Source: Salipiger bermudensis (GTDB lineage Bacteria; Pseudomonadota; Alphaproteobacteria; Rhodobacterales; Rhodobacteraceae). From it: a stretch of DNA of 64,000 nt. A program made the position numbers and the translations under genes. Location of the stretch: assembly GCF_020171625.1 (NCBI RefSeq), contig NZ_JAIUZY010000005.1, positions 186,001 to 250,000 of the forward strand, given 5' to 3'. Under the pieces are notes generated by a model. The model was not told the origin of the DNA. It saw nothing but the letters and a program-made list of their open reading frames with translations, and ran no database searches. Of this stretch, positions 1-64,000 are shown piece after piece; position 1 is the first letter of the stretch; each line of letters opens with the position of its first letter.

Positions 1-769
1 CGAGCGCGCGCGTGTCGGCGTCTTTCTCGACCGCTTGCGGCGCCGCAGTCGAGACCTTGGGGCGTTTCGGCTCTGACGCGGTGCGCACCAGAGCCTCTGC
101 CTGCCGAACGGACAGTTTCTTCGCCATGATCTCGCGCGCGATGGCGTCAGGGTTTTCCGCGGTCACCAGGGTGCGCGCGTGGCCGGCACTCAGATCTCCG
201 TTGCGCACGTAGTCCTGAACGCTGTCGGGCAGGTTCAACAGACGCAGAAGGTTCGCGATGTGGCTGCGGCTCTTGCCAAGCGCCTCGGCGATCTTCTCCT
301 GCGTGTGGCCAAAGCGGAACATCAGCGCCTTGTAGCCAGCCGCCTCTTCGATCGCGTTCAGATCGGCGCGCTGGATGTTCTCGATGATGGCGATCTCGAG
401 CGTTTCCTGATCGTCGAGCTCGCGCACGAGGACCGGAACCTCGTGCTGCTTGGCCATCTGCGCGGCGCGCCAGCGGCGTTCGCCGGCGACAATCTCGAAC
501 TTGCCCTCGGCGCCCGGTGCCGGGCGCACGATGATCGGCTGGATGATGCCCTTGGTCTTGATCGACTCGGACAGCTCATGCAGCTGTTCGGGGGTGAAAG
601 TTCTGCGGGGCTGGTCCTTGTTCGGGACCAGGCTTTCGATTGGGACCATGCGGTCCGGGGTCTTCGGCGTCATGCTTTCCTGCTCGCGGGCAGGTGCAAT
701 ATCGACATCCGACATCAGCGCGGACAACCCGCGCCCCAGACCCCGGCGTGCTTCCTTCTTCTCTGCCAT
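1..769 (-). CDS. parB: Chromosome-partitioning protein ParB (3' end outside window)
   Basis: ParB binds parS, loads as a CTP-dependent clamp and works with ParA to segregate newly replicated origins. Only the first 256 residues are visible because the gene runs off the left edge. Seen: a basic N-terminal segment (RRGLGRGLSALM, residues 8-19), the ParB nucleotide-binding fold with GERRWRA at 96-102 and ENIQRADL at 130-137, and a helix-turn-helix at about 156-178. The C-terminal dimerisation domain lies outside. The ATG at 769 is 25 bases after the parA stop on the same strand, so the two are surely co-transcribed. Its target sites are the parS sequences at 2170 and 4078. Confidence 0.96.
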   Translation of the reverse strand, partial: MAEKKEARRGLGRGLSALMSDVDIAPAREQESMTPKTPDRMVPIESLVPNKDQPRRTFTPEQLHELSESIKTKGIIQPIIVRPAPGAEGKFEIVAGERRWRAAQMAKQHEVPVLVRELDDQETLEIAIIENIQRADLNAIEEAAGYKALMFRFGHTQEKIAEALGKSRSHIANLLRLLNLPDSVQDYVRNGDLSAGHARTLVTAENPDAIAREIMAKKLSVRQAEALVRTASEPKRPKVSTAAPQAVEKDADTRAL

Positions 770-794
770 CTCTGCTCTTTCTTGTTTTCTGGTC

Positions 795-1604
795 TCAGGC
801 GGCGAGCCGCGCGTCCTTGCGCAGCAACTCGTCGGCAAGCTCTCGATAGGCGGCGGCGCCTTTCGATTGGCTGTCATAGGTGAGCACCGACATCGCGTAG
901 GACGGCGCCTCACTGACACGAACGTTGCGCGGAATAACGGTCGAAAACACCAGATCCCCGAGGTTGTCGCGCGCGTCATCCTCGACCTGCCGCGACAGGT
1001 TGTTGCGTGCGTCGTACATGGTGAGCAACACGCCTTCGATCCGAAGGTCGGGATTGGCGCTCTGGCGGATTTCGCGCACGGTCAGCATCAGTTGCGACAG
1101 ACCTTCCAGCGCGAAAAATTCGCTCTGCAGCGGGACGAGCACCGAATGCGCGGCCACCATGGCGTTGACCGTCAGCAGGTTGAGCGAGGGCGGGCAGTCG
1201 ATCAGGACGTAATCGAAGCCGAACTGCTCGATCTCGGGCTGGCGCAGGGCGCCGTGCAGGAGAAAGCTGCGCTTCTCATTCGATACAAGTTCGATATCCG
1301 CCGAGCTAAGATCGACCGTCGCCGGAATCAGGTGAAGATTTTCCTGATCCGTTGCGAGAATCGCGTCCTCGAGCGCGACATCATCGAGCAGAAGGTCGTA
1401 ACTGGTATACTGGCGATCGTCGGGCTCGATCCCGAGGCCGGTCGACGAGTTCCCCTGCGGATCAAGGTCAACCACCAGCACCCTTAGTCCCTTTTCCGCC
1501 AACGCGGCGCCAAGATTGATCGTCGTCGTGGTCTTTCCGACGCCGCCTTTCTGGTTGGCGATAGCGATGATCTTGGGGGCGCGGGGCCGCGACGGATCAG
1601 ACAT
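795..1604 (-). CDS. parA: Chromosome-partitioning ATPase ParA
   Basis: A 269-residue Walker-type ATPase that forms nucleoid-bound gradients and pulls ParB-parS complexes apart. Seen: the deviant Walker A KGGVGKTT at residues 19-26, a VDLDPQGN strand after it, and the DCPPSLNLLT switch region. Length and order are those of chromosomal ParA (Soj) proteins rather than longer plasmid forms with an N-terminal HTH. The ATG at 1604 overlaps the 3' end of rsmG by 8 bases, so it is translationally linked to the upstream tRNA/rRNA modification genes. parB follows 25 bases downstream. Confidence 0.97.
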   Translation of the reverse strand: MSDPSRPRAPKIIAIANQKGGVGKTTTTINLGAALAEKGLRVLVVDLDPQGNSSTGLGIEPDDRQYTSYDLLLDDVALEDAILATDQENLHLIPATVDLSSADIELVSNEKRSFLLHGALRQPEIEQFGFDYVLIDCPPSLNLLTVNAMVAAHSVLVPLQSEFFALEGLSQLMLTVREIRQSANPDLRIEGVLLTMYDARNNLSRQVEDDARDNLGDLVFSTVIPRNVRVSEAPSYAMSVLTYDSQSKGAAAYRELADELLRKDARLAA

Positions 1605-2220
1605 GTGTCAGCTCTCCGATGGTCAGGACGACTGCATTTGGATCTGTGATGCTTGTACGCTGTACGACGTGGAAGTTCCACGATTTCCGTGCCTCGGCGA
1701 CTTCATCTTGCCAAGTGGCGCCCTTCAGGAACACGCTCTGCCCGTCTGGTGCGAGGTGGCGCTTCGAAAAACTCAAAAGTTTGGGAAGATCCGCAAGGGC
1801 GCGTGCGCTCAGGATATCTGCCTCAAGAGGCGCAAGCTGCTCGATCCGCGCAACTTTTACGTCAGCGCTGACGCCGGTTTCGCGCAGAACGGAGCGGAGA
1901 AACACGGCTTTGCGCTGATCGGACTCGACCAGCGCAACCTTGAGCTTGGGTGCAAGTTCATGCGCGAGAATTGCCACCACGAGACCGGGAAAGCCGCCCC
2001 CTGCCCCGAGATCCGCCCAAAAGCCTTCATCTTTATTGCGAAGTTCGAACACCTGCGCGGAATCGATGATATGGCGGTTCCAGCCATCGGCCAGCGTGCT
2101 CTTCGCCACGAGGTTGATCTTCGGCGACCATTTCTCGAGCATCGACGCGAAGTGATGCAGCCGCTCTTGTGTTTCACGTGAAACATCGAGGCCCGGCAGG
2201 CGCGCATCAAGAAGGCTCAT
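1597..2220 (-). CDS. rsmG: 16S rRNA (guanine-527-N7)-methyltransferase RsmG
   Basis: Methylates N7 of G527 in 16S rRNA using S-adenosylmethionine; formerly called GidB. The 207-residue protein has the expected SAM-binding glycine loop ([10 protein letters not shown]) and the family N-terminus with a VSRET segment. That VSRET stretch is encoded by a perfect 16-bp parS palindrome (2170-2185), so the gene doubles as a centromere element. The ATG at 2220 overlaps the mnmG stop (ATGA arrangement), and the 3' end overlaps parA by 8 bases. The mnmG-rsmG-parA-parB order is the usual one near bacterial origins. Confidence 0.96.
2170..2185. promoter_or_regulatory. parS site 1 (ParB-binding centromere)
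   Basis: A perfect palindrome TGTTTCACGTGAAACA, identical to the widely conserved chromosomal parS consensus. It lies inside the 5' part of rsmG. Its companion lies 1.9 kb away at 4078, and the genes for its binding proteins are adjacent. Confidence 0.95.
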
Positions 2221-4085
2221 GCGGATTTCGCCTGACCATGACGACGAAGCCGAAGGAGCAGGAGCGACAGCGCGGCCGGCGTCATGCCATCGACCTTCGC
2301 CGCCTGGGCGAGGTTCTCGGGACGGGCGAGAGACAGCTTGTGCTTCAGTTCGTGCGAAAGCCCCTCGACGCCAGCGAAATCAAACCCATTCGGGATCGTC
2401 AGCGCCTCGTCACGGCGAAGCGCGTCGACATCCTTCTGCTGACGCGCGATGTAGTTGGCATAGAGTGCGTCGCGCTCGAGCTGCTGAGCAATCTCCGGCT
2501 CAACGGCATCAAATGCAGGTTCTCCCGCTGCGAGTGTCTTCAGTAAGACGTCCGGGAACGCGAGAAGTTGAAACCCGTTGCGCTTCTGACCATCCGAAGA
2601 GACCTGAATCCCCATCGGTGTCAACTCCTTGGGCGAGAACTGGCGCGATTCCAGAAGATCGCGACCGGCGGTCAGCTTCTCAAGCTTCTCAGTAAACGCA
2701 ACCCGACGCTCTTCCGAGACACACCCCAGTTCGATGGCGCGCGGCGTCAGGCGCTGGTCGGCGTTGTCGGCGCGCAGAGAGAGACGGAACTCCGCACGCG
2801 AGGTGAACATGCGATAGGGCTCGCTCACACCCCGCGTCGTCAGGTCATCGATCATCACACCAATATAGGATTCGGCGCGCCCGAAATGCACGCTCCCCTT
2901 CCCCAGAGACTCCATCGCGGCGTTCATACCGGCGACAAGACCCTGTGCCGCGGCTTCTTCGTAGCCCGTAGTGCCGTTGATCTGCCCCGCGAGAAAGAGC
3001 CCGCCGACATTGCGCACGGCAAGGCGGAGGTCGAGCGAGCGCGGATCGACGAAATCATACTCGATCGCGTAGCCCGGCTGCAGGATCTCGGCGCGCTCGA
3101 GACCGAAGATCGACCGCACGTAATCGAGCTGCACCTCTTCCGGAAGCGACGTGGAAATGCCGTTCGGGTAGATGGTGTGATCGTCCAGGCCCTCGGGCTC
3201 GAGAAAGATCTGATGAGAGGTTTTGTCGGCAAACCGAACGACCTTGTCCTCGATCGACGGGCAATACCTAGGGCCGACCCCCTCGATATGACCGCCATAC
3301 ATCGCGGAACGGTCGAGATTATCTCGAATGATCGCGTGCGTACGTTCGTTGGTATGGGTGATGCCACAGCTGATCTGGCGCGCGGCCGGGGCCTTGGACA
3401 GGAACGAGAACAGCACCGGGTCTTCGTCGCCCGGCTGTTCTTCAAGCTCCGTCCAGTCGACCGTGCGGCCATCCAGACGCGGCGGCGTGCCGGTTTTGAG
3501 ACGTCCGAGTTCAAGACCGAAATGGTCGATGCGCTCCGCAAGCCTGACGGACGGGCGATCCCCCATCCGTCCGCCGGGGCGGCGTTTGTCGCCGATATGA
3601 ATCACGCCACGCAGGAAGGTGCCGGTGGTCAACACCACGGCACCGCAGCGAAGCTCTGAGCCATCTTCGAGCACCACGCCCTCGACCGTATCGCCGGACA
3701 TCATCAGGTCGACGACTTCCCCGGCGATGATGCTGAGATTCGGAGTTGCTTTCATCTCGCGCAGCATCGCTTCGCGATAGAGTTTGCGATCTGCCTGGGC
3801 GCGGGGGCCCTGTACCGCGGGCCCCTTACGGCGATTCAAAAGGCGGTACTGGATGCCCGCTTGATCCGCGGCACGGCCCATGACCCCGTCGAGCGCATCG
3901 ATTTCGCGAACGAGATGCCCCTTCCCAAGCCCGCCGATTGCCGGGTTGCAGGACATCACGCCGATCCCTGCCTCGGTCAGCGTGACCAGTGCGGTTTTGG
4001 CGCCCATGCGCGCAGAGGCCGAAGCGGCATCCGCCCCAGCATGTCCGCCGCCCACGACGACAACGTCGAAATCACGATGTTTCAC
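2217..4085 (-). CDS. mnmG: tRNA uridine-5-carboxymethylaminomethyl modification enzyme MnmG
   Basis: FAD-dependent partner of MnmE that makes the cmnm5 modification at wobble uridine 34 of certain tRNAs. Seen: the N-terminal dinucleotide fold [10 protein letters not shown], the conserved [22 protein letters not shown] region, and a [10 protein letters not shown] segment near the end of the FAD domain. I choose the GTG at 4085 (MKHRDFD start, 622 residues): it lies 8 bases after an AGGAG at 4094-4098. An in-frame GTG at 4094 would overlap that Shine-Dalgarno. The whole space between Shine-Dalgarno and start codon is filled by parS site 2. The gene starts just after the mnmE stop and its own stop overlaps the rsmG start. 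Confidence 0.95.
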
Positions 4086-4093
4086 GTGAAACA
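4078..4093. promoter_or_regulatory. parS site 2, in the translation initiation region of mnmG
   Basis: A second perfect TGTTTCACGTGAAACA palindrome. It covers the spacer between the mnmG Shine-Dalgarno (AGGAG, minus strand, 4094-4098) and reaches into codons 1-3 of mnmG (GTG at 4085). The site is therefore constrained both as a ParB target and as a ribosome-binding region. Confidence 0.94.
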
Positions 4094-4097
4094 CTCC

Positions 4098-5381
4098 TCA
4101 CTTACCGATGCAGAAGCTTGAGAAAATCTCGTCTAGCAGATTCTCAACATCGATGCGACCGATCAAAAGTTCGAGCGCGCGGATTGCCGCCCGGATTTCC
4201 TCTGCCGCCAGATCGTAGCTGTCAGGACCGCGCACCAAAAGTGAATTCGCCTCGTCGAGCGCTATCCGGCCCTCAAGAAACGCAACCCGATGTCGTTCCC
4301 GCGTGGCAAGGCCCGCGGCCTGTACCTTTTCGGAAAGGTGCGCGCCAATCTGGGCAATCAGATCATCAAGCCCCTGCCCGGTCTTGGCCGAGATTCCACC
4401 GGCCTCGCCGGACATGTCCGCCTTCGAGCGCAGCACGATGTCACCGTCCAACGCTTCGAAATCCGGCATCCCGCGTTCATCGCTCAGGATCACGCGAAGG
4501 TCAGAGGTCATTGCGCGATCCCGCGCCCGCGCGATGCCGATTTGTTCGACCGGATCCTGCGTTTCGCGCAGCCCCGCCGTATCCAAGAGGGTCACCGGCA
4601 GCCCGGCAATGTCCATACGCACCTCGATCACGTCGCGCGTGGTGCCTGCGACCTCGGAGGTGATTGCCGCGTCGCGACCAGCCAAGGCATTGAGCAGGCT
4701 AGACTTTCCGACGTTCGGCGCGCCCACGATCGCAACTTCAAAGCCGGTACGAATACGCTCTGCGCCGTCCATGCCGCGAATCTCGCGATCCAGTCCGACG
4801 ATCACGCTCTGCAGGACCTCCTGCACCTCGCCAGAAACGTCGACTGGCACCTCTTCGTCTGCAAAATCGATGGTGACCTCGAGCAAAGAGGCCGCGTGAA
4901 CGAGATCGCGACGCCACGCCTCGACGCGCTCGCCCAGAGCACCGGCGAAAACGCGCAGCGCCTGGATCCGCTGGCTCTCGGTCTCGGACTCGATGAGATC
5001 CGCCAGAGCTTCAACCTGGGTGAGATCGAGGCGATCATTTTCAAGCGCGCGGCGGGTGAATTCGCCGGCCTCCGCCATGCGCAGGCCATCCATGTCTTCA
5101 AGCTCCCGCAACACCGCGCGTTGAATAGCGACGCTGCCGTGAACATGGAACTCGGCGACCGCCTCGCCGGTGAAGCTTGCGCCCTTGGCAAACAGCAGAA
5201 CCAGCGCCTCGTCGAGCACCTGACCCGCTCGGTCCTTCAACCGACGCAGAACCGCTTCGCGCGGTTTCGGCAACGCCCCCGCCAATTGCTCCGCAGCCGC
5301 CCAGGCGGACGGGCCGGAAACGCGGATGACCGCTACGCCGGCTTTCCCTGGCGCACTTGCAAGCGCAAAAATGGTGTCCAA
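4098..5381 (-). CDS. mnmE: tRNA modification GTPase MnmE
   Basis: Potassium-activated GTPase that with MnmG modifies wobble U34 in tRNA. The 427-residue protein has the N-terminal formyl-tetrahydrofolate-binding domain (about 1-115), a helical domain, and an inserted G domain with G1 GAPNVGKS at 220-227, the AGTTRD loop (245-250), DTAG at 267-270 and SAKTG at 331-335. It ends in the catalytic FCIGK motif. One oddity: the G4 base-recognition motif, normally NKxD, reads SKAD at 319-322, with a Ser codon (TCG) replacing Asn. The gene lies 19 bases downstream of rho and its stop overlaps the mnmG Shine-Dalgarno. Confidence 0.96.
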   Translation of the reverse strand: MDTIFALASAPGKAGVAVIRVSGPSAWAAAEQLAGALPKPREAVLRRLKDRAGQVLDEALVLLFAKGASFTGEAVAEFHVHGSVAIQRAVLRELEDMDGLRMAEAGEFTRRALENDRLDLTQVEALADLIESETESQRIQALRVFAGALGERVEAWRRDLVHAASLLEVTIDFADEEVPVDVSGEVQEVLQSVIVGLDREIRGMDGAERIRTGFEVAIVGAPNVGKSSLLNALAGRDAAITSEVAGTTRDVIEVRMDIAGLPVTLLDTAGLRETQDPVEQIGIARARDRAMTSDLRVILSDERGMPDFEALDGDIVLRSKADMSGEAGGISAKTGQGLDDLIAQIGAHLSEKVQAAGLATRERHRVAFLEGRIALDEANSLLVRGPDSYDLAAEEIRAAIRALELLIGRIDVENLLDEIFSSFCIGK

Positions 5382-5400
5382 ACCTGCCTCCCGGCCGGCA

Positions 5401-6672
5401 TCAGCTGTTCATCGAGTCGAAGAATTCCGAGTTCGTCTTGGTCTGCTTGAGTTTCGACAGCAGGAATTCGATGGCGTCGGTGGTGCCCATCGGGTTGAGG
5501 ATCCGACGCAGCACGAAGGTTTTCTGCAGATCGACCTTGTCGATGAGCAGATCCTCTTTCCGGGTGCCCGACTTAAGAATGTCGATCGCCGGGAACACCC
5601 GCTTGTCCGAGATCTTGCGATCCAGAACGACCTCGGAGTTGCCCGTGCCCTTGAATTCTTCGAAGATCACCTCGTCCATGCGGCTGCCGGTGTCGATCAG
5701 CGCGGTCGCGATGATGGTGAGCGAGCCACCTTCCTCGATGTTCCGTGCCGCACCGAAGAACCGCTTCGGCCGCTGCAGCGCGTTCGCGTCGACACCACCG
5801 GTCAGAACCTTGCCCGACGACGGCACGACAGTGTTGAACGCGCGGCCAAGTCTTGTGATCGAATCGAGAAGGATCACAACATCTCGCTTGTGTTCGACCA
5901 GGCGCTTGGCTTTTTCGATGACCATTTCCGACACCGCCACGTGGCGCGTCGCCGGTTCATCGAAGGTCGAGGAGACCACTTCGCCCTTCACGGACCGTTG
6001 CATGTCGGTGACTTCCTCGGGGCGTTCGTCGATCAGCAGGACGATCAGGAAACACTCGGGGTGGTTTCTCTCGATCGAAGTGGCGATATTCTGCAGCAGA
6101 ACCGTCTTACCGGTCCGCGGCGGCGCCACGATCAGCGAGCGCTGCCCCTTCCCGATCGGGCACACGAGGTCGATGATCCGGGCGGAGCGATCCTTGATGG
6201 TCGGATCCTCGATCTCGAGCTTCAGGCGCTCGTCGGGATAGAGCGGCGTGAGGTTGTCGAAGGCGACCTTGTGGCGGGCGCGCTCGGGATCTTCGAAGTT
6301 GATCTTCGAGACATCGACCAGCGCGAAATAGCGTTCTTCGTTGTCGGGCGCGCGGATTTCGCCTTCGATGGTGTCACCGGTGCGCAGCGAATACTTCCGG
6401 ATCATCTCGGGCGACACGTAGATGTCGTCTGGACCGGGGAGATAGTTCGCTTCCGGGGAGCGCAGGAAGCCGAAACCGTCCTGGAGAACCTCGAGAACGC
6501 CGTCACCGCAGACTTCCCAGCCTTCATCTGCCCGCTCGCGCAGGATCTGGAACATCATCTCGCCCTTGCGCATGGTCGAGGCGTTCTCGATCTCGAGCTC
6601 TTCGGCCATCGAGAGCAGATCCTTGGGGCTCTGCGCCTTCAGGTCAGAGAGGTTGAGCGTTTCGCTGCTCAT
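5401..6672 (-). CDS. rho: Transcription termination factor Rho
   Basis: Hexameric RNA-dependent helicase that ends transcription of untranslated RNA. From the ATG at 6672 the protein is 423 residues and begins [13 protein letters not shown] longer in-frame reading exists upstream, but this ATG has AAGG 7 bases before it and gives the usual N-terminus. Seen: the N-terminal helical and cold-shock-like RNA-binding domain ([19 protein letters not shown], about 66-83), Walker A at about 184-191 (PPRTGKTV), and the [12 protein letters not shown] catalytic segment. It is the first gene of the leftward run from the proposed origin and probably carries that run's promoter upstream. Confidence 0.97.
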
Positions 6673-6783
6673 GCTGAATCCTTTCGGGCCGTGCGTGGTC
6701 GTCGGCCTCAAAACTGTCTTTGGCTGGGAAGTGATCAGCCCGAACGGGCGTCGGAGTCGGATTTAGTCATCACGGCGCGATGA

Positions 6784-7208
6784 GTCAATCTTGCTGAGAG
6801 ATCGCGGGTCCGGAGGCGGGGCCTCCCTTATCTCAAGAAAGAAAGAGAAAGGATGATTTTGGTTTAGGCCCCCTCGAGTCCGGTGGATTATTGAGTTCTC
6901 TCAGAGTTTTCCCGGTTCGCACAGCCTGTGGATAAGATTGTGGGACTATTTTGGTCTAAGTAGAAATTAACCGGAATTATCGTTCGTAAACATGGGCTTG
7001 AATGAAACATACAGTCGTGGGACAACTTCTGTAAAGGCGGGGGAGCGTCGGGGCCATCCCCAGTGGGGAGTTATCCATGCCCACAGACTCAGGAATCACC
7101 CCGGCGCGCCGTGAAACGCCCGAGTTTTCCCCGTGCTTGCATGTCTGAGCGATTTTCCTCAGAACCATCCCCCGACAAGACCCCAAAGATCTCGACAGGT
7201 TTTTCCAC
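6784..7208. other. Candidate chromosomal replication origin (oriC)
   Basis: Non-coding gap between the diverging rho and maf genes. It holds a perfect DnaA box on the minus strand at 6927-6935, a 7-of-9 match at 6882-6890 (minus) and 7071-7079 (plus), and an 8-of-9 match TTTTCCACA at 7201-7209 touching the maf start. A purine tract lies at about 6834-6853 and AT-rich stretches run to about 6990, in DNA otherwise rich in GC. GANTC sites occur at 6754, 6782, 6876, 7086 and 7211. Genes on both sides read away from the gap, and parS sites are 2.7 and 4.6 kb away. From memory, the origin of Caulobacter lies upstream of the same maf-aroE-coaE-dnaQ-secB gene run. I see no open reading frame of merit here. 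Confidence 0.75.
6927..6935 (-). promoter_or_regulatory. Perfect DnaA box
   Basis: TTATCCACA on the minus strand (TGTGGATAA on plus), exactly the high-affinity DnaA consensus. It lies in the middle of the rho-maf gap and is the strongest single element supporting an origin there. Confidence 0.85.
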
Positions 7209-7808
7209 ATGACTCTGCCGTTCATCCTGGCCTCCGGGTCCGAAATCCGGGCCGAGCTGCTTCGGAAAGCGGCGGTTCCGCACCGAATCGAGCCCGCGCG
7301 AGTCGATGAATCCGCCATCCGCGACTCACTGGAGGCCGAGGGGGCCTCTCCGCGCGATGTGGCGGACGCGCTGTCGGAGTATAAGGCGCGTCGCGTGTCT
7401 CAGAAGAACCCCGGCGCCTTCGTTCTGGGCTGCGATCAGGTCCTCGCGCTCGGAAAAGAGGTGTTCGCCAAGCCCGAAACGCCTCAGGCGTGCCGAGACC
7501 AGCTGATCCGGCTGCGCGGCGAACGGCATCACCTCTATTCCGGCGCCGTGATCTATCAGGATGGCGAGCCGGTCTGGCGTCATGTGGGGGTCGCGCGGCT
7601 GGTGATGCGCGACTTTTCGGATGCCTATCTCGACGATTACATCGCCCGGAACTGGGAGAGCGTTCGCCACTCGGTCGGCGGCTACAAGCTCGAGGAAGAA
7701 GGCGTGCGCCTCTTCGCCCGCATCGAGGGCGATCATTTCACCATTCTCGGGCTGCCCCTGCTCGAACTTATCGCCTTTCTGCAGGTCCGGGAGATCATCG
7801 CCGCATGA
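7209..7808 (+). CDS. maf: Maf-family nucleoside triphosphate pyrophosphatase
   Basis: House-cleaning enzyme that hydrolyses non-canonical or surplus nucleoside triphosphates to monophosphates. The 199-residue protein has the family N-terminus ILASGSEIRAELL, an LGCDQV motif, and the SVGGYKLEEEGVRLF segment of the C-terminal half. The ATG at 7209 sits immediately next to a DnaA-box-like TTTTCCACA, so its promoter must lie in the candidate origin. Its TGA overlaps the aroE ATG. It is the first gene of the rightward run. Confidence 0.92.
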   Translation: MTLPFILASGSEIRAELLRKAAVPHRIEPARVDESAIRDSLEAEGASPRDVADALSEYKARRVSQKNPGAFVLGCDQVLALGKEVFAKPETPQACRDQLIRLRGERHHLYSGAVIYQDGEPVWRHVGVARLVMRDFSDAYLDDYIARNWESVRHSVGGYKLEEEGVRLFARIEGDHFTILGLPLLELIAFLQVREIIAA

Positions 7809-8635
7809 CCGACACGCGAATTCCACTGGCCGGGGTCATCGGACACCCGGTCGCGCATTCCCGCTCGCCGCTGCTGCATGGCCACTGGCTCAGGACATAT
7901 GGGCTTCGCGGGCATTATATTCCGATGGACATCGCGCCCGAAAAGCTCGAGGCCGCGTTCCGCACCCTGCCCGATCTGGGCTTCGTCGGCGTCAACGTCA
8001 CCATTCCGCATAAGGAAAAGGTGATGGAGATCGCGGACCTGGTCTCGGACCGGGCGACGCTGATCGGTGCGGCGAACACCATCATCTTCCGCAAGGACGG
8101 CAAGATCCACGCCGACAACACCGACGGCTACGGCTTCATCGAGAACCTGCGCCAGGGTGCACCCGAATGGGATCCGACGGCGGGCCCGGCGATGGTTTTG
8201 GGCGCCGGCGGGGCCGCGCGGGCGGTGATCGCCTCGCTGCTCGAGGTCGGCGTGCCCGAAATCCGCATCTCGAACCGCACCCGCGACCGTGCCGAGCAAC
8301 TGCGCGAGGACTTCGGCGCGCGCATCCGCGTCGTCGAATGGGTGCAGGCGGGAAATGCGATGGCGGACGCGGCGCTCGTGGTGAACTCCACCTCGCTCGG
8401 CATGGTCGGCAAGCCCGAGCTGCGCGTGCCGCTCGACGGGCTTCGCGCGGGAACGGTGGTGACGGATCTGGTCTACGCCCCGCTCGAGACGCGGCTTCTG
8501 AAGGTCGCGCGCGCGCAGGGCTGCACCTGCGTCGACGGTCTGGGGATGCTGATCCATCAGGCGGTGCCCGGTTTCGAGCGCTGGTTCGGTCAGCGCCCCG
8601 CGGTCGACGACGCGACCCGCGCGGCGATCCTGTGA
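7805..8635 (+). CDS. aroE: Shikimate dehydrogenase (NADP+)
   Basis: Reduces 3-dehydroshikimate to shikimate in aromatic amino acid synthesis. The 276-residue protein has SRSP (19-22) and NVTIPHK (64-70) with the catalytic Lys70, NTDG (105-108) with the Asp partner, and the NADP loop GAGGAAR (133-139). The ATG at 7805 overlaps the maf stop by 4 bases and the stop overlaps the coaE start, so maf-aroE-coaE-dnaQ is one tightly packed operon. Confidence 0.96.
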   Translation: MTDTRIPLAGVIGHPVAHSRSPLLHGHWLRTYGLRGHYIPMDIAPEKLEAAFRTLPDLGFVGVNVTIPHKEKVMEIADLVSDRATLIGAANTIIFRKDGKIHADNTDGYGFIENLRQGAPEWDPTAGPAMVLGAGGAARAVIASLLEVGVPEIRISNRTRDRAEQLREDFGARIRVVEWVQAGNAMADAALVVNSTSLGMVGKPELRVPLDGLRAGTVVTDLVYAPLETRLLKVARAQGCTCVDGLGMLIHQAVPGFERWFGQRPAVDDATRAAIL

Positions 8636-9225
8636 TGCGCTTCATTCTCGGCCTCACCGGCTCGATCGGCATGGGGAAATCGACCACGGCGGGCTTTTTC
8701 GCCGAGCAGGGCTGCGCCGTGTGGGATGCGGACGCGGCGGTGCATCGGCTTTATTCCGGAGGCGGCGCCGCGGTCGCGCCGATGCAGGACGTTTTTCCCG
8801 GCGCGATCGAGGACGGCGCGATCTCGCGCGCGCGTCTTCGCGAGATCATCGCGGATGATCCGACCGCCCTGCCCCGGATCGAGTCCATCGTGCACCCGCT
8901 GGTGCAGAAAGACCGCGCCGATTTCATCGCCGCGCATCCCGACCGGATCGTCGTGCTCGACGTGCCGCTGCTTTTCGAGACCGGCGGCGAGGCCGAGATG
9001 GATGCGGTGGCGTGCGTGTCGATCCCGCCCGAGCTGCAACGCGCGCGGGTTCTGGCGCGCGGCAGCATGAACGCCGAGGATCTCGAGCGGATCCTCGCGC
9101 GGCAGATGCCCAACGATGAAAAATGTGCCCGGGCGGATTATGTCATCGAAACCGACACGCTTGAGCACGCCGAGGCTCAGGTGCAGGCTGTGATGCAGGA
9201 TATCGAAAGGCGCCGACATGCGTGA
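8635..9225 (+). CDS. coaE: Dephospho-CoA kinase
   Basis: Last step of coenzyme A synthesis: phosphorylates the ribose 3'-OH of dephospho-CoA with ATP. The 196-residue protein opens with the P-loop GSIGMGKST (9-17), followed by [11 protein letters not shown] and the DVPLLFETG segment of the CoA-binding lid region. The ATG at 8635 shares its first base with the aroE TGA. The 3' end overlaps dnaQ by 8 bases. Confidence 0.95.
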
Positions 9226-9904
9226 GATCGTACTCGACACCGAAACCACCGGCTTCGAGCCGGAAACCGGCGACCGCATCGTCGAGATCGGGGCGGTGGA
9301 ACTCTACAATCACGTGCCCACCGGCAACACCTACCACCAGTATATCAATCCCGAACGCTCGATGCCGCAGGAGGCGTTCGAGGTGCACGGGCTGGGCGAC
9401 GATTTCCTGCGCGACAAACCGCTTTTCGCGCAGATCGTTGATGATTTTCTCGAATTCATCGGCGACTCGAAGCTGGTGATCCACAACGCGACGTTCGACG
9501 TGAAATTCCTCAACGCCGAGCTGGGCTGGGCAAAGCGCCCTCTCCTGCCGAAGGATTGCGCTATCGACACGCTGGCCATCGCGCGGCGCAAGTTTCCCGG
9601 CTCGCCGGCCTCGCTCGACGCGCTGTGCCGTCGGTTCGGCATCGACAACGCGTCGCGGACGCTGCACGGCGCGCTGCTCGACAGTGAAATCCTCGCGGAT
9701 GTCTATCTCGAGCTGATCGGCGGCAAGCAGCCCGATCTGGTGCTCAGCCCGGTGCGTCAGGGCGGCGACGATGGTGGCGAAGACAACTGGCGCCCGCAGC
9801 GCCGGCCCGAACCGCTCGCGCCCCGGATCACCGACGAAGAAAAGGCGGCTCACGCCGCCTTTGTCGAGAAACTCGGGGATGCCGCGCTCTGGTCGCGCGG
9901 CTGA
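9218..9904 (+). CDS. dnaQ: DNA polymerase III epsilon subunit (3'-5' proofreading exonuclease)
   Basis: Proofreading subunit of the replicative polymerase. The 228-residue protein has the DEDDh exonuclease motifs: DTETTG at 7-12, HNATFD in the Exo II region, and the [14 protein letters not shown] Exo III segment. The C-terminal tail that binds DnaE is charged and proline-rich. The last coding bases contain a perfect stem-loop (9841-9862) that looks like the terminator of the convergent secB gene. secB ends only 4 bases away, so the two genes share a very tight convergent junction. Confidence 0.95.
9837..9862 (-). terminator. secB terminator embedded in the dnaQ coding region
   Basis: On the minus strand AAAGGCGGC and GCCGCCTTT pair as a perfect 9-bp stem around a 4-base loop, followed by TTTTCTTC. 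This is a normal Rho-independent terminator for secB, whose stop lies about 47 bases upstream, yet it is entirely inside dnaQ codons. Confidence 0.75.
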
Positions 9905-9908
9905 GAGA

Positions 9909-10418
9909 TCAGGCGTCGAGCTTCTGCTCGCCGCTGGCCGCAGCCTGCCGGCGGCGCGCGATCTCGTTGCGATAGAGCGCGACGAAGTCGATCATCTCGA
10001 GGTTCAGTGGCGGGAAGCCACCGTCGCGGGTCACGTCGGACACGATGCGGCGCGCGAACGGGAAGATCATGCGCGGGCACTCGATCAGCAGGAACGGGTG
10101 CAGCTGCTCTTCCGGGACGTTCTCGATGTGGAACACGCCGGCATAGTCCATCTCGAGGATGAACAGCATCGCGTCGCTGCCCTTGGACTTCGACTCGACC
10201 TTCAGCTTGAGGATGACCTCGTACTGGTTGTCGGCCGAGCGCTTCTTGGCGTCGAGGTTCACCTGAACCTGAACGTCGGGCTGAACTTCGCCGTTGCTGC
10301 CCTTCTGGGCAAGGATGTTCTCGAACGACAGGTCGCGCACGAACTGTGCGAGAATGTTCATCTTCACCGGCGCTTGCTGCGCAGCGGCCTCACCGTTCTG
10401 GGTGGCTTCTTCTGCCAT
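9909..10418 (-). CDS. secB: Protein-export chaperone SecB
   Basis: Tetrameric cytoplasmic chaperone that keeps preproteins unfolded and hands them to SecA. The 169-residue protein has an alanine-rich N-terminus (about 1-18) followed by the family core FVRDLSFENILAQ, the HIENVPEEQLHPFLLIECPRM peptide-groove region and the FPFARRIVSDVTRDGGFPPLNL segment. fxsA lies 57 bases upstream on the same strand. Downstream is the convergent dnaQ. SecB is typical of proteobacteria and is origin-linked in alphaproteobacteria. Confidence 0.95.
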   Translation of the reverse strand: MAEEATQNGEAAAQQAPVKMNILAQFVRDLSFENILAQKGSNGEVQPDVQVQVNLDAKKRSADNQYEVILKLKVESKSKGSDAMLFILEMDYAGVFHIENVPEEQLHPFLLIECPRMIFPFARRIVSDVTRDGGFPPLNLEMIDFVALYRNEIARRRQAAASGEQKLDA

Positions 10419-10475
10419 GACGTCTCACTCCTCGAAACTGGTTTGGGTATGCAATAGCAGCCCCGTGTCGGTGCC

Positions 10476-11003
10476 TCAATGCTTCGTCCAGCCAGACCCG
10501 GGGTGATTTGGCTTCTTGTCTTGCCCCAGTTCCGTAAATTCGCCGTCAATGACCTCGCCTTCCGCGGGACGCTGCGGCGCCTGACGCGGATCGGGCCGGG
10601 GACCGGGGCGTGGTCCGGGTTGCGGCCCCGGACGGTTGCCCATCTCGAAGCGGGTCACCCGCACGCGGCGCGAGATCTGGTTCAGCACCATCTTGCGGAA
10701 AGCCGGGGTCAGCAGCGCAAAGCCGACGGCGTCGGTGAAAAAGCCCGGCGTCAGCAGCAGCGCGCCGGCGAGCAGGATCATCGCCCCATGCGCCAGCGGC
10801 GTGGTCGGATCCTCGAGCCGCGAGAATGAGCCCTGCAGATCGCCCATCGCCCGGAGCCCCTGCGAGCGCACCAGCCAGGTGCCGATCACCGCGGTGATGA
10901 CGACGATGGCGAGCGTCGGAAACAGGCCGATCAGCCCTCCGACTTGGATGAACAGTCCGATTTCGATCAGCGGCACGAGCAGAAATGCCAGAAAAAGCCA
11001 CAT
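10476..11003 (-). CDS. fxsA: FxsA-family inner-membrane protein
   Basis: FxsA family (Pfam FxsA), small cytoplasmic-membrane proteins of poorly known role; in E. coli overexpression relieves phage T7 exclusion by the F plasmid. The 175-residue protein has hydrophobic segments at about 2-20, 27-46 and 73-95, then a basic amphipathic region and a low-complexity Pro/Gly/Arg tail (about 123-145). It is divergent from the Tim44-like gene at 11107, a pairing seen next to secB in other alphaproteobacteria. Confidence 0.85.
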   Translation of the reverse strand: MWLFLAFLLVPLIEIGLFIQVGGLIGLFPTLAIVVITAVIGTWLVRSQGLRAMGDLQGSFSRLEDPTTPLAHGAMILLAGALLLTPGFFTDAVGFALLTPAFRKMVLNQISRRVRVTRFEMGNRPGPQPGPRPGPRPDPRQAPQRPAEGEVIDGEFTELGQDKKPNHPGSGWTKH

Positions 11004-11106
11004 ATGCGGTCTCCCTTGCGGTTTGGCGCCGGTAGACTTGCCGGGACCCAGCCCCTACATAGGATTGCAACGACGAAACTTCCACGTTTGCGCGCATGAG
11101 GTGCCG

Positions 11107-11766
11107 ATGAATACGCCGATCGTCCAGCTTCTGGTCCTTGCCGGGATCGCGATTTTCCTGATCCTGCGGTTGCGCAGCGTTCTGGGAACCCGCGACGGTT
11201 TCGAGAAGCCAGAGGCCCCCTCGCCCAGCCGCCGCGATGACACCGCGCGCGACTTCGAGGTCATCGAAGGGGGTCCCGATCACGATATCATCGATCACGT
11301 TCCCGAAAACAGCCCCGCCGCCGAGGCGCTGGCCAAAATGAAGCGTGCCGAGCCGTCCTTCGGCGTGGGCGAGTTCCTTTCGGGCGCGCGCGGCGCCTAC
11401 GAGATGATCCTGATGGGCTTCGACAATGGCGAGATCGAGGATCTCAAGCCGTTCCTGTCGGACGAAATCTACGAGAGCTTCAGCGAAGTGATCGAACAGC
11501 GCGCCCAGCAGGGCCTCAGCATCGAGGCGCAGTTCGTCGGCGTGCGCGAGCTGTCGCTGGTCGATGCGACCTTCGACGACAGCGAGCGTCTGGCCGAGAT
11601 CACGGTGAAATATGTCGGCGAGCTGACCTCGGTGGTGAAGAACGCCGCCGGCGAGGTGATCGAGGGCAGCCCGACCGCGGTGAAGCGCCAGAAGGACGTC
11701 TGGACCTATGCCCGGCGCATGGGCAGCGACGATCCCAACTGGCAGCTGGTCGCGACCGACGAATAA
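11107..11766 (+). CDS. Tim44/TimA-like domain protein
   Basis: A 219-residue protein with one N-terminal membrane helix (about 5-22), an acidic linker, and a C-terminal Tim44-like domain (about 70-215), the fold of the mitochondrial import motor subunit. Bacterial members are inner-membrane proteins; in Caulobacter such a protein has been linked to the secretion or envelope context. The ATG at 11107 starts MNTPIVQLLVLAG; a longer in-frame extension upstream would overlap the divergent fxsA and is not credible. Its last base overlaps the mltA ATG. Confidence 0.85.
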   Translation: MNTPIVQLLVLAGIAIFLILRLRSVLGTRDGFEKPEAPSPSRRDDTARDFEVIEGGPDHDIIDHVPENSPAAEALAKMKRAEPSFGVGEFLSGARGAYEMILMGFDNGEIEDLKPFLSDEIYESFSEVIEQRAQQGLSIEAQFVGVRELSLVDATFDDSERLAEITVKYVGELTSVVKNAAGEVIEGSPTAVKRQKDVWTYARRMGSDDPNWQLVATDE

Positions 11767-12809
11767 TGCGACAGGCGATCCGTGCCGCGATCCTCGCCGG
11801 CATGGCACTGGCAGGCACCATGAGCGCGGCGGATACAGACACCACATACCGGATTCTCGAGTTCTCGGATCTCGACGGCTGGGCGGCGGACGATCACTCC
11901 GCCGCCCTTTCGGTATTTCTGGAGACCTGCGGCGACCTCGACGAACCCGACTGGCGCAACCTCTGCGCCGTGGCGCGCGAGACCGGGGACGCGAAGGATT
12001 TCTTCGAGCTGTTCTTCCGCCCGGTGCTGATCTCGGATGGCAATGACGGTCTGTTCACCGGCTATTTCGAGCCCGAGCTTGACGGATCGCTGACCGAGAC
12101 ACCGCGCTATCGCTACCCGATCTACCGGATGCCGCCGGAGGCGGCCGAGATCCGGCCGTGGCTCGACCGGCGCGAGATCCTCTCGAGCGACGTGATGCAG
12201 AATCGTGGGCTCGAGATCGCGTGGGTCGACGATCCGGTCGAGCTGTTCTTCCTCCAGGTGCAGGGCTCGGGCCGCGTCCGCCTCCCCGACGGGCGGCATT
12301 TGCGCGTGGGCTATGGCGGCGCCAACGGCCATCCCTACCGGTCCATCGGCAAGGAACTGATCCGCCGCGGCACCTTCGATCCGCATCAGGTTTCGGCGCA
12401 GGTGATCAAGAACTGGGTGCGCAGCAATCCGTTCGACGGCGAGGACCTGCTCTACCACAACCCCTCCTACGTGTTCTTCCGCGAGGTCAGCGAAGTGCCC
12501 GCCGAGCGCGGACCGCTCGGGGCCATGAACCGCTCGATCACCAAGATGCGCAGCATCGCGGTCGATCCCGCCTACACTCCGCTCGGCGCGCCGGTCTGGA
12601 TCGAGAAGGCCGGCGCCGAGCCGTTGCACCGGCTGATGATCGCGCAGGATACAGGCTCGGCGATCAAGGGCGCGCAGCGGGCCGATATCTTCTTCGGCAC
12701 CGGCGATGCGGCGGGCCGCCGGGCGGGCGAGATCATGGACCCGGGCCGTCTCGTGGTGCTGCTGCCGATCCAGCGCGCCTATGCGCTGCTGCCGGAATCG
12801 GTGCTATGA
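11766..12809 (+). CDS. mltA: Membrane-bound lytic murein transglycosylase A
   Basis: Cleaves peptidoglycan glycan strands to 1,6-anhydro-muropeptides in the periplasm. The 347-residue protein has a signal peptide (about 1-22), the MltA beta-barrel domain with FTGYFEPELDGS, and the C-terminal 3D domain with QDTGSAIKGAQRADIFFGTG carrying the catalytic Asp cluster. I see no lipobox Cys at the signal cleavage site, so it may be soluble or held in another way. It overlaps the Tim44-like gene by 1 base and the Smr gene by 4. Confidence 0.94.
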   Translation: MRQAIRAAILAGMALAGTMSAADTDTTYRILEFSDLDGWAADDHSAALSVFLETCGDLDEPDWRNLCAVARETGDAKDFFELFFRPVLISDGNDGLFTGYFEPELDGSLTETPRYRYPIYRMPPEAAEIRPWLDRREILSSDVMQNRGLEIAWVDDPVELFFLQVQGSGRVRLPDGRHLRVGYGGANGHPYRSIGKELIRRGTFDPHQVSAQVIKNWVRSNPFDGEDLLYHNPSYVFFREVSEVPAERGPLGAMNRSITKMRSIAVDPAYTPLGAPVWIEKAGAEPLHRLMIAQDTGSAIKGAQRADIFFGTGDAAGRRAGEIMDPGRLVVLLPIQRAYALLPESVL

Positions 12810-13399
12810 GAAAGCGGCGGCTGCGACCCGAGGAGCTTGAGCTGTGGCAGCAGGTGGCCCGGTCCGCCGAGCGTCTGCCCGGCCAGAGGCCCCTGCCCGA
12901 TCCCGAGCAGGCCGAGGGAAAGCGCCCGCCGCGCAAGACCGCGCCGCCCAAGGACCCCCTGCCCGCCTTCGATCTTGGCAGCCGGTCGCAACCGGCGCCC
13001 GAGCATCACGATTTTCTCGGCACCACGTCGGACCGGCTGTCGCGCGATCCGGTTCGGATGGATTCCAAGGCCTTTACCCGGATGAAGCGCGGCAAGCTGG
13101 TCCCCGAGGCGCGCATCGACTTGCATGGCATGACCATCGATCAGGCCCATCCCGAGCTGATCCGCTTTATCCTGACCGCGCAGACCCGTGGTCTGCGGCT
13201 GGTGCTGGTGATCACCGGCAAGGGGATGCGCGAGGACCCTCACGATCCGATGCCACGGCGGCGCGGCGTGCTGAAGACGCAGGTGCCGCAGTGGCTGCGC
13301 CTGCCGCCAGCGGCGCAGGCGGTGCTTCAGGTCTCGGAGGCCCACAACCGGCACGGCGGCTCGGGCGCCTACTACGTTTACCTGCGCAAGCGGCGCTGA
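12806..13399 (+). CDS. Smr-domain protein (MutS2-type small domain)
   Basis: A 197-residue protein with a basic, proline-rich N-terminus (about 1-80) and a C-terminal Smr domain (about 103-195). Seen: the DLHGMTIDQA motif at about 103-112, VLVITGKG, and the GGSGAYYVYL end. Smr domains act as DNA or RNA nicking or binding modules; stand-alone versions in alphaproteobacteria have no settled role. The ATG at 12806 overlaps the mltA stop. Converges with idi. Confidence 0.88.
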   Translation: MRKRRLRPEELELWQQVARSAERLPGQRPLPDPEQAEGKRPPRKTAPPKDPLPAFDLGSRSQPAPEHHDFLGTTSDRLSRDPVRMDSKAFTRMKRGKLVPEARIDLHGMTIDQAHPELIRFILTAQTRGLRLVLVITGKGMREDPHDPMPRRRGVLKTQVPQWLRLPPAAQAVLQVSEAHNRHGGSGAYYVYLRKRR

Positions 13400-13402
13400 G
13401 GG

Positions 13403-13924
13403 TCAGAGATCCGGGAGGATCTGCTCGGAATGCTGGTCTAGGTAGATCCGCAGCCACGGGGTGAAGCGCTCGGCCTCGTCGCGGGTCTGGCGATGCAACT
13501 CGTGAAGCGGCACCCATGCGGTGTCCATGACCTCATCCGGGTTGGGCGTGATCACGAGCGTTTCGGGGGCGTGCCCGACGAAGATATCGACCAGCTCGTG
13601 TTCGATCATGCCGCCGCCGACATCGGCGCGGTATTCGACCTGCCCGCGCGGCGCGAGCGGGATGCCGTCGATCCCCAGCTCTTCGCGCAGGCGGCGGGCG
13701 GCGCAGTGCAGTGCGCTCTCCTCCCAGTGCGGATGGGTGCAGCAGGTGTTCGCCCAGAGACCCGGCGTGTGATACTTGCCAAGCGCCCGGCGCTGGATCA
13801 GCACCGCGTCGCCGCGCAGCACGAAGACCGAGATGGCCTTGTGCCGCAGGCCCCTGAGATGGGCCTCGAGCTTGTCGACGGGCCTCAGCGTGCCGTCGAC
13901 CCATGCGGGGATCTGGTCGGTCAT
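13403..13924 (-). CDS. idi: Isopentenyl-diphosphate delta-isomerase, type 1
   Basis: Interconverts isopentenyl and dimethylallyl diphosphate for carotenoid, quinone and bactoprenol synthesis. From the ATG at 13924 it is 173 residues; an in-frame TTG 15 bases upstream is a less likely start. Seen: the catalytic-Cys region NTCCTHPHW, a Nudix box with AARRLREELGI, and the EHELVDIF segment with the catalytic Glu. Type 1 Idi is found in only part of the bacteria but is common in Rhodobacterales, which use the MEP pathway. Converges with the Smr gene, 3 bases apart. Confidence 0.93.
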   Translation of the reverse strand: MTDQIPAWVDGTLRPVDKLEAHLRGLRHKAISVFVLRGDAVLIQRRALGKYHTPGLWANTCCTHPHWEESALHCAARRLREELGIDGIPLAPRGQVEYRADVGGGMIEHELVDIFVGHAPETLVITPNPDEVMDTAWVPLHELHRQTRDEAERFTPWLRIYLDQHSEQILPDL

Positions 13925-14063
13925 GGCCCTTCTTTCCAATGGCGCGCCGATGGCGTCAAGCTGGCTCTGCCATTTCGTCGCATGTGACGGGACGCGCTAT
14001 TGTTGCGCTCGGTTCCCCTGCGCTAGGTCTTGGACCGGAAAGACGTCACGGGAGACAAGTTCC

Positions 14064-14492
14064 ATGAAATTCAAGATAGCCACGGCCCTCGTCGCAGTCA
14101 CTCTTGCGGGCAGCGCGGTTGCTCAGGAGGCCGGCGATGCCGCCGCCGGCGAAAACCTGTTCGGCAAGCGCTGCCGCTCCTGCCACATGATCGTGGACGA
14201 TGCCGGCGCGACCATCGTGAAGGGCGGCCGGACCGGGCCGAACCTCTACGGCGTGATCGGCCGGGAGGCCGCCTCGGTCGAGGACTATCGCTACAAGAAG
14301 TCCATCGAGGAAGCCGGCGAGAAGGGGCTGGTCTGGGACGAGGCCTCGTTCGAGGCCTACGTTCAGGACCCGACCGGTTTCCTGCGGGACTATCTCGACG
14401 ACAAGGGCGCGCGCTCGGGCATGACCTTCAAGCTGCGGGAAGGCGCGCCCGACGTCTATGCCTACCTCGCCTCGCTCACCGGCGAGAAGTGA
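14064..14492 (+). CDS. Soluble periplasmic cytochrome c (c2/c550 type)
   Basis: Class I cytochrome c that carries electrons in the periplasm, probably from the bc1 complex to oxidases. The 142-residue precursor has a signal peptide (about 1-20, cleaving before QEAGD), the haem site CRSCH at 37-41 and the likely axial Met120 in SGMTF. Long loops between helices fit the c2/c550 subgroup. Monocistronic: a clear terminator follows at 14552. The ATG at 14064 gives a proper signal peptide, so longer upstream readings are discarded. Confidence 0.92.
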   Translation: MKFKIATALVAVTLAGSAVAQEAGDAAAGENLFGKRCRSCHMIVDDAGATIVKGGRTGPNLYGVIGREAASVEDYRYKKSIEEAGEKGLVWDEASFEAYVQDPTGFLRDYLDDKGARSGMTFKLREGAPDVYAYLASLTGEK

Positions 14493-14551
14493 CCTGACCG
14501 ACCTCGATGCCGATGGGCGGACTCAGGTTCGCCGGAGGCTGCACAAATGAG

Positions 14552-14579
14552 AAAGGGCGCATCCGAGGATGCGCCCTTT
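14552..14579. terminator. Bidirectional terminator between cytochrome c and polysaccharide export gene
   Basis: AAAGGGCGCATCC and GGATGCGCCCTTT form a perfect 13-bp stem with a 2-base (effectively 4-base) loop. It lies between two convergent genes and has A/T on both flanks, so it can serve either strand. Confidence 0.85.
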
Positions 14580-14602
14580 GCTGTGTCAGAAGGTTCGACC
14601 CG

Positions 14603-15721
14603 TCAGTTGCCGAGCGTGCTGAGGTCCTGGCTCAGGCCGAAGGCGGTGCCGATCAGCGAGAACAGGGTCCGGGCCTGGCTCAGCGGAGCCTCGGTGGCAA
14701 GCACGGTGTCGCCGGGGTTGATGCGGAACTTGCGCGCCGCGAAAAGTCCGTCGGCCGAGGTCAGGTCGAAGGCGAAGACGACCTGCTGCATCCTCGGGGC
14801 GCTGCCATCGGAGCGCAGCTGGTGCACGTCGTATTCGCGCAGGACCAGCACCCCCTGCGGATCGGCGCGGCTATCCGCGAGACCGCCGATGAGAGCCACC
14901 GACTCGATGGCGCTGAGCTCGTCCTTGGGGAAGTCGATCAGCGCTTCGACGCCCGAGGCCCCGATCGCCGAGAAGGTCTTGCGGTCTTCCTCGATGATGA
15001 CCGTGTCGCCCGGCATCAGTAGCGTGTTGCGGGTGCCGTTCTCGAGCAGGTCCTCGACCGAGGTCTCGTAGGTGGTTCCGCCGCGCAGCAGGCGCACCCG
15101 CGGGTTGTTGAGGGAAGGGCTGACCCCGCCGCCATCGGCGATCAGCCCGAGGATCTTGTAGTTGCGGGACGGCATCGGATAGGCGCCCGGGCGGCTCACC
15201 CCGCCGACCAGTTCGATCGAGTTGCTGCGCCCCTGTTGCAGGCTGAGCTGAACTTGCGCCGACGGGGCGATCTGGATCAGCTTCTCCTGAATGCGGGCGC
15301 GGGCGGATTGCGGCGACAGCCCGCGAACGAAGACCTCGTCGACATAGGGCACGAAAACCGCGCCGTTCGGGCCGACCTCGACCCCGGTCAGCGCCGCGGA
15401 TTTCTCGGCGGCCCCGGCCAGCAGCGAGTTCTCCTGGCTGTCCCAGATCGTGATATCGAGCTTGTCGCCGGTCTGGATTACGCTGGAATTGGCCCCCTGC
15501 GAGGTGCCGGGCCAGGGATATTCGTTCTTCCAGCCGGTGCGCGGCCAGCTTGCGATCATCGGCAGGTTCGCGCGGGTGACTCTCAGCGCCTGGAACGTCG
15601 GGTTTTCAACGTCGTATTCGCTGACGATCTCGGCCTGCAGCGCGGCGCCGCGCGGCAGTTGCGAGCACGCCGCGGTCACGAGTGCCAGCAGAACGGCGAG
15701 AATGATGTGTGGTCTTGGCAA
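14603..15721 (-). CDS. Outer-membrane polysaccharide export lipoprotein (Wza/BexD-like)
   Basis: Polysaccharide biosynthesis/export (Poly_export) family protein, forming the outer-membrane channel for capsule or exopolysaccharide. The start is a TTG at 15721 with GAGGGA 7 bases upstream, giving 372 residues. A lipoprotein signal (hydrophobic 6-16, lipobox VTAAC) follows directly, so the longer reading to 16006 is wrong. Seen: a Poly_export core (QTGDKLDITIWD) and SLBB-type repeats (GGVSRPGAYPMPSRNYKILGL region and a second copy). Divergent from the sugar transferase at 15915, which also starts with TTG. Confidence 0.9.
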   Translation of the reverse strand: MPRPHIILAVLLALVTAACSQLPRGAALQAEIVSEYDVENPTFQALRVTRANLPMIASWPRTGWKNEYPWPGTSQGANSSVIQTGDKLDITIWDSQENSLLAGAAEKSAALTGVEVGPNGAVFVPYVDEVFVRGLSPQSARARIQEKLIQIAPSAQVQLSLQQGRSNSIELVGGVSRPGAYPMPSRNYKILGLIADGGGVSPSLNNPRVRLLRGGTTYETSVEDLLENGTRNTLLMPGDTVIIEEDRKTFSAIGASGVEALIDFPKDELSAIESVALIGGLADSRADPQGVLVLREYDVHQLRSDGSAPRMQQVVFAFDLTSADGLFAARKFRINPGDTVLATEAPLSQARTLFSLIGTAFGLSQDLSTLGN

Positions 15722-15914
15722 TACAGGGTCCCTCGGAAAACCTTTGGTCGTATCTCGGATCTTCTTAGCGCTTCGGCCCGATGCTACACAATCTTCTATC
15801 CTCGAAATTGCTCTTCGGACAGGCCAACTTGACAGTTTCAGAGATCCCCGGGCCAGACAGGCAAGATCCTTCCGATCGCAACGGGGGCAAGGGCGCGGCC
15901 AGGGAGTGGGTGTT

Positions 15915-16526
15915 TTGAGTTTTGCCAAGCGTGGGGTCGACATCTGTCTCGCGGCGGTGCTGATCGTCATCCTGTTGCCGGTGATCGTGGTCATCGCGCT
16001 TCTCATTCTCTGGCGCGATGGCGCGCCGGTGCTCTATCTCTCCGAACGCATGAAGACGCCCGACGAGGGCTTCCAGCTCTGGAAGTTCCGCACCATGACA
16101 AGCGACACGCAGGACAGCGGCGTGTCGGGCGGTGACAAGACGAGCCGGATCACCGCGACCGGACGGGTTCTGCGGCGCTATCGCCTCGACGAACTGCCGC
16201 AGCTCTGGAACATCCTGCGCGGAGATATCAGCTTTGTCGGCCCGCGTCCGCCGCTGCGCCGCTATACCGAGATGTTTCCCGAGCTCTATGCCGAGGTGCT
16301 GAGAGCGCGCCCCGGGGTGACCGGGCTGGCGACGCTGGCGTTTCACCGCACCGAGGAGCGGCTGCTGGCGGGCTGCCGGAGCAAGGAAGAGACCGAGGCG
16401 GTCTATTGCCGGCGCTGCGTGCCGCGCAAGGCGCGGCTCGATCTCATCTATGCCCGGCGGCGCAGCCTGTGCTTCGATCTGCGACTGATGCTGGCCACGG
16501 TGATCCGGCGCCTGCCGCTGCACTGA
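15915..16526 (+). CDS. Undecaprenyl-phosphate sugar transferase (bacterial sugar transferase family)
   Basis: Initiates a polysaccharide repeat unit by moving a sugar-1-phosphate to undecaprenyl phosphate. The 203-residue protein has one N-terminal membrane helix (about 10-32), WKFRTM (56-61), and the catalytic DELPQLWNILRGD stretch (92-104) followed by SFVGPRP. This is the short, single-domain form without the WcaJ-type N-terminal membrane bundle. TTG start at 15915 with AGGGAG 8 bases upstream. Unusual for the family, it carries four cysteines near the C-terminus (154, 165, 168, 186), including a CRRC pair. Confidence 0.9.
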   Translation: MSFAKRGVDICLAAVLIVILLPVIVVIALLILWRDGAPVLYLSERMKTPDEGFQLWKFRTMTSDTQDSGVSGGDKTSRITATGRVLRRYRLDELPQLWNILRGDISFVGPRPPLRRYTEMFPELYAEVLRARPGVTGLATLAFHRTEERLLAGCRSKEETEAVYCRRCVPRKARLDLIYARRRSLCFDLRLMLATVIRRLPLH

Positions 16527-16540
16527 GCCCTTCGGCTCAG
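16523..16540. terminator. Hairpin at convergent ends of sugar transferase and yjbF-like gene
   Basis: CTGAGCC and GGCTCAG pair around CTTC and include the sugar transferase stop codon. There is no T-run, so it may only block readthrough weakly or protect mRNA 3' ends. Confidence 0.45.
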
Positions 16541-17208
16541 CGCTGCAGCATCTGCATCGCGACGTAGCCGAGGTTCTTGCCCAGCCACTGCCGCGAGGCG
16601 AGGATCTCACCGCTGCCCGACACCTTGTAGTAGTCGACGAAGGGCGGGCCATCGGGGCTCTCGCAGGCCGCGACCATCTCGGTCGCGCTGTCCTGAACGA
16701 GGCCAATCGCGATATCGACCGTGGCATCCGGCTCGACGCCGCAGCGGTAGGTGACGACCTTGGTCACCGACTCCGGCGTGAGGTAGCGCTGGACATAGGT
16801 GACCTGACCGGCGCGGCGTCCCCGCACCAGCGCCAGCAGCGCCTCTTCCTCGGACGACATCAGGTCGCCGCTCAGACCGCGGGTGCCGGTGATCATGCCG
16901 TGACGCATGGTGACGGACTGGCGTTCGGGGTTTGCGAAGGTCTCGTAGGGGCGGTTCTGTTCGATCCGGATCATCAGCGCCTGCGAGCCCCGGTCGGGAA
17001 CGCCGAAGAACGCCACGGGCAGGTCCGTCGCCGAGAGGATCTCGACGATCGCCTGCGGGGTGATCTCTCCGCTGGGCTCGTCCTGCCGCAGCGAGCCCGG
17101 CACGACCGATTGCACGGGAAACTCGAAATACGGATCGTTGCTGCAGCCGATGAGGGCCGACGCCAGCGCAAGCAGGCCGATGCGGGAAAAGGTGGTGCGC
17201 AGGTTCAT
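16537..17208 (-). CDS. yjbF: YjbF/GfcB-family exopolysaccharide lipoprotein
   Basis: Outer-membrane lipoprotein of the YjbF/GfcB family, found in E. coli yjbEFGH and group 4 capsule operons. From the ATG at 17208 the protein is 223 residues with a lipoprotein signal and Cys22 after SALIG. The MRHGMITGTRGLSGDL segment and the following beta-rich region match the family. Its start overlaps the yjbH-like stop (ATGA), so the two form an operon. I do not see yjbE or yjbG homologues beside it. Family assignment rests on the partner gene as well as on sequence. Confidence 0.82.
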   Translation of the reverse strand: MNLRTTFSRIGLLALASALIGCSNDPYFEFPVQSVVPGSLRQDEPSGEITPQAIVEILSATDLPVAFFGVPDRGSQALMIRIEQNRPYETFANPERQSVTMRHGMITGTRGLSGDLMSSEEEALLALVRGRRAGQVTYVQRYLTPESVTKVVTYRCGVEPDATVDIAIGLVQDSATEMVAACESPDGPPFVDYYKVSGSGEILASRQWLGKNLGYVAMQMLQR

Positions 17209-19352
17209 CGCCAGAATCGTCCCCAAGTGTTGCTCACGTCCGGTTCGTGCCAGGTGCGGACCTGATCGTAGAGCCGCGACGAGACCTCGAGCCGCGCACC
17301 GCCGTCGCGCTGAAGCGAGCGGATGGTCTGCCGGCTGACGGTTCGCGACGGGCGGCCGGTGCCGACGCTCAGCGGGATCGCCAGAAGGATGCCCTTGTCG
17401 AAGGAGCCTTCGCCGAACTCCTCTTCGGTGACGTCGGTGAAGGTGGCAAAGGCGCCGACGCTCCAGCCATTGGCGAACTCGCGCGTCAGGGTGAAGGTCG
17501 CGCCGTAATCGCCGGCAAGGTAGCGGCCGACATCGACCTGCCCGTGGAAGCCGTTGCCGAAGGCATAGTAGCCCGAGACATGCCCGTTCACGTCCGGGAT
17601 GTCGCGCTCGATGCCGGAGACCGGATCGACGGTGACGTTTTCCTCGAGGCCGAACAGACCGTCATAGGCCCGGCGTCGCACGTAGTTGAGCTCGGCGCCG
17701 AGGGCGAGCCGGCTGTCGGCGGGCTTCCACAGGACCTCGCCGGAGACACCGGCATACATCCGTTCGAGGTAGCCTACGCTGAGGCGGCTGTAGAGATCCG
17801 GGGCAGGGCGGCCGTAGTGATCCAGCGTCAGGTTCCGGATGAACGGGTCGCCTTCCTTGGCGTAGAGCCGATAATCGGTGCGGACGCGCGGCAGCAGGCT
17901 CTCGGACTCGCGGCTGATCTCGTCGAGATTGCCGATCACGCGCTTGCGGATTTCGCCGGACAGCACGAGGTTGCGACGGATCTCGTAGCTTGCGGCGGCA
18001 CGAACGCCGAGATCGATGCGCAGGGGCATGTCCGGGTCGAAGCCGGAGTAGTCGAAATAGGGCGCCACTTCCCAGCTGAAGCGGGGGAACGGAACCAGAT
18101 CCTCGGGGGTGCCGCGCCGGTAGGCATCGGTGATGCTGGTGCGGGCCAGCATCTCGACCGCGGCGTCATTCTCGAGCGCCTCGAGATCGCTGCGTTTCAT
18201 CGTGACCGCCGACATGGGGATGCCGTTCTCGACCGGAACGATGACGAATTCCTCGACCGAGGCGGGCAGGGTGCGTGTCATCACCCGGGCGGTGCGGCCG
18301 ATCGCCTGCGCCGAGGCGCCGTAGGTAGGATTGCGCAGCCAGACCGTCGCGCTGCGCGGCCGGAGCTCGACATTCACCAGCTCGAGCTGTTCGCGCTCGA
18401 GGTTGCCCGTCATGCGTTGTTCGAGGCTGCGCTCGGTGGCCTCCAGATCGGTGGTCCAGCCAAGGTCCGAGGCGCTGCCGGGGGCGCGCCGCTTGACCGG
18501 AACACCGGCCACCTCCAGCCCGCCCGGAACGCCAGTGGTCTTCGGGTTCGTCGGGAAGGTGAGCTGGACGCCGAGCGTGTCTCCGTAGGCGTAATAGAGT
18601 CCAAGCTGGGCGTTGTTGTCGAACCGGTACTGCGCCCCGAAGCTGTAGGGGGATTCGTGGTTGAACCCACCGCGTTCGCTTTCGAGCGCGTAGTCGTCGG
18701 AGGAGTATTCCAGCTCGAAGGTCAGCTTGTCGTTCGGAGACCAGCTGATGCCACCGAAGGCCGCGACATCGCCGCGGAACCAGCGATCGTAGGTCGGCAC
18801 GCCGCCCTCGCCGAGGACGACCTCGGAGCGGTCTCCGAGGGTGGCGAAGCCGTTGTAGCTGCCAAGCCGGCCCCAGCCGAGCCCGCCCGTGACCTTCAGG
18901 CCCGGCGCAAGGGTCTTGGTGGCCACGACATACTCGCCGCCATAGAGACCGGTGCCGACGAAATCCTGCAGGCCGATGGCGACCGCCGGACGGAGCCGGG
19001 TTTCCCGAAGGAGCTGCACGCGGACGTCGAAACTGCGGTCGTAATAGACGCCATCGACACTAGCGGGGTGGTCGAAATTCTCGATCCCGGTGTATCGGAA
19101 GGTGCCGCTCAGCCACGGGGTGATCTGGAACGAAAGCGCCGCGCGGTTGCCGTCCCCGATGCGGCCATAGCTCAGGCCGATCGTGGCGTCGGGCGCCATC
19201 TCGGCGCTCGGCATGTCGATCAGGCCCGGCGAGCCGTAGGTGTTGTAGCTCGGAACCGTCTCGGACTGGGCAGAGCCGGTGAGCAGGAACACCGCTCCCG
19301 CCGCCGCCACGGCGCCCGCGCGCTTTGCCCGATGTGCTGTTACCGCCGCCAT
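17205..19352 (-). CDS. yjbH: YjbH-like outer-membrane exopolysaccharide protein
   Basis: YjbH/GfcD family (DUF940), large predicted outer-membrane beta-barrel proteins needed for polysaccharide output. The 715-residue protein has a signal peptide (about 1-30), then the typical N-terminus YNTYGSPGLIDMPSAEMAPD, and many alternating strands through to the end. The region FQITPWLSGTFRYTGIENF and the C-terminal SVGTGRPSRTVSRQTIRSLQRDGG are recognisable family parts. It precedes yjbF by overlap; upstream is a 211-base gap and then the divergent flagellar motB. Confidence 0.85.
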   Translation of the reverse strand: MAAVTAHRAKRAGAVAAAGAVFLLTGSAQSETVPSYNTYGSPGLIDMPSAEMAPDATIGLSYGRIGDGNRAALSFQITPWLSGTFRYTGIENFDHPASVDGVYYDRSFDVRVQLLRETRLRPAVAIGLQDFVGTGLYGGEYVVATKTLAPGLKVTGGLGWGRLGSYNGFATLGDRSEVVLGEGGVPTYDRWFRGDVAAFGGISWSPNDKLTFELEYSSDDYALESERGGFNHESPYSFGAQYRFDNNAQLGLYYAYGDTLGVQLTFPTNPKTTGVPGGLEVAGVPVKRRAPGSASDLGWTTDLEATERSLEQRMTGNLEREQLELVNVELRPRSATVWLRNPTYGASAQAIGRTARVMTRTLPASVEEFVIVPVENGIPMSAVTMKRSDLEALENDAAVEMLARTSITDAYRRGTPEDLVPFPRFSWEVAPYFDYSGFDPDMPLRIDLGVRAAASYEIRRNLVLSGEIRKRVIGNLDEISRESESLLPRVRTDYRLYAKEGDPFIRNLTLDHYGRPAPDLYSRLSVGYLERMYAGVSGEVLWKPADSRLALGAELNYVRRRAYDGLFGLEENVTVDPVSGIERDIPDVNGHVSGYYAFGNGFHGQVDVGRYLAGDYGATFTLTREFANGWSVGAFATFTDVTEEEFGEGSFDKGILLAIPLSVGTGRPSRTVSRQTIRSLQRDGGARLEVSSRLYDQVRTWHEPDVSNTWGRFWR

Positions 19353-19497
19353 AAAGCCGACCCCGTGTCTTGAATGGTTTCTCGTCCCTACAGCTATTCG
19401 GAAACCGCGAGGCTGTCCATCTGCGGCGGTCTCGGCGTCTCGGGCTGTGGATTCTCGGCACGTCCAGCCGCGCCGGATGCGTTGAGAGTTTTAAATG

Positions 19498-19530
19498 TTA
19501 AGGCGGGCGTAACCGCTGCCCCGCTAGACC
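19498..19530 (+). promoter_or_regulatory. CtrA-type promoter of motB
   Basis: TTAA (19498-19501), 7 bases, GTAA (19509-19512), 10 bases, then GCTAGACC (19523-19530). The pair matches the CtrA half-site spacing and the last element matches the alphaproteobacterial -10 GCTANAWC. motB starts 33 bases downstream. Confidence 0.65.
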
Positions 19531-19563
19531 GCTCTTCGGGGTGAAAGACGAAGGTGGTGGAAC

Positions 19564-20397
19564 ATGGCGGTCGACAGCAGTGTCGCGCCGGTCATCATCA
19601 AGAAGAAGAAGGTCTCGGGCGGTGACGGGCATCACGGCGGCGCATGGAAGGTCGCCTATGCCGATTTCGTCACCGCGATGATGGCCTTCTTCATGTTGAT
19701 GTGGCTGCTGAATGCGACGACGGAGAAACAGCGCAAGGGGCTGGCGGATTACTTCAGCCCGACCATCGCGATCAGCCGGGTCTCGGGGGGTGGTGATGGC
19801 AGTCTCGGGGGCGACAGCATCTTCTCCGAGAACACGCTGCCCCGGGTCGGCACCGGCGCCACGAGCCTGCGGCCGACTTCGCAGCAGGCCGCGCGCGGCG
19901 CATCCGACCCGGGCGCGGCCGACGAGACCGGCGCAAGGGACGAAGCGCTCGAAGCGGTCGAGGAGCTTCTCATGGGGCGCGGTGGCGAAAGCATGATCAG
20001 CGACACGCTGATGCGCCATATCGTGACCCGAGTCACCGACGAGGGGCTGGTGGTCGAACTGTTCGCCACCGAGGACGCGCCGCTCTTCGACGCTGACGGC
20101 GCCCCGACCGAGCTGCTGCGCGCGCTCGCGGGGGTGATCGCGGGGGTGTCGGACATGGTCACCAATCCGCTCGCGATCGAGGGGCATGTCGGGGCCTATC
20201 CGATCGTGCTCGCGCGCGATCCCTCGTGGGAGGTCTCGACCCGCCATGCCGACCGGTTCCGCGAGCTGCTGCTTTCCGAGGGGCTGGACAAGGCCCGGAT
20301 CAACCGGGTCACCGCCCATGCCGACCGCGAACCCTCCAAGAGCAACCCGATGGACCCGCGCAACACGCGGCTCGAGATCATTTATCTGCGCAACTGA
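19564..20397 (+). CDS. motB: Flagellar motor stator protein MotB
   Basis: Stator subunit that anchors the proton channel to peptidoglycan. The 277-residue protein has one membrane helix (about 31-52) with the MotB signature YADFVTAMMAFFMLMW, including the proton-accepting Asp34, then a linker and a C-terminal OmpA-like domain (about 150-277; HADRFRELL and DPRNTRLEIIYL). motA is not adjacent but 5 kb downstream, after flgE-flgK-flgL-flgI, an arrangement I associate with Rhodobacterales clusters. Expression probably comes from the CtrA-type promoter just upstream. Confidence 0.93.
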   Translation: MAVDSSVAPVIIKKKKVSGGDGHHGGAWKVAYADFVTAMMAFFMLMWLLNATTEKQRKGLADYFSPTIAISRVSGGGDGSLGGDSIFSENTLPRVGTGATSLRPTSQQAARGASDPGAADETGARDEALEAVEELLMGRGGESMISDTLMRHIVTRVTDEGLVVELFATEDAPLFDADGAPTELLRALAGVIAGVSDMVTNPLAIEGHVGAYPIVLARDPSWEVSTRHADRFRELLLSEGLDKARINRVTAHADREPSKSNPMDPRNTRLEIIYLRN

Positions 20398-20428
20398 GGC
20401 CGGGCAGATATGCGGCAGATTTTAGCTG

Positions 20429-20460
20429 TTAGCTCCGGGTTAAGGCCGTGCCGTTAGGTC
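20429..20460 (+). promoter_or_regulatory. CtrA-type promoter of flgE
   Basis: TTAG (20429-20432), 7 bases, TTAA (20440-20443), 9 bases, then GTTAGGTC (20453-20460). Same layout as upstream of motB, fliI and fliK. flgE starts 43 bases downstream. Confidence 0.68.
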
Positions 20461-20502
20461 TGGTGGCGAGTTTCTGGAAGGTGACAGCAGAAAGGCGCGT
20501 CC

Positions 20503-21801
20503 ATGACCATTTCTTCGTCTCTCAATGCCGGCGTTTCGGGGCTGTCGGGCAACGCCAGCCGCCTCAGCGCCATCTCCGACAATATCGCGAACTCCTCGAC
20601 CTACGGGTATCGCAGGGTCGAAACGGATTTCACCGCGCTCGTGATGTCGAGCGGCAGCCAGCGGGCTTATACCGCCGGCGGCACCGCGATCGACAACCTG
20701 CGCCTCGTCGACGAGGGCGGGGCCATCGTCTCGACCAGCAACGCCACGGATCTGGCGGTGGACGGGATCGGGATGCTCCCGGTGACGGCGCAGGCGCAAT
20801 TCGAAGCCACGGGCGAGCCTGATCTTCTGCTGACGTCGACCGGCTCCTTCCGGATCGACGAGAACGGCTATCTGGCAAGCGAGAGCGGCTATTACCTGAT
20901 GGGGTGGCCGGCGGCGCTCGACGGTTCGATCCCGCCCTATCCGCGCGACACGATCAACGGTCTCGAGCCGGTCAAGTTCAGCCTCAGCCTCACCGGCGAT
21001 CCGACCACCGCGGTCGAAATGGCGCTGAACCTGCCCGCGACGGAAACGCAGGCGGACGCGGCGGGCGATTCCGAATATCTGGAGATCGAGTATTTCGACA
21101 ATGTCGGCATCTCGCAAAGCATCTCGATCACCTTCACGCCCACGGTTCCCGCCACCGGGATCTCGAATGAGTGGACGATGCTGATGACGGATTCCGCGCA
21201 GGGCGGCGCGGTGATCGGCGACTACACCATTACCTTCGACACGACGACCGGCGCCGGCGGCACGATCGCCAGCGTGGCCGACAACACCGGCGGCGCCTAC
21301 GACCCCGCGACGGGCCTCTTCACCGTCAATGTCGCCGGGGGGCCGATCGAGTTCGATATCGGCGCCGCCGGCACGACCGGCGCCCTGTCGCAGCTTGGCG
21401 ACAGCTTCGCGCCGATCTCGATCTCGAAGGATGGCTCCTCGGTGGGCAACATGGTCTCGGTCGAGGTCGACGAGAACGGCTATGTCAGTGCGCTCTACGA
21501 CAGCGGCCAGAGCCAGGTGCTCTACCAGATTCCGCTGGTCGACCTGCCCAATTACAACGGGATGAGAGCCGTCGACGGCTCGACCTTCCGGCCCTCGCCG
21601 CAGAGCGGATCTTTCTTCCTGTGGGATGCCGGTGACGGGCCGACCGGCAGCGTGAAATCCTACGCACGACAGGAATCGGCCACCGACATCGCCCAGGAAC
21701 TGACCGACATGATCCGCACCCAGCGGGCCTATTCCTCCAACGCCAAGGTGATCCAGACCGTCGACGAGATGCTGCAGGAAACCACCAACATGAAGCGCTG
21801 A
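20503..21801 (+). CDS. flgE: Flagellar hook protein FlgE
   Basis: Main subunit of the flagellar hook. The 432-residue protein has the rod/hook N-terminus (SLNAGVSGLSGNASRLSAISDNIANSSTYGY, here split as residues 4-34), a variable Asp/Thr/Gly-rich middle, and the conserved C-terminus with DIAQELTDMIRTQRAYSSNAKVI. It is exported by the flagellar type III system without a cleaved signal. Followed 39 bases later by flgK. The flgE-flgK-flgL-flgI run is co-oriented and closely spaced. Confidence 0.94.
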   Translation: MTISSSLNAGVSGLSGNASRLSAISDNIANSSTYGYRRVETDFTALVMSSGSQRAYTAGGTAIDNLRLVDEGGAIVSTSNATDLAVDGIGMLPVTAQAQFEATGEPDLLLTSTGSFRIDENGYLASESGYYLMGWPAALDGSIPPYPRDTINGLEPVKFSLSLTGDPTTAVEMALNLPATETQADAAGDSEYLEIEYFDNVGISQSISITFTPTVPATGISNEWTMLMTDSAQGGAVIGDYTITFDTTTGAGGTIASVADNTGGAYDPATGLFTVNVAGGPIEFDIGAAGTTGALSQLGDSFAPISISKDGSSVGNMVSVEVDENGYVSALYDSGQSQVLYQIPLVDLPNYNGMRAVDGSTFRPSPQSGSFFLWDAGDGPTGSVKSYARQESATDIAQELTDMIRTQRAYSSNAKVIQTVDEMLQETTNMKR

Positions 21802-21840
21802 GCCCGGTAACGGGATCGGTCCGTCCAGGGAGGGCACCAC

Positions 21841-23301
21841 ATGTCACTGAGCGGCGCATTGTCGAACGCACTGAGCGGACTGACCGCGAACAGCCGGTCC
21901 GCCAACCTCGTGGCCTCGAACATCGCCAACGCCACGACCGAAAGCTACGGCCGCCGGACCCTCGATCTCTCGGCCCGGACGCTGGGAAATTCCGGTGGCG
22001 TGCGGATCGACGGCGTGACCCGCAATGTCGACACCGCGGTGCTGGCGGATCGCCGGCTGTCGGATGCCCAGTCCGGCTTTGCCGACGAGATGCAGGGCTT
22101 TGCGTCCCGCATCGAGACCCTGCTCGGTCCGAGCGACAGCGAAGGATCTCTGGTCGGTCGCTTTGCGGCCTTCGAGACCGCGCTGCTCTCTGCTGCCGCC
22201 GATCCGTCGTCAGACCAGCGGCTGAAGCTGGTGGCGCAGCGGGCCGAGGATTTCACCACCATGCTGAATCAGGTCAGCGGCGAGATTAAGGAGGCACGAA
22301 CCGATGCCGACCGCAGCATCGGCGCGCAGGTCAGCCGTCTCAACACCGCGTTCGGCCGCGTCTCCGAACTCAATACCGCGATCAGCGACAGCCTGCTGCG
22401 CGGCGGCGATCCCGCGTCTCTCATGGATCAGCGGCAGCGGGTGATCGACGAAATCTCGGACATCGTGCCGCTCCGCAGCGTCGCGCGGGAGAACGGGGCC
22501 GTCGCGCTCTACGCCGCCTCCGGCACGGTCCTTCTCGATCCGGAGTTCCACAGCAACCCGGTAGAGATCAGCTTCACCCCTCAGGATCCGGTCACCGCCG
22601 ATTTGAGTATCGGCGGCGGCACGCTTTCGGGGCTCGAAATCAACGGCAAGCCGGTCAACAGCAGCAATGATGGCGCGCTGGGCGGCGGCATGCTCGGCGC
22701 GCAGTTCCAGATCCGCGATGTCGTTGCGCCGGACATGCAGGCGGCGATCGACGGCATCGCCCGCGACCTGATCGATCGCTTCGCCCCGGGCGGACCCGAC
22801 AGTACCCTCGGGGCGACCGACCCCGGTCTCTTTACCGATGCGGGCTCTGCTTTCGATCCGCTGGACGAGACCGGGCTCGCGGGACGGATCGCGCTCAATC
22901 CCCTCGTCGATCCGGCGGGCAGCGGAACCTGGCGCCTCCGCGATGGCCTCGGCGCAGCCGTGCAGGGGCCGGTCGGAGAGGCACGCCTGCTTCAAGGATA
23001 TTCCGATGCATTGGACGCACTGACGAGCCCGGCATCCGCGGCGCTCGGTCCGGGGGCGCAGACCTTTGGCCAGCATGTCGCGGATTTCCATGCCGCCATC
23101 GCCGCCGCCCGGCTGCGGGCGGATGGCGAACAGAGCTTCAGCCGCGCTCAGAACACCGCGCTCAAGGAGCTCGAACTGTCCAAAGGGGTCGATACCGACG
23201 CAGAGCTGCAAGAGCTTCTCCGGATCGAACAGCACTACGCCGCGAACGCCCGCGTGATCACCACGGTGGACGAACTCTTGCAAACCCTGATGAACATCTG
23301 A
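21841..23301 (+). CDS. flgK: Flagellar hook-filament junction protein FlgK
   Basis: First hook-associated protein, joining hook and filament. The 486-residue protein has the conserved N-terminus (LSNALSGLTANSRSANLVASN region) and C-terminus (LLRIEQHYAANARVITTVDELLQTL) that pack as a coiled coil, with a less conserved middle. ATG at 21841. The gap to flgL is 10 bases. It is of normal or slightly short length for alphaproteobacteria. Confidence 0.93.
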   Translation: MSLSGALSNALSGLTANSRSANLVASNIANATTESYGRRTLDLSARTLGNSGGVRIDGVTRNVDTAVLADRRLSDAQSGFADEMQGFASRIETLLGPSDSEGSLVGRFAAFETALLSAAADPSSDQRLKLVAQRAEDFTTMLNQVSGEIKEARTDADRSIGAQVSRLNTAFGRVSELNTAISDSLLRGGDPASLMDQRQRVIDEISDIVPLRSVARENGAVALYAASGTVLLDPEFHSNPVEISFTPQDPVTADLSIGGGTLSGLEINGKPVNSSNDGALGGGMLGAQFQIRDVVAPDMQAAIDGIARDLIDRFAPGGPDSTLGATDPGLFTDAGSAFDPLDETGLAGRIALNPLVDPAGSGTWRLRDGLGAAVQGPVGEARLLQGYSDALDALTSPASAALGPGAQTFGQHVADFHAAIAAARLRADGEQSFSRAQNTALKELELSKGVDTDAELQELLRIEQHYAANARVITTVDELLQTLMNI

Positions 23302-23311
23302 GGAGGCACCG

Positions 23312-24316
23312 TTGGATACCGTCGGAGATCTTGCCAGAACCCTTGTCCTGCGAACCCACCAGTCCCGGCTGAACCGCGATCTCGACCGGCTCGGCACCGA
23401 GATCGCGACAGGCTTCGTCCGCGATCCGGTGTCCCATCTCGACGGCGACGTTTCGGCGTTGGTCTCGATCGACCGGCGGCTGGCGCAACTCGAAACCTAC
23501 CGGGTGAACACCGGCGAGGCCGCGTTTCTCACCGGCACCATGCAGACCACGCTCGAGGAAATCCAGACCCGCTCGGAACAGCTCTCGCAGGTGCTTCTCG
23601 CCGTCGAGTTGACCCCGAACGACGAGATGTTCCGCACGCTCTCGACCGAGGCTGGCAATGCCCTCGGCAGCATGGTGAACGGCCTCAACCGCTCCGTCGC
23701 CGGCCGCTTCCTGTTCTCTGGCACCGCCACCGATACGCCGGCGCTGATCGGTGGCGACGCGATGCTCGCCGAGTTGCAGACAGCGCTGGCCGGGGCCGTG
23801 ACCGCGGCCGATGTCGAAACCGCGCTCGACACTTGGTTCGACACGCCTGGTGGCGGTTTCGAGACCGACGGCTATCTCGGGTCGACCACGTCTCTGGCGC
23901 CGCTGCAGTTGAGTGCCAGCGAAAGCGCGGGCGTTGATATTCGTGGCGACGACGTGGTGTTTCGCAACGTGATGAAGGCGATGGCCAAGGCGGCTCTGGC
24001 CAGCGACGACACGCTCGTCCTGTCCGACGCGGTCAAGGTCGACCTGATCTCGGGCGCCGCGCTCGAGCTGCAGACCGCGATCGCCAGCATGGTCGAGTTG
24101 CGGGCCGGACTCGGCACGCTGGAACAGCGGATCGAGGAGACGACCGCGCGCAACGCGGCCGAACACACCGCCACCAGCATCGCCCGGCTCGACCTCGTCG
24201 GAACGGATCAGTTCGAGACCGCCACACGATACGAGAACACCCGCGCGCAGCTCGAAAGCCTTTACGCCATCACTGTGCGGTCCTCGCGTATGTCGCTGGT
24301 GGAGTTCCTGAGATGA
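23312..24316 (+). CDS. flgL: Flagellar hook-filament junction protein FlgL
   Basis: Second hook-associated protein, with a flagellin-like fold. The 334-residue protein starts at a TTG (23312) preceded by a full AGGAGG 5 bases away, which settles the start. Seen: LARTLVLRTHQSRLNRDLDR at the N-terminus and the flagellin-like helical C-terminus ATRYENTRAQLESLY. The stop overlaps the flgI ATG by 4 bases. Confidence 0.9.
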   Translation: MDTVGDLARTLVLRTHQSRLNRDLDRLGTEIATGFVRDPVSHLDGDVSALVSIDRRLAQLETYRVNTGEAAFLTGTMQTTLEEIQTRSEQLSQVLLAVELTPNDEMFRTLSTEAGNALGSMVNGLNRSVAGRFLFSGTATDTPALIGGDAMLAELQTALAGAVTAADVETALDTWFDTPGGGFETDGYLGSTTSLAPLQLSASESAGVDIRGDDVVFRNVMKAMAKAALASDDTLVLSDAVKVDLISGAALELQTAIASMVELRAGLGTLEQRIEETTARNAAEHTATSIARLDLVGTDQFETATRYENTRAQLESLYAITVRSSRMSLVEFLR

Positions 24317-25425
24317 TCCGGCGCCTGCTCGGCCTCTGCCTCGCGCTCAGCCTGGTGGTCCTGACCCAGGGTGCGGCGGCGCAGGCCGTTCGCATCAAGG
24401 ATCTCGTGGAGTTCGACGGCGTTCGCTCCAATGATCTCGTCGGGTATGGTCTGGTCGTCGGTCTCAACGGCACCGGCGACGGATTGCGCAATGCCCCGTT
24501 CACCGAAGAGATCATGCAGAACATCCTCGAGCGGCTCGGGGTGAACGTCACCGGAGAACAGTTCCGGCCGCGCAACGTGGCCGCGGTGTTCGTGACCAGC
24601 CGCCTGCCACCCTTCGGACGGGCCGGCAGCCAGATCGACGTGACGGTTTCGGCGATCGGCGATGCCAGCAGCCTGCTCGGCGGCACCCTGATCATGACCC
24701 CGCTCAATGCCGCCGATGGGCAGATCTACGCCGTGGCGCAGGGCACCGTGATCGCCGGGGGCGCCAACGCCGAGGGGGATGCCGCGCGGGTGGTGCAGGG
24801 GGTCCCGACCTCGGGAATGATCCCCGCCGGCGCCCGGATCGAACGCGAGGTGGAGTTCGCCTTTGCCGATCTGTCGACCCTGCGCCTGGCGCTGCGAGAA
24901 CCGGATTTTACCACTGCCGCCCGGATTGAGGCGGCGATCAACCGGCGGGTCGGGCGCCGTGCCGCAGAAATGCTGGATGCGGGTACGGTCTCGGTCAATT
25001 TGCAACAGACCGGGACCGGCTCTCCGGCGCAGGCGGTGGTCGCGATCGAGAATCTTCCGGTTGAGCCGGAACGGCGCGCCCGCGTTGTCGTGGATCAGCG
25101 CTCGGGCACAATCGTGATGGGCGAAGACGTGCGGATTTCCCGCGTTGCTGTCTCGCAGGGGAACCTGACCCTGCGCATCGAAGAGGCCCCGATCGCCGTG
25201 CAACCGAATCCATTCGCCGAAGGGGAGACCGTGATCGTCCCGCGCACCGGTGCCGATATCGTCGAGGAACCCGGGATCGGGCTGGCCGAGGTGCCGGGCG
25301 GGACGTCTCTTTCCGAGGTGATCGCCGGGCTGAACGCGCTTGGCGTCTCTCCGCGCGACATGATCGACATTCTCAAGAGCATCAAGGCCGCCGGCGCGCT
25401 GCACGCGGATTTCCTTGTGATGTAG
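24313..25425 (+). CDS. flgI: Flagellar P-ring protein FlgI
   Basis: Periplasmic P-ring subunit around the rod. The 370-residue precursor has a cleaved signal peptide (about 1-23) followed by the highly conserved VRIKDLVEFDGVRSNDLVGYG segment, VGLNGTGDGLRN, and the C-terminal LNALGVSPRDMIDILKSIKAAGALHA. The ATG at 24313 overlaps the flgL stop. A CtrA-type promoter and motA follow, so this ends the flgEKLI run. Confidence 0.95.
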   Translation: MIRRLLGLCLALSLVVLTQGAAAQAVRIKDLVEFDGVRSNDLVGYGLVVGLNGTGDGLRNAPFTEEIMQNILERLGVNVTGEQFRPRNVAAVFVTSRLPPFGRAGSQIDVTVSAIGDASSLLGGTLIMTPLNAADGQIYAVAQGTVIAGGANAEGDAARVVQGVPTSGMIPAGARIEREVEFAFADLSTLRLALREPDFTTAARIEAAINRRVGRRAAEMLDAGTVSVNLQQTGTGSPAQAVVAIENLPVEPERRARVVVDQRSGTIVMGEDVRISRVAVSQGNLTLRIEEAPIAVQPNPFAEGETVIVPRTGADIVEEPGIGLAEVPGGTSLSEVIAGLNALGVSPRDMIDILKSIKAAGALHADFLVM

Positions 25426-25455
25426 CCTCCCGGACTTTCGGGTCTGAGGGTTTTG

Positions 25456-25477
25456 TTAACCGCGCCCGCGCTACCAA
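25456..25477 (+). promoter_or_regulatory. CtrA-type promoter (weaker) of motA
   Basis: TTAA (25456-25459), 10 bases, then GCTACCAA (25470-25477). The downstream half and spacing match the motB, flgE and fliK promoters, but the upstream half reads TGAG (25445-25448), so only one half-site is good. motA starts 48 bases downstream. Confidence 0.5.
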
Positions 25478-25524
25478 GACGATGACACGCGTACGTGCGG
25501 GGGATTGGTGAAGGAGTCACCGCA

Positions 25525-26394
25525 ATGATGGGAATCATCGGGATCGTCGTGATCTTCGGCATGGTGTTTGGCGGATATCTTCTCGCCGGCGGCAAGATGT
25601 CGATCATCCTGAAATCCCTCCCGTTCGAGATGATGATGATCGGCGGTGCCGCTGTGGGGACGTTTCTGATCGGCAATGACGCAAGCGTGGTGAAGCACAC
25701 GCTCAAGGATGTCGGAAAGGTGTTCAAAGGCGCCAAATGGAAGCCAGGCGACTACAAGGAGCTGCTCTGCCTGCTGTTCGAGCTGATCAGGCTGGCGCGC
25801 CAGAGCCCGGTCGCCATCGAGGAGCACGTGGAGTCCCCGGCTGAATCGAGCATCTTCTCCAAGTATCCGAAGATCCAGGGTGACAAGATCGCCATCGAGC
25901 TGATCTGCGACACCATGCGCTCGATGTCGATGAACTACGATGATCCGCATCAGGTCGAGGAGGTGCTCGACAAGCGGATCGAGGCGCTCGAACATCATCG
26001 GATGCACTCCAGCCACGCCCTGCAGGCCATGGCCGACGGGCTGCCGGCGCTTGGGATCGTGGCGGCGGTGCTCGGGGTGATCAAGACCATGGGGTCTATC
26101 GATCAGCCTCCCGAGGTTCTGGGCAAGCTGATCGGCGGGGCCCTCGTGGGCACCTTTCTCGGCGTGTTCTTGGCCTACGGTTTTGCCGGTCCGTTCGCGG
26201 TGAAGGTCAAGGCGGTGATCGAGGAGGATCTGCATTTCTACCAGCTGATCCGCGAGGTCCTCGTCGCCAACCTGCACAATCACGCCACCAACATCTGTAT
26301 CGAGGTCGGGCGCCAGAACACACCGGCCCATTTCCGGCCCAGCTTCACCGACCTCGAAGAGGCGTTGAAGAACGTCAAGCAGGCGGCGGCATGA
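25525..26394 (+). CDS. motA: Flagellar motor stator protein MotA
   Basis: Stator subunit that forms the proton channel with MotB and drives the rotor. The 289-residue protein has four membrane helices (two near the N-terminus, two after about 165 with LPALGIVAAVLGVIKTM and the following LVGTFLGVFLAYGF) and a cytoplasmic loop with conserved charged residues. AAGGAG lies 8 bases before the ATG at 25525; a reading from 25495 lacks such a signal. Its stop overlaps the next gene by 4 bases. Confidence 0.95.
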   Translation: MMGIIGIVVIFGMVFGGYLLAGGKMSIILKSLPFEMMMIGGAAVGTFLIGNDASVVKHTLKDVGKVFKGAKWKPGDYKELLCLLFELIRLARQSPVAIEEHVESPAESSIFSKYPKIQGDKIAIELICDTMRSMSMNYDDPHQVEEVLDKRIEALEHHRMHSSHALQAMADGLPALGIVAAVLGVIKTMGSIDQPPEVLGKLIGGALVGTFLGVFLAYGFAGPFAVKVKAVIEEDLHFYQLIREVLVANLHNHATNICIEVGRQNTPAHFRPSFTDLEEALKNVKQAAA

Positions 26395-28643
26395 TCCGGA
26401 TTGCGTTGCTCTGCCTGGCGCTCTGGCTCTATCCCGCCGCCTCTTCGGCGCAGGAGATCCGCGTTCGCTCCGGAGAGCACGGCTCTTTCACGCGGCTCGC
26501 GCTCGATATTCCCGTCGGCCTGGGGTGGCAGACGACCTATGTCGCGCCCCGGCGTCTCGAGCTGCGTTTCGAGGGCGAAGGCTACCGGTTCGACAGCAGC
26601 GCCGTCTTCGAGCGCATCAACACCGAGCGACTCTCAGGCCTCGAGTCCCTGCCAGAGGGCGCGGGGCTGGTGCTCGAGCTTGGATGTGACTGCGTCGCAG
26701 AGGCGTTTCTCGCGGAGCCGGGGATGCTCGCGCTGGACATCCGCGCAGGCGACGCGCCACAGATGGCGGAGCCTTCCGAACCGACGCCGGAAGAGGAGGA
26801 GCCCCTTTTCGGGGTCCGGGTCGGAGCGCAGCCGGGCATCGGGCCACCGCCTGCGCGCAATCCTCTGCTGCCGGTCTTCGTGCCGCAACGTACGCCGGAG
26901 CCCGAACAAACCGCGGCGCCACCGGACGAGGCCGAAGATGGCATGGATCCGGTCGGGCTCGGGCGGACCCTGTCCGAACAGCTTGCGATCGCGGCGAGCG
27001 ACGGTCTTCTCTCCCCGCGCACAAACGGGCTGGCGCAACGTCCCGCGGCTTTCGACGACTGGACATCCGGGGTCGCCGAAGACGATGCGCAGGATCTATC
27101 GATGCAGGCACCGGAGCTGACGAGCGCGCAGTCGCAGATCGAGGCGGCCGTGCTTGGCCGAGAACCCTCTGACATGCAGGCTCGTGTCCGCATCGGCGGC
27201 ACCGGTTGCGTTGCCGATGGCGCGCTCGATATCGCCTCGTGGGGGTCGGATGACACGTTTCATACGACCATTCCCGACCTGCGACGGCGACTTTACGGGG
27301 AGTTCGACACGCTCGATCCCGAGATTCTCGCCGAACTGGTTCGCGCCCATGTTTATGTCGGGTTCGGGGCGGAGGCGCGGGCGCTGCTCGACCTGGCGCC
27401 CGGGGAGCGCGATCCCGTGCTCTACGCGCTGGCTGGTATCGTCGATGGCGCGCCCGATCGCGCCGGCGTGTTCGCCGGACAGACCGGGTGCGAAGGCGCC
27501 GCGGCGCTCTGGGCGCTTGCCGGGGCGGCCAAGCTCCCGGAGGGTGCCCGGGTGGATCACCGTTCGGTGAGGCGTGCCTTCGAGGCGTTGCCCGGACCCC
27601 TGCGGCCGGTGCTGGGGCCGACGCTGGCCACCCGCCTGGCAGAGGCGGGGCATGTGGGCGCCGCGCGCAACCTGCTCTCGCGGCTCGACCGCTCCGGCGG
27701 GGCCTCCGACGCGGACATGCGCTTCAGCCGGGCGCAGATCGACCGGCTCGAAGGCGCCGTTCAGGAGGCGCACTCGGTGCTCGAAGACCTGTCGCACCGG
27801 GCGGGCGCGCACGCACCGGACGCGGTTGCCGCCACCATTGCGCTGGCCTCCGAACAGGGCGTGCCGGTGAACGCGCGGATGACCGACCTCTCGGCGGCTT
27901 ATTCGACAGAACTGCGTGCCACCGAGCAAGGGCCGGAACTCTGGCTCGCACATCTGCGCGCCCTGTCTGCGAATGGCCGCTTCGAGGAGGCTTTCGCCGG
28001 GTTTCACGCCGGCGACGACATGCCGGAAGAGCAGCGCAGGACCGCCGCCTCGGAATTGCTGACCGCGCTCACGGATCGCGGATCGGATACCGGGTTTCTG
28101 CGCGAAGCGGTGCCTCGACAGGCGGAGTATGCGACGCTCGTTCGGGGCAATGTGGCTCTCACGGTGGCGCAGCGGCTGCTCGGCATTGGCCTCGCGGACG
28201 AGGCGATGGCCTGGGCGTCGCTTCCGGTCATTGAGCCCGGTTCACGTGATCGCCGGTTGCTGGTGTCACGGATCCACCTTGCCCGCAACGATCCCCAACA
28301 GGCAGAGATGTCTCTGATCGGCCTGCAGGGGGATGACGTCCTGGCGCTGCGCGCCCGGGCACGGGCGATGATGGGCGACTACAGCTATGCCCAGTCCGCG
28401 TTCGGCGCCCTTGGCGAGGACGGCGCGGCGCGGTCTGCCGCCTGGCTTGCGGGGGACTGGGCCGCGCTGGACGAGGGAGAGGACGCTTTGGCCGCAGCGG
28501 CGGAGTTGGCCGCGTCGGCGCTTCCGGATAGTCTCGGTGCGCAGCCGAGCCTGGCCAGCGTCGAGGCGCTCGCAACCTCCGGGTCCGAAACCCGCGAGAC
28601 ACTTCGGGCGCTGCTCGAACAGACGCGCTTGGCGGAAGAGTGA
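26391..28643 (+). CDS. Secreted 750-residue protein of the flagellar cluster, unknown function
   Basis: I do not recognise a named family. The protein has a signal peptide (about 1-20, cleaving before QEIRV), then a beta-rich domain (about 22-115, GSFTRLALDIPVGLGWQ) that resembles AMIN-type or similar envelope domains. An acidic, proline-rich linker (about 116-190) follows, then a long helical region (about 270-750) with repeats of TPR or Sel1 character. It overlaps motA by 4 bases and precedes flhA by 118 bases, so it is part of the motor region. A periplasmic role at the stator, like that of MotC in rhizobia, is an inference from location and topology only. Confidence 0.75.
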   Translation: MIRIALLCLALWLYPAASSAQEIRVRSGEHGSFTRLALDIPVGLGWQTTYVAPRRLELRFEGEGYRFDSSAVFERINTERLSGLESLPEGAGLVLELGCDCVAEAFLAEPGMLALDIRAGDAPQMAEPSEPTPEEEEPLFGVRVGAQPGIGPPPARNPLLPVFVPQRTPEPEQTAAPPDEAEDGMDPVGLGRTLSEQLAIAASDGLLSPRTNGLAQRPAAFDDWTSGVAEDDAQDLSMQAPELTSAQSQIEAAVLGREPSDMQARVRIGGTGCVADGALDIASWGSDDTFHTTIPDLRRRLYGEFDTLDPEILAELVRAHVYVGFGAEARALLDLAPGERDPVLYALAGIVDGAPDRAGVFAGQTGCEGAAALWALAGAAKLPEGARVDHRSVRRAFEALPGPLRPVLGPTLATRLAEAGHVGAARNLLSRLDRSGGASDADMRFSRAQIDRLEGAVQEAHSVLEDLSHRAGAHAPDAVAATIALASEQGVPVNARMTDLSAAYSTELRATEQGPELWLAHLRALSANGRFEEAFAGFHAGDDMPEEQRRTAASELLTALTDRGSDTGFLREAVPRQAEYATLVRGNVALTVAQRLLGIGLADEAMAWASLPVIEPGSRDRRLLVSRIHLARNDPQQAEMSLIGLQGDDVLALRARARAMMGDYSYAQSAFGALGEDGAARSAAWLAGDWAALDEGEDALAAAAELAASALPDSLGAQPSLASVEALATSGSETRETLRALLEQTRLAEE

Positions 28644-28761
28644 CCATGTCGAAAGGCGCGCTTTCCCGGCAAACCCCAAGGCATCAGCACCCCGCTCATG
28701 CGCGGGGTAAACGCCTTGGCGCGGTATCCCGGTCTCGCAAAGGCACGAAAGAGCCCGCAGC

Positions 28762-30834
28762 ATGACCACCGGCATGTTCTTCAAACCGACCGTGCTTCTT
28801 GCGGTGGCGCTCATGGCGGTCATCGTGATGATGATCCTGCCGGTGCCCGCCTGGATCCTGGATGTCGGCCTTGCCGCGTCCTTCGGCCTTGCGATCCTGA
28901 TCTTCACGGTCACCCTATTCATCGAGCGTCCGCTGGATTTTTCCGCCTTCCCGACGATCCTGCTGGCGTCGCTCATGCTGCGCCTTTCGCTCAACGTAAG
29001 CTCGACCAAGCTGATCATCGGCGAGGGCCACACCGGCACCTCCGCTGCAGGCGATGTGATCGAGGGGTTCGCGAATTTTGTCATGGGGGGCAGCGTGTTC
29101 CTCGGGCTGGTGGTGTTCGGCGTTTTGATGATCGTGAATTTCGCGGTGATCACCAAGGGGGCGGCCCGCATGGCCGAGGTCGGAGCGCGCTTCGCGCTCG
29201 ACGGGATGCCCGGCAAGCAGCTTGCGATCGACAGCGACATGTCGGCGGGGGCCATTGACCACGCCGAGGCCAAGGCGCGGCGCGAACGCGAACAGCAGGA
29301 GACGACCTTCTTCGGCTCGCTGGACGGCGCGTCGAAATTCGTCAAGGGCGATGCGGTCGCGGGGCTCCTGATCACCCTTCTGAACTTGGTGATGGGCATG
29401 GTGATGGGGATTTTCGGCCACGGGATGCCCCTGTCCCGCGCCTTTGAGACCTATGCCATCCTGACCGTCGGCGACGGGCTCGTGTCGCAGATCCCGGCTG
29501 TCATCATTTCGATCGCGTCGGGGCTTCTTCTGGCGCGCGGCGGGGCGATCGGCGCAACTGATGTGGCCGTGGCGGCGCAGCTTGCACGGCACCCCGCGGC
29601 GCTCGGCACGGTGGCGGTGCTGATGGCCCTGTTCGCGCTGGTGCCGGGTCTGCCGTTCCTGCCGTTCATCCTTGGCGCGGGCGTGCTCGGGGGGCTCGCG
29701 ATCTACATGGCGCGCCGGGCAGCCGAGCCCACCGATCCTCCCGAAACCGAGACGCCCGAGCCCCCGCGCGAGCGGCCCATCGGCGATGTCCTCGATGTCG
29801 ACGAGATCCATGTCGAGTTTGCGCCGGATCTCGTAAACATGGTGCTCGATCCGGGCACCGGGCTCGACGTGCGGATCGACAATATGCGCCGCCACATCGC
29901 CTCGGGGTTCGGGATCATCCTGCCAGAGATCCGGCTGACCGACGCCCCGGCGCTCGAAACCGGGATCTACCTGATCCGGATTCACGGCGTCGAGGTCGCG
30001 CGCGGAGAACTCAACCCGGATCTGGTGCTGGCGCTGATGCCCGACGATCATGCCAGCCTGCCCGGCGGGCGCGACGTGACAGAGCCGGTCTATGGCGCTC
30101 CGGCGCGCTGGGTCAAGCCGGAACATCGCGACCGCGCGGCGCTGACCGGGGCGACCATCGTGACCCCGACCGAGGTGCTGGCGACGCATCTGCTCGAGGT
30201 CATAAAGCGGAATTTCGGCCGCCTCTTGACGCTGAAATCGCTGCGCCGGCTGCTGGACGAGATGGTCAGCCTCAGCAACCCCGCCCGGGCCGAAGCCAAC
30301 CGTCGCCTGCTCGATGAACTGATCCCGGACAAGGTGCAGATCGATACCCTGCATCAGGTTTTGCGGCTGCTGCTCGAGGAACAGGTCAGCATCCGCAACC
30401 TGCCGCTGATCCTCGAGGCGATCTCCGAGATGCGGGGCCAGCAGGCGCGGCCCGACGCCATCTGCGAGCATGTCCGGCAGCGCATCGGGTTCCAGTTGGT
30501 CGCGGCCATGCGCCGGAAGGACGGCACCATCCCCCTGATCCAGCTCTCCCCGGAATGGGAGGACACGTTTTCGGCCTATCAGGTCGAGGCGGCCGCCGGC
30601 GGGCTCGATGTCGCCCTGCCGCCCGACCTGTTCGAGAGCCTGACTAGCGGTGTTGCCGCAGAGGTCGGCGAGGCCGGAAACCGGGGGATTTTTCCGGCGC
30701 TTGTCACCAGCGCCCGCCGGCGGCGCTTCCTGCGGACGATCCTTTCGGCCAAGGGGATCGCCAACCCGGTGCTGTCCTTCGAAGAAATCGGGATTGAGGC
30801 CAAGCCGGCGCTGGTCGGGGTGGTCCCGGCATGA
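28762..30834 (+). CDS. flhA: Flagellar type III export gate protein FlhA
   Basis: Central export gate component of the flagellar type III secretion system. The 690-residue protein has about eight N-terminal membrane helices (to about 310) with the conserved FLIERPLDFSAFPTILL and DGLVSQIPAVIISIASG stretches, then a cytoplasmic domain that docks substrates and chaperones. ATG at 28762. The stop overlaps the fliR ATG by 4 bases; flhA-fliR-flhB is a compact export-gate run. Confidence 0.96.
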   Translation: MTTGMFFKPTVLLAVALMAVIVMMILPVPAWILDVGLAASFGLAILIFTVTLFIERPLDFSAFPTILLASLMLRLSLNVSSTKLIIGEGHTGTSAAGDVIEGFANFVMGGSVFLGLVVFGVLMIVNFAVITKGAARMAEVGARFALDGMPGKQLAIDSDMSAGAIDHAEAKARREREQQETTFFGSLDGASKFVKGDAVAGLLITLLNLVMGMVMGIFGHGMPLSRAFETYAILTVGDGLVSQIPAVIISIASGLLLARGGAIGATDVAVAAQLARHPAALGTVAVLMALFALVPGLPFLPFILGAGVLGGLAIYMARRAAEPTDPPETETPEPPRERPIGDVLDVDEIHVEFAPDLVNMVLDPGTGLDVRIDNMRRHIASGFGIILPEIRLTDAPALETGIYLIRIHGVEVARGELNPDLVLALMPDDHASLPGGRDVTEPVYGAPARWVKPEHRDRAALTGATIVTPTEVLATHLLEVIKRNFGRLLTLKSLRRLLDEMVSLSNPARAEANRRLLDELIPDKVQIDTLHQVLRLLLEEQVSIRNLPLILEAISEMRGQQARPDAICEHVRQRIGFQLVAAMRRKDGTIPLIQLSPEWEDTFSAYQVEAAAGGLDVALPPDLFESLTSGVAAEVGEAGNRGIFPALVTSARRRRFLRTILSAKGIANPVLSFEEIGIEAKPALVGVVPA

Positions 30835-31598
30835 GCGCGGCAACCGGCCTGATGCCGCTGCTTCTCGAGTGGTGGTGGCTCGCGCTGATCGTTTTCCTGC
30901 GCATAGGCGCGATGATGGCGGTGCTGCCGGGCCTGGGCGAGCAGACGGTGCCGATGCGGGTGCGGCTGGCGCTCGGCCTCGTGCTCACCGTCACCGTCCT
31001 GCCCGCGGTCGGTGCCTCTCTGCCGCTGCCGCCGCCGGGTCTTGGCACCGTGGCCCGAGCGCTGCTGACGGAATCCGTGACCGGTTTGATCGTCGGCCTC
31101 TGGCTTCGGCTCTTCATGCACGCGCTGCAGACCGCTGGCAGCATCGCGGCGCAGTCCACCTCTCTGGCGCAGCTGCTCGGCAACAGTGGCGCGGATCCGA
31201 TGCCGGCGATCGGCCACATCCTCACGGTGGCGGCGCTGGCGCTGCTGATGAGCACGGGGTTCCACGTCAAGGTCGCCGCGTTCATCATCCTCTCGTTCGA
31301 GCTGTTCCCGGCGCTGCACCTGCCCGATCCGGCCCTCATCGCGCAGGCCGGGCGCGGGCATGTCGCGATGGCCTTCGCCTTGGCCTTCACGCTGGCCGCG
31401 CCGTTCGTGATCCTCTCGGCGCTCTACAACCTGACGCTGGGCTTCATCAACAAGGCGATGCCACAGCTGATGGTGGCCTTCGTCGGCGCCCCGGTGATTA
31501 CCTTCGGTTCGATCGTCCTGCTCATGGTCACGGCGCCCCTGATGCTCTCGGTCTGGATGGCGAGCGTCGACCGGTTCCTCTCCGGCCAGACCCCCTAG
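30831..31598 (+). CDS. fliR: Flagellar export protein FliR
   Basis: Core export gate subunit with FliP and FliQ. The 255-residue protein has six or so membrane segments and the typical GLGEQTVPMRVRLALGL and AAQSTSLAQLLG motifs. It overlaps flhA by 4 bases and lies 6 bases before flhB. FliQ is encoded on the other strand at 36311; FliP is not in this window. Confidence 0.94.
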   Translation: MSAATGLMPLLLEWWWLALIVFLRIGAMMAVLPGLGEQTVPMRVRLALGLVLTVTVLPAVGASLPLPPPGLGTVARALLTESVTGLIVGLWLRLFMHALQTAGSIAAQSTSLAQLLGNSGADPMPAIGHILTVAALALLMSTGFHVKVAAFIILSFELFPALHLPDPALIAQAGRGHVAMAFALAFTLAAPFVILSALYNLTLGFINKAMPQLMVAFVGAPVITFGSIVLLMVTAPLMLSVWMASVDRFLSGQTP

Positions 31599-31604
31599 GC
31601 GCCC

Positions 31605-32696
31605 ATGGCAGAGGACCAGTCCGCCGAGAAATCCCACGAACCCTCGCCGCGCAAACTCGAAGAGGCGCGCCGCAAGGGCGAGATACCACGCTCGCCGGAC
31701 CTGCTGACCGCGGCAGCCTATCTGGGGCTGCTGGCGACGGGTGTTTCGATCGGGGCGGGCACGGTGCTGGGCCTTGGCGAGGCGATGCTCCCCTTCATCG
31801 AGCATCCCGAGAAGATCGATGCCCTGTTCTTCGGCGGCATGGCGACGGCCCCGTCGGCGACGGTGCTCAGCGCGGTGCTGAAACCGGTGCTGCCGTGGCT
31901 GGCGGTGCCGGGGGCGGCGGTGCTCTGCACGCTCTTCGCGACCCGGGGCCTGGTGTTTGCGCCGCAGCGTCTCGCACCGAAGGCCAGCCGCCTTTCCCCG
32001 GTGGAGAATGCCCGCAACAAGTACGGCCGGCGGGGCCTGTTCGAGTTTCTCAAGAGCTTCGTCAAGCTGACCCTCTACTCGGTCGTGCTCGGCCTGTTCC
32101 TATCGTCGCAACACGACCTCATCATCGGGGTGCTGCGCGGCGCGCCGGCGGATGCCACCAGCGTCATGGCCACTCTCATGCTGCAACTGCTCGCGATTGC
32201 CGCGGTGGTGGCACTGTGCATCGGGGCGATCGATTATCTCTGGCAACGCGCCGAGCATCTGCGACGCAACCGGATGTCCCAGAAAGAGCTTCGGGACGAG
32301 CACAAGGAGGCCGAGGGCGATCCGATGTTCAAGCAGCACCGACGCGCCCGGGCGCAGGAGATCGCCCTGACCCAGATGATGGCCGATGTGCCGCGCGCCG
32401 ACGTGGTGATCGTCAACCCGACCCACTACGCCGTCGCCCTGACCTGGAGCCGCAAGCCCGGAGAGGCCCCGGTCTGTGTCGCCAAGGGCATGGACGAGGT
32501 CGCCCGACGGATCCGCGAGGTCGCCGAAGAGGCGGGCGTGCCGCTGCATTCCGATCCGCCCACCGCGCGGGCGCTCCATGCCACGACCCGGATCGGGGAG
32601 CAGGTCGCGCCCGAACATTACCGCCCGGTGGCGGCGGCGATCCGTTTCGCAGAGGACATGCGCCAGACCATGCGTCGCAAGAGGGGCGGCCGATGA
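31605..32696 (+). CDS. flhB: Flagellar export switch protein FlhB
   Basis: Substrate-specificity switch of the flagellar export apparatus. The 363-residue protein has four membrane helices and a cytoplasmic tail with the self-cleaving NPTHYAVAL motif. The N-terminus EKSHEPSPRKLEEARRKGEIPRS is the family signature. The last 4 bases overlap the following small gene. Confidence 0.96.
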   Translation: MAEDQSAEKSHEPSPRKLEEARRKGEIPRSPDLLTAAAYLGLLATGVSIGAGTVLGLGEAMLPFIEHPEKIDALFFGGMATAPSATVLSAVLKPVLPWLAVPGAAVLCTLFATRGLVFAPQRLAPKASRLSPVENARNKYGRRGLFEFLKSFVKLTLYSVVLGLFLSSQHDLIIGVLRGAPADATSVMATLMLQLLAIAAVVALCIGAIDYLWQRAEHLRRNRMSQKELRDEHKEAEGDPMFKQHRRARAQEIALTQMMADVPRADVVIVNPTHYAVALTWSRKPGEAPVCVAKGMDEVARRIREVAEEAGVPLHSDPPTARALHATTRIGEQVAPEHYRPVAAAIRFAEDMRQTMRRKRGGR

Positions 32697-33118
32697 GCGG
32701 CGCGCAGTCCGATCTTGCTCGGCTCACCCGGCTTCTGCAGGACCGGGCCTTTGAACAGCACCGTCGCGTCCGAGACGAAGAGCGGCGCCTTCTGGACGAA
32801 CTGGCGCGGATCGACGGATTGAGACAGACCGCCTTCGCCGAGACCGAGAGCCTCGCGGATCGTCGGCTGCTTGGGGCCGACACGCTGTGGCAGGGCTGGC
32901 TGTCGCGTCGCAGAGGGGAGCTGAACCAAGAACTGGCGCGCTGCCGCGTGCGTCAGGAGCACAGCCTAGCGGATGCGAGGCTTGCGCTCGCCCGAACCGA
33001 AGCAACCGAACGCTTGCGGCAGCAGGAGAGAGACACCCTGCGGAACAAACGGCTGCAACGGGAAGAGATCGGGTTGGACGCGCTCTGGCGGCTGGCTCTG
33101 GGGGATCCGGGCGGCTGA
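32693..33118 (+). CDS. Coiled-coil protein, FliJ candidate
   Basis: A 141-residue, highly charged protein predicted to be almost entirely helical (about 8-130), rich in Arg, Glu, Leu and Gln with heptad-like spacing. FliJ is a coiled-coil of about 147 residues that links FliI to FlhA; it evolves fast and is often missed. The position right after flhB (ATG at 32693 overlapping the flhB stop) and the size fit, but I see no sequence motif that proves it. fliI is 4.7 kb downstream on the same strand. Converges with fliL. Confidence 0.6.
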   Translation: MSGAQSDLARLTRLLQDRAFEQHRRVRDEERRLLDELARIDGLRQTAFAETESLADRRLLGADTLWQGWLSRRRGELNQELARCRVRQEHSLADARLALARTEATERLRQQERDTLRNKRLQREEIGLDALWRLALGDPGG

Positions 33119-33125
33119 TCCGGCG

Positions 33126-33641
33126 TCAGGAATCCTGCCGGGCGATCTCGGTGATCAGGACATCGATCACGGCCTTGCCCATCACGTTGCGGGCAGCTTC
33201 CCAGAGGGCGCGGCGCAGCCGGTCCATGCGGTGCTGCTCGGTGAAATTGCCCGCGAATCCGCCGATATTGGCATGGTCGAACAGGACGCGAAGGAAGACA
33301 TCCCGCAGTTTCGGTTCCTGCGCAAAGACGGCCTCTGACCCGCCCGGACCGACCTCGAGACTGAGCGACAGGACCACGAGCGAGTCGACCCGGTCATTGC
33401 CGACGACCGGCACCACGAACTGGTTTGTCATCCGCACGTATTCATTGCCGTCCTCTCCCTCCGCGTCGCCGGGCTCGGAGTGGTCTTCGGCCCCTTCATG
33501 CGCTTGCGCCTCGTGCCCGTCCTCCGACGCGGCGGATTCGCCGGCCTCGTGTGCCGGGGGCGCCGGCGCGAGGACGATCCCGGCGCCGATCCCCGCCGCG
33601 GTGCCGATCAGGGCCAGGAGAATAGGCAGGAGCTTTTTCAT
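33126..33641 (-). CDS. fliL: Flagellar basal-body protein FliL
   Basis: Inner-membrane protein that surrounds or supports stator units. The 171-residue protein has a single N-terminal membrane helix (about 5-27), an acidic His/Glu-rich linker, and a C-terminal domain (about 68-170) with the FliL pattern PVVGNDRVDSLVVLSLSLEV. It is the last gene of the minus-strand run flgB-flgC-fliE-fliQ-flgF-flgG-flgA-flgH-fliL, 10 bases after flgH. Confidence 0.9.
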   Translation of the reverse strand: MKKLLPILLALIGTAAGIGAGIVLAPAPPAHEAGESAASEDGHEAQAHEGAEDHSEPGDAEGEDGNEYVRMTNQFVVPVVGNDRVDSLVVLSLSLEVGPGGSEAVFAQEPKLRDVFLRVLFDHANIGGFAGNFTEQHRMDRLRRALWEAARNVMGKAVIDVLITEIARQDS

Positions 33642-33651
33642 CGTGTCCTCG

Positions 33652-34380
33652 TCAGAACGGCAGGATCATGTCGAGCACCTGCTGGCCATAGCGCGGTTGC
33701 TGCATGTCGCTGATCTGGCCGCGGCCGCCATAGGAAATCTTGGCCGAGGCAATCTTGTCATAGGTGATCTCGTTCTGGCGCGTGATGTCTTCGGGGCGGA
33801 CGAAGCCCGACACCAGCAATTCCCGAAGCTCGAAATTCACCCGCACCTCCTGCGCGCCCTCGATCGCGAGAACCCCGTTCGGCATCACGTCGGTGATCGT
33901 CGCCGCCACCCGCAGGGTGAGCTCTTCGCTGCGCGCGACCTGACCGTCGCCGCCCGAGGCGGACTGACCGCCAAGATCGACCGCGTCCGCCATCGTCGCC
34001 CCGAGGGGAAGATCCTCGTCTATGCGTTGCGGAATACCCAGCAGTTGCGGCACCGAAAGGCTCTCGGAGCCGGAGCGCGACCGCGACGTGCTGTTCGAGA
34101 TGCTGGCCTCATCGTCGATCTCGATCACCACGGTGAGGATGTCGCCGCGTTTCATCGCCCGCCGATCCCCCAGAAGCGACCCTCTTTCCCGGCTCCAGAG
34201 CGAGGCGCGATCGGTCCGGCGTTCGGGCAGGGCCACGGTCGGAATCCCGGAATAGGCCATGGCAAGCCGCTCCGGGCTTTGCTCCTGTGGCGTGAAGCTC
34301 GGGGCCTTGCCGAGGTGATCGAGACGGCTGCACCCGAGGAGGAACAGGAACCCGAGCAGGCAAAGGTGGCGACAGGGCAT
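33652..34380 (-). CDS. flgH: Flagellar L-ring lipoprotein FlgH
   Basis: Outer-membrane L-ring subunit. The 242-residue precursor has a lipoprotein signal with Cys17 in FLLGC, followed by the conserved SLWSRERGSLLGDRRAMKRGDILTV region (here seen as consecutive shorter blocks) and the C-terminal SGFVRPEDITRQNEI and QQPRYGQQVLDMILPF. It starts just 3 bases after flgA ends. Confidence 0.95.
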   Translation of the reverse strand: MPCRHLCLLGFLFLLGCSRLDHLGKAPSFTPQEQSPERLAMAYSGIPTVALPERRTDRASLWSRERGSLLGDRRAMKRGDILTVVIEIDDEASISNSTSRSRSGSESLSVPQLLGIPQRIDEDLPLGATMADAVDLGGQSASGGDGQVARSEELTLRVAATITDVMPNGVLAIEGAQEVRVNFELRELLVSGFVRPEDITRQNEITYDKIASAKISYGGRGQISDMQQPRYGQQVLDMILPF

Positions 34381-34383
34381 GGT

Positions 34384-34800
34384 TCAGTCTCCCAAAACGC
34401 TCACCGCCCCGGAGGCGGTGACGGTTCCGAACAGCGTGCTGCGCGAGGACAGGTTCATCACCCGAACCCGTTCGCCCGCACCGGCCCGGTCGAGCGCGCG
34501 CCCCTCGGTCACGATGTGAAGCCCGTTGCGGGCAAAGATCAGCTCGACGATCTGGTTGCGCTCGACCAGCGCCGGTGCGCCGACGGCGCCGCGCATCACC
34601 GCGCGCCCGGGGTAGAGCGCGACCCGGGCCTCCTGTCCGATGACCTCCTCAAGGGCGTCATGGGCGCCGGGGACCTCTGAAGGCTCGAGCCGGACGGCAT
34701 CCGCCGGAACGATATCCTGCGCGCGCACCGTCCGGGTCGCGACCACGGTCTGGGCGTCGGCGCCCACCGCCAAGAGGCAGAGGAGCAGCGCCAGTCGCAT
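34384..34800 (-). CDS. flgA: P-ring assembly chaperone FlgA (short form)
   Basis: Periplasmic chaperone for P-ring assembly. It has a signal peptide (about 1-16) and one SAF-type domain. At 138 residues it lacks the N-terminal domain of the roughly 220-residue enterobacterial form; the short form is common in alphaproteobacteria, so I do not treat it as truncated. The ATG at 34800 shares one base with the flgG stop. Confidence 0.88.
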   Translation of the reverse strand: MRLALLLCLLAVGADAQTVVATRTVRAQDIVPADAVRLEPSEVPGAHDALEEVIGQEARVALYPGRAVMRGAVGAPALVERNQIVELIFARNGLHIVTEGRALDRAGAGERVRVMNLSSRSTLFGTVTASGAVSVLGD

Positions 34801-35585
34801 CAGCGCACCTGAACCGTTGCGCCAAGCATCTGGTCTGCCGCCGAGATGACCTTGGAATTGAGCTCATAGCCGCGCTGGGCTTCGATCAGTTCGGTGATCT
34901 CGTAGACCGGATCGACCGAGCTGTCCTCGAGATAGCCGTGCCGGAAAGTGCCCAGACCGTCCTGCCCCGCGGTGGTCTGGATCGGCGGGCCGGAGGCTTC
35001 GGTTTCGGTGAAGAGATTGCCGCCGATCGCCTCGAGCCCCTTGGGGTTGGTGAATCCGACAAGGGTGAGCTGACCCAGAAGCTGGGCTTCGACCGCGTCG
35101 TCGAAATAGGCGTAGATCTCTCCCTCGGCGTTGATCGACAGGCTCGTGGCGTCGTCGGGGATGACGATCTCCGGCGCGACGGGCAAGCCGTCGGAGGTGA
35201 CGACCAGGCCCTCGCCATTGCGCTTCAGCGCGCCGTCGCGGGTGTATCCCGCAAGGCCCGAGGGCAGCGTCACCTCGAAGTAGCCCCGGCCTTCGATGGC
35301 CAGATCCAGATCGCCGCCGGTCTGGGACAATGCGCCCTGCGCCAGCTTCATCGTGACCGCCGACGGCCGGGCTCCGAGGCCCAGCTGAACCCCGGTCGGC
35401 AGCATGGTCCCGTCGGCGGCATTGACCGTGCCGGCGCGGGCGACCTGTTGATAGTGCAGATCGGCGAACTCGGCCCGGCGGGCATTGTAGCCGGTCGTGC
35501 TCATGTTCGAGAGGTTGTTCGAGATGACCTCGACCCGCATCTGCTGGGCGCTCATCCCGGTCGCGGCGATTTTCAGGGCACGCAT
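34800..35585 (-). CDS. flgG: Flagellar distal rod protein FlgG
   Basis: Distal rod subunit. The 261-residue protein starts MRALKIAATGMSAQQMRVEV and has the NNLSNMSTTGYNARRAEF motif, the FlgG-specific middle, and the C-terminal EITELIEAQRGYELNSKVISAAD. It lies 10 bases after flgF and overlaps flgA by one base. Confidence 0.95.
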   Translation of the reverse strand: MRALKIAATGMSAQQMRVEVISNNLSNMSTTGYNARRAEFADLHYQQVARAGTVNAADGTMLPTGVQLGLGARPSAVTMKLAQGALSQTGGDLDLAIEGRGYFEVTLPSGLAGYTRDGALKRNGEGLVVTSDGLPVAPEIVIPDDATSLSINAEGEIYAYFDDAVEAQLLGQLTLVGFTNPKGLEAIGGNLFTETEASGPPIQTTAGQDGLGTFRHGYLEDSSVDPVYEITELIEAQRGYELNSKVISAADQMLGATVQVR

Positions 35586-35595
35586 AACGCTCTCC

Positions 35596-36309
35596 TCATG
35601 TGATCATGGACTTGATGGCCGCGCGGACGCGTTCATCTTCGCGCTGCAGGAAATTCTGGCCCATCTCGTAGGCGCGCTGGACCTCGATCATGCGGGCGAT
35701 CTGCAGGATCGGGTCGACGTTCGCGCTTTCGACGAAGCCCTGCCGCACGCGCGGGGCTTCGGCCGGGTCATATCCGGCCTCGGCGCGGAACAGCACACCG
35801 CCCTCGCGGATCAGCGCCCCCGGATCGAGCGGTTGCACGATGCCGATCTGGCCGATCGGCGCGCCGTTGCTGCTGATCGTGCCATCCTGACCGATGGCGA
35901 GATCGGTGGCGTCCGGCGGGATGAACACTGGTGCACCGCCGGAATCGAGCACCGGATGCCCATCCTGCGTGACGAGATCACCGGCCGAGCTGCTGGCGAA
36001 ATTGCCCGCGCGGGTCAGGCGCTCGCCGGCCGGGGTCTGCACCAGGAAGAAGCCGTCGCCCTCGATGGCAAGGTCCAGCTGGCCCCCCGTGCGGGTCAGG
36101 GCGCCCTGTGCGAGAGAGGTGTTTCGCACCCGGCTCGCCGACATGGCGACGCTGCCGTCCCGGTCGGTCTGGCGCACGTATTCCGAGAACACCACGCCCT
36201 GCTGACGGTATCCGGTCGTCGCCATGTTGGCGATGTTGTTCGCCACCATCCGCATCTCACGCATCAGGCCCTGTTGCCGGGACATGGTGGTGTAGTTGGT
36301 GATGCCCAT
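35596..36309 (-). CDS. flgF: Flagellar proximal rod protein FlgF
   Basis: Rod subunit between the proximal and distal segments. The 237-residue protein has the N-terminal ANNIANMATTGYRQQG motif and the C-terminal IARMIEVQRAYEMGQNF rod signature. It is shorter and less conserved in the middle than FlgG, as expected. The fliQ stop is one base upstream of its ATG. Confidence 0.93.
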   Translation of the reverse strand: MGITNYTTMSRQQGLMREMRMVANNIANMATTGYRQQGVVFSEYVRQTDRDGSVAMSASRVRNTSLAQGALTRTGGQLDLAIEGDGFFLVQTPAGERLTRAGNFASSSAGDLVTQDGHPVLDSGGAPVFIPPDATDLAIGQDGTISSNGAPIGQIGIVQPLDPGALIREGGVLFRAEAGYDPAEAPRVRQGFVESANVDPILQIARMIEVQRAYEMGQNFLQREDERVRAAIKSMIT

Positions 36310-36310
36310 G

Positions 36311-36580
36311 TCAGCCCCCGGTGATGACGGGGATGATCCGCCCCTGGAAGAAACCGACCAGCGTTTCGGACATGAAGCTCATCGACATCCAGAACACCAC
36401 GACGATGGCGAGCAGCTTCGGGACGAAGGTCAGCGTCATCTCCTGCACGGAGGTCAGCGCCTGAAACAGGCCGACGCCGACACCCGCGAAAAGCGCCGCG
36501 CTGAGGATCGGCACCGAGGTGATGGTCGCGATCCAGAGGCCCTGCCTCAGCGTGTCATAGAAGATGGTTTCACTCAGCAT
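36311..36580 (-). CDS. fliQ: Flagellar export protein FliQ
   Basis: Small export-gate subunit with two membrane helices (about 15-40 and 53-75). At 89 residues it has the normal length; the FQALTSVQEMTLTFVPK segment between the helices is the family signature. It sits between fliE and flgF, which is typical for alphaproteobacteria rather than next to fliP and fliR. Confidence 0.95.
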   Translation of the reverse strand: MLSETIFYDTLRQGLWIATITSVPILSAALFAGVGVGLFQALTSVQEMTLTFVPKLLAIVVVFWMSMSFMSETLVGFFQGRIIPVITGG

Positions 36581-36583
36581 GGC

Positions 36584-36874
36584 TCAGACCGGCATCCGCA
36601 GGAGTTCCTGATAGGCTTCGACGACCTTGTTGCGCAGCGCCACGACCGTCTCGACCGCAAGCTCGGACTGGGCCAGCGCCTGAACCAGCGCGTGTGGATC
36701 GGCATCTCCGGCCATGGCCGCGGTCGCGGTGGTCTCGGCCTCGTTCAGGGTGGCCGCGAAATCCTGCGCGGCATCGTTCAGCCTAGCCGCGGCGCTGTGG
36801 GTCTTGGGCTGAGGCTCGGTTGCGGGGCGCTGCGCCGCGTATGTCTGCGCGGCCAAAAGCGATCGGACGTCCAT
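36584..36874 (-). CDS. fliE: Flagellar MS-ring/rod adaptor protein FliE
   Basis: Adaptor between the MS ring and the rod. The 96-residue protein ends in the conserved region ADPHALVQALAQSELAVETV and VALRNKVVEAYQELLRMPV. It is exported without a signal peptide. It lies 29 bases after flgC and 3 bases before fliQ. Confidence 0.93.
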   Translation of the reverse strand: MDVRSLLAAQTYAAQRPATEPQPKTHSAAARLNDAAQDFAATLNEAETTATAAMAGDADPHALVQALAQSELAVETVVALRNKVVEAYQELLRMPV

Positions 36875-36903
36875 TCTGGTCTCCTTTCATGCGATATTGG
36901 GCC

Positions 36904-37296
36904 TTATCCGCGACGCAGCAGATCCATCAGATTGCTGGACATCTGGCGCGTCTGTTCGAACATTTTCAGGTTGGCTTCGTAGCTGCGCTGCGCCTCGCGG
37001 GCGTCGGCCAGCTCGACTATCAGATCGACATTGGTGCCCTCGTAGAAGCCGGACGGATCGGCGAGGGGATGCTGAGGATCCCAGATCCGTTCGAGATCGC
37101 TGCGGTCGAGTCGCGTCTCCCCGGCCTGCACGGTCTGAACGCTGCTATTCCCCTCCCCGGACTCGAAGGGCAGTGTCTTGCGACGATAGCCTGGCGTGTC
37201 GACATTGGCGATGTTCTCGGACACCACCCGCAAACGGTCGGCCTGGGCACGCAACCCGCTGGACGAGACCGACAGGGCATCGGAAAAGGCACTCAT
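36904..37296 (-). CDS. flgC: Flagellar proximal rod protein FlgC
   Basis: Proximal rod subunit. The 130-residue protein has the rod N-terminus with SENIANVDTPGYRRKTLPF and the C-terminal LADAREAQRSYEANLKMFEQ. ATG at 37296, 17 bases after the end of flgB. Confidence 0.94.
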   Translation of the reverse strand: MSAFSDALSVSSSGLRAQADRLRVVSENIANVDTPGYRRKTLPFESGEGNSSVQTVQAGETRLDRSDLERIWDPQHPLADPSGFYEGTNVDLIVELADAREAQRSYEANLKMFEQTRQMSSNLMDLLRRG

Positions 37297-37313
37297 TCAC
37301 TCCACCTCCATCT

Positions 37314-37691
37314 CTAGCGCCCGAGGCTCACGCGAAGGATGTTCAGGCTTGATCGGTAGATCGACAGCGCGCGGCCATGACCGCGCGACGCCTCGACCGC
37401 CGTCATCATTTCCCCTTCGATAGAGACTGAATTCCCGTTTGGATCGACACTGTCCCGGCGCAGCGTCGGCTCGGGCACATGATCCGGAAGCGCCCCGTGC
37501 AAATGCCTGTCACGGGTGGCGCGCTGGTGATGGTCGGACCCGCGAAGCGTGGCTTCGAAATCAGGGATCTCGAGCGCGCGATAGCCGGGCGTGTCGGCGT
37601 TTGCGATGTTTTGCGCGCTCAGTGCCTGCCGCAAGCCGGAATGCTTCGCAAGTGCCATGGCGGTGTGGAAAACGTTCAGGTTTTGGAACAT
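37314..37691 (-). CDS. flgB: Flagellar proximal rod protein FlgB
   Basis: Proximal rod subunit and first gene of the long minus-strand basal-body run ending in fliL. From the ATG at 37691 it is 125 residues: MFQNLNVFHTAMALAKHSG, then SAQNIANADTPGYRALEIPDF. A longer upstream reading would overlap the divergent fliI and has no support. A CtrA-type element lies in the 85-base gap to fliI. Confidence 0.93.
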   Translation of the reverse strand: MFQNLNVFHTAMALAKHSGLRQALSAQNIANADTPGYRALEIPDFEATLRGSDHHQRATRDRHLHGALPDHVPEPTLRRDSVDPNGNSVSIEGEMMTAVEASRGHGRALSIYRSSLNILRVSLGR

Positions 37692-37714
37692 CGGGGCTTC
37701 TCCCTCGATCGGTT

Positions 37715-37747
37715 TCAACCAAGGCTTAAGGCTGATTCCTTTAGAAA
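37715..37747 (+). promoter_or_regulatory. CtrA-type promoter of fliI in the flgB-fliI gap
   Basis: TCAA (37715-37718), 7 bases, TTAA (37726-37729), 10 bases, then TTTAGAAA (37740-37747). The layout matches the motB, flgE and fliK promoters in the fliI direction. Toward flgB the paired half-sites are still present, but I cannot find a matching -10. Confidence 0.6.
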
Positions 37748-37776
37748 TGGTTTGAGACCGCTGAAGGGGGCGCCTG

Positions 37777-39138
37777 ATGGAGAAACTTGAACTCAACGGT
37801 GTGCTGACGCAGATCACGCAGATCCGTCCGGCACGCGCGGTGGGGCGCGTGCGGGCGGTGGACGGCACGGTCGTATGGGTGCGCGGCCTCGCGCATCTGG
37901 CCTGCATCGGCGATCGCGTGCGGCTCTATCATGCCCGCGGCGCGCTCGACGGAGAGGTGCTGCGCCTGCGTGAAGATCTGGTCGCGATGCTGCCCGACGA
38001 GGCTCCCGAAGGTGTCGCCCAGGGGGATCGGGTGGCTGTTCTCGGCCCGCCGGTTCTGGCGCCCGCGGACGCGTGGGTGGGACGGGTGATCGACCCGTAC
38101 GGGCAGCCGCTCGACGGTCGCCCGCTTGCGCCCGGGCCGCGTCGGCGGCCATTTCGTGCAAGCCCGCCCCCCGCGGCGCAGCGCCGTGGTCTCGGGGGGC
38201 GGCTGGGCAGCGGTCTCGCCGCGTTCGACACCTTTCTGCCGATCGTGCGGGGGCAGCGTGTGGGGCTGTTTGCAGGCTCCGGCGTGGGCAAATCCCGGCT
38301 TTTGGCCTCGCTCGCCCGCGGCGTCGAGGCGGATGTCGTCGTGCTGGCGCTGATCGGCGAGCGGGGGCGCGAGGTGCATGATTTCGTGCACGATGTTCTC
38401 GGCCCCGAGGGGATGGCGCGCAGCGTTGTGGTCGCGGCGAGCTCGGATCGTTCGCCGCTCGAACGGCGGCGCTGCGCGCTTGCCGCGATGACGGTGGCGG
38501 AGCATTTTCGCGACGCCGGCCAGCAGGTTTTGTTGCTTGCCGATTCGATCACCCGGTTCGCCGAGGCGCATCGCGAGGTGGCGGTTGCCGCCGGAGAAAT
38601 GCCGGCGCTGCGTGGCTTCCCGCCCTCGACCGCAAATCAGATCATGCGACTGGCCGAACGGGCGGGGCCGGGGCTGGCCGGCGCCGGAGACATCACGGCG
38701 ATTTTCAGCGTTCTTGTCGCCGGGTCCGACATGGAAGAGCCCATCGCCGATATTCTGCGCGGAGCGCTTGATGGCCACGTCGTCCTGAGCCGTGAGATCG
38801 CGGAACGGGGCCGGTTTCCGGCGATCGATGTCTTGCGCTCCGTGTCGCGCAGCCTGCCCGAGGCGGCGAGCGAGGAGGAGAACGACGCACTCCATCAAGC
38901 GCGCCATCTGCTTGGCGCCTACGCTCGATCCGAGACGATGATCCGCGCGGGGCTTTACCGGGAGGGTGAGGATCCGCTGCTGGATCAAGCCATCAGAGCC
39001 TGGCCCGACCTCGATGCCTTTGTCTCCGAAGAGGCGCCGCATGGGCCACATGCCGCGTTCAATCAGCTTCGGCTGATCCTGCGCCGTTCCGGCGCCAGAT
39101 CGTCACATCAAAAGAGGCGCCTGTCAGCGACCGGCTGA
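37777..39138 (+). CDS. fliI: Flagellum-specific export ATPase FliI
   Basis: ATPase that helps unfold and deliver export substrates; related to the F1 beta subunit. The 453-residue protein has the Walker A GLFAGSGVGKS, VVLALIGERGREV, and LLLADSITRFAEAHREVA. It is the only plus-strand gene between flgB and the flagellin group; its 3' end nearly meets the convergent DUF1217-type gene, 5 bases apart. Confidence 0.95.
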   Translation: MEKLELNGVLTQITQIRPARAVGRVRAVDGTVVWVRGLAHLACIGDRVRLYHARGALDGEVLRLREDLVAMLPDEAPEGVAQGDRVAVLGPPVLAPADAWVGRVIDPYGQPLDGRPLAPGPRRRPFRASPPPAAQRRGLGGRLGSGLAAFDTFLPIVRGQRVGLFAGSGVGKSRLLASLARGVEADVVVLALIGERGREVHDFVHDVLGPEGMARSVVVAASSDRSPLERRRCALAAMTVAEHFRDAGQQVLLLADSITRFAEAHREVAVAAGEMPALRGFPPSTANQIMRLAERAGPGLAGAGDITAIFSVLVAGSDMEEPIADILRGALDGHVVLSREIAERGRFPAIDVLRSVSRSLPEAASEEENDALHQARHLLGAYARSETMIRAGLYREGEDPLLDQAIRAWPDLDAFVSEEAPHGPHAAFNQLRLILRRSGARSSHQKRRLSATG

Positions 39139-39143
39139 GTGAC

Positions 39144-40361
39144 TTAGGCTCTGTTTCGGTCGTAGCGAATGGTGCCGAGCAGGGAGAGCGCGATCTGTTG
39201 CGAGCCGTAGGCGCCGGTCTGTGATATCTGCTCCTGCAGGAGATAGCTTTGGACGATTCCGTTCAGGGTCTTCGGGTCCTCCAGGTCCGAGAACGTTTCG
39301 ATCCCGAAGCGCTGTCGCGCCTTGTCCGAGATGACCTCGACCTGTTTGTCGAGATCGATCTGGCTGAACCCGTCCGGCAGGGAAAGCGCGGTCTCGAAGA
39401 CCTCGCGCATCATGGTGCTGCCGAGAACATTGTACCATTTAGCAGTTTCGCTGAGGTCATTCGCCGCAAGCTCGGGTACGGAGCGCTGGAATTTCAGCGC
39501 CGTGCCGATCGCCTGGTCGACTTCGCTGACAGCGTCCTCAAAGCGCTGCCACCGGAACTGTTCGGTGATGTTCGAGGCAAACGAGTCGGTCTGAAGCACG
39601 GTGCTGGTTTTGGTGTCGTAGAACGCGAATGCCGTCGCAAAGGCACGGAGGTTATCGTCCTTCAGCACGTTCGACAGGGCGTTCGGTTCAGCGGGGTTCT
39701 CTTCGAGCGCGCGGCGGAGCACCGTCGTGCTGTTCGCGCGGTCGCCAAGCTCGAACGCGGTCGTCGCGATCTGCCGTAGCTCCGGATCGAGCAAAAGCTC
39801 TTCCGCCGAGGAAATGAGGCCGATCTTCTCGGTGAAGTAGGCGCGCGAGATTTCGAGGTTCTCCTCGACCTGCGCGGCAAAAAGCGCAGCATAGTCCGGG
39901 TCTGCCACGTAGTCCGGTTCAGCTAGGGTCTGCGCGAGATTGGCGCGAACACGATCTTCGTAACGGCCAAGGATCGCTTCTGCGAATCCCTCTTCCTGGG
40001 TCTTCCGGGAAATCACCGGTTCGAAATCGAACGCATCGGCGAGTGCTACGAATCGACTGTCATTCAGCTTGTTCGCAAGCGCATCGTCACCCGCGGTCCC
40101 TTCTTCGATGAGGCGGCGAACAAGATACTTGCTGTCAATCTCCTCTTCCATGCCGAAGGCGGTGAGCGCGACGCTGAGCAAGCGCCGGTTGCCGACGAGG
40201 TCCTCCGCCGAGCCAATGCTCCCGATGGTGTCGGTGAAATAGGCTGCTTCGCGGGTGATCCCGGGGGTGTTGTTGAAGGCGGCCCGCTGCGTCTCCATCG
40301 TATTCTGCAGGATCTGCCATCCGACCAGACCCGGCCGTCCTATCATGGGGGTGTAGGTCAT
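39144..40361 (-). CDS. DUF1217-type flagellar-cluster protein with internal repeats
   Basis: Resembles DUF1217 proteins that occur in alphaproteobacterial flagellar clusters and whose role is not established. The 405-residue, acidic protein has no signal peptide. Two clear internal repeats of about 77 residues (about 36-113 and 171-247) share the pattern AYFT-x-x-IG, SAE-D/E-L, L-RR and FATAFAF/FVALADAFDF. A third, degenerate copy sits at about 304-375. Its ATG overlaps the flbT stop, so flaF-flbT and this gene form an operon. Repetition and location suggest a structural or export-related role, which is inference. Confidence 0.78.
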   Translation of the reverse strand: MTYTPMIGRPGLVGWQILQNTMETQRAAFNNTPGITREAAYFTDTIGSIGSAEDLVGNRRLLSVALTAFGMEEEIDSKYLVRRLIEEGTAGDDALANKLNDSRFVALADAFDFEPVISRKTQEEGFAEAILGRYEDRVRANLAQTLAEPDYVADPDYAALFAAQVEENLEISRAYFTEKIGLISSAEELLLDPELRQIATTAFELGDRANSTTVLRRALEENPAEPNALSNVLKDDNLRAFATAFAFYDTKTSTVLQTDSFASNITEQFRWQRFEDAVSEVDQAIGTALKFQRSVPELAANDLSETAKWYNVLGSTMMREVFETALSLPDGFSQIDLDKQVEVISDKARQRFGIETFSDLEDPKTLNGIVQSYLLQEQISQTGAYGSQQIALSLLGTIRYDRNRA

Positions 40362-40762
40362 TGCTGCCGCGCGGCGAGCAGCCGGTCCTCGCGCGGGATG
40401 AGGCTTCGGAGCGCCTTGAGAGATTGATAATACTGCGCGTCGAGCAAGCTTGTTGTCGCCTTGGTCAGAAGCTCGCGACTATCAGGGTCGGTGAGAATTC
40501 GACTGAGTTCTTCGATCCCGCGGATCAGCTGGCGCTGGGCGTCGTCCGGGTCGATATCCCCGGTCAGGACCAATTGGGTGATGTAGCAGAGGCGGCGCAC
40601 CGGCGTTCGCGCCTCTTCGGGGTGGATCGCATCGCGCAAACGCAGGATATTGGCCTTGGGCGTGACGATGGAAAGACGGCTGCGGCGATCCCCATTCTCG
40701 ATCACGGCGCCGTTGATCAGGACCCGTTCCCGCGGCCCGAGTTTGAGAACCAGGCCGCTCAT
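40358..40762 (-). CDS. flbT: Flagellin synthesis repressor FlbT
   Basis: Post-transcriptional regulator that in Caulobacter binds the 5' leader of flagellin mRNA and promotes its decay when assembly is incomplete. The 134-residue protein starts MSGLVLKLGPRERVLINGAVIENGD (split here: residues 1-10, then the RERVLINGAVIENGD block), a clear FlbT signature. Its start overlaps the flaF stop by 4 bases and its stop overlaps the DUF1217-type gene. The flagellin gene is 0.46 kb upstream. Confidence 0.93.
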   Translation of the reverse strand: MSGLVLKLGPRERVLINGAVIENGDRRSRLSIVTPKANILRLRDAIHPEEARTPVRRLCYITQLVLTGDIDPDDAQRQLIRGIEELSRILTDPDSRELLTKATTSLLDAQYYQSLKALRSLIPREDRLLAARQQ

Positions 40763-41136
40763 CGGCCTGGCCCTTGGCCGCCAAGACCGCGCAGGATGGC
40801 GGCATTGACTTCAAGCAGGGGGGCGAGCCGCGCTTTGCGGGCGAGCACCTTGCCGGTATGCGTCTGAACGAATTCAGCGAGGTAGAATATCTGAGCCCGC
40901 AGGTCCTGCGGCAGAGCGTTCTCGGTGCTGGCCACGTCGACAGCCAGTGCAGTCCAGAGGCGCCGGTTGTCGTAGAGGGCTCGCACAAGCCGTGGATAGG
41001 CCTTGGGGCCAGCCTCTGCCTCGGCTTTGATGCGATGGGTCACGCGCGCGAGCAGGTCATACTCGATGGCCCGATCGGTGCGCGTACTGGTTGTTGGTTG
41101 TGTATAGGCGCGCTGCGCCATGATCTGCGCGTTCAC
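40759..41136 (-). CDS. flaF: Flagellin synthesis activator FlaF
   Basis: Partner and antagonist of FlbT, needed for flagellin production. The 125-residue protein starts at a GTG (41136) with GGAAGG 7 bases upstream, and reads MNAQIMAQRAYTQP, then RALYDNRRLWTALAVDVAS, both typical. It lies 82 bases after the flagellin stop; a hairpin sits in this gap. flaF-flbT next to flagellin is a hallmark of alphaproteobacteria. Confidence 0.93.
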   Translation of the reverse strand: MNAQIMAQRAYTQPTTSTRTDRAIEYDLLARVTHRIKAEAEAGPKAYPRLVRALYDNRRLWTALAVDVASTENALPQDLRAQIFYLAEFVQTHTGKVLARKARLAPLLEVNAAILRGLGGQGPGR

Positions 41137-41185
41137 GGCTGAACCTTCCGACTATGTTTCGGATGAAGCGGTGTGCTAGCGATAC

Positions 41186-41207
41186 GGGGACCGGCGGGCC
41201 GGTCCCC
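41186..41207 (-). terminator. Hairpin between flagellin and flaF
   Basis: GGGGACCGGC and GCCGGTCCCC form a 10-bp GC stem with a 2-base loop, 11 bases after the flagellin stop. There is no T-run on the minus strand, so it may be a partial terminator or an mRNA stabiliser that gives more flagellin than flaF-flbT. Confidence 0.55.
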
Positions 41208-41218
41208 GAGGTTCGGCC

Positions 41219-42508
41219 TTACTGGAAGAGCGAGAGCAGCGACTGCGGGGCCTGGTTGGCGATCGAAAGCGCCTGAACACCAAGCTGCTGCTGGACCTGA
41301 AGCGCCTGAAGCCGGGCCGAGGCTTCTTCCATATCAGCGTCGACCAGAGTGCCGATCCCGGATTTCAGCGAGTCGATCAGGCTCGAGATGAAATCGGTCT
41401 GGGTCTCGATGCGACCTTGCACCGAACCGAAAGCAGCGGCGGAGTCGATGGCCGTTTGAAGCAGACCTTCGATCCCATCGAGAGCGGCGTCGGTTCCGTC
41501 GTCAGTCGTGACGTCGAAATCAGCCAGCAGTTCCAGACCGCCACCGATGGTGCCATCGGCTTCGGCTTCCAGCGTTGCGATATCAGCGATGTCGGATTGT
41601 TCGACGACGCTGTTGTCGTCAGAGATCGCTTCGTCGTAGTTGTTGGTGAAGTCGATCTGCCCTGCATTGGTGCCGTTGACCGAGAATGTGATATCCAGAC
41701 CATCGGATGCCGCCTGGAAGTTCAAGCGTTCAACCATTGCGGAGGTCACGTCGGCCAGAGTGTCGCCGTCCCGGGCGACGTATTCGACATCAGCAGAGAA
41801 ATCGTACGCCTCGGCGGAGACGTCACCTGCGAAGTTGCCGCTGCCGGTGACTTTGAAGTTTGCGCCGGCGACAAGCTCGTCGTCCGCGCCGACCCCGTCA
41901 AAGGTGACAAACTCGGCCGTTGCGCCACTGGCGACACCGGTCGTGTTGACAGAAACGTCTAGATTCACGGTGCCGGTCGCGGCCGCGCCGGTTCCGAGGT
42001 CCTGCTTCGCCACGGCGATGTCGGAGGCGGCGACCCCGGTGCCCGACCGGTCGAGCGACGCGAGGACGTTGATATTGCCCGAGTCGGCGGTCGAATCGGT
42101 GTTCGACAGCAGGTTCAGACCGTTGAACTGGGCCGCCCCGACCACGGCATCGATTTGATCGCGCAGCGCGTCGATATCCGTCTGAATCTTGGCCCGGTCG
42201 ACGTTTTCTTCCTGCGCAGCAACGATCTTGCCCTTGATGTCGGTGAGCAGTTCAGTAACCGTTTCCGACGCGGAGCGCGCCACCGCGACGGTGGATTCGC
42301 CGAGGTTGAGACTGTCGGAGATGCCCTTGAAGCCCTTCACGTCGGCTTCCATCACCTTTGAGATCGCCCAGACAGCGGCATTGTCCTTGGCATCGGCAAC
42401 GCGTTTGCCCGTGGAGATTTCGCCCTGCGTGGTTTCGAGGCTCGAGTTGATGGTCTTCAGGGTCTGGAGCGCCACCATGGCGCCGTTGTTCGTCAGAATA
42501 CTAGACAT
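41219..42508 (-). CDS. fliC: Flagellin
   Basis: Filament subunit. The 429-residue protein has the conserved N-terminal D0/D1 (SSILTNNGAMVALQTLKTIN, residues 2-21, then KRVADAKDNAAVWAIS) and the C-terminal D1/D0 ending in VQALSIANQAPQSLLSLFQ. The middle is acidic and variable. There is only one flagellin gene in the window. A 5' leader of up to 150 bases separates the ATG from a CtrA-like element at 42662. flgJ-like and flgN-like genes lie upstream on the same strand. Confidence 0.96.
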   Translation of the reverse strand: MSSILTNNGAMVALQTLKTINSSLETTQGEISTGKRVADAKDNAAVWAISKVMEADVKGFKGISDSLNLGESTVAVARSASETVTELLTDIKGKIVAAQEENVDRAKIQTDIDALRDQIDAVVGAAQFNGLNLLSNTDSTADSGNINVLASLDRSGTGVAASDIAVAKQDLGTGAAATGTVNLDVSVNTTGVASGATAEFVTFDGVGADDELVAGANFKVTGSGNFAGDVSAEAYDFSADVEYVARDGDTLADVTSAMVERLNFQAASDGLDITFSVNGTNAGQIDFTNNYDEAISDDNSVVEQSDIADIATLEAEADGTIGGGLELLADFDVTTDDGTDAALDGIEGLLQTAIDSAAAFGSVQGRIETQTDFISSLIDSLKSGIGTLVDADMEEASARLQALQVQQQLGVQALSIANQAPQSLLSLFQ

Positions 42509-42643
42509 GGATGTTCGTCCTTGCGGTCATGCGGTGCTTTGCACCGTATTTCGATATGCCGGAGGCCGGCGTTCTGAACGTCTTTCTGACGAATGCAGAC
42601 CGAGCCGATTGCCCGCTGCGCCATCCGAGCCGGATGCAGGCCA

Positions 42644-42676
42644 GACCTTGAGCCATGGAAGCTAACGAAGCGCTAA
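42644..42676 (-). promoter_or_regulatory. Possible CtrA-type element upstream of flagellin
   Basis: On the minus strand TTAG, 7 bases, TTAG (42676-42662), and 10 bases later TCAAGGTC (42651-42644). The spacing matches the plus-strand promoters but both half-sites and the -10 are weaker. It lies about 135-170 bases before the flagellin ATG, leaving a leader on which FlbT could act. Confidence 0.4.
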
Positions 42677-42715
42677 GGCCGCTGGCTGAACTTTCTTGAA
42701 TTCAATGCAAATCCG

Positions 42716-43072
42716 TCATGCCCGGCGCTCGACCCTTTGCGACGGGGGCGTGTCGATGGTCGCCCGGCGCCCGGTGGCATCGTAGATCTCCATCGAGCGG
42801 CGCAGCTGCTGCATGGTGCCGACACGTTCCGCGGCGTTGCGCAGTCCCGCAAGGGTCTGGTCGAAAAGGGTCTGATTACGGAGCATGGTCGCATGAAGGC
42901 GTCGCACCCGCTCTGCATCGTCGGGCGGATCGTCGCGCAGCTGCGAGATCAGAGCGATCTTTTCATCCATCAAGGGGGCAATGTCACCGAGCGCCCCGGC
43001 AAGAAGGCTCTCCCGCTCATGGCGCAGGAGCGTTTCGAGCGTGTCGAACGGATCGGCCGACAGGTCAGTCAT
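42716..43072 (-). CDS. flgN: FlgN-like export chaperone
   Basis: FlgN chaperones FlgK and FlgL to the export gate. From the ATG at 43072 the protein is 118 residues, mostly helical, with RNQTLFDQTLAGLRNAAERV and a C-terminal YDATGRRATI segment as in FlgN-type proteins. It overlaps the rod-binding gene by 8 bases. Assignment is by general pattern and position (between a rod-binding protein and flagellin); FlgN proteins are poorly conserved. Confidence 0.7.
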   Translation of the reverse strand: MTDLSADPFDTLETLLRHERESLLAGALGDIAPLMDEKIALISQLRDDPPDDAERVRRLHATMLRNQTLFDQTLAGLRNAAERVGTMQQLRRSMEIYDATGRRATIDTPPSQRVERRA

Positions 43073-43325
43073 CGGAAGACCTGACGAGTGACTGAAAGAT
43101 CGATTCGGCAAGCCCGATCCCGCCGGCTTCTGCCAGCGCATGGGCGTGTTCACGCGCGAGCATCGACGCGAACTGGTCCTCGCCAATGCCGCCTCCAAAG
43201 GTTCCGCGGCTTTCGCTGAAACCCGCAGCGCGCAGCATCTCGGTCAGGAAACTGGCTTCGAGCGCCACCGCGGCGCTGCGCAGGGAGGCACGTCCGTCAG
43301 GAGCGAGTGGACCGTTGATTTCCAT
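43065..43325 (-). CDS. Flagellar rod-binding protein (FlgJ N-terminal domain type)
   Basis: An 86-residue protein matching only the rod-binding N-terminal domain of FlgJ: EASFLTEMLRAAGF and EDQFASMLAREHAHALAEAGGIGLAESIF. The muramidase domain of enterobacterial FlgJ is absent, as is normal in alphaproteobacteria, where a separate hydrolase opens the cell wall. Start chosen at the ATG 43325 (MEINGPLAPDG). First gene of the minus-strand group that includes the flgN-like gene. Confidence 0.85.
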   Translation of the reverse strand: MEINGPLAPDGRASLRSAAVALEASFLTEMLRAAGFSESRGTFGGGIGEDQFASMLAREHAHALAEAGGIGLAESIFQSLVRSSDD

Positions 43326-43371
43326 GTGTCTCTCCAATTCGAGTGAACGAAAGCAGAGTGTGCCGACGCCG

Positions 43372-43404
43372 GTAAAGAAGTGGTAAGGGAAAGCGCGTTA
43401 GACC
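43372..43404 (+). promoter_or_regulatory. CtrA-type promoter of fliK
   Basis: GTAA (43372-43375), 7 bases, GTAA (43383-43386), 10 bases, then GTTAGACC (43397-43404). The -10 differs by one base from that upstream of motB. fliK starts 31 bases downstream. Confidence 0.6.
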
Positions 43405-43434
43405 GGCTTCAGCGGAAGAATTCCCGGAGCGACC

Positions 43435-46068
43435 ATGCTGAAGCCACTGTCAGGATTGCTGAACCTCGCGCTGCCAACGGCCCTCCGCGAGAGGGAAACC
43501 GGGCCGGATGCGGACGGACGGCTGTTCGCCGACGTGTTCGCGGCGCTCGACCACGACACTTCGGATTCCGCAGAAGCGGAAGAGGGCGAAGAGGCTTCGG
43601 AGACGAAAGCTGATGAGCCCGAGGCTAGAACGCCCGATGATCAGGGGCAGACGACGGATGGGGTGGATGTCGATCCGCTCGCAAGCGATTCTGCACTGGC
43701 AGAGGGCAGGGACGAGGCGGCTTTCCTTCGGGATTTGCACCGTGATCCAGGTCGAGGCGAAGCTCATGCGCCGTTCAAAACCGAGAACAGGGCCGTGTCG
43801 ACCGGCGCTTCGCGGGATCGTCCCACTGAAATGCGCGGCCCGCGCGAGAGCAGTCGTGCCAAGCCGCGGGCATCGGCGGCGGATCAAACGCGGCCGCCCG
43901 TATCGAACGGACCTGCTTTGCCCGAGCAGCCGCCCTTGAAGCGATCTGGCAACGACCCGATCATGCCGGTGAAAGCATCACCCGTGGAACGGGCCGGTGC
44001 CTCCTTTCTCCGAGCGATCTCTGAGGGCGAAAAGACCCGCAGCCAAACAAGGCGGGGCGCCGTGCCACCTACCGGCACTGACCCCGCTTCTTCCGAGTCG
44101 CAGAGGCCGCGACGGCGAGACCGGTTTGGGGCGGAACCACAGATCCGGCCCGAACCGAGGGAGATGTCCGGTTCCATTTCAAGTCAGGCACTTTCCACGA
44201 GCACGCAGGCGGATGCCCGACAGCCAGCCATGCTTCCCGGTGTCGTCGAGCGGCGGGGCGTCTCGATGCCCGCCACCTCTGTCCAGGGCACCAGCCGTGT
44301 CAAAGCAGAGAGGTTTGTTCCCTCCGAGGATGCTCTCAGAGGTGCCTCCGGCAGTCCTCCTCTCTCGCAACCAGACAAGAGGTACACTTGGACGGCGTCC
44401 CCTGTTCCCATCGCGTCTAGCGATACAGAGCCCAAGCCGCGCGCGGAGGCGGGCAACGGGCGGCCTTCGCGCCACGGGCAGCCGGATTGGGTGGCCCCCG
44501 CGCCGATGACAGAGCGGGGCTCAGTCGAAACCAGCCGCCCGAGGGCACCGAAGCACGGTTATGTCATGCCCACGGGGGAGGCCGCCTCCCACCCTCGGAC
44601 GGAACAACGCTCTGCGCTGGGCTTGCCGACCGGTCGCCCCGAACCGCAGAGGCCGGGCGCAAAAGGTGGTTGGGCGAGCGCGAGCGAACCGATCCACGTA
44701 GATGGCGCTGTCGCTGACGCAGATCGCCTGGCGACGCAGGGTACACGGCTCGCATCTCATATTCCGCGAGACACAGAAACAACGGCGCCCGACGAGGTGC
44801 GGAACGAACGCAGCGCTCTTCGCGTGCCCGGCCGAGCGACACCTCCGGTCAGGATACCCCCCGAGGTTTCGGTCGCCGACGTGCGTCTCGTCCAGACAGG
44901 GCGACCCGCCGGATGGGGCGCCTCTGAAGCCAGCCCCGCAATGGTGCTTCAGGGAAAAGAAGGCGTCAGAGCCGAGCCTGAGAAAAACGGCATGAACCCG
45001 GTCGCGCCGGTCGCGGTCTGCCCGAGCGTGGAATTCGGCCCCGGAGACGACGCCCGTGTCGCGGCGGAAGTTAAGGTGGGTATGGCGGGTGATACGGATA
45101 AGGCGGCCATCCGGGCGGTGCATCCGCCTCAAGGGGAGAGCGGAACACCGAACCGAGTGGGGTTTGCGTCGTCGTTGCCCGGCCATCATGGCGCCGCTTC
45201 CGAGCCTATCGCCGGCCCGTCCGTCCTCCATCAGCCCGGTCGCGCTCAGGGTATGCCTGTCCCACAGGCCCCAACGTCCTCCCCCGCGCGAGAGCCCAAC
45301 GCCGCGCCGGTCTCGGCCCCAAACGAGACGTTTCTCAAACCCGCACTCGCGGAAGAGAGGCGGGTCGAGCCTCGGAAGTTTGGGCCAATCAACGAGACGC
45401 GGCGTCGCGTCCAGGATCATGGACAGGGACTCGTGGAGGCCCTCGCCAGTCGTGCCGTAAGGGGTGGCGGCGGCGTACCGGGGGCGCTGCTGACGCCGCC
45501 GGTGACAGATGCGCTCTGCGAGCGCCCCGCGATCTCGGTCATTTCGCCCGTGATCGATCTAGAGGAGCCGCTGTCAGAAGACCTGACCACGGCCCCGCTG
45601 CCGGGCGGCGGATCGGCGCAGGGCCCGGTCTCGCCCACTGGCCACGGGGCCAGCCTTGTGCCGCGTGAGGTGGCCGGGTCGGTGCTGCGCCAGGCTGCCG
45701 AGGCGATGTCCGCCGCGGTGGATGCGCAGGAGCAGGTGATCGAGCTTAAGCTGAGGCCGGAAGAACTCGGTCAGCTGAGGTTCCGCATTGGCCAGGGTGA
45801 AACCGGGCTCATCCTGAGCGTGAGCGCAGATCGACCGGAAACGCTCGATCTTCTGCGCCGCAATATCGATCAACTGGCCCGGCACCTCTCGGATCTGGGC
45901 TATGAATCGGCGAGCTTCAGCTTTGGTGAAGAACGGCCCGGGTACCGGTCGGGCCCACCAGGAGAGGCCGGTGTTTCCGAATCGGACGCCGGCGGGCGCG
46001 CGGTGACAGAGGCAGCGGTCCCGGTCCCGGACTCGCCGGTCTCCGAAGGTTTGGATTTGAGACTATAG
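43435..46068 (+). CDS. fliK: Flagellar hook-length control protein FliK (large)
   Basis: Secreted molecular ruler that sets hook length and triggers the FlhB switch. The 877-residue protein has a long, low-complexity region (about 20-735) rich in Pro, Arg, Glu, Ser and Gly, and a C-terminal hook-length domain (about 740-830) with ELKLRPEELGQLRFRI and LDLLRRNIDQLARHLSDLGY. FliK is about 405 residues in Salmonella, so this is roughly twice that. The N-terminal half keeps a coding-like frame with no stops, so it is real. flgD follows 10 bases later. Confidence 0.88.
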   Translation: MLKPLSGLLNLALPTALRERETGPDADGRLFADVFAALDHDTSDSAEAEEGEEASETKADEPEARTPDDQGQTTDGVDVDPLASDSALAEGRDEAAFLRDLHRDPGRGEAHAPFKTENRAVSTGASRDRPTEMRGPRESSRAKPRASAADQTRPPVSNGPALPEQPPLKRSGNDPIMPVKASPVERAGASFLRAISEGEKTRSQTRRGAVPPTGTDPASSESQRPRRRDRFGAEPQIRPEPREMSGSISSQALSTSTQADARQPAMLPGVVERRGVSMPATSVQGTSRVKAERFVPSEDALRGASGSPPLSQPDKRYTWTASPVPIASSDTEPKPRAEAGNGRPSRHGQPDWVAPAPMTERGSVETSRPRAPKHGYVMPTGEAASHPRTEQRSALGLPTGRPEPQRPGAKGGWASASEPIHVDGAVADADRLATQGTRLASHIPRDTETTAPDEVRNERSALRVPGRATPPVRIPPEVSVADVRLVQTGRPAGWGASEASPAMVLQGKEGVRAEPEKNGMNPVAPVAVCPSVEFGPGDDARVAAEVKVGMAGDTDKAAIRAVHPPQGESGTPNRVGFASSLPGHHGAASEPIAGPSVLHQPGRAQGMPVPQAPTSSPAREPNAAPVSAPNETFLKPALAEERRVEPRKFGPINETRRRVQDHGQGLVEALASRAVRGGGGVPGALLTPPVTDALCERPAISVISPVIDLEEPLSEDLTTAPLPGGGSAQGPVSPTGHGASLVPREVAGSVLRQAAEAMSAAVDAQEQVIELKLRPEELGQLRFRIGQGETGLILSVSADRPETLDLLRRNIDQLARHLSDLGYESASFSFGEERPGYRSGPPGEAGVSESDAGGRAVTEAAVPVPDSPVSEGLDLRL

Positions 46069-46078
46069 GGAGAATGTC

Positions 46079-46753
46079 ATGGAAAGCAGTGCGGTAACGG
46101 GCGCCATCCCGGCTGGACGCGCCGGGCCAGACGGGGCAGCGCGCGAAGAGCAAACCAAGAACGCGGCGGTTCTGAGCAGCGATTTCGAGACGTTTTTGAA
46201 GATGCTGACCGCGCAGATGAAGAACCAAGATCCGCTCAATCCTGTCGATTCCACGGATTATGCCACCCAGCTTGCGACCTTTTCCTCGGTGGAGCAGCAG
46301 GTGCTGACCAATGATCTTCTTGCGGATCTCGCGCAGGCCATGACCGGAGGCACGTTGCAGCAGCTCGGGTCATGGATCGGGCGGGACGTTCTGGCGGAGG
46401 ACGCAGTGCGCTTTGACGGAACCCCGCTGGTGCTTCGGCCGGACGTCGCGCCCGGCGCGGATGCGGCCCGGCTCGTGGTGCGCGATGCTGGGGGGGCCGT
46501 CGTTCAGCGGCTGTCACTTGATCCGTCGGAGCCGCTCGTCGCATGGCGAGGGCTCGACGGTGGCGAGTCATCGATCGCATCCGGGATTTACAGTTTCGAG
46601 GTCGAGAGCCTGTCCGGCGGCACCATCGTCGCGCAGCAGCCCGCCAAGGTCTACAATCCGGTGATCGAGGTGCGCCGCGAGGGGGATGCCACGCTGCTGA
46701 CCCTGTCAGGTGGCAGCGAAATCGATGCCAACTCTGTCACAGCCCTGCGCTGA
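46079..46753 (+). CDS. flgD: Flagellar hook cap protein FlgD
   Basis: Hook-assembly cap. The 224-residue protein has the typical N-terminal segment DFETFLKMLTAQMKNQDPLNP (two blocks) followed by DSTDYATQLATFSSVEQQ, then the FlgD Ig-like and tudor-like C-terminal half. It sits 10 bases after fliK, and fliK-flgD is a usual pair. The last gene of the flagellar block. Confidence 0.94.
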   Translation: MESSAVTGAIPAGRAGPDGAAREEQTKNAAVLSSDFETFLKMLTAQMKNQDPLNPVDSTDYATQLATFSSVEQQVLTNDLLADLAQAMTGGTLQQLGSWIGRDVLAEDAVRFDGTPLVLRPDVAPGADAARLVVRDAGGAVVQRLSLDPSEPLVAWRGLDGGESSIASGIYSFEVESLSGGTIVAQQPAKVYNPVIEVRREGDATLLTLSGGSEIDANSVTALR

Positions 46754-46782
46754 TGCGCGTCTCGCGCAACCCGGCGCCGCGC

Positions 46783-47799
46783 CTAGTTCGCGTTGGCGTA
46801 GTAGGATTTGTACCAGTCGACAAAAGCCGCGACGCCATCCGCAAGCGGGGTTCGCGGCAAGGGGCCGGTCAGGCGGGTCAGCAGCGCATTGTCTGCCCAT
46901 GTCGCGGGAACGTCGCCGGGCTGCATGTCCATGTAATTGCGCAGAGCCGGCGTTCCGAGAGCCTGCTCGATGGCGGTCACGAAATCCTCGAGCCGTTCCG
47001 GCGCGCCGTGCCCGACGTTGAGCACCCGCCAGGGCGCCACGGGGGACAGGCTGTCACCCTCGACCGGCGCGCCCTGCACCGGCGGCTGGCCGATCAGGCG
47101 GACGAGACCTTCGATCAGATCATCGATATAGGTGAAATCGCGCCGCATGTCGCCGTGGTTGTAGATGTCGATCGGGCGGCCCTCGAGGATCGCCTTCACG
47201 AATTTGAACAGCGCCATGTCGGGGCGACCCCACGGCCCGTACACCGTGAAGAAGCGGAACATGGTGATCGGCAGCCCATAGAGATGCGCGTAGGACTGGG
47301 CCATCGCCTCGTTGGCTTTCTTCGTCGCTGCATAGAACGACATTTGATGGTCGGCCTTCGCTGTTTCGCGATACGGCATCTCGGTGTTGGCGCCGTAAAC
47401 CGACGAGGTCGAGGCCATAAGGAGGTGCTTCGGTGGTGCCGCCCGGGCCGCCTCGAGCAGTTCGAGCGCGCCGACGAGGTTGGACTGAACGTAGGACCGC
47501 GGCGCCTCGAGCGAGTAGCGCACCCCGGCCTGCGCCGCGAGGTGGATGATGATCTCAGGGCGCTCGGACAGGCACAGCTCGGTCAGCCGGCCCTCATCCT
47601 CGATATTGGCGATGATCGGCTCGAACGCCGCGTGGTCGCCGAGGATCGCGTGCCGGCGCTGCTTCAGGGTGACATCGTAGTAATCGCTCATCGCGTCGAA
47701 ACCGATGACGCGGTAACCTTCGTGCAGAAGGCGCTGCGACAGGTGAAATCCGATAAAGCCGGCCGACCCGGTCACGAGCGCGGTTTTCGCGGTGGACAT
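46783..47799 (-). CDS. UDP-glucuronate 4-epimerase / NAD-dependent epimerase
   Basis: Short-chain dehydrogenase/reductase-fold sugar-nucleotide epimerase, most like UDP-glucuronate 4-epimerases, giving UDP-galacturonate. The 338-residue protein has the NAD loop GSAGFIG at 11-17, HLAAQAGVRYSL, and the catalytic YAATK with FFTVYGPWGRPDMAL after it. It sits between flgD (convergent, 29 bases) and ubiB. It may serve lipopolysaccharide, exopolysaccharide or flagellin glycan; the sequence does not say which. Confidence 0.88.
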   Translation of the reverse strand: MSTAKTALVTGSAGFIGFHLSQRLLHEGYRVIGFDAMSDYYDVTLKQRRHAILGDHAAFEPIIANIEDEGRLTELCLSERPEIIIHLAAQAGVRYSLEAPRSYVQSNLVGALELLEAARAAPPKHLLMASTSSVYGANTEMPYRETAKADHQMSFYAATKKANEAMAQSYAHLYGLPITMFRFFTVYGPWGRPDMALFKFVKAILEGRPIDIYNHGDMRRDFTYIDDLIEGLVRLIGQPPVQGAPVEGDSLSPVAPWRVLNVGHGAPERLEDFVTAIEQALGTPALRNYMDMQPGDVPATWADNALLTRLTGPLPRTPLADGVAAFVDWYKSYYANAN

Positions 47800-47835
47800 G
47801 CGCGTCCTCCCCCAAGAGATCAGGCCGCTGACGTA

Positions 47836-49368
47836 TCAGGCCAGCGCCTGCCAGACAAGCATGAGCGCCGCCGCGAGCGCCGCACCAACGCCGCCCCAGC
47901 CGAGCCGAACGCGCCATGGGCTGCGTTTCGGAGGGCTGTCGTCTTCGGCCTGACGGATCAGCGCCGCCTCGACCAGACCCGGCAGGCGTGGCCCGAAACG
48001 ACCAAGCACCTGGGCGGTCTGCACGAGATCGCGCAACACCGCGCGCGGCCCGATCGAGGTCTTGATGTAATCTTCCACCACCGGCTTGGCGGTGTTCCAG
48101 ATGTTCATGCGCGGATTCAGCGAGCGCGCCACGCCCTCGACCACCACCATGGTACGTTGCAGCAGAATCAGCTCGGTCCGGGTCTGCATTCCGAACCGCT
48201 CGGTGACCTCGAACAGGTAGGAAAGCAGACGTGCCATCGAAATTCGCGTGGCGTCCATGCCGAAGATCGGCTCCCCGACGGCGCGCAGCGCGCGGGCGAA
48301 TTCGTCGACATCGCGATCGGCGGGCACGTAGCCGGCCTCGAAATGCACCTCGGCGACGCGCTTGTAGTCGCGCCGGATGAAGCCGTAGAGGATCTCGGCA
48401 TAGACCCGGCGGGTGTACTCGTCGATATGGCCCATGATGCCGAAATCATAGGCGATGATGTTGCCGTTCGGCGCGACCTTGAGGTTGCCCTGATGCATGT
48501 CGGCGTGGAAGAAACCGTCGCGCAGGGCGTGGTTCAGGAACAGTTGCAACACTCGCTCGCTGAGCTGCTCGCGGTCATGCCCGGCGGCGTCGAGCGCGGC
48601 GTTGTCGCCCAGCGGCGCCCCCTCGGCCCAGCTCATGGTCATCACCCTGCGACCCGAGAGCCCCCAGACGATCGAAGGCAGCTCGAAGCCTGCATCGCCG
48701 GCGGTGTTGGCGGCGTATTCGGAGGCGGCAGCGGATTCGAGCCGCAAGTCGAGCTCGCCCATGACGACGCTCTCGAAGTGCGAGATCACATCCCGGGGTC
48801 GCAGCCGACGCGCGGAGGGTGCCAGCGTCTCGATCATGTCCGCGGCGAAGTAGAACGCATCGATATCGGTGCGGAAGGCGCGTTCGATGCCTGGGCGCAG
48901 CACCTTGACGGCAACGATGTCACCGGTGTCGGCGCGGCGCGCCTTGTGGACCTGCGCGATCGAGGCGGCGGCAACGGGGGCGCTGAACTCGCTGAAGATC
49001 TCCGAGACCGGGGCGCCCAGCTCGGCCTCGATCTGGCGCTCGGCCTGTTCGATGCCGAAGGGCGGAAGCTTGTCCTGCAGCACGCGAAGCTGATTGGCGA
49101 GATCCTGACCGACCACGTCTGGCCGGGTCGAGAGGATCTGGCCGAACTTGATGTAGGCGGGCCCGAGCGCGGTCAGCGCGCGGGGGGCGGGGGGCATCGA
49201 CGGGTCCCCCTCGATGCCGGTCCATTTGAACGGCCAGACGAGCGTCCGGAAGGCGATGCGCACCATGCGCGGCGCGTCGAACGCGTCGAGCACCACGCCC
49301 ATGGCGCCGGTGCGCTCGAAGGTGGCGCCAGTGCGGATCAGGCGCCAGATATTGTGCGGTCCGCGCAT
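47836..49368 (-). CDS. ubiB: Ubiquinone biosynthesis regulatory kinase-like protein UbiB
   Basis: Atypical kinase/ATPase of the ABC1/ADCK/UbiB family, needed for ubiquinone synthesis. The 510-residue protein has the family motif AYIKFGQILSTRPD, a kinase-like core with VAVKVLRPGIE and HADMHQGNLKV, and two C-terminal membrane helices (from about 485, ending LAAALMLVWQALA). It begins 3 bases after ubiE and reads with it in one operon. Confidence 0.95.
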   Translation of the reverse strand: MRGPHNIWRLIRTGATFERTGAMGVVLDAFDAPRMVRIAFRTLVWPFKWTGIEGDPSMPPAPRALTALGPAYIKFGQILSTRPDVVGQDLANQLRVLQDKLPPFGIEQAERQIEAELGAPVSEIFSEFSAPVAAASIAQVHKARRADTGDIVAVKVLRPGIERAFRTDIDAFYFAADMIETLAPSARRLRPRDVISHFESVVMGELDLRLESAAASEYAANTAGDAGFELPSIVWGLSGRRVMTMSWAEGAPLGDNAALDAAGHDREQLSERVLQLFLNHALRDGFFHADMHQGNLKVAPNGNIIAYDFGIMGHIDEYTRRVYAEILYGFIRRDYKRVAEVHFEAGYVPADRDVDEFARALRAVGEPIFGMDATRISMARLLSYLFEVTERFGMQTRTELILLQRTMVVVEGVARSLNPRMNIWNTAKPVVEDYIKTSIGPRAVLRDLVQTAQVLGRFGPRLPGLVEAALIRQAEDDSPPKRSPWRVRLGWGGVGAALAAALMLVWQALA

Positions 49369-49371
49369 GGC

Positions 49372-50124
49372 CTAGAGTTTCCAGCCGGAATGCAGGCAGG
49401 CGATGCCCATGCTCAGGTTGCGGTACTTGGCGTTGCCGAACCCGGCGGCGCGCAGCATCCCGAGAAAGGTCTCCTGGTCGGGGAACTTGCGGATCGATTC
49501 CACAAGATATTGATAGCTGTCGCGGTCGCCCGCGATCATCTGGCCCATGCGCGGGATGATGTTGAAGGAATAGAGGTCATAGGCCTTCTGCATCATGTCG
49601 TTGGGAATCTGGCTGAATTCGAGCACCATCAGCCGGCCGCCGGGCTTGAGCACGCGGAACGCCTCGTTCAGCGCCTCCTGCGGGCGGGTGACGTTCCGAA
49701 TGCCGAAGGAGATGGTGTAGACGTCGAAGCTGTTGTCGGGGAAGGGCAGGGCCATGGCGTCGCCCACCACCCAGTCGAGCTGTTCGGCCATCGCCGCGGC
49801 ATCGGCGCGCTTGCGACCCTCGACCAACATCGGCTCGGTCAGGTCAAGCACGGTTGCATGGCCGCGGCCCGCGCGCTTGAGGAACCGGAACGAGATGTCG
49901 CCGGTGCCGCCGGCCACGTCGAGCAGACGCTGCCCCGGGCGCGGGGCCAGCCAATCCATCATCGCGTCCTTCCAGACCCGGTGGATGCCAAGCGACATGG
50001 CATCGTTCATCACGTCATATTTCGACGCCACCGAGTTGAAGACGCCCTGCACGCGACCGGCCTTCTCGGTCTCGGGGATGTCGGTGAAGCCGAAATGCGT
50101 GGTTTTCTGGGTGTCATCGGTCAT
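49372..50124 (-). CDS. ubiE: Demethylmenaquinone/demethoxyubiquinol C-methyltransferase UbiE
   Basis: SAM-dependent C-methylation of the benzoquinone (or naphthoquinone) ring. From the ATG at 50124 the protein is 250 residues, with [17 protein letters not shown], the SAM motif DVAGGTGD, and the C-terminal [12 protein letters not shown] family ending. A longer in-frame reading overlaps the divergent mutM and is rejected. Forms an operon with ubiB; mutM starts 95 bases away on the other strand. Confidence 0.96.
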
Positions 50125-50218
50125 GGGTCTTGCCGTTTTGCTGCTGCATCTCCTTATAGGGCGCGGGGGGCGCGCTGCAATGCGACCCTTCGACAAGACG
50201 CTGTGACCCGGAGAGAAC

Positions 50219-51070
50219 ATGCCCGAATTGCCCGAGGTGGAAACCGTGCGCCGTGGCCTCGCCCCCGTGATGGAGGGCAACCGCATCGCGCAGGCACAGG
50301 TCAACCGGCCCGACCTGCGCTGGCCCTTTCCCGAGCGCATGGCCGAGCGGCTGACCGGGGCAGGGATCCTCCAGCTGCGGCGACGGTCGAAATACGTCCT
50401 CGCCGATCTCGACAGCGGCGAGACGTTGCTGATCCACCTTGGCATGACGGGGCGGATGCTGGTTTCGGGCGACACGCTCGGGCGCTTCGTGCACGACCAC
50501 CCGGCGCCGGAAAAGCACGACCACGTGGTGCTCGACATGGCCGATGGCGTCCGGGTCACGTTCAACGACCCGCGCCGCTTCGGGGCGATGGACCTGATGC
50601 CCACCGCCACGGCCGAGTCTCACCCGCTGCTCGCGGCGCTGGGGCCGGAACCGCTTGGCAACGGGTTCAGCGAATCCCATCTCGTGGCGGCGCTGGCGGG
50701 GCGCAACATGCCGATCAAGTCGGCGCTGCTCGATCAGAAGATCGTCGCGGGGCTTGGCAATATCTACGTCTGCGAGGCGCTCTATCGCTGCGGAATCCAT
50801 CCGGGACGTCGCGTCAGACGGATCTCGGAGAAGCGCATCGCCTCGCTGGTGCCGGTGATCCGCGAGGTGCTGGAAGAGGCCATCGCGGCGGGCGGATCAA
50901 GCCTGCGGGACTTCCGCCAAGCCGATGGCGAGCTTGGATATTTTCAGCACAGCTTCGATGTCTACGGGCGCGAGGGGCAGCCCTGCCGGACCCCCGATTG
51001 CGGTGATACCGTGCACCGGATGGTTCAATCGGGGCGGTCTTCGTTCTATTGTCCGCGGTGCCAAAGATAA
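50219..51070 (+). CDS. mutM: Formamidopyrimidine-DNA glycosylase MutM (Fpg)
   Basis: Removes 8-oxoguanine and ring-opened purines from DNA. The 283-residue protein has the N-terminal [13 protein letters not shown] with the catalytic Pro after Met removal and Glu, the helix-two-turn-helix region, and a C-terminal zinc finger with four cysteines (CRTPDC and YCPRC). The ATG at 50219 follows GAGA 5-6 bases upstream. The ubiE/mutM divergent pair is common in alphaproteobacteria. Confidence 0.97.
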
Positions 51071-51134
51071 CTTGATTGCGAGGGCCAAGCTGGTAAGTCT
51101 GCCGTCTGACGCTAACGGACGGGAGCCCGAAGTC

Positions 51135-51911
51135 ATGGCCTATGAGACGATCATCGTCGAAATAGATGACCACGTCGCAACGATCACACTCAATCGCCCG
51201 GATGCCCTCAACGCCCTCAACAGCCACCTGCTGCAGGAACTGGCGCAGGCGCTGGGCGAGCTGGACGGCAATGACAAGGTGCGCTGCATCATCGTGACCG
51301 GCTCGGCCAAGGCCTTTGCCGCCGGTGCGGACATCAAGGAGATGTCCGAGAAGAGCTTTGTCGACATGTATCTCGGAGATTTCTTCGAGCCGGCGACCGA
51401 CGCCGTGGCCCGGGTGCGCAAGCCGATCATCGCCGCGGTGGCGGGCTACGCGCTGGGCGGCGGTTGCGAACTGGCAATGATGTGCGACTTCATCATCGCC
51501 GCCGACAACGCCAAGTTCGGCCAGCCCGAGATCAACCTCGGGGTCATCGCCGGCATCGGCGGCACGCAGCGCCTGACGCGCTATGTGGGCAAGTCCAAGT
51601 CGATGGACATGCACCTCACCGGGCGCTTCATGGATGCCGAAGAGGCCGAGCGGGCCGGGCTGGTGAGCCGCATCGTGCCGGCCAAGCAACTCATCGACGA
51701 GACCAAGCAGGCCGCCGAGAAGATCGCCGAAAAATCGATCCTCGCCACCATCGCGGCCAAGCAGGCGGTGAACCGGTCTTACGAGACCACGCTCACCGAA
51801 GGCCTGCTCTTCGAGCGCCGGCTGTTCCACTCGCTCTTCGCGACCGAGGATCAGAAGGAGGGCATGGCGGCCTTCCAGGAAAAGCGCACCGCGCAGTTCC
51901 GCGACCGCTGA
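51135..51911 (+). CDS. Enoyl-CoA hydratase (crotonase type)
   Basis: Hydrates trans-2-enoyl-CoA in fatty acid or amino acid breakdown. The 258-residue protein has the crotonase fold with the oxyanion-hole region [25 protein letters not shown] with Glu112, and [16 protein letters not shown] with Glu132; the two Glu residues fit a true hydratase. ATG at 51135 (MAYETIIVE). A strong hairpin follows. Located beside mutM by the usual alphaproteobacterial order; no partner beta-oxidation genes are visible. Confidence 0.93.
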
Positions 51912-51938
51912 TCTGCCTCACGCATGATCGCAACTGAT

Positions 51939-51970
51939 CGAACGGCCCGCCCTGACCGGCGGGCCGTTCG
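51939..51970 (+). terminator. Terminator after enoyl-CoA hydratase gene
   Basis: CGAACGGCCCGCC and GGCGGGCCGTTCG pair as a perfect 13-bp stem around CTGACC. The tail (CATTTC) is only weakly T-rich. It lies between convergent genes and could serve both. Confidence 0.75.
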
Positions 51971-51980
51971 CATTTCAGGC

Positions 51981-52163
51981 CTAGCCCTGAAGCGCGCCGC
52001 GGCGGCTGCGGATTGCGGCCTGGATGGCGCGCCAGTCCTCGGCCTGGCCGGTGTTGCCGGCCTCTTCGCAGGCCCGCGCCTTCTGCGCGGCCTCGGCCTC
52101 GGCCCGGCCACCATGGGCGCGGTAGAGCGACTGGGCGTATTCGGAAATCTGCATCGCATTCAT
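51981..52163 (-). CDS. Small conserved-looking 60-residue protein
   Basis: I do not recognise a named family. The predicted protein is short, helical and charged, rich in Ala and Arg, without a signal or membrane segment (starts MNAMQISEYAQSLYRAHGG). A full AGGAGG lies 8 bases upstream of the ATG at 52163, which is strong evidence of translation. It lies between the enoyl-CoA hydratase terminator and rpsT, divergent from rpsT. I believe similar small proteins occur in other Rhodobacteraceae in this spot, but I cannot verify that. Confidence 0.65.
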   Translation of the reverse strand: MNAMQISEYAQSLYRAHGGRAEAEAAQKARACEEAGNTGQAEDWRAIQAAIRSRRGALQG

Positions 52164-52433
52164 CTCTGATTCCTCCTTTCAGAATGAACCGTCCTGCATC
52201 GGCAGGACTCCGAATATAGGGGTTCGGAGACGATTCTGCGACCTCCGGGGCCGTTTCGGCGCGCATCGGGGTTTGCAAGGCTGAAGTTTTGGTATATGCG
52301 CCGCTGCTACATGCGCGTGATGCCCGCTCAGGCAAGAATCGGTCCGGTAATTCGTCCGGGTCAGAGTGCCATTGCGCGACCCGGATACCGTTGACCCCCA
52401 TGCGAGGGGGCAGAAGACAGAGGACTGATCATC

Positions 52434-52697
52434 ATGGCTAATACCCCCCAGGCGAAGAAGCGCGCCCGTCAGAACGAGAAGCGTTTTGCGATCAACAAAG
52501 CGCGCCGTTCGCGCATCCGCACCTACCTTCGCAAGGTCGAAGAGGCGATTGCCTCGGGCGACCAGGACGCCGCCAAGGCCGCACTGGCTGCCGCTCAGCC
52601 CGAGCTGATGCGCGGTGTGACCAAAGGCGTGTTCCACAAGAACACCGCATCGCGGAAGATGTCGCGCCTCGCATCGCGGGTGAAATCGCTGGGCTGA
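52434..52697 (+). CDS. rpsT: 30S ribosomal protein S20
   Basis: Small-subunit protein that binds 16S rRNA near the 5' domain. The 87-residue, very basic protein reads [17 protein letters not shown], then [32 protein letters not shown], the S20 signature. Own promoter is probable because it is isolated; a strong terminator follows. The upstream leader contains a small GC-rich stem (52395-52410). Confidence 0.97.
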
Positions 52698-52725
52698 AAA
52701 GCCACACACGATTTTTAGACGAATA

Positions 52726-52757
52726 AAAAGGCACCACAATCTGTGGTGCCTTTTTTC
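52726..52757 (+). terminator. Rho-independent terminator of rpsT
   Basis: AAAAGGCACCACA and TGTGGTGCCTTTT form a 13-bp stem with a 3-base loop, followed by a run of T to 52756. A textbook terminator; it separates rpsT from the dnaA regulatory region. Confidence 0.93.
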
Positions 52758-52785
52758 GTTTCCGACACTAGCCGTTGAAGTCAGA

Positions 52786-52870
52786 GATTCTTTTTCCGGA
52801 ATCCACTGAGTCAACATTTAAGTTCGGTTGCCGGGCTTCCCGCCAAATTGCTAATTTCACCGAGCGAGTC
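52786..52870. promoter_or_regulatory. GANTC cluster in the rpsT-dnaA gap
   Basis: Four GANTC sites within 85 bases: GATTC 52786-52790, GAATC 52799-52803, GAGTC 52808-52812 and GAGTC 52866-52870. Chance expectation in 85 bases is about a third of one site. In alphaproteobacteria GANTC is methylated by CcrM, and Caulobacter dnaA transcription depends on that methylation. The rest of the 519-base gap before dnaA (52871-53216) holds no gene or clear motif that I can see. Confidence 0.6.
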
Positions 52871-53216
52871 ACATTGCTTTGGGGGGACAGGCAAGCAGCG
52901 CAACGCCCGCGTTATCTGGGACGTTTGCACTGCGCTTTGGCGGTCTGCTGCACCAGCCGCCAGAACAGGGCGTTTGCCCTGCCAGTCCGAGGTATACAAA
53001 TGCGCGGACAGCGCTGACCTAGGTCGGTCTTTGGTTGGGATGCCAAGGGCGCAGGCAGGTGTTGTCCGTCCGGAATGCGTATCATTCCAGCCCATGCCGT
53101 CATGGCATGGGGCAGAGACCTGTTCCCGCATCACATGTGTCCGCCGGGCGGCTCACTCAGATCGCCCGAGATGACGAGATGGATGAATGGCAGTCAGGCT
53201 TTCGGAGCGGGGACAA

Positions 53217-54602
53217 ATGACAAAAGACCAGTGGGGCGCATTGCAGAGCCAGCTGAGCAGTACGATTGGGGAGAACAACTACAAGACCTGGATCGAACCC
53301 ATGGAGTTCCACGGCGTGGAACCCGGTGGTGTGGCCGTGTTCAACGTGCCCACCAACTTCATCGGCACCTACGTGTCGCAGAATTTCGGCGACATCCTTC
53401 TTGCCAAGCTTTCGGGGATGGACACCGATGTGCGCCGGCTGAAGTTCCAGGTCGCCAATGCGGACAACCGCCCGGCGGCGGCCCAGCAGCAGCCGCGCCC
53501 CGCGGCGCAGGCACAGGCGCAGCCGGCCCCGGCCGCCGCGGCGCCGACCAACAGCGACCTGCTGCCCGGCGCACCGCTCGACGGCCGCTTCACCTTCGAC
53601 AGCTTCGTCGTCGGCAAGCCCAACGAGCTGGCCCATGCCGCGGCCAAGCGCGTTGCCGAAGGCGGTCAGGTGACCTTCAACCCGCTGTTCCTCTATGGTG
53701 GCGTGGGCCTTGGTAAGACCCACCTGATGCACGCCATCGCCTGGGACCTGCGCAACAACCGGCCCGACCTGAACGTGCTCTACCTCTCCGCCGAGCAGTT
53801 CATGTACCGTTTCGTGCAGGCCCTGCGCGAGCGCCGGATGATGGATTTCAAGGAGCTGTTCCGCTCGGTCGACGTGCTGATGGTGGACGATGTCCAGTTC
53901 ATCGCCGGCAAGGATTCGACGCAGGAAGAGTTCTTCCACACGTTCAACGCGCTGGTGGACCAGAACAAGCAGATCATCATCTCGGCCGACCGCGCCCCGG
54001 ACGAGATCAAGGACCTCGAGAACCGCATCCGCTCGCGGCTCCAGTCCGGTCTCGTGGTCGATCTGCATCCCACCGACTACGAACTGCGTCTCGGCATCCT
54101 TCAGTCCAAGGTCCAGAACTATCGCGAGCAGTACCCCGCGCTGCAACTCGATGACGGCATCCTTGAATTCCTCGCCCATCGCATCTCGACCAACGTGCGC
54201 GTGCTTGAAGGCGCGCTGACCCGGCTGTTCGCCTTCGCCTCGCTGGTCGGCCAGCCGATCACCATGGAGCTGACGCAGGATTGCCTTGCCGACGTGCTGC
54301 GCGCCTCGGATCGCAAGATCTCGATCGAGGAGATCCAGCGCAAGGTGGCCGAGCACTACCACATCCGCCTCAGCGACCTCATCGGGCCGAAGCGTGTGCG
54401 CAACTTTGCCCGCCCGCGTCAGGTCGCGATGTACCTGTGCAAGCAGCTCACCGCCCGGTCGCTGCCCGAGATCGGCCGCCGCTTCGGCGGGCGCGACCAC
54501 ACCACCGTCATGCACGGGGTGAAGCGCATCGAGGAACTGCGCACGCAGGACAGCCAGATCGCCGACGACGTGGAGCTTCTGCGCCGCGCGCTCGAGGCCT
54601 GA
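53217..54602 (+). CDS. dnaA: Chromosomal replication initiator protein DnaA
   Basis: AAA+ initiator that binds DnaA boxes and melts oriC. From the ATG at 53217 the protein is 461 residues. Domain I is at about 1-80. The domain II linker (about 83-112) is a Pro/Ala/Gln-rich low-complexity stretch. The AAA+ domain has Walker A GGVGLGKT (161-168) and DVLMVDDVQFIAGKD, and domain IV ends with the GRDHTTVMHGVKRIEE helix-turn-helix. It lies 46 kb from the candidate oriC at 6.8 kb, so dnaA and oriC are not adjacent here. dnaN follows after 180 bases. Confidence 0.97.
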   Translation: MTKDQWGALQSQLSSTIGENNYKTWIEPMEFHGVEPGGVAVFNVPTNFIGTYVSQNFGDILLAKLSGMDTDVRRLKFQVANADNRPAAAQQQPRPAAQAQAQPAPAAAAPTNSDLLPGAPLDGRFTFDSFVVGKPNELAHAAAKRVAEGGQVTFNPLFLYGGVGLGKTHLMHAIAWDLRNNRPDLNVLYLSAEQFMYRFVQALRERRMMDFKELFRSVDVLMVDDVQFIAGKDSTQEEFFHTFNALVDQNKQIIISADRAPDEIKDLENRIRSRLQSGLVVDLHPTDYELRLGILQSKVQNYREQYPALQLDDGILEFLAHRISTNVRVLEGALTRLFAFASLVGQPITMELTQDCLADVLRASDRKISIEEIQRKVAEHYHIRLSDLIGPKRVRNFARPRQVAMYLCKQLTARSLPEIGRRFGGRDHTTVMHGVKRIEELRTQDSQIADDVELLRRALEA

Positions 54603-54782
54603 GACGCCGCCCGAAGAGGCGGGCCTGAGGTTCAGGCACAACACAACCGGACGGGGCCGCCACCGGGCGGCCTCGCGGCCTTGACGCCAAAGTAAAACAA
54701 TCCGATCAATCGCTGAAACAAGACTTGGAGCAGCTTGCGCTTGGCGCTAGGCTGCGCCTCCGGCAGGCGGAGAGGGTGAGGG

Positions 54783-55901
54783 ATGAAAGTCAGTATCGAA
54801 CGGGCAACGCTGCTCAAGGCAGTCAGCCAGGCGCAATCGGTTGTCGAGCGTCGCAACACCATTCCGATCCTCGCGAACGTGCTGATCGAGGCCGAGGGGG
54901 ACACCGTCACCTTCCGCGCCACCGATCTCGATATCGAGGTTCTGGACCGCGCCCCGGCACAGGTCGAGCGCGCAGGCGCCACCACGGTTTCGGCCGTGAC
55001 CCTGCACGAAATCGTCCGCAAGCTGCCCGACGGCGCGCTTGTCCAGCTCACCGATGACAGCGCCGCGGGGCGCCTCACGGTGGCCGCGGGCCGGTCGAAC
55101 TTCAACCTCGCGACCCTGCCGAAAGAGGACTTTCCGGTCATGGCCTCGTCGGAATACGCGACGAATTTCAGCGCCAAGGCCGAGACCCTGCGCAAGCTCT
55201 TCGACAAGTCGAAATTCGCCATCTCGACGGAAGAGACCCGCTACTACCTCAACGGCGTCTACATGCACGTCTCGGAAAGCGAAGAGGGCCGGGTGCTGCG
55301 CTGCGTCGCCACCGATGGCCACCGCCTTGCCCGGATCGATGCGCCGGTGCCCTCGGGCGCCGAGGCGATGCCCGGCGTGATCGTGCCGCGCAAGACCGTG
55401 GGCGAGCTGCGCAAGCTGCTCGACGATGACGACATGGACATCGCCGTGTCGGTCTCGGAGACCAAGGTGCGCTTCGCCACGCCCGACATCACCCTGACCT
55501 CCAAGGTCATCGACGGCACCTTCCCGGATTACTCCCGCGTCATCCCGACCGGCAACACCCGCCGGCTCGAGGTCGACGCGACCGAGTTCGCCAAGGCCGT
55601 CGACCGCGTTGCGACGGTGTCGTCCGAGCGGTCGCGCGCGGTGAAGCTGCAGCTCGACGAAGACCGGCTGGTGCTCTCGGTTAACGCGCCCGACAGTGGC
55701 GCCGCCGAGGAAGAGCTCGCCGTGGCCTATGGCGACGAGCCGCTCGAGATCGGCTTCAACGCCAAGTACCTGCTCGAGATCGCCAGCCAGGTGGATCGCG
55801 AGAACGCGGTGTTCATGTTCAACTCCTCGGGCGACCCGACCCTGATGCGCGAAGGCAGCGACACCAGCGCGGTCTATGTCGTGATGCCGATGCGCGTGTG
55901 A
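54783..55901 (+). CDS. dnaN: DNA polymerase III sliding clamp, beta subunit
   Basis: Ring-shaped processivity clamp. The 372-residue protein begins MKVSIERATLLKAVSQAQSVVERRNTIPIL (blocks of under 20), and ends TSAVYVVMPMRV, the family C-terminus that binds clamp partners. dnaN-recF-gyrB are co-oriented with gaps of 37 and 79 bases. The 180-base gap after dnaA contains three small GC hairpins without T-runs. Confidence 0.97.
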   Translation: MKVSIERATLLKAVSQAQSVVERRNTIPILANVLIEAEGDTVTFRATDLDIEVLDRAPAQVERAGATTVSAVTLHEIVRKLPDGALVQLTDDSAAGRLTVAAGRSNFNLATLPKEDFPVMASSEYATNFSAKAETLRKLFDKSKFAISTEETRYYLNGVYMHVSESEEGRVLRCVATDGHRLARIDAPVPSGAEAMPGVIVPRKTVGELRKLLDDDDMDIAVSVSETKVRFATPDITLTSKVIDGTFPDYSRVIPTGNTRRLEVDATEFAKAVDRVATVSSERSRAVKLQLDEDRLVLSVNAPDSGAAEEELAVAYGDEPLEIGFNAKYLLEIASQVDRENAVFMFNSSGDPTLMREGSDTSAVYVVMPMRV

Positions 55902-55938
55902 CCCTGACCGGGCCAACCCTGCACAGGGAGAGCGGATC

Positions 55939-59545
<3,607 letters not shown>

Positions 59546-59567
59546 GCCGGCTCAGAACCGGACATGC

Positions 59568-59596
59568 AAAGGGCCGCCTCTCGGGGCGGCCCTTTT
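59568..59596 (+). terminator. Terminator of gyrB
   Basis: AAAGGGCCGCC and GGCGGCCCTTT form an 11-bp stem with a 6-base loop, ending in TTTT. It also faces the convergent CbiX-like gene whose stop is at 59623. Confidence 0.9.
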
Positions 59597-59622
59597 CGCG
59601 TGCGGCGCGGTGCGTGCACAGG

Positions 59623-60348
59623 TCAGGAGGCCGCGCTCTCCAGCGCAGCGCCCTGCCGCTCGATGCTGCCGGCGATCAGGGCCGGGGTGTCGGTCCAGGC
59701 GATGAAGGGCGGCAGCATCGGCCCGTCGAAGCCGGCGGCCGCAAGCGCGCCGGGCACGTCGTCTTCCATGTGACCCGATTGCTGCGCGAAATAGGGCAGG
59801 CAGATCGCCTGACCGAGCCCCTGCGCCACGTCCTTGAGGAACGGCGGCTGCTCGATGAAGCCGGTCCGGGTGGCGGTGAAGCCCATCCCCGAATGCAGCG
59901 CCCGGGCAAAGCCGTAGGCGCTGTCGGCGCTGGTGCGCGAGATCGCGCTGCCATGCGCGGCGACCACCAGCGCGGTCTCCGACGCCTCCCAGCCGTACTG
60001 CGCCAGCTGCGTGCGCAGCTCTGCCTGCGCGCAGCACACCAGCCCCGGTTCGACACCGAAAGGTTCCAGCATCCGCAAGCCGAGCGCGCGCGCCTTCTTG
60101 GCCAGCACCTGACCGGTGAACCAGCCCCGCGCCATGAAGAATGGATAGATCAGCGGGTGGCCGAGCTCGCCGATCTCGGCTTCGAGCCGACCTTTCGCGG
60201 CCAGCGTCGCACTGCCGATGCGCCAGCCCTCCATGTGGGCCTCGACCTTGCCGGCCAGGGTGCGGAGCGCCGTTTCCTGAGACTCGGGGTCTGACGGGCT
60301 GCCATGCGCAACGATCACGGCGCTGCGGTGAACTGGGCTGTGAGCCAT
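59623..60348 (-). CDS. CbiX/sirohydrochlorin chelatase-like protein
   Basis: CbiX/SirB fold protein, probably a chelatase for cobalt or iron in cobalamin or sirohaem synthesis. The 241-residue protein has VIVAHGSPSDPES near the N-terminus and VVAAHGSAISRTS near residue 130, a tandem-repeat arrangement of two CbiX halves. Two His residues (in AHGS and a second AHGS) are the likely metal-binding positions. It is isolated here, not in a cobalamin operon, so its substrate is uncertain. Divergent from the lipid-kinase-like gene. Confidence 0.75.
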   Translation of the reverse strand: MAHSPVHRSAVIVAHGSPSDPESQETALRTLAGKVEAHMEGWRIGSATLAAKGRLEAEIGELGHPLIYPFFMARGWFTGQVLAKKARALGLRMLEPFGVEPGLVCCAQAELRTQLAQYGWEASETALVVAAHGSAISRTSADSAYGFARALHSGMGFTATRTGFIEQPPFLKDVAQGLGQAICLPYFAQQSGHMEDDVPGALAAAGFDGPMLPPFIAWTDTPALIAGSIERQGAALESAAS

Positions 60349-60553
60349 GTCCTGACGGTCTCCTCTGTACTGCAGGTCCGGGAGGACCTCCTCCGATCCG
60401 CCGGTGAGGGGTCGATGCTAGACGATTCGATCCGTTCCGTCGCCCTCCGCAAACTGAAATTTCCGCGAGCCTTGCCGCGCCGCCCTTTCTCCGGGCAGGG
60501 GGGAACCGGCCCCGCCGCGGAACGTTGACCAAAGGTTTGAATTGGAGGTCACG

Positions 60554-61471
60554 GTGCCTGCCGTCCGCAATGTCTGTGTCATACTCAACGAACGCTCCGG
60601 GGATCACTCCGAGGGCGATCGGCGTGCCCGCATCTCGGCCTTGCTCGACGAGGCCGGAATAGAGTCGAAAATCGCCGTTCCGAGTGGCGACGAAGACCTT
60701 GTTGTCTTTGCCCGGAAGTCGCTCGAGCAAAGCGGCGCCGAGATGCTCGTCGCGGCGGGCGGTGACGGCACCATCGCGGCGGTGGCCGCCGCCAGCCACG
60801 ACGCTGGGGTGCCGATGGGGGTGATCCCGCAGGGCACCTTCAACTACTTCGCCCGCGGCCTCGAGATCCCCGAAGACATGGAAGGCGCCATCGAGGTGCT
60901 GGCCACCGGGCGGCTGCACGACATGCCGCTGGGCGAGGTGAACGGCGAGGTTTTCCTCAACAACACCAGCCTCGGAGTCTATCCGCTGATCCTGCAGCGG
61001 CGCGAGAGCATCTATGAGCGCTGGGGCCGCTCGCGCCTTGCAGCGTACTGGTCGGTGATCCTTGCGCTGACCGGCTTTCGGCGCCCGCTCAAGCTTCGGC
61101 TGACACTCGACGGGCGCGAAGAGCGGCTGCGCACGCCGCTCGCCTTCGTCGCCAAGAGCGCCTACCAGCTCGAACGGTTCAACCTCGACGGCGCGGACGC
61201 GATCCGCGATGGTCACTTCGCGCTCTTCACGGCCAAGGGCGAGCGCAGCATCGATCTGGTGCGCACGGCCCTCAAGCTGGCCGGCGGCTCGGCGCAGAAC
61301 GGCTCTGATTTCGATCTCCAGATCGCGCGCGACATCACCATTCACACCGGCCGCAAGCACACGCTGGTGGCGCGGGACGGTGAAAAGACCCTGATGAAGA
61401 CCCCGATCCGCATTCGCCTTCGCGATGCGCCGCTGCAAGTCATGGTGCCCGGGACCCAACCCGAGCAATGA
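60554..61471 (+). CDS. Diacylglycerol kinase-family lipid kinase
   Basis: DAG-kinase catalytic-domain protein (YegS/LCB5-like). The 305-residue protein has the nucleotide loop AAGGDGTIAAVAAAS and VIPQGTFNYFARGL, with a C-terminal beta-rich domain. The start is a GTG at 60554 with GGAGG 5 bases upstream; the TTG at 60542 would put that Shine-Dalgarno inside the gene. It overlaps the following metallophosphoesterase by 4 bases, which suggests that the two work on the same lipid or nucleotide pathway. Confidence 0.85.
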   Translation: MPAVRNVCVILNERSGDHSEGDRRARISALLDEAGIESKIAVPSGDEDLVVFARKSLEQSGAEMLVAAGGDGTIAAVAAASHDAGVPMGVIPQGTFNYFARGLEIPEDMEGAIEVLATGRLHDMPLGEVNGEVFLNNTSLGVYPLILQRRESIYERWGRSRLAAYWSVILALTGFRRPLKLRLTLDGREERLRTPLAFVAKSAYQLERFNLDGADAIRDGHFALFTAKGERSIDLVRTALKLAGGSAQNGSDFDLQIARDITIHTGRKHTLVARDGEKTLMKTPIRIRLRDAPLQVMVPGTQPEQ

Positions 61472-62295
61472 CCCGTATCGTCCATATCTCTGACCTGCAT
61501 TTCGGTCGCACCGATGTCGAGTTGCTCGACCCGCTGGTCGATGCGGTGAACGCCGCGGGAGCGGATCTCGTGGCGGTCACCGGCGATTTTACCCAGCGCG
61601 CGCGCAACAGCCAGTATCGCGACGCGCGCGCCTTCCTCGATCGGTTCGAGGCGCCGTGGCTGGCGGTTCCGGGCAACCATGACATCTCGCTCGACAATCT
61701 CTGGCTGCGGTTCGTGCGGCCCTTCCGGCGCTACAAGGATCATATCTGCAAGGATCTCTTCCCGATCCATCGCGGCGAGGATTTCGTGGCCGTCGGGCTC
61801 AACACCGTCGACCAGTACCGATGGCAGCGTGGGCGGATCCGGTGGCGTCAGATGCGCCACGCCTGCAAGATCTTCTCGGACAGCGACGAATCCTTCCGCG
61901 TGGTGCTGGCGCATCACCCGTTCGAGCAGGACGAGGACGTGAAGAAAAGCCTGATGCCCAAGGCGGAGAAGGCGATCGAGCAGCTGTCGGAATGCGGCGC
62001 GCATCTGGTGCTCTCCGGCCATCTGCACCGCTGGCGGGCCGAGCCGTTCCTGTCGCGCAAGCATGGGGCGCGGGTGCTGCAGATCCATGTCGGCACCGGG
62101 CTTTCGACACGGCTGCGCGGGCAGGAGAATGATTTCGCCGTGCTCGACCTTTCCGGGGATGAGGCCAAGGTCACGCGCATGGTGGCGCGCAACGAAGGGT
62201 TCGTCTCTGACGGCGCGCGCAGCTTCCGCTACGGCGAAGATGGCTGGCGCGAGAGAAGCGACGCAGGGTCACTTGGAACCGGCACGGCTCTCTAG
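61468..62295 (+). CDS. Metallophosphoesterase (calcineurin-like)
   Basis: Binuclear metal phosphoesterase. The 275-residue protein shows the complete motif set: ISDLHFG, VTGDFTQRA, PGNHDISLD, LAHHPFEQD and LSGHLHRW. These match the 3',5'-cyclic-nucleotide and lipid-phosphoesterase branch of the superfamily, but the substrate cannot be read. Overlaps the lipid-kinase-like gene by 4 bases; followed 36 bases later by a 71-residue membrane protein. Confidence 0.88.
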   Translation: MTRIVHISDLHFGRTDVELLDPLVDAVNAAGADLVAVTGDFTQRARNSQYRDARAFLDRFEAPWLAVPGNHDISLDNLWLRFVRPFRRYKDHICKDLFPIHRGEDFVAVGLNTVDQYRWQRGRIRWRQMRHACKIFSDSDESFRVVLAHHPFEQDEDVKKSLMPKAEKAIEQLSECGAHLVLSGHLHRWRAEPFLSRKHGARVLQIHVGTGLSTRLRGQENDFAVLDLSGDEAKVTRMVARNEGFVSDGARSFRYGEDGWRERSDAGSLGTGTAL

Positions 62296-62331
62296 AGGCT
62301 TTGTCTTTGCACTGTCAGAGGAGGCCATCGC

Positions 62332-62547
62332 ATGAACACGCCCGACAGCGAGCACAAACACAGCGACCCCGAGGCGCGCGACGTCCGGGCCGGACCGGGG
62401 GATGCCGGCGCCAGTGACCGCCCCGTTCACCGCGAAGAGACTCCCCGCGATCGCCGCGAGGGTCGCAAGGCAACCAACCTTCTTCTGTGGCTGGTGGGGA
62501 TCGGCTTCGTGATCGTGTTCGTCCTGAACATGGTAGCCCTGCTCTGA
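62332..62547 (+). CDS. Small predicted membrane protein, 71 residues
   Basis: Function unknown. The N-terminal 45 residues are charged and probably disordered (rich in Asp, Glu, Arg, His, Pro); a single hydrophobic helix (about 49-71, LLLWLVGIGFVIVFVLNMVALL) ends the protein. A strong GAGGAGG lies 7 bases upstream of the ATG at 62332. It lies in the direction of the metallophosphoesterase and converges with exoD-like. Confidence 0.7.
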   Translation: MNTPDSEHKHSDPEARDVRAGPGDAGASDRPVHREETPRDRREGRKATNLLLWLVGIGFVIVFVLNMVALL

Positions 62548-62588
62548 ACGGGCCCAAGGGCATGTCGGGCTGGGCCGCAAACCGGTCT

Positions 62589-63185
62589 CTAGATGACCCC
62601 CATCACGCCCATCGGGACAAGCACCCCAGCAGCGACGATGGCGATGCTGCCGAGCAGCGCGAACAGCCCGTCGCGCGCCAGCATCGACGTCGCAAGCAGG
62701 GTGACCGCGCCGCCAAGCAGAGACGAAGAGAACGGCACAATCTCGAGGAACGGCATCGCAAGGCCGCACAGCAGGCACAGGAGCTGCAGCCATTTGCGCA
62801 CCGGTCTGGCGACGAACACCGACAGGCGGTTGCGGCTGTGCCGGTCGATCCAGGCGCCGACGCCGCGCATCTTCTTCACCGCCTTGCGGGCCTTCGGGCC
62901 GTCGATCTTCATCTTCATCAGGAAGTCGGGCAGCCACAGGTGTTTGCGCGAAAACAGCATCTGGGCCGAGATGAAGGCAATGGTCAGGCCGCAGGCAGAG
63001 GAAAAAAGCGGGATCCCAGAAAGCGGAGAGACCACGAGCAAAGAGGGCACCATCAGCGCGGGAAGGAAGGAGCTTTCGCCGAATTCCTCGAACAGATCCC
63101 GCAACGAGATATTGTCCCGCTGCACCACGTCTTCGAGCCGGTCGACGATATCGCCCACCGGCTGGTGTCCACTCTGCGCAGTCAT
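62589..63185 (-). CDS. ExoD-family exopolysaccharide synthesis protein
   Basis: ExoD family, described from Sinorhizobium, where mutants change exopolysaccharide and alkali sensitivity. The 198-residue protein has several membrane segments (about 43-58, 70-90 and a long C-terminal bundle from about 135), and the ExoD signature SFLPALMVPSLLVVSPLSGIP. ATG at 63185. Converges with the 71-residue gene and is divergent from the AI-2E-family gene. Confidence 0.85.
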   Translation of the reverse strand: MTAQSGHQPVGDIVDRLEDVVQRDNISLRDLFEEFGESSFLPALMVPSLLVVSPLSGIPLFSSACGLTIAFISAQMLFSRKHLWLPDFLMKMKIDGPKARKAVKKMRGVGAWIDRHSRNRLSVFVARPVRKWLQLLCLLCGLAMPFLEIVPFSSSLLGGAVTLLATSMLARDGLFALLGSIAIVAAGVLVPMGVMGVI

Positions 63186-63386
63186 GCGGTCTGGCCCTTC
63201 CTGTTGCTGCCCTTAACGCTTCGGACCTGCCCGCGGTTCCGTGTGGCCGGCGATTAACCCGCATTTTTCTGAGATTCCGGCGGTTCCGTCCTCCCCCGTG
63301 GCAGCGGTAATGCCATTCGCCGACGGGCCGAGCGAAATATAGTTGTGGGCAAGGAACAAAGGGCTCTCAGCCAAGGTTGCTCTTGT

Positions 63387-64000
63387 ATGAAAAAGCCAGC
63401 CATCGTCTCCGACACCGTGCTGCGCGCCTCGTCGGTGATTATCGCGGCAGGTGTGCTGCTATTTGGGCTCAAAGTCGCCCAAGACATCTTTGCGCCGCTG
63501 ACGCTGGCCGTGGTGACCGGGGTGATCTTTGCCCCGCTTGCAGACCGGCTCGAGCGTCTGGGGTTGCCACGCGGGGTGGTGGCGATGTTGCTCATCATCG
63601 GCATGTTCTTCGCCATAGGTGCGCTCGCCTACATGGTCGAGCCCTACATCACCACGCTGATCGACCGGTTGCCGTCGATCAAGTACGAGGTTCGGAAGCT
63701 GTTCATCGAGTATCAGAGTCTGATCCGGGGCTTCGATGAGATGAACCGGGAGGTTGAGGCGGCGCTCGGCAGCGGCAGCGCCGACAAGGAGGCCACGGAT
63801 ATTCCGGGTCTGACGGACGCGATCTTCCTAGCGCCGCAGATCCTCGCGCAGCTGCTGATCTTCCTCGGCGGGCTGTTCTTCTTCCTGCTGACCCGCAACG
63901 GGATCTATCGCTACATCTCGTCCAAGATCGGCACCGGCATGGACACGCCCAAGCTGCTCGAGCGCTTCTGCGATGCCGAGAAGATGGTGTCGAAGTACTT
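63387..64000 (+). CDS. AI-2E family transporter (3' end outside window)
   Basis: Membrane protein of the AI-2E/PerM family, some of which transport small molecules, others being possible permeases of unknown cargo. Only the first 204 residues are visible. There are paired hydrophobic segments at about 15-45 and 65-90 before a soluble, coiled region (about 95-150), then another membrane segment (about 153-170) and the start of the C-terminal half. ATG at 63387. The 201-base gap to exoD-like holds nothing I recognise. Confidence 0.85.
   Translation, partial: MKKPAIVSDTVLRASSVIIAAGVLLFGLKVAQDIFAPLTLAVVTGVIFAPLADRLERLGLPRGVVAMLLIIGMFFAIGALAYMVEPYITTLIDRLPSIKYEVRKLFIEYQSLIRGFDEMNREVEAALGSGSADKEATDIPGLTDAIFLAPQILAQLLIFLGGLFFFLLTRNGIYRYISSKIGTGMDTPKLLERFCDAEKMVSKY

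Follow-up and report, generated by a model that had tools for sequence, protein, structure and literature searches.

In the Rhodobacteraceae, a replication origin adjoining maf is conserved according to DoriC, and the predicted oriC of Ketogulonicigenium vulgare Hbe602, as well as the DoriC origins of the family, were likewise located in silico and directly beside maf (PMC4793288). Origins were assigned for 101 strains by Ori-Finder, skew, and parAB, with eight strains unassignable (PMC6699656), and those of Rhodobacter sphaeroides were located via skew together with replication and partition loci (PMC6315104). In almost all genomes analyzed, parAB was found near ori, and dnaA of Rhodobacterales was placed close to ori, with the ori-ter axis resolved in twentieths (PMC8116508). 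The origin of Caulobacter crescentus (Cori) is located between hemE and a DUF299 gene (PMC1914354), and GANTC sites are on record within it (PMC3973325).

The window, i.e., the whole stretch of 64,000 nucleotides that was analyzed, covers positions 186001-250000 of the 554-kb contig C5 in a 4.74-Mb draft genome of 39 contigs, and the best matches of its Maf protein among named genomes came from two strains of Salipiger bermudensis (96 and 92%). The rho-maf intergenic gap of this window is almost certainly the DnaA-dependent oriC of the main chromosome, as predicted from the features in Table 1. The gap adjoins maf, with the last DnaA box reaching into its start. A maf-adjacent origin some distance from dnaA is the usual arrangement in Rhodobacteraceae, and because such origins are already published, the identification belongs to a known kind and is sound and unsurprising. 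It fixes the location of the origin, and hence the replichore coordinates, for a Salipiger genome.

Compared to K. vulgare Hbe602, the genus is a different one and the other flank is formed by rho. The gap has DnaA boxes, an AT-rich stretch, and GANTC sites in common with Cori, whereas Cori is flanked by hemE and DUF299 and carries five CtrA sites, and the Salipiger gap is flanked by rho and maf and carries one CtrA-like site (PMC1914354, PMC3973325). This one match to TTAA-N7-TTAA in the gap, at 6956, has one mismatch and falls short of the several sites of the Caulobacter type, while the GANTC sites agree with that type. The hemE and DUF299 flanks of the Caulobacter/Rickettsia type were not found around the gap, as hemE lies on contig C8 and no DUF299 gene was found in the window genome. 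The likeness to Caulobacter would therefore be limited to the maf-secB side, given that a maf-aroE-coaE-dnaQ-secB run presumably also lies beside the Caulobacter origin.

Table 1. Coordinates of the predicted origin, its sequence elements, and neighboring genes in the window
Feature	Position	Strand	Basis or remark
parS TGTTTCACGTGAAACA	2170..2185 (C5:188170)		exact match scan
parS TGTTTCACGTGAAACA	4078..4093 (C5:190078)		exact match scan
rho, left neighbor	5401..6672	-	TIGR00767
rho-maf gap, predicted chromosomal oriC	6673..7208 (536 bp)		skew minimum, box cluster, conserved positions
GANTC (CcrM-type) cluster, ten sites	6754..7327		densest 600 bp of C5
AGTCAAT	6783..6789	+	identical in 20/20 aligned Salipiger gaps; overlaps GANTC at 6782
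Purine tract, 19 nt	6835..6853	+	longest purine or pyrimidine run in 64 kb (next 14)
GATGATTTTG after purine tract	6852..6861		largely conserved in gap alignment
Weak DnaA box TAATCCACC, 7 of 9	6882..6890	-	GTGGAT core conserved
Perfect DnaA box TTATCCACA	6927..6935	-	only perfect box on 554-kb C5
Candidate DNA-unwinding element	6932..7011		nearest-neighbor stability scan
Weak DnaA box TTATCCATG, 7 of 9	7071..7079	+	motif scan
TTTTCC half-box	7125..7130	+	motif scan
Weak DnaA box TTTTCCTCA, 7 of 9	7153..7161	+	TTTTCC-CAGAA conserved (alignment)
8-of-9 DnaA box TTTTCCACA	7201..7209	+	overlaps first base of maf start codon
maf, right neighbor, opens maf-aroE-coaE-dnaQ-secB	7209..7808	+	Maf-like NF002690, below curated cut-off
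Most of flagellar block between origin and dnaA	22000..42000		absent here in G001, G014
dnaA, then dnaN, recF	53187..54602	+	TIGR00362, TIGR00663, TIGR00611

The cumulative GC skew of the full 554 kb of C5, one contig of the 39-contig draft, had a single V-shaped minimum at window position 5991. It fell up to this point and rose beyond it, with dnaA (53 kb) on the rising arm, and in a two-segment fit the break fell at kb 192 on the contig, which corresponds to kb 6 of the window. The minimum sits within rho, 0.7 kb to the left of the gap, an offset within the resolution of the method. On the 4.6-Mb contig of a relative (G017), sampled in 40 stretches of 20 kb, the skew minimum was the sample holding the equivalent rho-maf gap, and the local minimum was at most 1 kb from that gap. 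All 14 samples through the gap-holding one were negative (near zero in the latter), those following it were positive to about 3.7 Mb except for one at 2.65 Mb, and the skew was negative again beyond. A replicon minimum, as associated with oriC, was thus located at the gap in the 554 kb of C5 and in the 40 samples of G017. An earlier note on this DNA had taken the gap for the chromosome origin and proposed the skew as a check; both minima lie near the gap, the one on C5 away from dnaA, and support that claim. The earlier note had also named one perfect and one 8-of-9 DnaA box, which are both present, and two 7-of-9 boxes, of which there are in fact three.

While the DnaA-box cluster in the gap is sparse, it exceeds chance in dinucleotide shuffles, against permuted boxes, and in the scan of C5. 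Two boxes with at most one mismatch compare to a mean of 0.08 in the shuffles (reached by 10 of 2000), five with at most two mismatches to a mean of 0.98 (7 of 2000), and six TTWTCC half-boxes to a mean of 0.87 (0 of 2000). The half-boxes form the densest cluster on C5, with three at most elsewhere. C5 carries 22 boxes with at most one mismatch, and only the rho-maf gap has two of them within 450 bp, in a scan for boxes and parS that ran piece by piece and could let sites spanning piece boundaries escape.

The surroundings of the gap are conserved. In all 78 named loci holding both genes, rho and maf were divergent, and the order parA-rsmG-gidA-trmE-rho / maf-aroE-coaE-dnaQ-secB was kept in 50 of 50 Rhodobacteraceae-type loci where the genes were detected. 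All ten genes occurred in 40 of these 50 loci, the remainder being cut by contig ends or without a detectable gene. Boxes with at most one mismatch were counted over the 460 bp preceding maf, its start included, with 300 permuted 9-mers as control. The 20 Salipiger sequences held 53 boxes, at least one in each, compared to a permuted mean of 1.5 and a maximum of 14, and 0 of 300 permutations reached 53. The 40 loci from other genera, most of these in the Rhodobacteraceae, are mutually non-independent and include metagenome bins; they held 118 boxes compared to a mean of 3.4 and a maximum of 28 (again reached by 0 of 300), and 39 of them carried at least one box before maf. The density of boxes relative to the flanks (a ratio of 12.4) was discarded in favor of the permuted-box control, since the flanks have a higher GC content.

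By position, a box with at most one mismatch occurred in 17 of 20 Salipiger sequences on the minus strand about 283 bp before maf (the 6927 site), in 20 of 20 across the maf start (the 7201 site), and in only 2 of 20 at the 7071 site. A separate site 17 bp to the left of 7071, about 155 bp before maf, carried such a box in 9 of 20 sequences and is absent in the window. In the other genera, 32 of 40 loci had a plus-strand box starting at most 20 bp before maf. Against a background of drifting sequence in the gap alignment, the boxes, the AGTCAAT towards rho, and TTTTCC-CAGAA are conspicuous. Among 97 gaps, obtained from 99 sequences that include several Salipiger genomes under two loci (L045 and L086 gave none), boxes with at most one mismatch were absent inside the gap in four: L026, L067, L112, and L113, with L026 and L112 belonging to one genome.

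DnaA boxes also occur in promoters, and the gap could be a divergent rho/maf promoter with DnaA-regulated transcription only, the origin lying elsewhere, for example at dnaA. The box overlapping the maf start and the conservation of AGTCAAT towards the rho end would suit such a promoter. It is nevertheless a highly improbable account, as the skew minimum is at the gap and not 46 kb off at dnaA, the window box (at most one mismatch) nearest to dnaA lies only at 57274, and no other place on C5 matches the box pair of the gap. That the boxes cluster by chance in an AT-rich gap draws on there being just two with at most one mismatch. Given how rarely the shuffles match this count and how well the box positions are conserved compared to permuted-box controls, chance can practically be dismissed, and an origin in the gap is the preferred reading.

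GC content was 52% in 6784-7208 compared to 65% window-wide, and the candidate unwinding element was the third least stable 80-bp window of C5 among windows at least 300 bp apart, while two of the four least stable ones were at contig ends. The element reaches into the edge of the perfect box, so that computed stability points to an unwinding element beside a box, as described for oriC. Sequence conservation was not found in the AT-rich middle of the gap in the alignment of Salipiger gaps. The purine tract and AT-rich stretches that had been described before were borne out, and relatives were AT-rich at the offset of the tract.

The gene called maf scored under the curated cut-offs of its families, and gene order in relatives agrees with the assignment; it is followed by aroE, coaE, dnaQ, and secB. 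On the other side, the parA product is a ParA/MinD-type ATPase, and the ORF immediately to its left is ParB-like as judged by eye. The only two exact parS sites on C5 lie 2.6 and 4.5 kb to the left of the gap. Two parS sites within 5 kb and the divergence of rho and maf around the gap had been claimed from the first reading of the sequence, and both hold.

The GANTC sites, several of which had been noticed earlier in the gap, number three within 6784-7208 and ten in less than 600 bp across the gap and the beginning of maf, compared to 1.2 expected from the window mean. The next densest stretch of C5 holds seven sites and is at the contig end. In 20 of 20 Salipiger sequences, 3 to 11 sites per 590 bp were found compared to 0.4 to 1.2 in the flanks, while 36 other Rhodobacteraceae-type loci had a mean of 3.5 compared to 1.1, with no site in four loci. 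When the densest 590 bp of each locus was determined, it coincided with this place in 8 of 10 Salipiger loci, compared to 9 of 36 among the other Rhodobacteraceae-type loci and 1 of 24 in the Rhizobiales-type set, and GANTC density as a family rule was dropped. The GANTC peak of the Rhizobiales-type loci was 1.2-1.5 kb ahead of maf and close to the boxes of these loci. In Salipiger as well as in other Rhodobacteraceae, none of GATC, GAGCT, and CTAG was as prominent as GANTC in the three bins around the maf start, and CTAG peaked just before maf in the Rhizobiales-type set, where their origin does not lie. In the literature on GANTC and replication origins, of which the available parts (PMC8116508, PMC3973325, and PMC11514494 included) give partial coverage, a statement on Salipiger was not found.

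What the analysis itself shows is the location of the gap, its boxes, the skew, a low computed stability, the parS sites, and conservation. In the proposed mechanism, DnaA-ATP would bind the perfect box at 6927, the weaker boxes, and the TTWTCC half-sites; four of these sites (7071, 7125, 7153, and 7201) are arranged head to tail on the plus strand towards maf. The DnaA filament would then melt the AT-rich stretch 6932-7011 lying between boxes, helicase would be loaded, and two forks would leave, one via rho-parA and one via maf-secB. ParB at both parS sites would segregate the new origins, and the clustered GANTC sites, hemimethylated after fork passage, could mark a newly fired origin. The GANTC cluster is a concrete place to ask whether the firing of origins is timed by CcrM methylation in bacteria other than Caulobacter. 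That the Salipiger origin and maf/rho form one methylation-timed switch, in which the GANTC sites and the box at the maf start tie firing and expression to fork passage, is a speculative and rather doubtful extension.

The distance from dnaA to the gap is 46.0 kb. In 149 genomes, both genes were on one contig in 57, of which 50 were measured; G034, G065, G076, G080, G106, G124, and G171, in which the contig begins with dnaA and maf is far around it, were left out, while G086, also with a dnaA-opening contig, was kept at a linear 122 kb. In these 50 family genomes, the maf-dnaA start-to-start distance ranged from 20 to 506 kb with a median of 96 kb, and was below 50 kb in 10 and below 20 kb in none. 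The 46 kb of the window is therefore near the low end of the family, which fits the placement of dnaA in PMC8116508. Towards the maf side, dnaA was found in 33 of the 50 genomes, in 25 of them on the maf strand, and on the other side in 17. A single contig carried both genes in 16 of 19 Salipiger genomes, with a distance of 45-47 kb in nine and of about 24 kb in four. In three Salipiger relatives (G003, G007, and G012), dnaA lay across the origin and 59 to 132 kb away, suggestive of inversions or relocations in its surroundings. Across the family, origin position and box layout are kept, while dnaA drifts in both distance and side.

Between 14.6 and 42.5 kb, ten ORFs were profiled, two of which are EPS-type (14.6-19.4 kb) and eight flagellar (20.5-42.5 kb). 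By sequence comparison, the 22-42 kb segment is missing from this location as one unit in G001 and G014, which retain the EPS-type genes and the MotB-like and hook-like genes of 19.6-21.8 kb, and is mostly present in G009, G017, and G018. For the FlhA encoded in the block, G009, G017, and G018 gave a close match (84-94%), G001 gave none, and G008, G014, and G015 gave only a distant one (40-41%) on another contig. While G001 and G014 were compared in sequence, G008 and G015 were judged by FlhA alone; as far as FlhA tells, the block is therefore gone from these four genomes and not merely moved. A second, distant FlhA-type gene (41%) was observed in the window genome itself (G000:C12:137517-139493), which may therefore have a further flagellar or type III export set.

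The earlier note had the flagellar and EPS blocks separating the origin from dnaA, and the blocks do lie between them. A recent parting, in which the two were near neighbors in the Rhodobacteraceae ancestor until these insertions arrived, would match this position and the prevalence of dnaA on the maf side, often on the maf strand. It is unlikely, as none of the 50 genomes has dnaA within 20 kb and 17 have it on the opposite side, and G001 and G014 are without the 20-kb flagellar block here, yet dnaA is 24 kb off. The rho-maf origin is read as lying apart from dnaA in the way usual for the family.

Read from gene order and not from a tree, the neighborhoods of relatives form a series that looks like stepwise gene loss around a fixed origin. 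In Mesorhizobium ciceri (L085), rho and maf are likewise divergent with DnaA boxes between them, but UPF0093, hemE, and DUF299 genes lie between rho and maf, and the boxes lie either in the hemE-DUF299 interval or at the DUF299 start. The UPF0093 gene of this locus is taken to be HemJ-like. The rho-maf gap measures about 1 kb in many Rhodobacteraceae, and that of L034 holds a UPF0093 (HemJ-like) gene on the rho side of the origin, while the Salipiger gaps of about 540 bp are too short for one. L031 and L041 carry a protein similar to the UPF0093 product of L034, as judged by eye.
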